39,756 bases of DNA from Acaryochloris sp. IP29b_bin.176. Its GTDB lineage: Bacteria > Cyanobacteriota > Cyanobacteriia > Thermosynechococcales > Thermosynechococcaceae. The position numbers and the translations under genes were made by a program. Under the pieces are notes generated by a model. That model worked only from the letters and a program-made list of their open reading frames with translations, was not told where the DNA came from and made no database searches. The stretch covers positions 1-39,756 of the forward strand of contig JANQPU010000166.1 of NCBI GenBank assembly GCA_028285315.1, read 5' to 3'. The number at the start of each line of letters is the position of its first letter. The stretch's first letter is position 1. This document shows positions 1 through 39,756 of this stretch, in pieces.

Positions 1-3
1 TCC

Positions 4-1059
4 ATGACCATAGCAGTCGGACGCGCCCAGGAGCGAGGATGGTTTGACGTCCTCGACGACTGGCTCAAGCGTGATCGGTTCGTCTTTATTGGTTGGTCAG
101 GTATTCTATTATTCCCCTGTGCATTCTTATCCATCGGGGGATGGTTTACCGGCACAACTTTCGTTACCTCCTGGTACACTCACGGTCTTGCCAGCTCCTA
201 CCTAGAAGGGTGCAACTTCTTGACCGTAGCAGTATCCACTCCCGCCGATAGCCTCGGCCACTCCCTACTTCTGTTGTGGGGACCCGAAGCTCAAGGTGAC
301 TTCACCCGCTGGTGTCAGCTGGGTGGATTGTGGAACTTCACCACATTGCACGGTATCTTCGGTTTGATCGGCTTCATGCTGCGTCAATTCGAGATTGCCC
401 GTCTAGTGGGCGTACGTCCTTACAACGCCGTCGCCTTCAGCGGTCCTATTGCCGTGTATGTATCCGTCTTTTTGATGTATCCTTTGGGCCAAGCTAGCTG
501 GTTTTTTGCTCCCAGTTGGGGAGTGACCAGCATTTTCCGCTTTTTGCTGTTTGCCCAAGGTTTCCATAACTTGACCCTGAACCCTTTCCACATGATGGGG
601 GTTGCAGGGATTTTGGGTGGTGCCTTATTGTGCGCCATTCACGGAGCCACTGTTGAGAACACCTTGTTTGAAGACGGTCAAGACGCCAATACATTTGCTG
701 CGTTTACTCCGACCCAGGCAGAAGAGACCTACTCTATGGTCACTGCCAACCGATTTTGGTCTCAGATTTTCGGGATTGCCTTTTCCAACAAGCGTTGGTT
801 GCACTTTTTCATGTTGTTTGTTCCTGTAACGGGTTTATGGGCTTCTGCCATTGGCTTGGTGGGGATTGCTCTCAACATGCGTGCGTATGACTTCGTCAGC
901 CAGGAGATCCGGGCTGCTGAAGACCCTGAGTTCGAGACGTTCTACACCAAGAACATCTTGTTGAACGAAGGTCTGCGAGCTTGGATGGCACCCCAAGACC
1001 AAATCCATGAAAACTTCATCTTCCCTGAGGAGGTTCTACCTCGCGGTAACGCTCTGTAG
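4..1059 (+). CDS. psbD: Photosystem II D2 protein, divergent stand-alone copy
   Basis: D2 is one of the two photosystem II reaction-centre subunits in the thylakoid membrane; it binds half of the special pair, TyrD, QA and the non-haem iron. The product has 351 residues, the family's usual size, and ends in the conserved PRGNAL. Key residues are present (add one for conventional numbering): TyrD Y159, its partner H188, the chlorophyll ligands H116 and H196, Q128, and the iron/QA histidines H213 and H267. Two positions differ from usual cyanobacterial D2 as I remember it. The Trp two residues after the TyrD-partner His is Leu190, and a Phe four residues before that His is Ala184. The segment 111-118 (NFTTLHGI) is also unusual. 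The start lies at the window edge, so the upstream region is not visible. psbC does not follow; a terminator does. I infer a paralogue, possibly expressed under special conditions or adapted to altered pigments. Confidence 0.97.
1027..1047 (+). other. Relic of the psbC translation start inside psbD
   Basis: In most cyanobacteria psbC starts on a GTG inside the end of psbD, just after a GAGGAGG ribosome site. Here GAGGAGG (1027-1033) remains, but the codon where GTG is expected reads GCG (1043-1045). The frame then gives GTA ACG CTC and meets TAG after three more codons. The motif is partly kept by coding constraint on EEVLPRG, so only the loss of the start is informative. Confidence 0.6.
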
Positions 1060-1090
1060 AACTTAGCTTCAGACGATAAAGTTTAATTGA

Positions 1091-1119
1091 AAGGCCCCGG
1101 CAAACCGGGGTCTTTTTTT
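1091..1119 (+). terminator. Rho-independent terminator after psbD
   Basis: CCCCGG (1095-1100), loop CAAA and CCGGGG (1105-1110) form a perfect GC-rich stem that can be extended by flanking pairs. A run of seven T follows (1113-1119). It starts about 30 bases after the psbD stop, so psbD is probably transcribed alone. Confidence 0.9.
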
Positions 1120-1179
1120 ATGCTGTTAGCTATATGCTTCAATCAGACATTGCTGTGAAATGGACTCGATATACTGATT

Positions 1180-1794
1180 GTGAAATCGCTAGATGAATTG
1201 ATTGCAGATTTGCGATCGCAAACCAGCGACGACCATGCTTATGATCTGCTTTGGGAGATGGGCGAAGAAATAATTGAACCATTACTCACAGTAATGCTTG
1301 ATCCTCATGAGGATAACTAAGTGTGTGAGAGTTGCGCTCAGCTCCTTGGCCATGTAGTGCCAGCAGGTGTGAATAAGCTTTTGATGCTGCTTAGCAATAT
1401 CCACGGTAACCAGACAGACTTGACTGCTTGGGGACTACGGTATAACTATGCTCCTGATATCATTGAGCCTAAGCTGTTTGAAATGCTGCAGGATATTTCG
1501 CCAAATACCCGTGCTAATGCAGCTCGCGCTATTCGTTATATCCATATTGATTTGCAGACGTTTGATCCTCAGTTGCTAGAAGCTTTGCAGGATGAGTATT
1601 CCGAGGTTCGACTTGATGTGTTGCTTACTCTCATTGAGTTGGTAGAAATTGGACTTGAGAAATATGGTGTCTTTGATGCCACGCCGTTGGTTGCTGCAGT
1701 ACAAACGAGGATAAAGTCTAGCAGCGTAAGTTCGGAAGAATATCACTTGTCTAATAAATTGCTGACTCTACTAACCCTTCCCGCTGTTGATTGA
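1180..1794 (+). pseudogene. HEAT-repeat protein broken by an in-frame stop
   Basis: A GTG at 1180 opens a 46-codon frame (MKSLDELIADL...) that ends at TAA 1318-1320. The same frame continues at once with GTGTGTGAG and runs 157 codons to 1794. The two parts read as one helical-repeat protein: DPHEDN before the stop and VCESCAQLLG after it make one continuous HEAT-like helix pair, followed by more repeats such as SPNTRANAARAIRYI and SEVRLDVLLTLIEL. A single nonsense change therefore best explains the layout. The alternative is two adjacent genes, with the GTG directly after TAA used for re-initiation. HEAT proteins of this size often bind partner proteins and many act as immunity proteins; the function here is unknown. 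It sits beside another HEAT gene at 2375. Confidence 0.6.
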
Positions 1795-2020
1795 GAATAT
1801 CACCTGCAGGCTATCAATATCCCTTATCACTCAACCCTAATAATCCGCCATCACAAGCTTGTGGAAGTAATACTGATATTGTGTTGTTTTCCTTCTGAAA
1901 GGATACTCACATGTTCTGTTCCAGTTATAAAGGCTTGGTAAGTTTGCTAGATGGTGATGTAACACTCGTCTTGCAAAGAGTCGAAGTTGCAAAGCCAAAA
2001 GTTCTTGTACCTCTAGTGAT

Positions 2021-2344
2021 TTGCTGGGGGGAGAAAACTTGGAAGCCCTCATCCTATTTTTTGGGGACTATCAGGCAGGCATAGTCTGTGATGGTGGCAC
2101 TGATGAAGTTTATATTGCAGACGTTTTCCAGTTTGCACCTCATTTCAGGATAGATTTATCGCAGCAAAAACCGTGGAAGGCAATTCTTGGGATGCAGCTT
2201 TTCTCTGTTTGGCAGCTCACGAATGATCGTGGATATGATGATGGTCTCCAGTTTGAGTTTGGGATTGTGGGGCAACAAACACATATTCTTGTGGATGGGG
2301 GCGCATCCGCAATCAGGGTTTGGGAAATCAAGCCCTACCTGTAG
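2021..2344 (+). CDS. Small hypothetical protein, DUF6334-like
   Basis: About 107 residues. The core (LEALILFFGDYQAGIVCDG, then PWKAILGMQLFSVWQLTNDRGY and DGLQFEF) matches my memory of the DUF6334 family, small bacterial proteins without known function that often sit near toxin-immunity genes. This assignment is tentative. The only usable start in frame is TTG 2021 with no clear ribosome site, and the coding part begins almost directly at the conserved core, so the N-terminus may be lost. A separate ATG at 1911 has a good AAGGA site but lies in another frame and reads only 55 codons to a stop at 2076, so a frameshift near 2015 is possible. The preceding 226 bases (1795-2020) hold nothing else I can identify. 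It lies between two HEAT-repeat genes on the same strand. Confidence 0.5.
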   Translation: MLGGENLEALILFFGDYQAGIVCDGGTDEVYIADVFQFAPHFRIDLSQQKPWKAILGMQLFSVWQLTNDRGYDDGLQFEFGIVGQQTHILVDGGASAIRVWEIKPYL

Positions 2345-2374
2345 GTTTTATCTCTATCAAAAGATCTTCATGTA

Positions 2375-3208
2375 ATGAACGCTTCTCTCAAAGCCTTACC
2401 TACAGACCAACTGATTGCTCAAGCAGAACAATGTGCGCATTCTACTGATGATGAGGGTGATTTGTATTGGGATATTCTTTATGCTCTTCATCTCCGTTCA
2501 GACCGCCAGATATTTGATACCGCAGTGGAATGGTGTAAAAGCTCTGAATCCTGTTTGAGAGCATTGGGTGCTGACGCTTTAGCACAACTTGGATGTGCGG
2601 ATCGCGACTCACCCTATCCATTTGGCAGTGACGCACTGCCAATTCTATTGGCGCTGCTCAACGATTCAGAAACTGAAGTTCTGTGTAGTGCAATCAATGC
2701 TTTGGGCCATCATGCATACAATGGCTTCTTGTGGGAAAGTAGCGAACTGGTGGAATTTGCCAATCACGATTCTGCCGATGTCCGTTTTCAAGTAGCCTAT
2801 GCTTTAGGCGGTCCCCAGTACGATCGCTCCGACATTGCAGTTGAAATGATGTGTCGATTAGCGAAAGACGATGACTATGATGTGCGAAATTGGGCAATAT
2901 TTGGTTTGGGCGCTCAAAGTGATGCGGATTCTCCACAGGTTCGCGAGGTTCTGTTTCAAGGTCTATCGGATCCTGATGATGAAATCCAAGGAGAAGCGGC
3001 TGTGGGGCTAGCCAAACGCCAGGATACCCGCGTTATCCCTGTAGTGCTCAAGGATTTATCACGGCCAACTGTCGCTAATCTCATGATTGAAGCTGCCGCA
3101 GAATTTCCGCAACCCCAATACCTGGTGCATCTGGAAGAATTGTTGGCAGCTAATCCTGATGATTACTATATTAACGAAGCAGTCACAAAATGCAGACAGT
3201 TGTCATGA
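2375..3208 (+). CDS. HEAT-repeat protein
   Basis: A protein of 277 residues made of tandem HEAT-like helical pairs. Repeats are visible as SCLRALGADALAQLG (about 58-72), ETEVLCSAINALGHHAY (about 98-114), SADVRFQVAYALG, DYDVRNWAIFGLG and DDEIQGEAAVGLAKR, each with the usual hydrophobic spacing and an acidic start. There is no signal peptide or membrane segment, so it should be cytoplasmic. Such alpha-solenoids are protein-binding scaffolds; related cyanobacterial proteins include phycobilin lyases, and similar solitary genes act as immunity proteins in toxin islands. Nothing here decides between these. The start ATG follows 30 bases after the DUF6334-like gene. It is strongly acidic. No toxin gene is visible nearby. 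It ends 21 bases before the converging rarA gene. Confidence 0.75.
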   Translation: MNASLKALPTDQLIAQAEQCAHSTDDEGDLYWDILYALHLRSDRQIFDTAVEWCKSSESCLRALGADALAQLGCADRDSPYPFGSDALPILLALLNDSETEVLCSAINALGHHAYNGFLWESSELVEFANHDSADVRFQVAYALGGPQYDRSDIAVEMMCRLAKDDDYDVRNWAIFGLGAQSDADSPQVREVLFQGLSDPDDEIQGEAAVGLAKRQDTRVIPVVLKDLSRPTVANLMIEAAAEFPQPQYLVHLEELLAANPDDYYINEAVTKCRQLS

Positions 3209-3229
3209 AGCCGAGACCAATGCAATTTA

Positions 3230-5464
3230 CTATGCTGATTTAGGGCAGATGACATGAACAAACGTGAGAGTGACTTGCCACTGAATGGTTTGATGCAATA
3301 GCTTTTGAGACAACAGAGTTTGAATCTGGTTTACATCTTTCGCGGAACAATGCTGACCTAGGCGTTTCCCATAGGAAGGACGATCACCACCCACAGCAAA
3401 CCACCGATCGAGCAACTTAGGGGTGACATAAAGGCTTATGTGGGTCTGCTCTAGGTCTATCGTGATGGGAGTATCAGCAAACGCAGCAGTCAGATCAGAT
3501 TCATCCCAGGTGAGTTGTGTATCGTCCGTATCATCTTGATAGAAAGCCGCTTCAGCCTTTTGCCAGCGCTGATATAAAGACTTACCTACGTCATCTGCCT
3601 TTACCAAGTCACAAATCCGTTGACCATATTTCGGTATTGTTTCTGCCAGTATAATTTGGCCATGAGGTCGTAAGAGCTGAAGCAGTTGCTGGGCAAAGTA
3701 TACAGTAGTAGCCTGATCTTGGTTATGTATCTGATTTGCAAATGAATTCCTACCTAAAATCCAATCAAACTGAAGATTGGGGGTATGTTCTTGAATTAGA
3801 GTTTTTAGGTCTGAACTCTGTCCCGTTAAAAAGATAGGTCGCTGTAAAGCTGAAAGTGCTTTAACTTGGTCCTCTAGGGTCTGAGTCACTTGAACCGTCG
3901 GCACATGAGTATAGACACTGCCTTCAGGGGTTCGCCGTAATGCTTCCCAGGTGAGTAGTCCCGTTTGACTGTTGACTTCCAACACCACATGATGGCGTTG
4001 AATTTGGGTGAGATGGAAGATGCGATCGCGCACCCAAGCCGCATGGTCACCCGTTTGGCTCATCGTCCGCTGTAACCACCGTTCTTTCTTGGAATCTTTG
4101 GGGCCATAGCTCACCGTATCTTGTGTATTAGATTCCACGAGTCCCGAAAGTTGGGCTTCCCGTTGACGGGCAATCTGATCTTGCAGTACAGCTTCTGCCC
4201 CCTGATCAGACGGTTGATAGAAAATCTGTCCCTGCAGACTATCCGGTAGATATTGTTGAGCCACCCAATGGTCGCGATAGGCATGGGGATATTTATAGTT
4301 AGCTCCATGACCAAAGGAATAGCGGTCCCGACTGCTGTCTTTGAGGGGATTAGGAACCTCTCCTTCTCGTTCCTTCTCTACCGAGGCCAAAGCGTCAAAA
4401 TAGGCCAACACACTATTAGATTTGGGGGCCATTGCTAAATAAAGCGCTGCTTCAGCCAAAGGATATTGACCCTCTGGTAATCCCACCCGATCAAAGGCTT
4501 GGGCACAGGCCATAACTATGCCTACGGCCTGTGGATCGGCTAACCCGACATCTTCACTGGCTAAAATGATCATCCGCCGAAAGATAAAGCGCGGATCTTC
4601 TCCGGCGTAGACCATTCGTGCTAGCCAATAGAGCGCTGCATCTGGATCCGATCCGCGCAGACTTTTGATAAAGGCACTGATGGTATCAAAATGGGCATCC
4701 CCTTCTTTGTCATAGAGAACAGCTCGCCGTTGAATCGACGCTTCTGCTACCGCCAGGGTAATAGGAATAACACCATCGGAGTTGGGTTCTGTGGTTTCAA
4801 TGGCTAGCTCTAAGGCATTCAGCAAGGCCCGTGCATCGCCATTGGCAACATTGATGAGGTGATCTGCGGCTGCATCCTCAAGCTCTGTGGCCGTATCGCC
4901 ATAGCCAAAATATGTGTCCTGCAAGGCCCGATCCAACACTTGGCGCAAATCGCCTGGAGACAGCGATCGCAACTGGAAAACCCGAGACCGACTAACCAGG
5001 GCTTTATTGACCTCAAAATAGGGATTTTCGGTTGTCGCTCCAATCAAAATCACCGTGCCATTCTCCACCCACGGCAATAGAGCATCCTGTTGGGCTTTAT
5101 TGAACCGATGAACTTCATCTACAAACAGAATGGTGCGTTGTCCGTATTGGCCGTGTCGGTCCTGGGCCGTATCAACCGCTGAGCGAATATCCTTGATACC
5201 CGCTAACACGGCATTCAGGGCCACAAAATGGGCCTGGGTAGTATTGGCGATGATCTGGGCTAAGGTGGTTTTGCCTGTGCCAGGTGGGCCATAGAAGATC
5301 AGCGATGACAATTGATCGGCTTGAATTGCCCGCCGCAATAAACGTCCTGGCCCCACTATCTCATCCTGACCAATAAATTCATCCAAGGTGGGGGGACGTA
5401 ATCGTGCGGCTAGAGGGGCTTCCGTTTCTAGCAATTGTTGACGATGCTGCTCAAATAAATCCAT
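3230..5464 (-). CDS. rarA: RarA/MgsA-type AAA+ ATPase with extra C-terminal domain
   Basis: RarA (MgsA, WRNIP1 family) is a clamp-loader-like ATPase acting at stalled replication forks. Residues 1-435 are a full RarA: Walker A GPPGTGKT (59-66), Walker B TILFVDEVH (111-119), sensor 1 TTEN (144-147), the SRSR arginine motif near 158-161 and the family signature GEDPRFIFRRMIILASED (288-305). The protein has 744 residues, against about 430-450 for ordinary RarA. The extra 300 residues look like a Rossmann methyltransferase: VVLEVNSQTGLLTWEA (493-508) resembles motif I but lacks its GxGxG glycines, and LLRPHGQIILAE resembles the post-motif strand. This fusion is known from cyanobacteria under the name RarA/unknown-domain fusion; the role of the second part is not known. 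It lies 11 bases downstream of the htrA stop on the same strand. Confidence 0.9.
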   Translation of the reverse strand: MDLFEQHRQQLLETEAPLAARLRPPTLDEFIGQDEIVGPGRLLRRAIQADQLSSLIFYGPPGTGKTTLAQIIANTTQAHFVALNAVLAGIKDIRSAVDTAQDRHGQYGQRTILFVDEVHRFNKAQQDALLPWVENGTVILIGATTENPYFEVNKALVSRSRVFQLRSLSPGDLRQVLDRALQDTYFGYGDTATELEDAAADHLINVANGDARALLNALELAIETTEPNSDGVIPITLAVAEASIQRRAVLYDKEGDAHFDTISAFIKSLRGSDPDAALYWLARMVYAGEDPRFIFRRMIILASEDVGLADPQAVGIVMACAQAFDRVGLPEGQYPLAEAALYLAMAPKSNSVLAYFDALASVEKEREGEVPNPLKDSSRDRYSFGHGANYKYPHAYRDHWVAQQYLPDSLQGQIFYQPSDQGAEAVLQDQIARQREAQLSGLVESNTQDTVSYGPKDSKKERWLQRTMSQTGDHAAWVRDRIFHLTQIQRHHVVLEVNSQTGLLTWEALRRTPEGSVYTHVPTVQVTQTLEDQVKALSALQRPIFLTGQSSDLKTLIQEHTPNLQFDWILGRNSFANQIHNQDQATTVYFAQQLLQLLRPHGQIILAETIPKYGQRICDLVKADDVGKSLYQRWQKAEAAFYQDDTDDTQLTWDESDLTAAFADTPITIDLEQTHISLYVTPKLLDRWFAVGGDRPSYGKRLGQHCSAKDVNQIQTLLSQKLLHQTIQWQVTLTFVHVICPKSA

Positions 5465-5475
5465 CGCCCTAGTTC

Positions 5476-6645
5476 TTAGGATCTCCTAGAAAACGTCTTA
5501 GGATTGAGTATTCCTACTTTCAGTCGGGTTTGACGCTTTTTATTCTTGCGCATAATTGTAAGAGTCAGCTGATCACCGGGAGTGACCGACTGCAACAGTT
5601 GCTGAAGCTGCTCTGTATTGTCAATTTGAGTTTTACCAATCTGCACAATCACATCCCCGGACTTTAACTGAGCGACTTCTGCTGGGGAATCGGACAATAC
5701 ATCCACTACTAGCACCCCCTTATCTTGCTCAACTTGCAAATCTGCTTCTTCTTGCAACAACTCCTTGGTCTGTTCCGAAATACTGACCATACGGATGCCG
5801 AGATAGGGGTGGGCGACTTGTCCCTCTTTTAATAATTGTTTGCTAATCCGAGCTGCAATCTTGACGGGAATAGCAAAGCCCAACCCTTGTGCTCTCACGC
5901 CTCGCTCTTGTGACTCGCGAATAATAGCGGTATTAATCCCAATCACCTCACCTTTGAGATTGAGCAAAGGACCACCCGAATTTCCAGGATTAATCGCGGC
6001 ATCGGTTTGGATAAAGTTGACGCGCTGGTCTGGGGCACCGAGCTGAGAACTGGACCGATCTGTGGCACTAATAATCCCCATTGTTACCGTATTGTTCAGT
6101 CCCAAAGGGTTGCCGATGGCAATCGCCCAATCTCCCGCTTGTAGGGTATCTGAGTCGCCCAAGGTGAGGGCCGGTAAAGATTCTTGGGCCTCTATTTTGA
6201 TTACGGCGATATCGGTCAGTGGATCGGCCCCTTCCACGGTGCCAGGAAACTGCTGACCATCTTTGAGCACAACTGTGACCTCATCTGCATCTTCAACCAC
6301 ATGGGCATTGGTTAAAACCAAACCTTTTTCGTCAAAGATAAAGCCTGATCCAGTGCCCCGCTCCAGGGGAGTATCAGGGCCATCAAACGATCTGGGCAAT
6401 GAACTTTTCGAACTGCGCGATGCATTAATCCGCACAACGGAGGGACCAACCTGATCTACCATTTTGACAATCAGATTGGAACTCACTTGTGAGCGATTGG
6501 CAATTTCAGTGACCGGGATTTCGGGTGTACTGTCGGCTTTATCAGCAGTATCTGACGATCGATTAAACCAACTTTGACACCCCGTTTGGAGCAGCGCACT
6601 TCCGACTAAAAGAGAAAAAACTAGATGCTGGAGGGATCGCTGCAT
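5476..6645 (-). CDS. HtrA/Deg-type serine protease, predicted lipoprotein
   Basis: A periplasmic or membrane-attached trypsin-like protease of the HhoA/HhoB/HtrA group, which removes damaged proteins in light and heat stress. Counting from ATG 6645 (389 residues), a signal peptide ends in a lipobox with Cys23 (LLQTGC). The catalytic triad is H115 (TNAHVV), D145 (TDIAVI) and S223 (NPGNSGGP). One PDZ domain follows at about 281-378. GTG 6666 would add seven residues before the signal peptide, so I prefer the ATG. The three cyanobacterial paralogues cannot be told apart safely by eye, so no symbol is given. A 68-base region separates it from the divergent LysM/LytM gene. rarA follows closely downstream and may be co-transcribed. 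Confidence 0.93.
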   Translation of the reverse strand: MQRSLQHLVFSLLVGSALLQTGCQSWFNRSSDTADKADSTPEIPVTEIANRSQVSSNLIVKMVDQVGPSVVRINASRSSKSSLPRSFDGPDTPLERGTGSGFIFDEKGLVLTNAHVVEDADEVTVVLKDGQQFPGTVEGADPLTDIAVIKIEAQESLPALTLGDSDTLQAGDWAIAIGNPLGLNNTVTMGIISATDRSSSQLGAPDQRVNFIQTDAAINPGNSGGPLLNLKGEVIGINTAIIRESQERGVRAQGLGFAIPVKIAARISKQLLKEGQVAHPYLGIRMVSISEQTKELLQEEADLQVEQDKGVLVVDVLSDSPAEVAQLKSGDVIVQIGKTQIDNTEQLQQLLQSVTPGDQLTLTIMRKNKKRQTRLKVGILNPKTFSRRS

Positions 6646-6713
6646 TATCGTAAAACTAGTTCGCACTATTGTGATTTTTTACTCCACTCTAGCCTGGGAG
6701 CAATTTAGGTATT

Positions 6714-7643
6714 ATGGCCAGACTCAACATTTGCCATCTTCTTGCAATCATACCTTGGATATTGGGTTGCAGCAGTTTAGGCGGCAACCTGCTGGCTCAG
6801 GCCCAATCCTCCTCTTCTCCTGGGCCATCCTCCTCACGGTTATGTCCAGCTTCCGTGTTGTCTCGATTGGTTCGACATCAAGTCAAGCCCGGAGAAACCT
6901 TGGCCAGCATTGCCCAACAGTATGGCCTGTCCTCAGCCACCCTCATGGGGATGAATCCTCAACTCCGGTCAGGGCGGGTAAGGGTGGGAATGAACTTAGT
7001 GGTGCCGCCCTATAACGGCATTTTGGTTGCAATCCCTGCAGGACAAACCTTGAAGACAGTTGCCAAAGCCTATCGTATTAGTCCTGATGTCTTGTTTGAG
7101 ATCAATGGCTGTCAGTTATCACCAAAGGTGGCCTTTGTTCCCGGAATCAATTGGTCTCCCAGCGTAAACTCTCAACCCACGGGAATTGCACCGCTACGTT
7201 CTGTGGATAAAACGTTCCAATCGCCTCGACCGGTGCATGGACGCGATCGCTATCCGTTACCTCAGCCTGCTCCTATTTTGGGCACCTATGGCTGGCGCAT
7301 TAATCCAGACACCCGCAAAATGCAGTTTTACAGTGGGGTTGATTTGCAAGTAGCCTCTGGGACGCCTGTTTACGCTGTCAGCTCCGGCACGATTGTCTTT
7401 GCTGGCAAACGCAGTGCATCCGGTCAGCTCGTCATTATCCGCCATACTCAAGGCAGGCAAACTCGGTATGGTCGCTTAAAGAATTTACAAGTCAAGGTAG
7501 GTCAACAGGTTCAACCGGGCACGCTCCTCGGTGAAGTTGCACCTGCGACCCAGGCTTATCTCAGATTTGAAGTACGTTACCGTTCCAGCTTGGGCTGGGT
7601 CGCTCATGATCCCCAACCGTATTTGCAATCACTGCGCCAGTGA
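6714..7643 (+). CDS. LysM + degenerate LytM (M23) lipoprotein, NlpD-like
   Basis: A cell-envelope protein of 309 residues. Order: signal peptide with possible lipobox ILGC (Cys19), a Ser/Pro-rich stretch, LysM about 54-98 (HQVKPGETLASIAQQYGLS), a second weaker LysM about 103-146, then a LytM/M23 domain about 188-303. The M23 zinc and catalytic residues are nearly all gone. The HxxxD motif reads YSGVD (Y206, only D210 kept), the YAHL histidine is R254 (YGRL), and the HxH motif is Y282-L-R284 (YLRFEV). It should therefore not cleave peptidoglycan. Lipobox + LysM + inactive LytM is the layout of NlpD, which activates cell-division amidases, so I infer such a role. It is divergent from the htrA-type gene and converges on the GGDEF-EAL gene three bases away. 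Confidence 0.88.
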   Translation: MARLNICHLLAIIPWILGCSSLGGNLLAQAQSSSSPGPSSSRLCPASVLSRLVRHQVKPGETLASIAQQYGLSSATLMGMNPQLRSGRVRVGMNLVVPPYNGILVAIPAGQTLKTVAKAYRISPDVLFEINGCQLSPKVAFVPGINWSPSVNSQPTGIAPLRSVDKTFQSPRPVHGRDRYPLPQPAPILGTYGWRINPDTRKMQFYSGVDLQVASGTPVYAVSSGTIVFAGKRSASGQLVIIRHTQGRQTRYGRLKNLQVKVGQQVQPGTLLGEVAPATQAYLRFEVRYRSSLGWVAHDPQPYLQSLRQ

Positions 7644-7646
7644 TAG

Positions 7647-10262
7647 TTAGTCATAATAGTTCAAAAGAAACTGCTCCATCCCCTTTGTGTCACTCGGTTC
7701 GGCAAACAAATACCCTTGCGCATATTCACACTTCATTTGTGTGAGTTCCTCAGCTTGTTCCGCTAACTCTACCCCTTCAGCAACCACATCCATATGTAAG
7801 TTATGGGCTAAAGTAACGATGGTTTTGACAATTTCAAAGCCTTCTTCTGAATTCATGCGCTCCACAAAAGAGCGATCAATTTTCAGCGTATCTACCGGAA
7901 AAGCATTGAGATAGTTCAATGAGGAATACCCTGTCCCAAAATCATCAATACCCAGTTTAATGCCTAGGGTCTTAATAGCCTCTAACTTATCGGCTACATC
8001 AGAAGCATGATCCATCAAAACCCCTTCTGTAATTTCCAGTTTGAGGCGTTGGCAAGGCAAATTGGTATCTTCTAGAACAGCATGAATCTTTTTGACAAAA
8101 TTGGGTTGAGAAAATTGTCGGCTAGAAATATTGACATTGAGCTGTAGGTCAGCGGCCAAACTGTAGTGTCGTTGCCAAACCTGCATTTGATGGCAGGCTT
8201 GGGCTAAAACCCACCATCCTAGAGGAATAATCAGGCCAGCCTCCTCAGCCATCGGTACAAACTCGGACGGCAGGATTAGTCCCCGTTCAGGATGATGCCA
8301 ACGCACCAAAGCCTCTAATCCTACTAAGTCCTGGTTGTCTAAGGACACAATAGGTTGATAAAACAGTTGAAACTCTTGTCGCTCTATTGCCCGACGTAAA
8401 TCATTCTCTAATTGGGACAGAGCCAGTACTTGAGAGCGCATGTTACTACTAAAGATCTCATACCGATTTTTGCCCAGGTTCTTGGCGCGATACATCGCTG
8501 TATCAGCATCTCGCAGCAATTCTTCAGCCTGTTGGTATTCAGGGCTACTCAGGGCAATGCCGATACTGGTGCCAGTAAAAATTTCATGCCCTTCAATCAA
8601 AAATGCCAGCTTCAACTGTTGCTGAATTCGTTTAGCCGTCTGCAAAACATGATCCATGTTTTGGATGGTGCTCAGCAAAATCACGAACTCATCCCCCCCT
8701 AGTCGAGCAACGGTATCCTCCTCCCTTAAGCAGGATTGGAGCCGATCCCCGACTTCAACCAATAGCCGATCACCAATCATATGCCCCAGGCTATCGTTAA
8801 TAATTTTGAAGCGGTCCAAGTCCAAAAATAGGATAGCAAACTGATCTTGGGGATGCCGGTGATACTGTTTCATCGCTTGGGTTAGACGATCCATAAATAG
8901 CACCCGATTCGGTAAACGGGTTAAGGCATCATGGAGCGCATCATGGACCAACTGATCTCGGGCTAAATAATATTCGGTGATGTCGGTCTGGGAGCCCGCA
9001 ATTCGGTAGGGTTGATGATCTGCATCTCGTAGCGCCATGCCGCGACTTCGGAACCAGCGATATTCACCGTTTTTATGACGCAAGCGAAATTCACTTTGAA
9101 AGTGAGTGGTCCCGCCATTGAGATGTAGCGATAACTCTTGCTTGAGGCGATCTCGATCATCGGGATGAATCCGATCCAGCCATTCTTCGCAACGACCGCT
9201 AATTTCATCTTCGTTATAGCCAATCATCGACTTCCAGCGGGGAGAAAAATACACCCGATTGGAGCGTAAATGCCAATCCCAAAGGCCATCGTTAGCGCCT
9301 CTCGCAGCAGCAGCGTACCGTTCTTCACTTTCTCTCAGAATTTGTTCGGCTCGCTTGCGTTGGGTAATATCGACTAAATAACTACGAATGACCTGGCTTT
9401 CGGGCATGCAGTGAATGGATTGTTCGAAAACGCGATCGCGCACATGCACTTCCCGCACAAAGTAGGTATTGTGGGCTTTCTTGACCTCAGCTAGAAACCC
9501 TTTTAGAAGAGGATGGTGGTTGGATTCTAAAATATCCGGGAACTGAGAAACCGCTGCTGGGTTGATATACGTGATACTGCCACTAAAATCCGTTTCTATA
9601 ATCGGATGAGGCATCAATTCGGGAAACGACGAGAGGCGAACGAGGGCTGCTTCTCCCAGGTTACGGAGTTCTATATCAGAGGGCAGAAGTGTTTGAGTTA
9701 GTGGGGCAGAGGGGGTCGATGGTCTCGATGGGTCCATGGCCAGAAGGTCATCCAGCTCATACTCATCCGGGAAACCCGTCACCAAATGATAGGTTGCTTG
9801 AATGTCCTCGCCAAAAGAAATGATTTCTTGATCTTTGAGATCATGAGAGAACCGGCGTTTGCCATTGATCCAAAGACCATTACGGCTCCGTCGACCTTGA
9901 ATATTGCCATCAATGACGCGAAAAAAGTGATTGCCTGTTTTCGGCTCATGAATACGCAAGAAGAGAGCATGTTGGCGGGATACGGTCTCTACATTCAGAA
10001 CAATCGAGTTAGCTGGATGGCGACCCACAGAATATGTAGCGGCTTCTAGAACAACTGTTTGCTGATGTTCACCGTCTTTAATCACCAATAAGTGGTGGGC
10101 ACGGTTGGGTCTTTTGGCCAGAGGACCGAAGCCAGAGTGTCTGGATTGAGGGGGATGACTTCGAGGCTCTCGCAGAGTAGGAGAAGTGATATCTCCTGGA
10201 ATGACATCCATGCCTATCTGGGTCGTTGTTTCTTGCACAAGAATTCTGACGGGTAATAGCAT
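7647..10262 (-). CDS. FHA-PAS-PAS-GGDEF-EAL cyclic-di-GMP signalling protein
   Basis: A cytosolic protein of 871 residues predicted to make and/or break cyclic di-GMP. Domains in order: FHA about 58-155 (GRHPANSIV at 80-88, SRQHA at 95-99), PAS about 205-305, PAS/PAC about 311-435 with HPDD, GGDEF about 440-605 and EAL about 615-865. The GGDEF active site is intact (RLGGDEF, 520-526), as is the inhibitory I-site R513-E-E-D516 five residues before it. The EAL part keeps EALVRW, EITEG, DDFGTGYSSL and LKIDRSFV, so both activities look possible. The FHA domain suggests binding to a phosphothreonine partner. No membrane segment is seen. The start is taken at the first ATG; ATG at codon 18 is possible, because the first 55 residues are not part of a domain. 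c-di-GMP commonly controls cyanobacterial motility, which fits the hmp locus 10 kb away, but no direct link is visible. Confidence 0.93.
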   Translation of the reverse strand: MLLPVRILVQETTTQIGMDVIPGDITSPTLREPRSHPPQSRHSGFGPLAKRPNRAHHLLVIKDGEHQQTVVLEAATYSVGRHPANSIVLNVETVSRQHALFLRIHEPKTGNHFFRVIDGNIQGRRSRNGLWINGKRRFSHDLKDQEIISFGEDIQATYHLVTGFPDEYELDDLLAMDPSRPSTPSAPLTQTLLPSDIELRNLGEAALVRLSSFPELMPHPIIETDFSGSITYINPAAVSQFPDILESNHHPLLKGFLAEVKKAHNTYFVREVHVRDRVFEQSIHCMPESQVIRSYLVDITQRKRAEQILRESEERYAAAARGANDGLWDWHLRSNRVYFSPRWKSMIGYNEDEISGRCEEWLDRIHPDDRDRLKQELSLHLNGGTTHFQSEFRLRHKNGEYRWFRSRGMALRDADHQPYRIAGSQTDITEYYLARDQLVHDALHDALTRLPNRVLFMDRLTQAMKQYHRHPQDQFAILFLDLDRFKIINDSLGHMIGDRLLVEVGDRLQSCLREEDTVARLGGDEFVILLSTIQNMDHVLQTAKRIQQQLKLAFLIEGHEIFTGTSIGIALSSPEYQQAEELLRDADTAMYRAKNLGKNRYEIFSSNMRSQVLALSQLENDLRRAIERQEFQLFYQPIVSLDNQDLVGLEALVRWHHPERGLILPSEFVPMAEEAGLIIPLGWWVLAQACHQMQVWQRHYSLAADLQLNVNISSRQFSQPNFVKKIHAVLEDTNLPCQRLKLEITEGVLMDHASDVADKLEAIKTLGIKLGIDDFGTGYSSLNYLNAFPVDTLKIDRSFVERMNSEEGFEIVKTIVTLAHNLHMDVVAEGVELAEQAEELTQMKCEYAQGYLFAEPSDTKGMEQFLLNYYD

Positions 10263-10772
10263 TCAGGAAACAAGGATAGTTGCCTGAGGCAGGTTAGAGT
10301 GATCGATCGAACAGGCAAATAGATCAAAAACACAGCACTTTAATGCCTATATTCTGCCTTATATGCCTGCATTTTGTGATTTTTGTTAATTATTACGAAT
10401 GGCTGTATTCCCATCAGGATCCGATTGATCTACCCTATGGCTGGAGGTGAAAACCGCGCCTGGTAAAATCTAGAGCATCATTAATGGTAAATACTCATTG
10501 TTATAGAAATGATTCTAACCTCATTATTTTTAATGTGTTGAATCATGATGTGATTGGGGAAGCGCTAATATTGAGCATTCCCAGATGGCCAAAAAAAACA
10601 ATCATTTTTCTGGGTCAACGAAAAAACCTCTGGTTGCTCCACTACTTTAACAACTATTGAGGTGGGTCCTTCATCTATTCCTCTCATACACTGCAGTTGA
10701 GAGTCCCTATACTTGTTATTCCTACCCTCATAAAATAAAAATCCACCCCTGCTGTAATGATTAACCTCTGTT
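10263..10772. other. Divergent intergenic region, 510 bp
   Basis: AT-rich spacer between two genes that point away from each other, so it should hold both promoters. An 11-base palindrome TGCCTGAGGCA is at 10281-10291, and three further TGCCT copies lie at 10344, 10355 and 10364. No convincing small gene, tRNA or terminator was found. Confidence 0.5.
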
Positions 10773-11723
10773 ATGACTCTTAAACTCAAACCCGATTGGG
10801 CAGGAGAAGATTGGCTATCTAAATTAGTCAACCTTTTAATCCAAACCAAGCCCATTTACACGATCATGAAACAGCAGGCCAGACAAGTATTAATCAAAAC
10901 GGCTGAGAAAAATGGCATTCCCTGGCGTCAAACGTACCAAGCTTTAGAAGCTTCTGATACCAAAGCGTATTTAGGCCGAAACACCGATCCCACCCTCGTC
11001 TATCCCAGCTACTATCAAGTGCCTTTTCATGCCTATGAACAGGGTAATCTCTGTTGGTCTGCTGCCTTTGAAGCTGAATCTGCAACCTATGCTATGGCGT
11101 TACGGGTCTGGCCCCAAGAAGACCTCACTTGGGAAACCGCGCAACAACGTTTACGCTCCAGCTTTCATAACGTCCTCGCGAACTATGGGCCGACAGAAGT
11201 CAAGAATATTCTAGATGCAGGGTGTTCCGTTGGGCTATCCACCTTTGCTCTCCACCATTATTATCAGTCCACACAAGACCATCTCGTGCATACAACGGGA
11301 CTAGATCTTTCTCCTTATATGTTATCTGTCGCTCAAAAACGAGACGTGAATCGAGAGATTACTTGGAAGCACGGCAAAGCTGAAGAAACAGGACTGCCCA
11401 ATTGCTCTTTTGATCTGATTACCCTCCAGTTTGTAATTCATGAATTGCCTCGCGAAATTACCCAACAAATTTTTGTAGAGGCAATGCGGCTCCTTCGACC
11501 AGGTGGATGCCTGGCACTGGTAGACAACAATCCCAAATCACCTGTGATCCAAAATTTACCCCCAGTCCTGTTCACCTTGATGAAAAGCACAGAACCCTGG
11601 AGTGATGACTACTACACATTTGATGTGGAGTCTGCTTTAAAAACCGCTGGCTTTGAGCATACCCTCACCACGGCTAGCGATCCGCGCCACCGAACCATTA
11701 TTGGCACCAAGCCCCAAGGTTAA
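10773..11723 (+). CDS. Class I SAM-dependent methyltransferase
   Basis: A cytosolic enzyme of 316 residues. The catalytic domain lies in the second half: motif I LDAGCSVG (147-154), the acidic end of strand 2 in GLDLSPYML (176-184), motif II around FDLITLQFVIHEL (213-225), and the UbiE-like LLRPGGCLALVD. The final G of GxGxG is kept but the middle one is Ser. The first 130 residues form a helical extension with DPTLVYPSYYQVPFHAYEQG, typical of a group of cyanobacterial and plastid methyltransferases whose substrates are unknown to me. It ends ten bases before the converging cysS. The substrate cannot be named from the sequence. Confidence 0.85.
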   Translation: MTLKLKPDWAGEDWLSKLVNLLIQTKPIYTIMKQQARQVLIKTAEKNGIPWRQTYQALEASDTKAYLGRNTDPTLVYPSYYQVPFHAYEQGNLCWSAAFEAESATYAMALRVWPQEDLTWETAQQRLRSSFHNVLANYGPTEVKNILDAGCSVGLSTFALHHYYQSTQDHLVHTTGLDLSPYMLSVAQKRDVNREITWKHGKAEETGLPNCSFDLITLQFVIHELPREITQQIFVEAMRLLRPGGCLALVDNNPKSPVIQNLPPVLFTLMKSTEPWSDDYYTFDVESALKTAGFEHTLTTASDPRHRTIIGTKPQG

Positions 11724-11732
11724 GGGTTTGCC

Positions 11733-13235
11733 TCATTCGCGCAGCCATCGAGTTCCTCCGCCGGGTTGGTCAATTAGCGTAATCCCCTGCGCTTTGAGCT
11801 GATCACGGATGCGATCGCTCTCCGCATAATTTTTGGCCTGCCGCGCGGCTTGCCGCTCCTCGATCAAAGCTTCAATGGCTTGCTCGCTGAATTTATCCTC
11901 AGGCGTAGAGAGATCGGGTTGCGCTTCTAGCCCTAACACCTGGGATAAACACACTAAGGTTTGCCACTGGTTTCTCAGATCATCACTGGGGATAGACGTT
12001 TCCCCCTGATGACTGAGAACATTGCCTGCTTTCCGCAAATCCTTGGCTAACTCAAATAAGACGACCAGGCCACCGGGAGAATTAAAGTCATCATCCATCG
12101 CTGACTGAAATCGGTGGACGGCATCACTCGAATCTGGAATCCGCATGTTGGCGGGATTGCCAAAATCGGGATCGTTGTGGTCTGACCATTGTAGTTGAGC
12201 ACCATAGTCATATCCAAATAGCAGCCCCTCTTTCAGGGTTTGCCAACTTTGCTGCGCGGCTGCGATCGCATCATCTGTAAAATCTATTGGTTTTCGATAC
12301 TGCGCCTGCAAAACAAAGAGTCTCAAGGCCATCGGGTCTAGCGTTTGCCCCGACAAAATAGGCAACGGTGTATCCAAGAGCTGGCGAATGGTCGTGAAGT
12401 TCCCGAGAGACTTGGACATCTTTTCCCCCCCGACATTTACAAATCCGTTATGCATCCAGTAGCGAGCCAGCCGAGGCGTTAGCGCTGCTTCCGATTGGGC
12501 AATCTCATTTTCATGATGTGGAAATACCAAATCTGATCCACCGGCATGAATATCAATTTCTGTGCCCAAGCATTGATTAACCATAGCCGAACATTCAATA
12601 TGCCATCCTGGACGCCCAGGCCCCCAAGGGGAGTCCCAGCTGGGTTCTCCAGGTTTAGCGGCCTTCCAAAGAGCGAAATCGAGAGGATGACGTTTTTTTT
12701 GCTCAGCTTGATCACGTTGTTCCACGCGCCCGCTGGCACCCGCTTCCATCTGATCTAGCAACCGCCCAGAAAGTTTGCCATAGCCTGGAAACTTCTCAAC
12801 TGCAAAGTAAACATCACCATTGGCGGCATAAGCAACTTCCTGAGCCTCTAATTTTTGAATCAGGTTAACAATAGCCGGTATGGATTCCGTTGCCTTGGGA
12901 TAATGATCTGCTGCCAAGATATTGAGGCGGGCCATATCTTCTTCATAGGCTTGAATAAAGGTCTGGGTCACTGCTTGCCAATTTTGACCCGTTTGAGCCG
13001 CCCGGTTGAGAATTTTGTCATCAATATCGGTGTAATTTTGCACATACGTCACGTCAAATCCTCGCCATTGCAGATAGCGGCGAACGACATCCCAGACAAT
13101 ATAGGACCGAGCATGGCCCAAATGACAATAGTCATACACCGTCACGCCGCAGCAATAGAATTTCACTTTGCCAGACTCGATCGTTGTCAAAGGTTCTTTG
13201 GTTCGACTCAGGGTGTTATAGAGTTGCAGGGGCAT
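11733..13235 (-). CDS. cysS: Cysteinyl-tRNA synthetase
   Basis: Charges tRNA-Cys with cysteine; an essential cytosolic class I synthetase. At 500 residues it is near the family's usual 460-500. It carries the HIGH-type motif HLGH (38-41), the KMSKS loop (EKMSKSLGN), and the zinc-site features that give cysteine specificity: Cys near 29 (YCCGVTVYD), the Cys in WHIECSAM, and His/Glu in [12 protein letters not shown]. The C-terminal helical part ends in a Gly-Gly-rich GGGTRWLRE, as in many homologues. It is divergent from coaD across a 187-base region, and its 3' end nearly meets the methyltransferase gene. Confidence 0.98.
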
Positions 13236-13393
13236 GATTCGGACGCTTTCAAACTAACTCAACAGACTCAAAGAATACGAATAGACCAAGGTAGGAACAA
13301 AAGATCGGCACTTCATCTAATGAATTGTGAATAAGTGGAAAAAACGTTAGCATTATTTTTGTTTTAAAGATCTCAAACTTGGAGAGATTAGAT

Positions 13394-13399
13394 TATAAT
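13394..13399 (+). promoter_or_regulatory. Possible -10 box of coaD
   Basis: A perfect TATAAT lies 24 bases before the coaD ATG. No good -35 is present at the proper distance. This would leave a short leader of about 17 bases without a clear ribosome site. Confidence 0.35.
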
Positions 13400-13422
13400 C
13401 GCCACAACCAAGCATCCAAAAT

Positions 13423-13953
13423 ATGATTGCAGTCTACCCCGGCAGTTTTGACCCCATTACTTTAGGGCATCTCGATATTATTGAACGAGGATGCAAACTA
13501 TTTGAATGGGTGATTGTTGCTGTAGCCCGCAATCCCAATAAAGCGCCCTTATTTTCGGTTCAACAACGCCTCCAGCAAATTCAAGACTGTACCCAGCACC
13601 TTGCCAACTTAGAGCTTGACACGTTTGATACACTAACAGTGACTTATACGCAAAAGCGGAAAGCGCAGGTGCTGTTGCGGGGGCTGCGGGTTTTATCCGA
13701 TTTTGAGTATGAGTTGCAAATGGCTCATACCAACCACAGCTTATCTCCCCATATCGAAACCGTGTTTCTGGCCACCTCTAATGAATATAGCTTTCTAAGC
13801 AGTAGCTTAGTCAAAGAAATTGCTAAATTTGGTGGATCAGTTGCGCATCTTGTTCCTGAAAACGTTGCCATCGAGTTAGAAGAATGCTTCACCAAGACTC
13901 CTCCTTCAGTGTCGATACCACCGCCAACGGCACCGATTACACCAACGGATTAG
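13423..13953 (+). CDS. coaD: Phosphopantetheine adenylyltransferase
   Basis: Catalyses the fourth step of coenzyme A synthesis, joining 4'-phosphopantetheine and ATP to dephospho-CoA. The nucleotidyltransferase signature [15 protein letters not shown] sits at 5-19, with the catalytic TxGH histidine at 17. [19 protein letters not shown] (near 86-104) and the C-terminal [15 protein letters not shown] are also family hallmarks. Length is 176 residues against about 160 in most bacteria; the last 20 are a Ser/Thr/Pro-rich tail ([17 protein letters not shown]). That tail is encoded where the next gene already begins in another frame, which explains its low complexity. Confidence 0.97.
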
Positions 13954-14525
13954 CGGCTCATCAATCTCAAGGATTAGAACTGCAACAACAGCTGCAACGC
14001 TTAGAAGAAATTATTGTCCTAGACGGCTTAAAAATGCCGCTCACCCGTCGTACTGTGGTGGATGAAGAGCAGCTCTTATCACAGCTTTTAGCCGTAGAAA
14101 GAAGCATCCCAGATACGATTCGGGCTGCTGAAAATATCTTGCAAAATAAAGAAGATATTATCAATCGGGCCAATCAATATGCAGAAGAACTGATCCAATC
14201 GGCAGAGCAGCGAGCGGCCCAAATTGCAGATGAACTGACCATTATTCAGCAGGCTGAGATGGAAGCCCAGCATTTGCGTAAGCAGGTGCAAGGTGAAATT
14301 GAGACCATGCGTCAACGGAATATTGCCGAAGTAGAGCGGGTCAGACGCCAAACCCAGCAAGAAATTGAGGCCATGCGCCAAGCGGCTCAAGCCGAATGCG
14401 AACAAATTCAGCTTGAAGCCGATCGATATGCAGAGCAGGTGCTCAAAGAGCTAGAAGATCGATTGGGACATATGACGCGTGTGATCCAAAATGGTCGCTC
14501 CCATTTGCAGAGTTCTACTTCATAA
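13884..14525 (+). CDS. DivIVA-like coiled-coil protein
   Basis: A protein of 213 residues, mostly one long coiled coil (about 27-205) rich in Gln, Glu, Arg and Ala. The conserved beginning [19 protein letters not shown], then [16 protein letters not shown], followed by [19 protein letters not shown], is typical of cyanobacterial DivIVA-like proteins (the Cdv3 group), which take part in septum placement and cell shape. It is often mis-annotated as an ATP synthase b-like protein. The chosen ATG lies 70 bases inside coaD; downstream the next ATG is at codon 50, inside the conserved part, so an overlapping start is likely unless a TTG/CTG is used. Translation is probably coupled with coaD. Confidence 0.8.
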
Positions 14526-14573
14526 TGGAAAAAATTGCTTATATTAAGTACAAGAAGCAATGAATCAATAATC

Positions 14574-14906
14574 ATGATTGAGCCGATTCCAGCCGTAACC
14601 CTACCCCCTTGTAGCAGTCCCGAGCAGGAAGCCCAATGGTTACAACAATCACTGCATACGTGGCTCGACCAAGAATTTTTACCAGAAGTAGTTAACCATA
14701 AAATCGCCCAGCGGGCTGCTGCCGTTTACTTAAGACAGCGCATGGAAGGAGAAAATGATGTGGGCTCCTTACTAATCGCTATTTTAACTGAAATGCAAAG
14801 CTTTGATTTCTCCAAAAGCTTTTATAGTGAGTTTGCCGTGGCCAACGCTGTTAGCGATCTGCTACTCAATAGCTTAGGAATTGATACCTGCTGCGGACAA
14901 TCCTGA
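14574..14906 (+). CDS. Small conserved hypothetical protein
   Basis: About 110 residues from ATG 14574 (MIEPIPAVTL). The frame is open back to a TTG at 14535, but that extension looks non-coding. The body is helical and amphipathic, with EQEAQWLQQSLHTWLDQEFLP, then RAAAVYLRQRMEGENDVGSLL and FAVANAVSDLLLNSLGI, and it ends in a Cys pair (DTCCGQS). I recognise it only as a type of small protein kept in cyanobacteria, and no function can be given. It follows the DivIVA-like gene by 48 bases on the same strand and is probably in the same transcript. Confidence 0.75.
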   Translation: MIEPIPAVTLPPCSSPEQEAQWLQQSLHTWLDQEFLPEVVNHKIAQRAAAVYLRQRMEGENDVGSLLIAILTEMQSFDFSKSFYSEFAVANAVSDLLLNSLGIDTCCGQS

Positions 14907-14983
14907 TAGGGCTGGGTTTGATGTCAGGTAGGTGCAGAGAGCCTGATTCGCTACCTATCCTGCAGACTCTAGATAAGCAAAGT

Positions 14984-15014
14984 CAGCTCCCCTGATTCAA
15001 GCCTAGGGAAGCTG
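14984..15014 (-). terminator. Possible terminator hairpin after rpsN
   Basis: Read on the minus strand, CAGCTTCCCT and AGGGGAGCTG form a ten-pair stem with one G-U pair and an 11-base loop, about 30 bases after the rpsN stop. The T-run behind it is weak (ACTTTGCTT). It could also serve the converging small gene that ends at 14906. Confidence 0.4.
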
Positions 15015-15044
15015 CTACTTGAGCAATAAACAACACGGTGTTTT

Positions 15045-15347
15045 TTACCAGCTAGATTTAGTGACGCCTGGCAATAAACCTTCGTGAGCCATTTCTCGTA
15101 ATACATGTCGGGACAAACCAAAATCCCGATAGTAGCCACGAGACCGTCCTGTTACCCAGCAACGATTGCGCAAGCGGGTAGGGGCGCTATTTCGAGGTAA
15201 ACGCTGGAGCTGACGATGCAAATCCATCCGCTCTTGCTGAGAGGTCGCTTGAGAAATTTGTTCGAGTAGCGCTTGGCGCTTGTGAGCGTATTTTGCGACT
15301 AGTCTTTGTCGCTTTTTTTCTCGCTCAACCATGCCTTTTTTAGCCAT
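15045..15347 (-). CDS. rpsN: 30S ribosomal protein S14
   Basis: A small-subunit head protein that binds 16S rRNA. Its 100 residues match the long, zinc-free S14 form: N-terminal [16 protein letters not shown], the middle [17 protein letters not shown] and the signature [22 protein letters not shown]. The CxxC pairs of the short zinc form are absent. As is common in cyanobacteria, it stands alone and not in an S10/spc ribosomal operon. The start ATG fits the family exactly. Confidence 0.98.
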
Positions 15348-15430
15348 GAAGTTATGGAATGTCCAATCGAAAATTTAAACAGTGTTTTCTATCTTAACGA
15401 ATCTTGTCGATTTTTTCGCAAAGATTTCAA

Positions 15431-16102
15431 TTACTTTTGGGTGGAGTGGACTGGGGTGACCTTACCTGCCGAAGGACAGAGATCAGATAATGCACAGCGG
15501 TCGCACGTAGGTTTCCGAGCCATACAGACGGCCCGACCATGGTAAATCAACCGGATTGACCAATTCTCCCAGTCTTCTTGAGGCAGGAGTTGCATTAAAT
15601 CTTGTTCTATTTTGATAGGTGCTTGATGACGGGTTAAGCCTAAACGATTCGTTAACCGTTTGACATGGGTATCAACCGTAACCCCCATATTGATACCAAA
15701 GCCATGGGCCAAAACGACGTTAGCCGTTTTACGAGCAACGCCCGGCAAGGTGAGCAACAAGTCCATCTCACGCGGAACCTGACCCTCAAAATCACTCACA
15801 ATTTTTTGGCAGGCTTCCTGAATATGCTTGGCTTTATTGCGATAAAAACCTGTGGATCGGATGAGTTGTTCAAGATCGAGGCGATCGGCTGCGGCTAAAG
15901 CTGGCGCATCAGGATAAGCGGCAAAGAGAGCAGGGGTCACCTGGTTGACTCGCTCATCCGTGCACTGAGCGGATAAAATCGTGGCAACCAGCAGTTGGAC
16001 GGGTGTGTCATAGGTCAAACTGCAGGTGGCATCTGGATATAGGTCCTTCAACCGGGCCAGTAATTTTAAGGCTTTTAGCGATTTGGCTGATCTACGAGGC
16101 AT
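15431..16102 (-). CDS. nth: Endonuclease III (base-excision DNA glycosylase/AP lyase)
   Basis: Removes oxidised pyrimidines from DNA and cuts at the abasic site. From ATG 16102 the protein has 223 residues; GTG 16108 would add two. It holds the helix-hairpin-helix with the catalytic Lys (LPGVARKTANVVLAHGF), the catalytic Asp in VDTHVKRL, and the [4Fe-4S] ligands at the C-terminus in Cys-x6-Cys-x2-Cys-x5-Cys spacing (CMARKPTCDRCALSDLC). The short C-terminal tail (PSAGKVTPVHSTQK) is not part of the domain. It starts eight bases after the rseP stop, so the two are probably co-transcribed. Confidence 0.96.
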   Translation of the reverse strand: MPRRSAKSLKALKLLARLKDLYPDATCSLTYDTPVQLLVATILSAQCTDERVNQVTPALFAAYPDAPALAAADRLDLEQLIRSTGFYRNKAKHIQEACQKIVSDFEGQVPREMDLLLTLPGVARKTANVVLAHGFGINMGVTVDTHVKRLTNRLGLTRHQAPIKIEQDLMQLLPQEDWENWSIRLIYHGRAVCMARKPTCDRCALSDLCPSAGKVTPVHSTQK

Positions 16103-16110
16103 GACCACTC

Positions 16111-17199
16111 TTAGATCATCAGTTTGGCTGTATCTAGCACAATCATAAACATCCCTAGTCCTAGGAGCAGAAATAGCCCAACCTGCATCACACCTTCTTG
16201 AATATTATTGGGTAAGGGTTTACCCCGAAGACCTTCTAGCAGGAGAAACGCCAGTTGACCACCATCGAGAGCAGGCAGAGGCAAGATATTAATAAAAGCC
16301 AGATTCACACTGATAATTGCGGCAAACTGGAACAGGCTACTCCTATCTGTGCGGGCCATGTCAGCACCAATGGCAACAATACCTACAGGGCCTGCTACTT
16401 GACTGGCTGACTCTCGAAAATTGCCGATTAGTTGCCCCAGTGAGTTGGCCATAAAACCAACAACTTTCTGAAACTCTCTAGCGGCAGCGGTGAACAGTTC
16501 GCCTAGGTTTTGAATAGGACGCCGGACAAGGCGACCATTGGGTGCTAGCTGCACTCCTATTCGGGCAATACCATCTTCTGAACGTTCAGGAATAATGCCA
16601 ATCTCTAGCTCTTGTTCTTGCCGCTGTATCTGCAATTGAATAGGACGACCATTACTATTTTGGATAGATTGCATCAGGAAGTCACGGGCTGATTCCGCTT
16701 GCCCTAGGGATTGACCATCAATGGCAACTACGACATCTCTGGCTTGAATTCCTGCTTCAGCGGCAACAGAACTCACATCTGTCGCGACCTGAGCAATCAA
16801 TACCCCAGGTTGGTATTGCACACCACCTGGGACACCCACGATACCGACTTCTGTCACGAGCAGTAGGTAAGCAAAAATAAGATTTGCAATCACCCCAGCA
16901 CTAATTACGATGGCCCGATCTAAAATTGGTCGATTTCGCATTAGATTTGGATCCGTGAGGGGAATAGAGCTTTCTGGATCTTCATCTGGAAAACCGACAT
17001 ACCCCCCCAGCGGGATGCTACGCAAGGCATACTCCGTTTGTTCGCCCTGATATTTCCACAGGATAGGACCAAAACCAATGGAAAAGCGGTTGACATGGAT
17101 TCCTTGAAGTCTAGCAGCAAGGAAGTGACCCAATTCATGGACGGCAATCAGCAGTCCTAGAATACCGATCATAACGAGGATTCCAGCAAAGGCAGGCAT
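16111..17199 (-). CDS. rseP: Site-2-type intramembrane metalloprotease RseP
   Basis: Cuts transmembrane segments of anti-sigma factors or signal-peptide remnants inside the membrane. From ATG 17199 it has 362 residues; GTG 17217 adds six that lie before the usual start. The first membrane helix carries the zinc motif HELGH (residues 21-25). A PDZ domain lies at about 125-210 (GVLIAQVATDVSS, DVVVAIDGQ). The third zinc ligand is the Asp in NILPLPALDGGQ, followed by a last membrane helix. Only one PDZ is present, as usual in cyanobacteria and Gram-positive bacteria, not two as in Escherichia coli. The layout points to the plasma or thylakoid membrane. nth follows directly. Confidence 0.95.
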   Translation of the reverse strand: MPAFAGILVMIGILGLLIAVHELGHFLAARLQGIHVNRFSIGFGPILWKYQGEQTEYALRSIPLGGYVGFPDEDPESSIPLTDPNLMRNRPILDRAIVISAGVIANLIFAYLLLVTEVGIVGVPGGVQYQPGVLIAQVATDVSSVAAEAGIQARDVVVAIDGQSLGQAESARDFLMQSIQNSNGRPIQLQIQRQEQELEIGIIPERSEDGIARIGVQLAPNGRLVRRPIQNLGELFTAAAREFQKVVGFMANSLGQLIGNFRESASQVAGPVGIVAIGADMARTDRSSLFQFAAIISVNLAFINILPLPALDGGQLAFLLLEGLRGKPLPNNIQEGVMQVGLFLLLGLGMFMIVLDTAKLMI

Positions 17200-17274
17200 G
17201 AATGCACCTAAAATCACGGCTCTAATCCAATCATAGGGGATTAGGTTTAACTATCTTAACGCTATTGACGACCT

Positions 17275-17292
17275 CTAGCCCGTTAGGGCTAG
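17275..17292. repeat. Perfect hairpin in the rseP/kinase divergent spacer
   Basis: CTAGCCC and GGGCTAG flank a GTTA loop, in the 210-base region between two genes that point apart. There is no T-run, so it looks more like an operator or a leader hairpin than a terminator. Confidence 0.45.
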
Positions 17293-17409
17293 GTGTGAGG
17301 GGTTCCCCCATTCAAGTAAGATTCGAGACGAATAAGCAGGGATATTGCACCCAGATCGTTCGGTTTTACCACTGGAGGAAAGTAGGCAAAATCGTTATCG
17401 TCGAGTAGG

Positions 17410-18927
17410 GTGCAGGGAAACTCAGCTAGGGAGAGAATCTTGGAGGCAACTGCAAGCGTGAATTCGTGGGTCTTGCCAACGATTAGCGATGGATTTATGG
17501 AGAGTGAACCTGAGTTAGATTGGTGGCCTGCGGCACCATCGAACGATGGTGAACCTGAATGGCATGCAGCAATTGCCACGATCCTATCGATGTTGCTTGT
17601 CTCCCCAGGGAAGATCATCAAACAGTGTACTGAGTCTCAGCCAGCACTTCAAGGTTTGATCCTGACGGGTCCAATCCCTCTGTTAAGGGATCTTGGATTA
17701 TTTGCTAATTTCCATACTTGGGCTTTGACACCTACTCACGGAACAGCGTTACGATTACCCCCTTGTGATCCTACTGGTTCTGAGTCCATTATTCAGACTG
17801 CAAATACGATTCCTTTACTGCCGGCAGATCCACAAACGACAGAGCGTTTTTGTTTAGTGCTCACTTCCTCATTTTGTTGGGTGGCTGTTTTAAAACCCTT
17901 ACCCAATCAAGGGTCACTGTTTCAGTTTTCGTTTGTACCGAAGACGGTCCAACTTGTCATTCAGAATGTGCGATCGCGGATTCAGCTTACCCGTCCTCAT
18001 CAATTGGAACACTTTGATGTGCTATTGCAACAGTGGCCAGCGGTTGAACCGCACTATCGCATTCCCCTTCAATTTAGCCGCCAATTGCTTCAGAATTATC
18101 GACATGTTTCGGAGCTCTTGCCGGACCCTTCCCAACGGTCATCTAGTCAGAAAGAGATTAAGGCGACTGCACCATCGAACATGAGCCAAGATCCTCCAGC
18201 AGCCCACTCTTCTCAAAAAGGTCCAGAAATTGATTTATTGAAAGCCCTCGCCCATGAAGTTCGCACCCCCCTCACCACCATTCAAACCTTCACTCAACTA
18301 TTGCTGAAACGATCCGATTTACCCGCTGAAGTGTTGAAACGGCTGGAAGCAATTCGGCGGGAATGCCATGATCAAATTGATCGCTTTAGCTTAATCTTCA
18401 GGGCTATGGAGTTAACCACTGCCGAAGCTACGCCTGCAGCCCATCTAACATCTATCTCTGTGCAGGAGGTCCTGCAGGCTAATTTATCCCGTTGGCAAAA
18501 ACAGGTGGATCGGCGTAGCCTTTCGTTTCACCTAGAGATGCCTCAACAACTACCTGCGATCGCAATTAGCGATCCCAACATGTTAGAACAGGTCTTAACA
18601 GGCTTAATCGAGCAACTGAGCCATCGTCTACCCATGGGAAGTCAAATGCGGCTGCAAATTGCTTTAGCAGGCAATCAACTCAAATTAGAACTGCGATCTG
18701 ATCAGACCATGACCCATCCACAATCAGCAGCAGACTTACCGATGCTCAAAGCAATCGGTGATTTATTGATGCTGCAACCCGAGACGGGCAACTTGAGTTT
18801 GAGCTTACCGGTCACCAAGCATCTCTTCGAGATTTTGGGCGGAAAACTCATCGTCCGCCAGCATCAACACCAAGGTGAAGTCTTGACAATCTTTTTACCG
18901 TTAGGGACTGATAGTACTGCATACTAG
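17410..18927 (+). CDS. Histidine-kinase-like protein with decayed ATPase domain
   Basis: About 505 residues from GTG 17410; ATG 17497 is the alternative, but SWVLPTISDGF before it looks conserved. Residues 1-235 form an N-terminal sensor-like region of unknown type without membrane helices. A HisKA dimerisation helix follows, with H282 in LAHEVRTPLTT. The ATPase domain (about 350-498) is recognisable by DPNMLEQVL and by LPVTKHLFEILGGKL. It has lost the N-box Asn (LIEQLSH), the G1 box DxGxG, and most of the G2 glycines (TGNLSLSLP). It probably cannot bind ATP in the normal way. It may be a phosphotransfer or allosteric pseudokinase, or be phosphorylated by another kinase. No response regulator is adjacent. 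Confidence 0.82.
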   Translation: MQGNSARERILEATASVNSWVLPTISDGFMESEPELDWWPAAPSNDGEPEWHAAIATILSMLLVSPGKIIKQCTESQPALQGLILTGPIPLLRDLGLFANFHTWALTPTHGTALRLPPCDPTGSESIIQTANTIPLLPADPQTTERFCLVLTSSFCWVAVLKPLPNQGSLFQFSFVPKTVQLVIQNVRSRIQLTRPHQLEHFDVLLQQWPAVEPHYRIPLQFSRQLLQNYRHVSELLPDPSQRSSSQKEIKATAPSNMSQDPPAAHSSQKGPEIDLLKALAHEVRTPLTTIQTFTQLLLKRSDLPAEVLKRLEAIRRECHDQIDRFSLIFRAMELTTAEATPAAHLTSISVQEVLQANLSRWQKQVDRRSLSFHLEMPQQLPAIAISDPNMLEQVLTGLIEQLSHRLPMGSQMRLQIALAGNQLKLELRSDQTMTHPQSAADLPMLKAIGDLLMLQPETGNLSLSLPVTKHLFEILGGKLIVRQHQHQGEVLTIFLPLGTDSTAY

Positions 18928-18976
18928 GAATGGCTCCAGAGCTGGCAACCTTCCCTAAGTCGGGCAGGAGATGTTT

Positions 18977-19549
18977 ATGGAGCGGTTATATGGAAACTTG
19001 ATTATGTCTGTTGAGAATCTTGTTACGCCTCTAGCCGACCTGGAAGCACTCCCCTATCTCGATACTGAAGGGATGCTACCCCAACAGTTTGAAGGCAAAA
19101 TCGGCGTCTATGCCATTTTTGCAGAAGATCAAACACTTCAATATGTAGGGTATTCACGCGATATCTACCTCAGTCTCAAGCAGCACTTAATTCGCCAACC
19201 TCGTTTATGCTATTGGCTTAAAGTCCAAACGATTGACCGCCCGAACCGCACACTTCTAGAAGAAATCCGTAACGCCTGGATTCAAGAGAATGGTAACCCC
19301 GTACCAGGTAATCGCGCTGAGCAACACCAATGGGAACATGCCATTGATGTTAAAGCCGCAATGACCGATGAAGAGCGAGTTCAACACCAAGACCCCCAAT
19401 TAGATGAGCGCAGTCAACTCAAAATTCTGAAAAATGCCGCTCGTCGATTAGAAGCTGAGATTATAGAAATTTTAAACCAGCGTGGCTTGAAAGAATCGCT
19501 GCGCTTTAACCCCAAACTCAAGGAAACCGGCTTTTTGGATTTGAAATAA
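18977..19549 (+). CDS. GIY-YIG nuclease-fold protein
   Basis: About 190 residues. The GIY-YIG core appears as IGVYAIFAEDQTLQYVGYSRDIYLSLKQHL, with the Y...YVG motif and an Arg in SRD, though the catalytic Glu of the family is not obvious. The C-terminal half is a charged helical region (RSQLKILKNAARRLEAEI) ending in LRFNPKLKETGFLDLK. I know this protein type as a conserved cyanobacterial, single-domain GIY-YIG protein without known function. The start is ATG 18977 because AGGAG (18966-18970) sits six bases before it. ATG 18971 is too close to that site, and ATG 19004 has none. It follows the kinase gene on the same strand. Confidence 0.8.
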   Translation: MERLYGNLIMSVENLVTPLADLEALPYLDTEGMLPQQFEGKIGVYAIFAEDQTLQYVGYSRDIYLSLKQHLIRQPRLCYWLKVQTIDRPNRTLLEEIRNAWIQENGNPVPGNRAEQHQWEHAIDVKAAMTDEERVQHQDPQLDERSQLKILKNAARRLEAEIIEILNQRGLKESLRFNPKLKETGFLDLK

Positions 19550-19634
19550 TTCTCTTTCGGCTCTGACTGGTCCTAAGTCATCCAGTCATGCATGTCAGAC
19601 CCAGCGATTCGACCCCTAATTTCAGAGTGTTTAT

Positions 19635-20339
19635 ATGCCTGACGAAGAGCAAATAAATCTATTTGATTGGCACGAATCCGAAACAGTTGCAGAGACTGTT
19701 ACTGTTACTTACGCAGAAATTTCAACCAATGCACAGGCTCCCATTCCCCAAGGCTTCTATAAAAGCCTGGAAGAATTAACCACCCATTGTCAGCAATGTC
19801 AGCGATGTGATTTGGCACCCAGTCGCACCCATGTTGTGGTGAGTCGTGGCAATCCTCAAGCCCCCATTTTGATCATTGGGGAAGGACCAGGCCAACAGGA
19901 AGATGAAACTGGATTGCCTTTTGTGGGCCGAGCCGGGCAACTTTTAGATAAAATCTTGGCCTCTGTCAAACTAGACTCTCAACAAGACGTTTATATTTGC
20001 AATATTGTCAAATGCCGTCCTCCAGGAAACCGTACCCCAACGCCAGATGAGTCAGCCGCCTGTAAGCCCTATCTCTTAGAGCAAATTCGCCTGGTGAATC
20101 CCAAGATTATCTTACTGACTGGGGCTACCGCTGTACGGGGGCTCACGGGAGATAAGCGGGGCATCACCAAAATTAGAGGACAATGGTTAACGTGGCAGAA
20201 TTATCTGTGCATGCCCATCTTGCATCCTGCCTACCTGTTAAGAAATCCTTCTCCAGAACCTGGAAAGCCTAAATGGTTGATGTGGCAAGACATTCAGGTG
20301 GTGCGGGCGAAATTGGATGAGCTGTTGCAATCTCCTTGA
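19635..20339 (+). CDS. Family 4 uracil-DNA glycosylase
   Basis: Removes uracil from DNA; members of this family carry an iron-sulphur cluster. The product has 234 residues, of which the first 45 are an acidic, non-conserved extension. Cluster ligands are seen in HCQQCQRCDLAPSRT and in CNIVKCRPPGNR...SAACKPYL. The active-site motif GEGPGQQEDETGLPFVGRAGQLL and the second motif HPAYLLRNPS are intact. The neighbouring GIY-YIG gene lies 85 bases upstream on the same strand. It converges on hmpF, with 97 bases between stops and no clear terminator. Confidence 0.93.
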   Translation: MPDEEQINLFDWHESETVAETVTVTYAEISTNAQAPIPQGFYKSLEELTTHCQQCQRCDLAPSRTHVVVSRGNPQAPILIIGEGPGQQEDETGLPFVGRAGQLLDKILASVKLDSQQDVYICNIVKCRPPGNRTPTPDESAACKPYLLEQIRLVNPKIILLTGATAVRGLTGDKRGITKIRGQWLTWQNYLCMPILHPAYLLRNPSPEPGKPKWLMWQDIQVVRAKLDELLQSP

Positions 20340-20436
20340 ATCGGGAGCTGGAAAACCTGAATACAACAATTATTTTGCAACACCCATCAGTTTCAGCAGA
20401 ATAGTATTGTTTTGCACTGCTCTGAAGCTGTGCTAG

Positions 20437-22107
20437 CTATCCTTGACCGATTGCCATAAATACTTGCTTTAGCTCATTCAAGGTAGAGACGGCAGGGCCA
20501 TCTTGTTCTCCTTCTGCTCCCATCTGCCCTTTCAGGGCATCTAAAACATCTCGAGTGGGTTGTAGTAAGTTCTCAGAGGTTTTAATCTTGCCCCATAATT
20601 CAGCTAGAGTCGTTTTTTGATTTTCCAGGTCTTGCTCTTGCTGTTGTAAGGTATTTCGCTTGTTTTCTTGATCTATGGAGGTTGATTCTACAGTATTCCG
20701 AGTGACCTGTAAGGAAGCTTCTAGATCACTTAACTCATGGTTTAGCTTGTCTAGTGCCTGCTGATGCTTTGCCTGCTCGGCTTTTGCTAGTTCAAGGACA
20801 GGGGCAAGATCCAACGTCGCTGTTTGATGAAATTTGTTCTGTTGCGATCGCTTCCGCTGATACAAAACATCTTGATGAAAATACAGAATGGCTTCGCGTT
20901 CTTGTAATGTTTTGCGCTGTCCTTCCAAGGTTTCATCGAGCAAACGAAAATGCTGGCGTTCATCCTCCAATTCGCCCGTTAAGCTCAATTGATCATACTC
21001 ACTTGCATTTTGAATTTTAGCTTCTAGCTCTTCAATAGCTTGCTGTTGGTATTTCAGCTCTTCTTCTTGGTCATTCACAAAACTCGACAGCTTCACTAAT
21101 TCTTTATTGAGCTTATCTACGGTTCCTTCTAGCTCTTCAATGGGCATATCCCGTAGCTTGTGAACGTCTGCCTGATCACCTGCACCTCCCTGCATTTGAC
21201 TGAGATTCTGGTAGAGAGTTGTTTGTGCTTGTAACTGCTCACTCAACCAATTTCTCTGTTCTGATTTCAAGGTGAATGACTGTTCTTGCACCTTGAGTTC
21301 TAATTGAGTTTGAGCGAGAGAATCTTGGGTGTGCTGCCATTCTTGCCAAGCCGCTTGTAACTCCGATTGCTGTTGATCAAGTATCGCCTGCTGTTGTTGA
21401 GCATGTGCTTGATCCTGATCTAGCGTTCGCCATGCTTCATTTAACTGATGGTGTTGTTGGCTGATATTGGCTAGAAGGTGATCTGGATTGGTTGCCCCCC
21501 CAGCAATCGCTTGATCTAGCTGATCTAACAATTGCTCAATCTGCCGCACTTGTTCATCCGACAGACCTGCCTGTGCCTCATTCTGAGCATTCTGCAAACG
21601 TCCCCAGCCTTCCTCCAATTGCTGGCGATCTTGCTCCATCTGCTCTTTTAATTGGAGAATTTGGGCACGAGTGGCCTCAAACTCTTGGCGTTGCTGCTCG
21701 ATTTTTTGGGATTCCGCTTCCCATTCTTGTATTTCCTCAGCTCGGGCTTCCATATCCACTTCACGCCGAGTTAATTCTTGGCTTTGGTAGATTAAGGATT
21801 GCTTCCACCCCTCAATTTCTTCTTCCTGCGTTTTGAATTTCTCTCGCATACGAGAAAAACTCTTTAAGATGCCAACCAGCTGTCTCGTCGCATCTTGAAT
21901 GCTCTTCAGTTGCTGATTACCATCCATCTCGACCAACACAAGAACACCTGCGTTATAGTCATTCGCAGCATCAGCTTGGAGCAGTTCTTCGCCAGAAATA
22001 GGGCTCCAATTGTGCTCAGATTGTTTTTGGGCTAAAAGCTTTAGCTCTGTCTTGGCACCCATAAAGCCAGTTTTCTTGTGCACTTCGGCGAGATACAGCA
22101 CACTCAT
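20437..22107 (-). CDS. hmpF: HmpF pilus-motility coiled-coil protein
   Basis: HmpF is required for type IV pilus motility and phototaxis in filamentous and unicellular cyanobacteria; it localises to cell poles and is thought to activate the pilus motor with the Hmp chemosensory system. The 556-residue protein has a conserved N-terminal globular part (MSVLYLAEVHKKTGF, then GAKTELKLLA and LVLVEMDGNQQ, to about residue 90). After that comes an almost uninterrupted Gln/Glu-rich coiled coil to about 520, and a short tail (LNELKQVFMAIGQG). No membrane segment is present. It is transcribed away from the hmp operon, sharing the 548-base region upstream, which supports the assignment. Confidence 0.9.
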   Translation of the reverse strand: MSVLYLAEVHKKTGFMGAKTELKLLAQKQSEHNWSPISGEELLQADAANDYNAGVLVLVEMDGNQQLKSIQDATRQLVGILKSFSRMREKFKTQEEEIEGWKQSLIYQSQELTRREVDMEARAEEIQEWEAESQKIEQQRQEFEATRAQILQLKEQMEQDRQQLEEGWGRLQNAQNEAQAGLSDEQVRQIEQLLDQLDQAIAGGATNPDHLLANISQQHHQLNEAWRTLDQDQAHAQQQQAILDQQQSELQAAWQEWQHTQDSLAQTQLELKVQEQSFTLKSEQRNWLSEQLQAQTTLYQNLSQMQGGAGDQADVHKLRDMPIEELEGTVDKLNKELVKLSSFVNDQEEELKYQQQAIEELEAKIQNASEYDQLSLTGELEDERQHFRLLDETLEGQRKTLQEREAILYFHQDVLYQRKRSQQNKFHQTATLDLAPVLELAKAEQAKHQQALDKLNHELSDLEASLQVTRNTVESTSIDQENKRNTLQQQEQDLENQKTTLAELWGKIKTSENLLQPTRDVLDALKGQMGAEGEQDGPAVSTLNELKQVFMAIGQG

Positions 22108-22655
22108 TACCCTCTATTTCTACTTGCATCCGAGCTTAGTCAATACCGAAAGTCCAGCTTTCTAGATTTAGCTATCGATTGAACTTCCTTTAACTACTGT
22201 TTAGTATAAAAGCTTAGCTTTTAAAGCAATATAGTTTTTCAATCGTCAAGCTTCACTTTTCCTCAAGATTAGCTAACTTCAAGAGCTAAGCCAATACTCT
22301 CAGCCAAGGACATGCTCAACTATACAGGGGAACACAGTTCTTCCCAAGTCAATGGTTCCCAAAAGGATAGCCCTTCTTTGCATATACAGAGTAAGTCTTT
22401 TTACTCCAAAGGCATTGATCCTTTCTCTACAACAAAACAATCTACAGATTGGCAAATTGCATGCTAAGGGAGGGTATCCTAAGTTCGCAGGGGATTTTAC
22501 CCTCAGTGACTTCGTTCTTAGCTGTCATGGTTCAAGCAAACCAATAAGGTAAGCAACGTTTACCCTTTTCAAATTATCTAGGCAGCTTTTAAATGTACTG
22601 TAGCAGCCAATACTTAAGTGTGAGTAGCCCTAGCCAAGATGTCAGGTAGCAATCA
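22108..22655. other. Divergent control region between hmpF and the hmp operon
   Basis: A 548-base spacer that should hold both promoters. A 15-base inverted repeat AAAAGCT-T-AGCTTTT (22208-22222) overlaps a TATAAA-like box, on the hmpF side. A 66-codon frame at 22352-22552 has no ribosome site or recognisable family and is probably not a gene. The HIP1 palindrome is absent here. Confidence 0.5.
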
Positions 22656-23021
22656 ATGCAAAAAGTTTTAGTAGTTGATGACAGTATTACACAGCGACAA
22701 CTGATGAGCAATGCTCTCGAAGACATCGGACTTACTGTCTTGATCGCAACAGATGGAGTAGAAGCGCTTGAACAAATCCAATCAACGCAACCTGATATTG
22801 TGGTCCTAGATATCGTCATGCCGCGAAAAAATGGGTATGAGGTTTGTCGCGAAATAAAGTCTAACCCAACAACTCAAAATGTACCAGTTGTAATTTGTTC
22901 CTCAAAAACAGAAGAATTTGATCGGTACTGGGGGATGAAACAAGGGGCAGATGCTTATCTGACCAAACCGATACAACCAAGAGAACTACTAGTCACAGTT
23001 AGGCAATTACTAGAAGGTTAG
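22656..23021 (+). CDS. hmpB: CheY-like response regulator of the pilus chemosensory system
   Basis: A single receiver domain of 121 residues. The acidic pocket is D8-D9, the phosphate-accepting Asp is D52 (VVLDIVMPRKNG), the switch Ser pair is S82-S83 and the conserved Lys is K104 (YLTKPI). WGMKQGADAY is typical of PilH/HmpB-type regulators. It has no output domain, so it should act on the pilus machinery or serve as a phosphate sink. It is first in an operon with CheW, MCP and CheA; the next gene starts six bases after its stop. It could also be called pilH. No PatA-like regulator (hmpA/pilG) precedes it. Confidence 0.9.
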   Translation: MQKVLVVDDSITQRQLMSNALEDIGLTVLIATDGVEALEQIQSTQPDIVVLDIVMPRKNGYEVCREIKSNPTTQNVPVVICSSKTEEFDRYWGMKQGADAYLTKPIQPRELLVTVRQLLEG

Positions 23022-23027
23022 GTCCTT

Positions 23028-23555
23028 ATGGTCAGTCATCAAGATATCGTTGTAAATACAGATTCTAATCAACTACCCAACTTACAGGAACTACAAAACC
23101 CTGAAGGAGACTTATTCTTAAGATTCTTTATAGAATCAGGCCAAGAGTTTGCATTGCCAGCCCAAGGCATTCGAGAAGTTCTAGCGTTAGCTCCTGACCA
23201 GATCACACCGATTCCCAATGTGTCTCCTGTCCTCATGGGAGTGCTGAATCTAAGAGGACAGGTTGTATGGGTAACGGATATTGGTCAATTTTTAGGTCAT
23301 CCCAAACCCTTAGACACAGATTGCCAGGAAATATCGATCATTGCGATTGAATCCCAAGAAATCACTGTGGGGTTGGCTGTAGATAAAGTGATGGACATGG
23401 ATTGGCTAGAAGCTGACAAACTCAGTCCGTCCCTTAGTGCACCAGATAACATGGCGCCCTTCTTGAGAGGGGAATGGGTACTCGGTGATTCCAACCAATA
23501 TTTGAGATTGTTGGATCCAGAAGCCATTCTGAGATCTGCCCGATGGGCCACTTAA
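23028..23555 (+). CDS. hmpC: CheW-type coupling protein (PilI-like)
   Basis: Links the receptor to the CheA kinase. The 175-residue protein is one CheW domain: FFIESGQEFALPAQGIREVL (about 37-56), IPNVSPVLMGVLNLRGQVVWVTDIGQFLG with the diagnostic NLRG, and the final hydrophobic strand with LLDPEAIL. The N-terminal 25 residues are an extra, poorly conserved tail. It is tightly spaced after the response regulator, pointing to coupled translation. A 194-base gap before the receptor gene could hold another promoter or an RNA-processing site; I see no terminator there. Confidence 0.93.
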   Translation: MVSHQDIVVNTDSNQLPNLQELQNPEGDLFLRFFIESGQEFALPAQGIREVLALAPDQITPIPNVSPVLMGVLNLRGQVVWVTDIGQFLGHPKPLDTDCQEISIIAIESQEITVGLAVDKVMDMDWLEADKLSPSLSAPDNMAPFLRGEWVLGDSNQYLRLLDPEAILRSARWAT

Positions 23556-23749
23556 TTAAATTAGGCTATAGGGGGTATCAATAAGCTGGGTCAAACTAGG
23601 AGATAACCTTCAACATAATTCCTTAGTTTTGGTCAATCTTAGTGGTTTAATTCATCTCAGATAGTTTTTAGAACATTCTCTATCGCAAACACTCGTAAAT
23701 TATTCGCTTCAGTTAGTATTTCGACTTATCCAGTGGCAGGAGCAGACAG

Positions 23750-26281
23750 ATGTCATTAAGTACTCGATACACTCAGGACTATCAACAAGCAGTTAGTGAC
23801 TATATGAAGGGACACTATCAAGAAGCTGCAGAAACGACAGACCAGTTAGTCGAAGAGTATCCTGATGACCCAAATCTGCGATTACTCCGAGGGCATATCT
23901 ATAGTTGTCTTCAGGAGTATGAAATCGCTAACCAACAATATAAGTCTGTACTTGAGTTGACCAATGATCCTGAACTGCTTGATTGTGCTCGCAACAGTTT
24001 GGCAGATTCAACTCAGTACTTGGAATCTGGCTATAGCTATTCTGAGTCGATGCCCCCAGTTGATAGCAACAGTGCTGCTTTGACCATGACCAATGGGAAT
24101 GAGTTGAAATTTAGTGAAGCAATAGATATCCGAACCGCGCCCTCACTTCAGACAAGTTCTGGCAGTGAGACTTCATCTGCTAATGACAATCCGTTTGCAG
24201 TTGAATCAAACCCCTTTGATGATTACGTATCCGCTCCTATGGTTGCTGAGAATACAAACAGCCAGCCATTGGGCTCGGATAGTTTTGCTGATGGAGAAGA
24301 CGATACATTACTCATGCACAAGAACCATTCAACATCCGACTCAGAAAGCTCAGATACTCGGCCGTCCGATATTTTCAGCGATTCAGAAAGCGATGCTATC
24401 CAAAGCGAATTTACTGATATTAGCGGTGCAGAAAATACCATCCAGTCTTCGTCTGCGGGCGAAGACTCTTGGGAAGGGCCCTTTGATCTAGCTGGAGAGC
24501 ATACAACAGAATCTACAGACTTAGATTTCTTGGATTCAGTGGATCAAACTGAATTTCCCATGTCTGGTATTGATTTATCAGAAGAGCTATCTATGGAAGG
24601 ATTAGAGGGAGGTACGGGAATAGGTAGCTTTGATCCAGCTACAGAATTTGACCTAGAGGATCCAAGTTTGTTGAATTTGGCTGAGGATGAACAGGACTTG
24701 ATCGGGGATACGGGACTGATCAATGTAGCCGAGAACACCCAAGCTCTAGCTATGGATGATTTGCCTCCATCTTCTGACCTGTCAATGTCGCCCCAGTCAG
24801 GATTTTTAGGGGATTCCCAGGATGGGAGAGCACTCTTTTCTGATGGTCGAGGGTCTGCACTGTCTAAACGACCAGGCGGTGTTCTGGCACCTTTTACCAA
24901 TGCCTCTTTGCAGCAAAAGCAAATTATCATGTCGACAACCGCGGGGGTTGTTTCAGCTTTAGCTGTTGTCGGGGCTGGCCAAATCAGCTCTCAATCTCTA
25001 GCCACAACGGGAGCAGGAGCACTTGCAGCAGGTTTAGCGGGGGGGGCAACAACTTTAGCACTGGGTCAAATTATGACTCGGCAAATCAAGTCTTCCACCA
25101 ATGACTTGCAAACTCAATTGACCGCTGTAGCTCAAGGCGATTGGAGTGTCAGGGCAACTGAATTTTCTAAAGATGAATTTGGCCAGTTAGCCACCAGTTT
25201 CAACCAAATGACTCGCTTTATTGAGTCAACGACTGCCGAAGTTCAACGCAAAGCAGAAGAACAAGAAAAGGCCAAAGAAGACCTACAGCGACAAGTGATT
25301 CGTTTGCTGGATGACGTAGAAGGAGCTGCTCGCGGGGACCTAACAGTTCAAGCAGAAGTAACAGCGGATATCTTAGGAGCTGTTGCCGATTCCTTTAACC
25401 TCACCATTTATAACCTACAAAAGATCGTTAAGCAGGTCAAAGTGGCTGCTCAAGAAGTGAACAAAGGCGCGGCTGAGAATGAAGAATTTGCTCGCGGCTT
25501 ATCTTCTGATGCGTTGCGGCAAGCTGAAGAACTGGCAGTGTCGCTGAATTCTGTCCAAATGATGACCTCCTCTATTCAACAGGTCGCTGAAAGTGCTCGA
25601 TCGGCAGACCAGGTTGCTCAAAAGGCAACAGAAGCAGCCTTAAAGGGTGGAGAATCGGTAGAAAGTACCGTGGCTGGCATTCTCCAAATTCGAGAAACAG
25701 TGGCTGAAAGTACCCGGAAGGTGAAGCGTCTGGCCGAATCTTCCCAAGAAATTTCCAAAATTGTTGGCTTGATTTCGCAAATTGCCTCGCGCACGAACCT
25801 ACTTGCCCTGAACGCTAGTATTGAGGCAGCTCGTGCGGGTGAATCTGGCCGTGGTTTTGCAGTTGTTGCTGATGAAGTTCGTCAACTAGCTGATCGGGCA
25901 GCCAAATCATCCAAAGAAATTGAGCAGATTGTTTTGCAAATTCAAGGTGAAACAAGCTCTGTAATGATGGCAATGGAAGAAGGAACCCAACAAGTTATCG
26001 AAGGAACCCAACGGGCTGAACAAGCCAAACGTTCGTTGGATGACATCATTCAAGTTTCATCCCAAATTAATCAGTTAGTAGGCTCAATTACCAAAGCAAC
26101 TGCTGAGCAAACAGAAACATCACGCTATGTGTCTCAAGTGATGCAGTCCGTCGAGTTAACTGCCCAAGAAACTTCACAAGAAGCTCAACGAGTATCTGAC
26201 TCCCTAAGAAATATGGTGAGTGTTGCCAGTGAACTTCAATCTTCTGTGGAGCGCTTCAGAGTTGAGGGCACTGAATTCTAG
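23750..26281 (+). CDS. hmpD: Methyl-accepting chemotaxis protein (PilJ-like)
   Basis: Receptor of the pilus chemosensory system, 843 residues. Order: two TPR-like repeats at about 1-90 ([18 protein letters not shown], then [22 protein letters not shown]), a long acidic, Ser-rich disordered linker at about 95-380, and a hydrophobic hairpin at about 395-440 (Ala/Gly-rich, two short helices with almost no loop). Next come HAMP domains at about 440-590 and the signalling coiled coil at about 590-840, with the tip [20 protein letters not shown]. Because the sensory part is TPR plus linker and not a periplasmic domain, it probably senses from inside, for example through protein partners. A good GGCAGGAG site precedes the ATG. 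Confidence 0.93.
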
Positions 26282-26350
26282 GGCTTTGTAGCCTAATTTC
26301 TAAATCATCAATTTGACTTATCTTTTTACAGAATCCTAGGGGAGATGGTA

Positions 26351-29300
26351 ATGCAGCCAGAACAACAGCGGATTATGGTCTACTTTATTGAGGAAGCTAA
26401 AGAGCACCTCAATACAATCGAGCATGGTTTGCTGAATTTGCAGACCGTTGTTGCCGATCCTGAATCTTTGAATGAGGTTTTTCGAGCAGCTCACTCAGTG
26501 AAAGGAGGCGCTGCAATGCTGGGCATCCACAGCATGCAGCACATTTCCCATCGTTTGGAAGATTACTTCAAAGTTTTAAAAGAACATCAACTCCCTGTTG
26601 ATCAGACGCTTGAGTCTTTGCTATTTAAGAGTTTTGACGCTCTCCACGTTCTTACGGAAGAATTAGAGCAGGCTTTTAGCTTGTCGGATGAGCTGTCAGA
26701 AAAGACTCTCTCAGAGATAGGACCTGTCTTTTCTCAGATCAATAGTCATTTAGTCAAGATAGCAGGTCCAGAAGTTGATCTGAGTTCAATCTTAAGTGAC
26801 AGTCCTGCACCGACTCCCCAAAAAGTAACTGCTGCCAAACCTGAAGTGCTGGATGCACGATGCCTTGAAATTTTCCAAACCGATGTTCTACAGCATTTAC
26901 GAGAAATACTAGGGTTATTCAAACAGCCTGATACATCAGAAAATCGCCAAGCGTTAGCAAACATCTGTCAAGAGCTTGCTCAAGTAGGACAAGAGTTTCA
27001 ACTGAAAGGTTGGTCTGAACTTTTGGAGGTGGCAGGTGTGGTTGTTGCCCATCCTGATAATTCCTTTGCGACGCTTGCAGGTGTTATCGTTCCCAACATT
27101 AAAGAAGCAAGAGATTTAGTGTTAGCTCAACGCGCAGCAGATGTGAGGCCAATAGCTGCCTTGCTTGATTTAATGCCTGCGCTAGACTTCGGTGATTTGG
27201 GAGATACTAGTTCAACGGAGTCTGACGCTGAGGATTGGTTAGGCTTATTTGCTGAAGAAGATACCAAACCTTCAACTGATAGGGATAAGAGTGATTCATT
27301 TTTGGATGACTTGTTTAACGAACCCGCGTTAAACTTTGACGCAAACACTAATTCCGAATTCACTGCACCTGTCGCTGCTGTAGAAGATGATTTTACCAAC
27401 TTAGACTCCCTGTTGATAGAAGCGCCAAGGGATAAAGAAACTCCCTCTGCAGCGGCGAAACCAGATGATGACTTTAATGATCTAGAAAAACTTTTAGAAG
27501 AGCCTAGCCGTCCAGCCAAGGCCAAAGCTAAATCGTCACAGAAGCGAACAACCACTAAGCCAGCGCGACGAGGTAGTGCCATTTCACAGACCATGAAGGT
27601 ACCTGTGAAGCAATTGGATAATCTAGGGAACCTAATTGGTGAGTTGGTGGTTAGCCGTAACTCCCTGGAAGATAGCCAAAATCGTTTACGACAGTTTTTG
27701 GATAATTTGTTGTTGCAGGTCCAACAATTGAATGATTTAGGACGCAATATGGAAGATCTATATGAGCGCTCCTTGTTGGAAAATTCATTGTTGAGTAGTC
27801 GCCAACAGCAAGTGGTTACAGGCGGCAATGACAACTTTGGAAATCATTCTACTGGCCAGCAATTTGATGCCCTAGAAATGGATAGTTTCACAGGGTTTCA
27901 TACCTTATCCCAAGAGATGATTGAGCGCATTGTTCGTGTGCGTGAAGCTGCATCAGATATTGAGTTTATTGTTGGGGGAACAGAACAAGTGACGCGGATG
28001 TTCCGTCAAATCACGACTCAAGTGCAGGAAGGACTCACAAAATCACGGATGGTGCCCTTTTCCCAAGTGGCAGAACGATTGCCCAGGGCAGTCCGTGATA
28101 TTTCGATGAAGTGTGGTAAAAAAGCCAGACTGGAATTAGAAGGTCGTGACACTTTAATCGATAAAAGCATTTTAGAGCGGTTATATGATCCACTAACTCA
28201 TCTTGTAAACAATGCTCTGTTTCATGGCATTGAAGCTCCTGATATCCGCCAATCTTTGGGTAAAGCAGAAGAAGGCATCATCAAACTACGGGCTTTTTAT
28301 CAAGGGAATCAGGCCGTTATTTCTATCACGGATGATGGTGCTGGGATTGATGTTGAGCGAGTTAAAGCAAAGGCCGTCCAGAAAAATTTATTGACCCAAG
28401 ATGAGGCCGACAACCTATCCCGTCAAGAAGCCTATGCCTTGTTATTTAAGTCAGGTTTTTCGACCCAAGATCAGGCCAATGATTTGGCTGGTCGAGGGGT
28501 GGGGATGGATGTTGTTCGCAACAGTATCCATGAGATTCGAGGGGTTATCAATACAGATTCAGGTATTGGCAAGGGAACTACGTTTACGATTCGACTTCCC
28601 CTGACCCTGAGTATTACAAAAGCTTTGTGCTGTATTGATCATTTCGCTCAAATTGCGTTTCCAATTGATGGGGTGCAGGATGTAATTGATATTCCCAAGG
28701 AACAATTACAGCAGGATGCAGATGGTCAGATACTGGTGACATGGCAAGATAAACAGCTGCCCTGCAAACCCTTAGGAGATCTGCTGGTCTATAGTCGAAG
28801 ATTTAAGCGCAACACATCCTATAGCACTAGTAATACCAAGGACGATGGCATGGCATCGGTTGTGATCTTGCGGAGTGCAGACGATCTGGTAGCCATCGAA
28901 GTTGAGCAGGTTTTGGCTGAGCAAGAAATTGTAATTAAACAGTTAGCTGGACCTGTCCCCAAACCCATGGGCATTGCTGGGGTCACTGTCCTAGGGGATG
29001 GCGGCATTATGGCAATTGCTGATGTGATGGAATTGGTCGATCTGTGCTTGGATCGCTTAGAGGTGAACAGTAACCTCTGGAAGAGTATTCTTGAGAACAC
29101 AGAAGTAGAAGAAGATACCGATCCGATGGTGCTAATTGTTGATGACTCGATCACGGTTCGAGAACTGTTGTCTATGACCTTCAATAAGGTGGGGTATCGG
29201 GTGGAACAAGCCCGTGACGGCCAGGAAGCTTGGGAAAAACTCCGCTCAGGATTACCCTGTGATTTAGTTTTCTGTGATGTGGAAATGCCTCGTATGGATG

Positions 29301-29503
29301 GGTTAGAGCTGCTGTCTCGGTTACAACAGGATGATGATCTGCAGGATTTACCCGTAGCGATGTTGACTTCCAGAGGGGCAGCTCGACATAAACAAATGGC
29401 CACAGAGCTAGGGGCAAAAGGATATTTCACGAAGCCCTACCTGGAAGAAGTTTTGTTGGAAGCGGCTCAACGAATGTTGAATGGGGAAGTTTTAGTCAAA
29501 TAA
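26351..29503 (+). CDS. hmpE: CheA-type histidine kinase with receiver (PilL-like)
   Basis: The kinase of the pilus chemosensory pathway, about 1050 residues. The start is ATG 26351, six bases after GGGGAG; the in-frame ATG at 26345 touches that site. Domains: Hpt at about 1-115 with H48 (RAAHSVKGGAAML), a second Hpt-like bundle at about 165-275 without a histidine, an acidic linker, a dimerisation helix, and the ATPase with intact N-box (HLVNNALFHGIE), G1 (DDGAGI) and G2 (GRGVGMDVV). A CheW-like domain follows, then a receiver at about 925-1045 with acceptor Asp in VFCDVEMPRMDG. It is last in the operon. No terminator is visible in the 79 bases before the helicase gene. Confidence 0.95.
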   Translation: MQPEQQRIMVYFIEEAKEHLNTIEHGLLNLQTVVADPESLNEVFRAAHSVKGGAAMLGIHSMQHISHRLEDYFKVLKEHQLPVDQTLESLLFKSFDALHVLTEELEQAFSLSDELSEKTLSEIGPVFSQINSHLVKIAGPEVDLSSILSDSPAPTPQKVTAAKPEVLDARCLEIFQTDVLQHLREILGLFKQPDTSENRQALANICQELAQVGQEFQLKGWSELLEVAGVVVAHPDNSFATLAGVIVPNIKEARDLVLAQRAADVRPIAALLDLMPALDFGDLGDTSSTESDAEDWLGLFAEEDTKPSTDRDKSDSFLDDLFNEPALNFDANTNSEFTAPVAAVEDDFTNLDSLLIEAPRDKETPSAAAKPDDDFNDLEKLLEEPSRPAKAKAKSSQKRTTTKPARRGSAISQTMKVPVKQLDNLGNLIGELVVSRNSLEDSQNRLRQFLDNLLLQVQQLNDLGRNMEDLYERSLLENSLLSSRQQQVVTGGNDNFGNHSTGQQFDALEMDSFTGFHTLSQEMIERIVRVREAASDIEFIVGGTEQVTRMFRQITTQVQEGLTKSRMVPFSQVAERLPRAVRDISMKCGKKARLELEGRDTLIDKSILERLYDPLTHLVNNALFHGIEAPDIRQSLGKAEEGIIKLRAFYQGNQAVISITDDGAGIDVERVKAKAVQKNLLTQDEADNLSRQEAYALLFKSGFSTQDQANDLAGRGVGMDVVRNSIHEIRGVINTDSGIGKGTTFTIRLPLTLSITKALCCIDHFAQIAFPIDGVQDVIDIPKEQLQQDADGQILVTWQDKQLPCKPLGDLLVYSRRFKRNTSYSTSNTKDDGMASVVILRSADDLVAIEVEQVLAEQEIVIKQLAGPVPKPMGIAGVTVLGDGGIMAIADVMELVDLCLDRLEVNSNLWKSILENTEVEEDTDPMVLIVDDSITVRELLSMTFNKVGYRVEQARDGQEAWEKLRSGLPCDLVFCDVEMPRMDGLELLSRLQQDDDLQDLPVAMLTSRGAARHKQMATELGAKGYFTKPYLEEVLLEAAQRMLNGEVLVK

Positions 29504-29582
29504 GACGATTCCTGACTGGGTAAAAGACTATGCTTAAGCTCGGGGAGTAATCCCTAATGTTGGTCTTAGCGAGTGAGCGGGC

Positions 29583-32303
29583 ATGCCCATTTCAGTACCT
29601 GAATTTCCGCAGTTATTCCCGTACCAGTTGGATGAGTTTCAACAGCAAGCGGTTGCAGCTCTAGATGCCAACCAATCGCTAGTGGTTTCGGCACCCACAG
29701 GGTCGGGTAAGACAATGGTGGGTGAGTATGCGATTTATCGGGCTTTACAGAATGAGCAGCGCGTTTTTTACACCACGCCACTAAAAGCTCTCTCGAACCA
29801 GAAGCTGAGAGACTTTCAGCAGATGTTTGGTGCCGAGGCAGTCGGACTATTAACGGGAGATCTCTCGATTAATCGGGAAGCCCCCGTTTTAGTGATGACA
29901 ACAGAGATTTTTCGCAATATTCTGTATGGCACGCTGACTGAAGTGGTGAATACCTCCTTGCAAGGGGTGACATCGGTCATTTTGGATGAATGTCACTACA
30001 TGAATGACCGTCAACGCGGGACGGTGTGGGAAGAATCTATTATTTACTGCCCACCGGAGATTCAGCTAATTGCGTTATCGGCAACAATCGCCAATGCCCA
30101 GCGACTGGTGGATTGGATGAGCTGGGTTCATGGTCCGACTCAACTCATTGAGTCGGATTGGCGTCCTGTCCCTTTAGCCTATTTTTTTGGGAATGCTAAG
30201 GGACTCTTTCCGCTACTGAATCAAAAGCAGACAGCACTCAACCCACGGTTGAAAGCACAGGCGAAAAAACATCATGGTCATCGCCACCAACGTCGAGCCG
30301 ATAGTCCTGATGTGATCGCAGTTTTGCAGCAATTGCGGGAGCGAGCGATGTTACCAGCGATTTATTTTATTTTTAGTCGCAAGGGATGCGATCGCACGGT
30401 TCAATCCACTGCCCACCTCAACCTCCTTAACCCTGCTGAGTCAAAAGAGATGCAGGTACAGATTGAGAATTTTCGGCGACAACATCCAGATGTCGGTCGG
30501 CCTGAACAGTTTATCGCGATCGCCCATGGCATCGCAGCTCATCATGCAGGGCTGTTACCCCAATGGAAGACTTGGGTAGAGGAACTGTTTCAAGCGGGGT
30601 TGATCAAGGTGGTGTTTGCCACTGAAACCCTGGCTGCAGGGATCAATATACCCGCTCGCACCACCGTGATTGCCAGCTTATCCAAGCGGACTGATTTAGG
30701 GCATCGTTTACTAACCGCTTCCGAATTTCTGCAAATGGCGGGCCGAGCGGGGCGGCGCGGCATGGATGATCAAGGTTATGTGATCACAGTACAGACGCCT
30801 TTTGAGGGGGCACAGGAAGCGGCTTACCTAGCCACAATTGGGCCTGATCCATTGGTCAGCCAGTTTACCCCCAGCTACGGCATGGTACTGAATTTGCTAC
30901 AAACTCATACTCTTGATGAATCCAAAGGGCTAATTAATAAAAGCTTTGGGCAATATATTGCCAGCGCTCAACTTTCACCGCAAAAACAGGCGATCGCAGA
31001 TCTGCAGCAAGAGTTGACTCAGCTACGGAATAAGCTCGGAACAATTGACGAAGAGGCTTTAAAGAGCTACCAAAAATTACAGCAGCGCCTCAAAGAAGAA
31101 CGTAGACTGCTGAAAATTTTGGATCAGCAGGCCCAGGAAACGCGCACCAGCGAACTAGCATTTCTGCTAGATCATACAGAATCGGGAACCGTGTTGAGCT
31201 TGGCCCAACCCAAATCTGAAACGCCCATTGCTTGCGCCTTGGTTGCTACCATACCGAGCCCTGGTCATTTTCCCTATCTTGCCTGTTTGGGTCAAGACAA
31301 TCACTGGTATGTTATCTCTCGTAGTGATGTGATTCATCTGGATGGACAGTTAGATCGCCCCGAATGTGTACAAGAGTTAACGGTACCTCCATCTCTGACT
31401 AAAAAGGGACAGTCAACACAGGGAGACACCATCAGCCTCCAAGTTGCTGAACAGATTCCTGATAGTACTTGGCAACCTGCACCAGAAGTAACGCATCAAC
31501 ACCAACGGTTACAAGCTGTGGAATCTCGAATACAGAAACATCCAGCCCATGCCTCTCGCCAGGATCACAGCAAGTTTCTCCGGTGGCAGCGACGGGTAAA
31601 CACGCTAGAGAAGCAACTCCACGATCGAGAGACGAAATTAAATCGTCAATTTCAACATCAGTGGCAAGCGTTCATCGCTTTGGTAGAAATCCTAAGACAA
31701 TTCCAAGGGTTGGAGGACCTAAGACCCACAGAGCTAGGTCAAATCACAGCAGCGCTTAGAGGAGAGAATGAACTTTGGTTGGGATTAGCGTTTCATTCCC
31801 AAGCTTTAAACACCCTCGACCCTCACGTTTTGGCTGCAGTTTGCGCTGCCCTAGTGGTGGACAACACGCGTACTGATATTTGGATAAAATTCCGTCCCAG
31901 CTCCACGATTCAACAAGCTATCAAACCCTTACGCCCATTGCGACGACAACTGATTCAAAAGCAACATCGCTATGAGGTTCCTTTTACCGTTTGCTTAGAG
32001 ACTGAGTTGGTTGGCTTGGTAGAACAATGGGCATTAGGACTCAGTTGGAGCGATCTCTGCGAAGCCACAAGCCTAGATGCAGGGGATTTGGTGCGTATTC
32101 TGCGGCGAACAGTAGACTTGCTCTCGCAAATTCCCTATGTGCCCCATCTTGCTCAGGCATTACAGAAAAATGCCAGACGAGCACAGCAGCTCATGAACCG
32201 CTTTCCGATTAGCGATACGAGCTTACTACCTGAGACATCTGTTGAGGCGGTAATTGCTGAAAACGTGTTACCTGATGAACCGGTTAGTGAAACGTCGTCT
32301 TAG
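29583..32303 (+). CDS. Ski2/Mtr4-like DExH RNA helicase
   Basis: A helicase of 906 residues, related to Ski2-family enzymes and to the plastid protein ISE2. Motifs in order: I APTGSGKT (about 39-46), Ia [18 protein letters not shown] (ILDECHYM), III SATIANA, a long insertion with [23 protein letters not shown] and [15 protein letters not shown] coiled-coil linker follows (about 470-530), and the last 170 residues resemble the DSHCT domain ([32 protein letters not shown]). Such proteins are thought to act in RNA processing or ribosome assembly. The ATG is 79 bases after hmpE, so read-through is possible. Its stop codon overlaps that of rpaA on the other strand. Confidence 0.93.
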
Positions 32304-33061
32304 GTGACAGAGGCTTGGTTCTCCTCATTATTGGCTTCAGCATTCTCAGCTTCTGCCGTGTGAGGCAACTCTAGGCAATATCCTGCTCCATACACCGTTT
32401 TGATGTATTGAGGATGACGGGGATCCGGCTCTAGCTTGGTGCGCAAATGGCGAACATGAACTCGGATCGTTTCAATATCATCATTGGGATCATATCCCCA
32501 AACTTCTTGGAGAATTTCACTGGGAGAGACAGTTTGACCATGTCGCTGGAGCAGGCAGTGTAGCAGCTCAAACTCAAGACGAGTCAGCTTAATGACTTTA
32601 TCTACCCACAGAACTTCAAACCGTTCAGGCACAAGGGTAAGAGGGCCATAACTGAGGATTTCGCTATGGCGGGCAGCTTGGGGAATCCGATCCGTGCGGC
32701 GCAGCAGGGCGCGCACTCGGGCCAGCATTTCTTCCAACTCAAACGGCTTGGTGAGATAGTCATCGGCACCAGCATTAAATCCTTCGACCTTGTCCTGGGT
32801 TTGACTGAGGGCCGTTAACATCAGAATCGGAATATCGGCAGTTCGCTGATCCCGCCGTAAGCGCTGACAAATCGTAAAACCATCGACTTTGGGAAGCATT
32901 AGGTCCAAAATGATCAAATCTGGCAGTAGTTGGACGGCCAATGCTTGACCTTTGATCCCATCAGTTGCTTGGGCAACATCGTAGCCCGCCATTTCCAGGT
33001 TAATCGCAACCAACTCTGCGATCGCAGGATCATCATCAATTACAAGTATCCGGGTTTTCAT
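32300..33061 (-). CDS. rpaA: Clock-output response regulator RpaA
   Basis: An OmpR/PhoB-type transcription factor. In Synechococcus, RpaA is phosphorylated by SasA and drives circadian gene expression; it was first described as regulator of phycobilisome association. The 253-residue product has a receiver (about 1-120) with acidic pair D10-D11, acceptor D53 ([13 protein letters not shown]) and KPF. A winged-helix DNA-binding domain follows (about 135-235) with [15 protein letters not shown] and [14 protein letters not shown]. The start [19 protein letters not shown] and the middle [18 protein letters not shown] fit RpaA, not RpaB. The last 20 residues are an acidic Asn/Glu-rich tail. TTA (32300-32302), read as TAA on the minus strand, overlaps the helicase TAG. 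Confidence 0.93.
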
Positions 33062-33373
33062 GCAAACTGCTCAGTGTGGACAATATGAAGGAGGGGCAAG
33101 CGCATCGGTTAACAATGATTTACTAAGAAGTATGTCTTCATTCTTAAAACATGCTTGTAAAGATTATAAACAAGGATAATTTCATCCTTCCCACCCACTT
33201 GCCTAAATCTACAGCGTATTCTAAAGATGAGTTAACGCTTCTTGAGTCCACCTCAGCATAATCAAAAATTGAAGAAATTGTAAATTTTTTCGAAAAACAA
33301 TCTTAATAATCTGTGTAATCACGGGTAAATTAATTTCCTTTGCATGATAGAAAATGGCTTCCGATTATGCAAC
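33062..33373. other. Leader region upstream of rpaA, 312 bp
   Basis: An AT-rich spacer between the hydrolase gene and rpaA, both leftward. It should contain the rpaA promoter. I could not assign -35/-10 boxes or a paired HLR1-type site with confidence, and no small gene or clear hairpin is seen. Confidence 0.4.
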
Positions 33374-34441
33374 CTACATCTGTGAAAGGTTAGGAGTGAA
33401 CTGGTCCCACCACTCCAAAATACGGTTCCACGCCCACCACGGATCTAGGTCACCATAGACGCTTTGGCTTTGAGCACTAGCAATATAGCCAACATGGCCT
33501 CCTTTGGCGGTTAACCATACTGTCAGCTTAGGATTTCGGCTATCACACGCTTGCAGATCACGGGGTAGGCTGGGGTCAAATAACGGATCATCTTCAGCAT
33601 AGAGAATTAAGGTGGGTCGTTGTAAATCAGGGAGGAAGGGTAAAGGGCTGCTGGCCTCATAGTATTCCTGCACTGAAGCAAATCCCAATGGACCAATCAC
33701 CAACTCATGATCAAAACCTTGAATGCTGTTGGCTCGCTTGATGGCCATTTTATCCAGTTGCCCTGGATAAGTATGGTAAAGATCCCATGCCAAAGCTTTT
33801 AGATTTCGAGCAATTGCCTGCTCAAGGTATCGACCAATTGGATGTTTGACGAGATAGGTGAGGGACCGATTAGCATCCAAGTTGGGACAAATCACTGCGC
33901 CCCCCATAATCTCATCCGTAATCTTTAAATCCATCGTCTGGGCAGCATTCACTCCCCAGAGCGCTAACTGTCCCCCAAGCGAGTAACCGGTCAACCAAAA
34001 TGGGCTAGGGCATCCCTGCTGTTGGGCTTGCTGGGCAATATGGACGAAATCTGGTCCTTCCCATAGACCATCGGAGGTAAGGGTGGGAGAGAGTTGAGCT
34101 GTTTTACCATGAGCCCGCCAATCAAACAAAATGACGGCATACCCACGAGCATAGGCTTTACAGCCCAAAATTTGTAAAAACCATTGATTCTCCAGCGTTC
34201 CGGTAATGCCATAGGTGCCAATAATCGTTGCCCGAGCCCCTGGTGGAATGGCCATCCACGCAAAAATAGGAACATCGTTCGCCCCCTGAAACACAACATC
34301 TACATAGGGAGGCTGAGGATATTCTAAACTCGCTTCCCAAACTCGGCTAGACCACAAGTTGGTGTAAAGGGTCATCGCTAGCCCCTGGTTTAGAAGCCGG
34401 GGGGGGGTAAAGGTCGGAGTAGAGCTGTTACTAAGAGGCAT
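33374..34441 (-). CDS. YheT-type alpha/beta hydrolase
   Basis: A cytosolic alpha/beta-hydrolase of the YheT/ABHD group, predicted esterase with unknown substrate. The nucleophile elbow is GYSLGG, the acid lies in AEDDPLFD, and the His in GGHVGYIAS. The early LYTNLW and the FDWRAHGKT stretch after strand 5 are also typical. I chose ATG 34441 (355 residues, MPLSNSSTPTFTPPRLLNQG) because homologues begin shortly before the PP..L..G motif. ATG 34480 or GTG 34513 are open too; the last would overlap the divergent gene starting at 34504. No ribosome site decides this. rpaA lies downstream after 312 bases. Confidence 0.88.
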   Translation of the reverse strand: MPLSNSSTPTFTPPRLLNQGLAMTLYTNLWSSRVWEASLEYPQPPYVDVVFQGANDVPIFAWMAIPPGARATIIGTYGITGTLENQWFLQILGCKAYARGYAVILFDWRAHGKTAQLSPTLTSDGLWEGPDFVHIAQQAQQQGCPSPFWLTGYSLGGQLALWGVNAAQTMDLKITDEIMGGAVICPNLDANRSLTYLVKHPIGRYLEQAIARNLKALAWDLYHTYPGQLDKMAIKRANSIQGFDHELVIGPLGFASVQEYYEASSPLPFLPDLQRPTLILYAEDDPLFDPSLPRDLQACDSRNPKLTVWLTAKGGHVGYIASAQSQSVYGDLDPWWAWNRILEWWDQFTPNLSQM

Positions 34442-34503
34442 GCCGCTTGAGTCTATGGGGTAGAAAATGTACGGTAACATAAACGTGCAGCCTGGCACTG
34501 GGT

Positions 34504-34857
34504 ATGGAGCCACACACTATCCTTACTGAGATCCATCTCTGTCATCCATCTCAATCCTTGGGATATGTCTATTTAGAAGACAGTCCCCAACCCGGTACCC
34601 AATTCGAAGTAGAAGGCCAGCAATATACCGTGCTAGAGCGGCACCATCGCTATCAGCTCCAAACGAATCGTTATCAACTTCATCACATTGCGTTGTATGT
34701 GCAGCCAGTGGTCACTGAGGCGATTAATAAAACGGGCAGTGTGGGTGATGTGAACTGCCAATATAATGCTCACTCAGCCTTATTACGCTGCGCCATTAAC
34801 CCTAATGGTCCTTGTCATGATTGTGCATTTTTTCTTCCCCAAACGGGTGTTCCGTAA
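34504..34857 (+). CDS. DUF6464-like small cysteine-rich protein
   Basis: A protein of 117 residues. The first 75 residues look like a beta-rich domain (GTQFEVEGQQYTVLERHHRYQL). The C-terminal part has the pattern GDVNCQYNAHSALLRCAINPNGPCHDC, with Cys in C-x10-C-x7-C-x2-C spacing, which could bind a metal or iron-sulphur cluster. I recognise this as the cyanobacterial DUF6464 family, of unknown function. It starts next to, or within, the N-terminal coding options of the divergent hydrolase. The MAPEG gene follows after 62 bases. Confidence 0.82.
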   Translation: MEPHTILTEIHLCHPSQSLGYVYLEDSPQPGTQFEVEGQQYTVLERHHRYQLQTNRYQLHHIALYVQPVVTEAINKTGSVGDVNCQYNAHSALLRCAINPNGPCHDCAFFLPQTGVP

Positions 34858-34919
34858 GGCTTGAGCTTGGGAACATCTCCCAGACGATTATCCAAATCTC
34901 ACCAACAGGAGCATGATTT

Positions 34920-35312
34920 ATGTCACCTTGGCCAGCTTTAGTGAGTCTGCTCGCATTATTGCTGTACTTTGTAGTCACCATTAATGTCGGGCGTGCCCGC
35001 GCTAAATATGGCATTCCTGCCCCCCAAATGTCTGGTAACCCTGACTTTGAACGAGTTATCAGAGTCCAGCAAAATATGCTGGAACAGTTGATTTTTTTCT
35101 TACCTGCCCTATGGATCTTTTGCTTATATCTCAATCCTGTGTGGGGATCGGGCTTAGGGCTGTTATGGGTAGTCGGGCGAGCACTGTATGCTTGGGGGTA
35201 CTATCAAGCCGCAGAGAAACGAGGGCCTGGCTTTGCTATTGCGTCTTTAAGTAGTCTAGTGCTGCTGCTAGCAGGATTTGCGGGTGTTGTATTAGCCTTA
35301 ATTCCTACCTAA
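34920..35312 (+). CDS. MAPEG-family membrane protein
   Basis: A small integral membrane protein of 130 residues with four predicted helices (about 5-22, 56-75, 77-94, 107-127). The MAPEG signature is clear: FERVIRVQQNMLEQLIFFLP in the second helix and GRALYAWGYYQAAEKRGPGF before the fourth. Eukaryotic members conjugate glutathione or make leukotrienes; the role of bacterial ones is mostly unknown, perhaps glutathione-dependent detoxification. A ribosome site (ACAGGAG) lies before the ATG. It converges on the HAD gene 24 bases away. Confidence 0.92.
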   Translation: MSPWPALVSLLALLLYFVVTINVGRARAKYGIPAPQMSGNPDFERVIRVQQNMLEQLIFFLPALWIFCLYLNPVWGSGLGLLWVVGRALYAWGYYQAAEKRGPGFAIASLSSLVLLLAGFAGVVLALIPT

Positions 35313-35335
35313 GCAGGTCTTCGGTAATACAAAAC

Positions 35336-36118
35336 TTAAGAGATCCAGGTCGATAGAGATTGGCAAAACTGGTCTAGATCTAAGGTATGAATGTGCTGAT
35401 TTTGAAGGGCACGTTTGCGATCGCGGGCCGTATTATATCCCCATGAGCCTAAAAATAACCCAATATCGGCCAGATCGGATTGCTGCTTGACCTGCTCTAG
35501 CGCGGCCAATCGATCTTCTACAAACCAAATGGGACCAGCAACCTCCGGGATTAATAGCCGTAACGTCTCATATTTGGGGCGACGACAGTCCTTGCCATAG
35601 ATGCGATCGCGAGGCAAATTCACCCCTGCATCCGTCAGCAAGGTATGAATAAAGCGGCTTTCTTTAGTACTGATAATAATGATCTCAATTTCCTGGCTGA
35701 GGGCTTGGAGGGTAGAAATCACCCCAGGATAGAACTCATGTAAAGCCAACCAGTTCTCTAGATCGGCAGCAATCCAGTGATCACGCACGCCATCGACCTG
35801 CTGGCTCAAACTTTTCCGATCCAGATCTTCTTCGGCAACGATGCGATCGCGAATGGATGCCCAGTCGGCCAATACCTGCGATTCCGAAAAGCCCTTCAAA
35901 ATAGCGCGCAGCAGTACGGGCATTTCCCAACCCGTCTCAATAACGGGGCGCAGACAATAAAAGTGCTCTGCTAGGCCAGAAGGCGGTTCAGGGGATGACG
36001 TTGGCCAAATCCGACCGTAGGCTCGCCAAGTGGTGAAGAAGTATTCTCGCAAACCATTGCAAAGAACACCGTCAAAATCAAGGGCCAAGGTTTGGGGTAG
36101 GGATAGGGATAAGCTCAT
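35336..36118 (-). CDS. HAD-superfamily hydrolase
   Basis: A cytosolic phosphatase-like protein of 260 residues. Motif I is DFDGVLCNG (D14 and D16), motif II IIISTKES, motif III the Lys near GKDCRRPKYE, and motif IV WFVEDRLAALE. The cap (about 40-135) is helical. It does not match phosphoglycolate phosphatase or sucrose phosphatase closely, so the substrate is open. Its C-terminal helix has LDLDQFCQSLSTWIS. The tRNA-Gln gene lies 82 bases upstream on the same strand. Confidence 0.88.
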   Translation of the reverse strand: MSLSLSLPQTLALDFDGVLCNGLREYFFTTWRAYGRIWPTSSPEPPSGLAEHFYCLRPVIETGWEMPVLLRAILKGFSESQVLADWASIRDRIVAEEDLDRKSLSQQVDGVRDHWIAADLENWLALHEFYPGVISTLQALSQEIEIIIISTKESRFIHTLLTDAGVNLPRDRIYGKDCRRPKYETLRLLIPEVAGPIWFVEDRLAALEQVKQQSDLADIGLFLGSWGYNTARDRKRALQNQHIHTLDLDQFCQSLSTWIS

Positions 36119-36199
36119 GGCAGTAGATTGATCATGCCGTCAGCATCTCTCCAGGTAAAGCATCTGCTTTTCCCCCAACTATTAGCGGTATTAAAAAAA

Positions 36200-36271
36200 C
36201 TGGGGCGGAAGGATTCGAACCTCCGAATGCCTGGACCAAAACCAGGTGCCTTACCACTTGGCGACGCCCCA
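36200..36271 (-). tRNA. tRNA-Gln (anticodon UUG)
   Basis: The minus strand folds into a full cloverleaf. The acceptor TGGGGCG pairs with CGCCCCA, the anticodon stem is CCTGG/CCAGG around TTTTGGT, giving UUG, and the T-arm contains GGTTCGAATCC. The base after the acceptor is G, as expected for Gln. CCA is not encoded. Seven T follow at once and could end transcription. Confidence 0.97.
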
Positions 36272-36300
36272 ATGCAACAGTGTTTTTTTCAGGCTCGAAT

Positions 36301-36331
36301 ATCTTAGCAGTTTGCTTCCCCAAGCTGTCAA
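36301..36331 (-). promoter_or_regulatory. Likely promoter of tRNA-Gln
   Basis: On the minus strand TTGACA (36331-36326) and TAAGAT (36306-36301) are 19 bases apart, slightly long for sigma-70. The -10 box lies about 30 bases before the tRNA. Confidence 0.5.
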
Positions 36332-36414
36332 CCTTTATCGACGACTTTCCTCAAAAAAAGACAACGAACCAATCGTCCTTGCTAGTATGACCATAGATAA
36401 GGGCTGATCTGACA

Positions 36415-37068
36415 ATGACTGCTGACGTTCTAGCTGCTAAGACCCGAGTGTTTGATCAATGGGCACCCAATTACGATTGGTTGTTCACCACGGTGTTTTA
36501 CCAGGCCATCCATCAACGCCTACTAAGCTATGTGCAGTTACCCAGCAATTCTTCAACTCCTGTCCTGGATATTGGTTGCGGAACGGGTAAGCTCCTCAAC
36601 CGCTTAGCAGCTCAATATCCTCAGTTACAGGGAACAGGACTGGATCTATCCCCAGAGATGCTGCGGCAGGCCCGCCGGAGTAACGGCCATCGCCCCCGCT
36701 TGATTTTTGTTCGAGGGGCGAGTGAGACGATGCCCTTTGCCGATCATCAGTTTCAGGCTGCTTTTAGCACCATCAGTTTTTTACATTATCCCGATCCACA
36801 ACAGGTATTTATGGAAATTGGTCGCGTCCTCAAACCTGGTGGTCAGTTCTATCTGGTTGATTACACGACCTTTTGGAGATTGGGTCATCAACAAAATGTA
36901 GCTGGGCTGGGTGGACCGATGTATTTTTATAGTCCCCAGCAGCGTCAGACTCTAGCAGTTAACGCTGGTTTAACTTGTAAGGCTCACCATTCATTACTCG
37001 GCCCTGTGTTACTCTCTATTTTTCAGAAACCGAGGGTATCTGTCCAATCTGAGTTGGAGACAAGCTAA
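36415..37068 (+). CDS. Class I SAM-dependent methyltransferase
   Basis: A cytosolic UbiE-like methyltransferase of 217 residues. Motif I is intact, LDIGCGTGKL (51-60), followed by GTGLDLSPEMLRQARR with the acidic ribose-binding Asp. The third motif is MPFADHQFQAAFSTISFLHY, and RVLKPGGQFYLVDYT completes the fold. The last 50 residues include a segment with tyrosine and proline (PMYFYSPQQR) that may shape the substrate pocket. The substrate is unknown. It stands between the tRNA and the lipoprotein-like frame, with no operon partner. Confidence 0.88.
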   Translation: MTADVLAAKTRVFDQWAPNYDWLFTTVFYQAIHQRLLSYVQLPSNSSTPVLDIGCGTGKLLNRLAAQYPQLQGTGLDLSPEMLRQARRSNGHRPRLIFVRGASETMPFADHQFQAAFSTISFLHYPDPQQVFMEIGRVLKPGGQFYLVDYTTFWRLGHQQNVAGLGGPMYFYSPQQRQTLAVNAGLTCKAHHSLLGPVLLSIFQKPRVSVQSELETS

Positions 37069-37163
37069 AATCTCTATTCCTCTGTGAAAATAGTGACAAA
37101 CTTGGGCTCTTATCTGCTTAGGGTAATTCGTTGAGTTCCAACCTGATATGCTTTCTATAACCT

Positions 37164-37589
37164 ATAAGTCGATCCCTTGTCTTTACTATATGCGCACTGG
37201 GTTTGAGCGGTTGCTTAGGGGGTACTCCATGTCCCGACATGCAGTTCCAGCGGCTGACGCAAACGGATCGCATTGTCATCACAGACAACAGGAACCGGGA
37301 AATACGAACCATTCAGGATCAAACAAAAATTGGAGAGATTACGAGGTTCGTACTTTCGCATGCTTCAGGCTGGGAAACACCGTGGACTGGCACACCCGTA
37401 GCCTTAGTGCGAGCAAATTTTTATGTTGGCGAAAAATTTATTGGTGATCTTGGCGTGGGTAGCAATTTCCTGACCGCGCAAGGTTGCAGCTTCTTTCAAA
37501 GCCGTAATGTGTCTGCAAAGGATCGGGAAGTCATTCTGAGGTTGCTGGCTGTTAAGGACCCATACGTGGACCAGTTAGAAAACCCATAA
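37164..37589 (+). CDS. Predicted lipoprotein of unknown function, start unresolved
   Basis: The open frame runs from after TAA 37158-37160 to 37589. Its 5' part reads SRSLVFTICALGLSGC, a classical lipoprotein signal (Arg, hydrophobic core, lipobox LSGC), then a body of about 120 residues (QRLTQTDRIVITDNRNREI, later GEKFIGDLGVGSNFL and FFQSRNVSAKDREVILRLL). No ATG, GTG or TTG precedes the signal in this frame; ATA 37164 stands exactly where a start is expected, and TTG 37203 would fall inside the lipobox. Either ATA acts as start, an ATG has mutated, or a short frameshift separates it from ATG 37148, whose frame gives MLSITYKS. I do not recognise the family. Confidence 0.6.
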   Translation: MSRSLVFTICALGLSGCLGGTPCPDMQFQRLTQTDRIVITDNRNREIRTIQDQTKIGEITRFVLSHASGWETPWTGTPVALVRANFYVGEKFIGDLGVGSNFLTAQGCSFFQSRNVSAKDREVILRLLAVKDPYVDQLENP

Positions 37590-37654
37590 CATTCGCTATC
37601 AACATAGACAGGCCAAATATAGGCTTAACCCGAATTAGGATAATCCAACAAGCC

Positions 37655-38185
37655 TTAGTGGAGGCGATGACCACAGTTCGCACAGAACTTGTCTGTCGCA
37701 GTCACAGCCGTTCCACACTGGCTACAAAAATTATTGTGCGTCGTCTGGGTGACCGTAGCGGCTGTGCCCATACTCATGTGCATATTGCCCATACGCATTT
37801 GCAGGGGCTGCAAATTCATGAACCGGTTGCCCATCCCTAGCGGTGGCATGGATGGCATCGACGGTATGGGAGGGGTTGGGGGTTGTACCACTTGTTGTAA
37901 CGGGATCGACTCCAAGGTATGTCGCGGCGGCATCGTCTCAATTTGAGCAATTCGGTGGCTTTGCACTTGGAGATAATAATTCCCTTGAGCCGTTCCTAGC
38001 TTGATCACGACGCCTAGAGGACTGTTAAAGAGTTCAGGAGATGTGCTCCAGCGGCCCGTTGTAAAACTGTGACTAGTTTGTTGTTGTTGCCCTGGTGATG
38101 AGGCGATCGCGGTGACAACGGTTTGGTTATCCTGATTCTCAATATAAATACTGGAGCCAGCCCCAAGCTCACCCATATATGCCAT
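37655..38185 (-). CDS. Zinc-ribbon protein with Met/Pro-rich linker
   Basis: About 176 residues from ATG 38185; AGGAG lies nine bases before it, and TTG 38191 is too close to that site. The N-terminal part (about 1-85) is a beta-rich domain without recognised family (MGELGAGSSIYIENQDNQTV, later VVIKLGTAQGNYYLQVQSHR). A linker of Pro and Met follows, with about twelve Met (such as MRMGNMHMSMG). A zinc ribbon FCSQCGTAVTATDKFCANCG closes the protein. The linker could bind soft metals such as copper, but this is only a composition argument. It converges on the lipoprotein-like gene. Confidence 0.75.
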   Translation of the reverse strand: MAYMGELGAGSSIYIENQDNQTVVTAIASSPGQQQQTSHSFTTGRWSTSPELFNSPLGVVIKLGTAQGNYYLQVQSHRIAQIETMPPRHTLESIPLQQVVQPPTPPIPSMPSMPPLGMGNRFMNLQPLQMRMGNMHMSMGTAATVTQTTHNNFCSQCGTAVTATDKFCANCGHRLH

Positions 38186-38330
38186 ATTCAATGGCTCCTA
38201 ATTAAAATGCACTCTTCTCTATTGTGAAGGGATTGGCATGAGACTGCAGTGCTTCTATGGGGTTCTTAATAGAAGGGGGCACTTTCAGCATGGGTGACCC
38301 GTGGCATAATGGGTCGGCAACGAGGTAACG

Positions 38331-39401
38331 GTGGTTATGGTCAAACGGTCTAAATCAGAGGATGGGCAAGATACATCAGTACAGATCAGCAATGGAGAAT
38401 TTACCTTACAAGTCCCTGATCCAGAAGACGAGGGAATCTCTGAATTTGAGTTCCAGCAACAGGTTGGTGCCGCATGGGAAGTTTGCGATCGCTTTGACTT
38501 ACAGACCGATATTTGGCGGGGTCGAATTTTGCGCGCCATTCGCGATCGCGAGAAAAATACGGGCGAAGGCCGTGGCAGTGGCTTTCTCCACTGGTTACAA
38601 AATAACGAAATTAGTAAAAGCCAAGCCTATAGCTGGATCGAACTCGCCAATAGTGCCGATACACTCCTAGACGCCGGGCACCTAGAACCCAACTCCATCA
38701 ATAACTTTAGCAAGCGGGCTTTTGTCAAAACGGCCCAGTCCGCCCCCGAAGTCCAAGAATTGGTCAGTGAAACAGCCCGTCAGGGGGAGCGGATCACCAC
38801 CCGAGACGTGCAACAGCTTTCGGATGAGTGGACTACGATGACCTCCGATTTGGTCCCTGCCGAAATTAAAACTAAGGCGGCCAACCATACGATTCCCATT
38901 CGCCATGTGGCACCCTTAGTCAAAGAACTGGAAAAATTACCAGAGGCCCATCAGCACACCATTCAATCTGAACTGTCCGCTAGCCCCGATCTCGATACCC
39001 TGAAACAAGCCACCGCTGAAGCAAAACAATTGGCGAAATATTTAGAGGCTTTTGGTAAGGTCCAAGCCCTGAACGAGCACTCTATCGATTTAGAGTCCAG
39101 CCTGGAAGAAGCCTTACGGCTAGGCTGTCTCAATATCACAGCTGACTTAGTGAACCAGGCCTCTCAGTTAGAACATACTGTGGCTAAGCTTTATACCACT
39201 TGGCGACGGCTGCGTCGATTGACCGATAAGCTTCATAATGCTTCTGGTGCTAGTACACCTCACCTACAATCGTTATTACAAGCCTTAGACCGACTGTATA
39301 GTGACGTTCTAGAGGTAGAACTCAGCGCTTCTGGTTCTAACCCTTCTGAGACAATTAGTATCCAGGTCTTATCCGAACCGCATGCCTCTGGCTCAGATTA
39401 A
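38331..39401 (+). CDS. Conserved hypothetical protein, helical
   Basis: About 356 residues from GTG 38331 (GAGG five bases upstream); ATG 38337 is nearly as good. No signal peptide or membrane segment. The middle (about 55-120) contains a helix-turn-helix-like stretch, GFLHWLQNNEISKSQAYSWI, with LRAIRDREKNTGEGRGSG before it, reminiscent of plasmid-type replication or DUF3102-like proteins. The rest is helical (SNINNFSKRAFV-like repeats, EAKQLAKYLEAFGKVQ, YTTWRRLRRLTDKLHN). A DNA-binding role is possible but unproven. The last 20 codons overlap the start of the broken permease gene in another frame. Two HIP1 sites lie inside. Confidence 0.75.
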   Translation: MVMVKRSKSEDGQDTSVQISNGEFTLQVPDPEDEGISEFEFQQQVGAAWEVCDRFDLQTDIWRGRILRAIRDREKNTGEGRGSGFLHWLQNNEISKSQAYSWIELANSADTLLDAGHLEPNSINNFSKRAFVKTAQSAPEVQELVSETARQGERITTRDVQQLSDEWTTMTSDLVPAEIKTKAANHTIPIRHVAPLVKELEKLPEAHQHTIQSELSASPDLDTLKQATAEAKQLAKYLEAFGKVQALNEHSIDLESSLEEALRLGCLNITADLVNQASQLEHTVAKLYTTWRRLRRLTDKLHNASGASTPHLQSLLQALDRLYSDVLEVELSASGSNPSETISIQVLSEPHASGSD

Positions 39402-39702
39402 GCGTTGCCAAAAATTAATAGTATGCTGGGTATCCCGCCTGGATGTCTTTATCCTGCAAGCGTTTTGGATGCCTTGGGTCTTTGCTTTTGGTGCCTTCAC
39501 AACGATTAGCTTTAGTATTGGCGCTCTATTTGATGTCCTCCGGCGCTTAACGGCAGGAACATTAGCGATTTCTACTGCATTACAGGTATCAGTGTTCCAG
39601 CTACCCCGCTTTATGGTGTTGGCTTTACCAATGTCGATGCTCTTGGCCCCTCTACTCACCTCTAGCGCTATGCCTTACCCACAAGTCTTGAAAGTATTGT
39701 GA
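39382..39702 (+). pseudogene. N-terminal remnant of an LptF/LptG-type permease
   Basis: A 106-codon frame whose residues 20-90 match the start of the YjgP/YjgQ (LptF/LptG) family of lipopolysaccharide export permeases. It shows two hydrophobic helices (FWMPWVFAFGAFTTISFSIGA and LVLALPMSMLLAPL-like) around LFDVLRRLT and LQVSVFQLPRFMVL. Family members have about 350-400 residues. Here similarity stops after LLTSS, and the frame ends at TGA 39700-39702. Other frames downstream also close within 50 bases, so the gene appears truncated or frameshifted. The window ends soon after, so a continuation cannot be excluded. It overlaps the previous gene by 20 bases. Confidence 0.6.
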
Positions 39703-39756
39703 TGGTTAGGTTTGGGATATGCGATAAAGTGTAACCTGACCACTGACATAGCGAAG

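Follow-up and report, generated by a model that had tools for sequence, protein, structure and literature searches.

LytM proteins that lack an active site and steer other wall enzymes are best understood in Proteobacteria. Degenerate LytM regulators are presented as a known kind in the available text of a review (PMC9662197), and one of them, DipM, is described in the available part of PMC10336132 as a protein with LysM repeats and an inactive LytM domain, in which the groove around the degenerate site binds several autolysins and is required for this binding. Among cyanobacteria, the LytM factor Alr3353 of Anabaena PCC 7120 (760 aa according to Table 1 of PMC12421839) has been reported to interact with AmiC1 and to regulate it, and the DipM of S. 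elongatus has been described as hydrolysing sacculi in a zymogram and as sitting at the division site. An earlier note on the locus described here had called an amidase activator of this kind poorly described in cyanobacteria; in view of these two reports the statement was too strong.

Domain structure of the protein and state of its peptidase site

The gene analysed lies in a stretch of 39,756 nucleotides from Acaryochloris sp. IP29b_bin.176 (the window, meaning the whole stretch), which starts with psbD. The open reading frame at 6714-7643 was confirmed as real, and the protein combines LysM and M23 domains in Pfam. The features referred to below are these:

5476..6666, minus strand: divergent Deg/HtrA (HhoA/HhoB/HtrA-type) serine protease with PDZ (Pfam Trypsin_2 and PDZ)
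6667..6713, no strand: short region between the divergent starts (sequence)
6714..7643, plus strand: coding sequence of the LysM-LysM-LytM protein, 309 aa, stop included (open reading frame and translation)
6714..6806, plus strand: signal peptide, residues 1-31, with a putative end (sequence)
6768-6770, plus strand: Cys19 of the lipobox, not conserved (position 19 compared in orthologs)
6843..6845, plus strand: Cys44, conserved in the alignment of 198 sequences
6876..7007, plus strand: LysM 1, residues 55-98 (Pfam PF01476, 55.7 bits)
7014..7154, plus strand: LysM 2-like repeat, residues 101-147, with the family motif LFExNGC (hhalign and model)
7110-7112, plus strand: Cys133, conserved together with Cys44
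7251..7631, plus strand: LytM/M23 domain, residues 180-306 (Pfam PF01551, 80.6 bits; VIA-align)
7326-7583, plus strand: Pfam M23 core, residues 205-290 (Peptidase_M23)
7329..7331, plus strand: Tyr206, replacing the first zinc His (alignments)
7341-7343, plus strand: Asp210, kept (alignments)
7473..7475, plus strand: Arg254, replacing the first catalytic His (alignments)
7557..7565, plus strand: Tyr282-Leu-Arg284, replacing the HxH motif (alignments)

The LysM domain named in the earlier note was recovered by Pfam as LysM 1. Pfam gave no match to a second LysM-like repeat at about residues 101-147; the presence of this repeat is supported by a profile comparison with LysM 1 (hhalign, 95.7%, E 9e-9) and by the predicted model, in which LysM 1 and residues 102-143 both form a strand-helix-helix-strand unit. 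The second repeat does not figure in the earlier note. Cys44 and Cys133 are invariant in 72 of 72 aligned orthologs, and a disulfide joining them around the LysM pair is possible. The sequence W-I-L-G-C, previously read as a lipobox, is present in the window protein but is not a feature of the family: the residues aligned to Cys19 in five relatives of the same genus are S, S, A, I and F, and a lipobox-like motif before Cys44 occurs in 4 of 198 orthologs (window protein counted), while 179 of them have an N-terminal hydrophobic stretch. A non-lipid signal peptide (LLAQAQS) appears as likely as a lipobox.

The match to Peptidase_M23 is far beyond chance (E 9.6e-23, with a Pfam cut-off of 28.7 bits). 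In alignments with intact M23 domains, Y206, D210, R254, Y282 and R284 occupy the five site positions where the latter have H, D, H, H and H, and the motifs HxxxD, H and HxH of active M23 enzymes become Y...D, R and YxR. Four of the five metal or catalytic positions are changed and Asp210 alone remains. The Tyr, Arg, Tyr and Arg reported before at the zinc and catalytic His positions are thus confirmed, but a zinc site described as erased still retains its Asp ligand. What also stands of the NlpD-like architecture proposed for this protein is a secreted LysM protein with a LytM domain devoid of its catalytic site, an arrangement common to DipM and NlpD which therefore makes a non-hydrolytic role probable; the lipobox is not conserved.

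The AlphaFold2 model, run on a 72-row alignment of the window and loci proteins, has a mean pLDDT of 84.2 (the ten-residue blocks from 181 onward are all at least 85, and the signal region is low) and holds a complete LytM fold. Its top matches in VIA-align were the LytM domain of DipM (Z 19.4, rmsd 2.9, 137 residues), the active enzyme StM23 (Z 19.1, rmsd 2.0, 124 residues) and EnvC (Z 18.6, rmsd 2.2, 126 residues). These are effectively tied, and the predicted fold is equally near to regulators and to enzymes. Of the structural comparison suggested earlier, the part with EnvC shows a likeness in the LytM fold, but DipM and StM23 match just as well.

Spread of the family and history of the site

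The closest named relatives are Acaryochloris records with 66-78% identity. Orthologs were found in 250 of 388 genomes of the class, with one match each (E<=1e-40), in 13 of 29 genomes of the window's order (with a clear score gap), in 36 of 38 genomes of one further family and in 6 of 7 genomes of the same genus, that of the window included; none was found in the same-genus genome G002 (3.0 Mb, 87% complete). A literature search, judged mostly by titles and the beginnings of abstracts, returned no description of this cyanobacterial family, and within the same scope neither the mixed state of its active site nor its pairing with Deg/HtrA was described.

For the alignment, 252 loci were reduced to 198 unique sequences, drawn from the better-scoring of the listed class matches, one family and the 80 best named loci, with a profile built from the window's own order. 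Among these 198 sequences, whose frequencies are not an unbiased census, the intact site (HDHHH) is present in 59, a site with His254 changed to Gln (HDQHH) in 74 and 45 other patterns in the remaining 65; no His is left at any of the four sites in 33. The 59 intact members count against a purely regulatory family. One relative from the window's own order (L028, genome G012) carries HDQHH, an intermediate state with the zinc ligands present and the first catalytic His alone gone. Residues Cys44, Cys133, Asn81, Glu129, His244 and Arg251 are kept in essentially all 198 sequences, and H244, R251, Y252, R288 and G294-A297 are invariant in the 72 aligned orthologs, in which the five site positions vary. 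These positions are of about average variability among the columns of the domain rather than the fastest; the point is their freedom to vary at all.

A tree was built without the five site columns (a quick tree with many weak forks; 197 rows, the fragment L029 left out). The full site is missing in 138 of the 197 rows and the zinc triad in 62. By parsimony the state of the full site changes 10 times and that of the zinc triad 12 times, and four changes in each case are required by supported branches; on a reduced tree of 165 rows, without the three long branches and without the L257-L286 family (32 further rows in all), the numbers were 11 and 9, with 6 and 5 forced. With regain forbidden and the root placed at an intact leaf, there were 17 losses of the full site and 13 of the zinc triad. 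Parsimony does not separate gain from loss, and the direction comes from the improbability of regaining precise site residues; because of this, the site was probably lost several times independently within the family. In the clade of the window protein, which has a support of 99, the zinc triad is gone from 10 of 10 rows, with different replacements (Y/F/S at 206 and R/G/Q/Y/H at 254). A second eroded clade of 16 rows, separate on the tree (L183 and the L216-L247 group, for example L216, L243 and L245), mostly shows NANFF or NANYF at the five site positions.

These patterns bear on whether the window protein could still be an enzyme, with an altered site (Asp210 together with Tyr/Arg) or another metal and a residual endopeptidase or carboxypeptidase activity. 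The relatives with an intact site would fit such an enzyme, as would a structure that matches active StM23 and DipM equally well, but a clade in which every row lacks the zinc triad and the replacing residues differ does not suggest that a new active site has arisen, and we regard residual activity as very unlikely.

The six same-genus genes all have open reading frames. For the LytM domain dN/dS could be computed in 9 of 15 pairs, the remainder being too diverged at synonymous sites, and ranged over 0.040-0.141; for the LysM region 13 of 15 pairs gave 0.049-0.121. These ratios are rough, given that many dS values exceed 1. By this measure the LytM domain without its site appears clearly maintained by purifying selection, and the low values indicate that the domain is kept for a reason. 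The idea of a gene on its way to loss and kept by chance, to which the eroded site and the missing ortholog in G002 could point, is contradicted by dN/dS well below 1 in both domains and by the orthologs in the other genomes of the genus; we find it hardly credible.

Fourteen M23 domains were found in the window's own genome. By motif, seven have the standard site and six have E-Y-A-Y-D at the first motif; the window protein is the only one of the 14 in which all four His are gone. The six (L007, L010, L011, L012, L013 and L014, all outside the window) read M-E-Y-A-Y-D instead of H-x3-D and keep the other His, and may represent an expanded M23 subfamily in which glutamate replaces the first zinc His. 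Another protein of this genome, L002 (564 aa), joins a LysM-like repeat to an intact M23 site and is by its architecture a better candidate than the window protein for the counterpart of the cyanobacterial DipM or Alr3353.

Amidases, the Deg/HtrA neighbour and the possible role

The specific proposal made before for this protein was an NlpD-type activator of amidases. With the NlpD profile of NCBIfam, whose cut-off is 311 bits, the protein scored 24.7 bits, less than with the profiles of DipM, MepM, ActS and EnvC; the two DipM profiles themselves gave 76.3 and 53.2 bits against cut-offs of 900 and 740. The groove residues of EnvC named in the available part of PMC10336132 are Q315, E317, K321, R340, E357 and R405. 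Their counterparts in the window protein are N, M, S, T, R and R, so that one of six is kept (R405, our R288), in one MAFFT alignment of eight sequences in which E. coli NlpD keeps three (K321, R340 and R405).

The amidases of these organisms were also informative. Three Amidase_3 domains were found in the window's own genome (87% complete) and nine in three related genomes (98-100% complete), and none of the three or of the nine has the regulatory insert. All twelve span 173-174 model positions in 169-173 residues; a pattern check for the insert covered 6 of the 12 proteins, and the result rests on the profile spans and the alignment. Two of the three domains of the window's genome match from end to end the structure 5emi, which we take to be Nostoc AmiC2, and the third (L017) likewise aligns without an insert. 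In the alignment, E. coli AmiC has 42 extra residues at this position, the place that in AmiA holds the blocking helix and the EnvC-binding helix (PMC10268282, in the text available).

A classical activator of the NlpD/EnvC type would act in cell separation by taking the interaction helix of an amidase into its groove and pulling off the blocking helix. The combination of LysM with an inactive LytM domain, the structural match to EnvC, the conserved R288 and the report that another LytM factor regulates AmiC1 in Anabaena all agree with such a role for the window protein. But this mechanism would have no target among the amidases found, five of the six groove residues are changed and the NlpD profile score is far too low, which makes the reading improbable and disfavoured. 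What survives of the earlier proposal is the probable non-hydrolytic role. The missing insert lowers the case for an NlpD and not that for a protein that steers a wall enzyme, which still stands because DipM binds several autolysins and Alr3353 has been reported to regulate AmiC1.

The reading we prefer, to which we give about an even chance, is that the window protein is a periplasmic pseudopeptidase, anchored to the wall, which docks another wall enzyme and modulates it much as DipM does. The protein would be secreted to the periplasm, where its two LysM repeats, judging from the domain, would anchor it to peptidoglycan. The zinc-free LytM groove would then dock a partner wall-remodelling enzyme, as precedent and conservation suggest, and docking would set where or how strongly the partner works; gene order hints that the level of the protein may be set together with that of the Deg/HtrA protease. 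The LytM fold, the absent metal site, the low dN/dS, the residues that stay invariant while the site positions vary, the wide conservation, the repeated changes of the site on the tree and the precedent of DipM support this pseudopeptidase; the loss of the equivalents of EnvC K321, R340 and E357, and a model structurally as close to active StM23 as to DipM, count against it. Our confidence in any named partner is low. Since the amidases found have no blocking helix, helix removal of the EnvC and NlpD kind is probably not how the partner is activated; a lytic transglycosylase would be a better fit, as would an AmiC2-like amidase that is bound differently. Overall, the conserved job is probably the steering of other wall enzymes and not cutting.

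No wall-hydrolase gene adjoins the LysM-LytM gene, a further point against the pseudopeptidase reading. Its upstream neighbour, the divergent Deg/HtrA protease, gave 415.8 bits with NCBIfam NF041521, just below the cut-off of 450; a Cys after LLQTG in this protease could be a lipobox. The two starts are 47 bp apart as listed, or 68 bp when counted from the first ATG of the protease, at 6645. An alignment of this divergent region from six loci of the genus has 194 columns with a mean column identity of 80%, and no conserved promoter of sigma-70 type was found in this short region. Upstream sequence of 900 nt or more was available for 118 unique orthologs (80 of the 198 had less and were left out), and in 70 of these 118 a Deg/HtrA homolog lies upstream, always divergent; the link is present in 61 of the best 80 named loci. 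The convergent EAL-domain gene was found with the LysM-LytM gene in 3 of the best 80 named loci, all Acaryochloris.

Such an arrangement could mean that the two proteins work together, the LysM-LytM protein being a wall-bound adaptor, sensor or substrate of Deg/HtrA and the pair controlling wall enzymes by proteolysis. Along with the frequency of the link, cyanobacterial Deg mutants show effects on wall and surface, and the co-expression of hhoB is with functions of the periplasm, probably those concerning peptidoglycan (both in the available text of PMC4877387). Yet divergent neighbours may share regulation and nothing more, and the link is missing in 48 of the 118, including all 28 examined sequences of the further family (L257-L286) and L024, L027 and L030 of the window's own order. 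The linked proteases have their best match in two different paralogs of the window's genome (39 and 32 of 71), and therefore we do not call them one ortholog group. On balance, control through proteolysis seems to us rather unlikely. In raw counts the Deg/HtrA link was seen in 8 of 44 sequences with an intact site, 32 of 35 with HDQHH and 30 of 39 with other patterns, which by themselves suggest a tie between site loss and the Deg/HtrA neighbour. We do not claim such a tie, as supported branches held 2 independent pairs (6 over all branches; sign test p = 1).

Elsewhere in the window, chemotaxis-type genes at 23750-29503 encode a signalling protein of the MCP type and a CheA-like protein of large size with Hpt, kinase and receiver parts, and two long open reading frames (505 and 556 aa, at 17410-18927 and 20437-22107) have no Pfam match at E 1e-12.

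Returning to the pseudopeptidase, a wider picture can be offered tentatively, and we lean slightly away from it as a whole: that of a single-copy cyanobacterial wall-binding family which dropped its peptidase site several times independently but held on to two cysteines, its LysM motifs and a portion of the LytM frame. Its function would have been non-catalytic from an early stage, the peptidase would be optional and the head-to-head Deg/HtrA would be the second half of a wall quality-control pair.

Comparison with described LytM regulators

EnvC activates its target through a helix that is absent from the amidases found here, and the LysM-LytM protein is a concrete candidate for the control of wall cutting where cyanobacterial amidases have no built-in lock. 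A family whose sites range from intact through half-lost to fully lost is also a natural experiment; comparing its members would show on what surface the non-catalytic function depends and by which route a peptidase turns into a regulator.

Among the described proteins, E. coli NlpD resembles the window protein in its signal sequence, LysM and LytM with an altered site (N, D, H, R and H in the alignment), but the family of the window protein has no conserved lipobox and no equivalents of K321 and R340, and the amidases found are without the insert. E. coli EnvC shares the degenerate LytM fold and R405, with five of the six groove residues different and a coiled coil (PMC10268282, in the text available) in place of LysM repeats. 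Alr3353 is likewise a cyanobacterial LytM protein linked to peptidoglycan and to AmiC1, but identity with it was rejected on length (760 against 309 aa). The DipM of S. elongatus, set beside our protein by published description, combines LysM and LytM in a cyanobacterium, but is hydrolytic and placed at the division site. The DipM of C. crescentus has two LysM tandems whereas the window protein has two LysM-like repeats in 309 aa, and differs also in that our family includes members with an intact site and scores far below the DipM cut-offs. Both are secreted proteins with LysM repeats and a degenerate LytM domain, and DipM heads the structural matches in a tie with StM23 and EnvC and is the best NCBIfam profile for the window protein.
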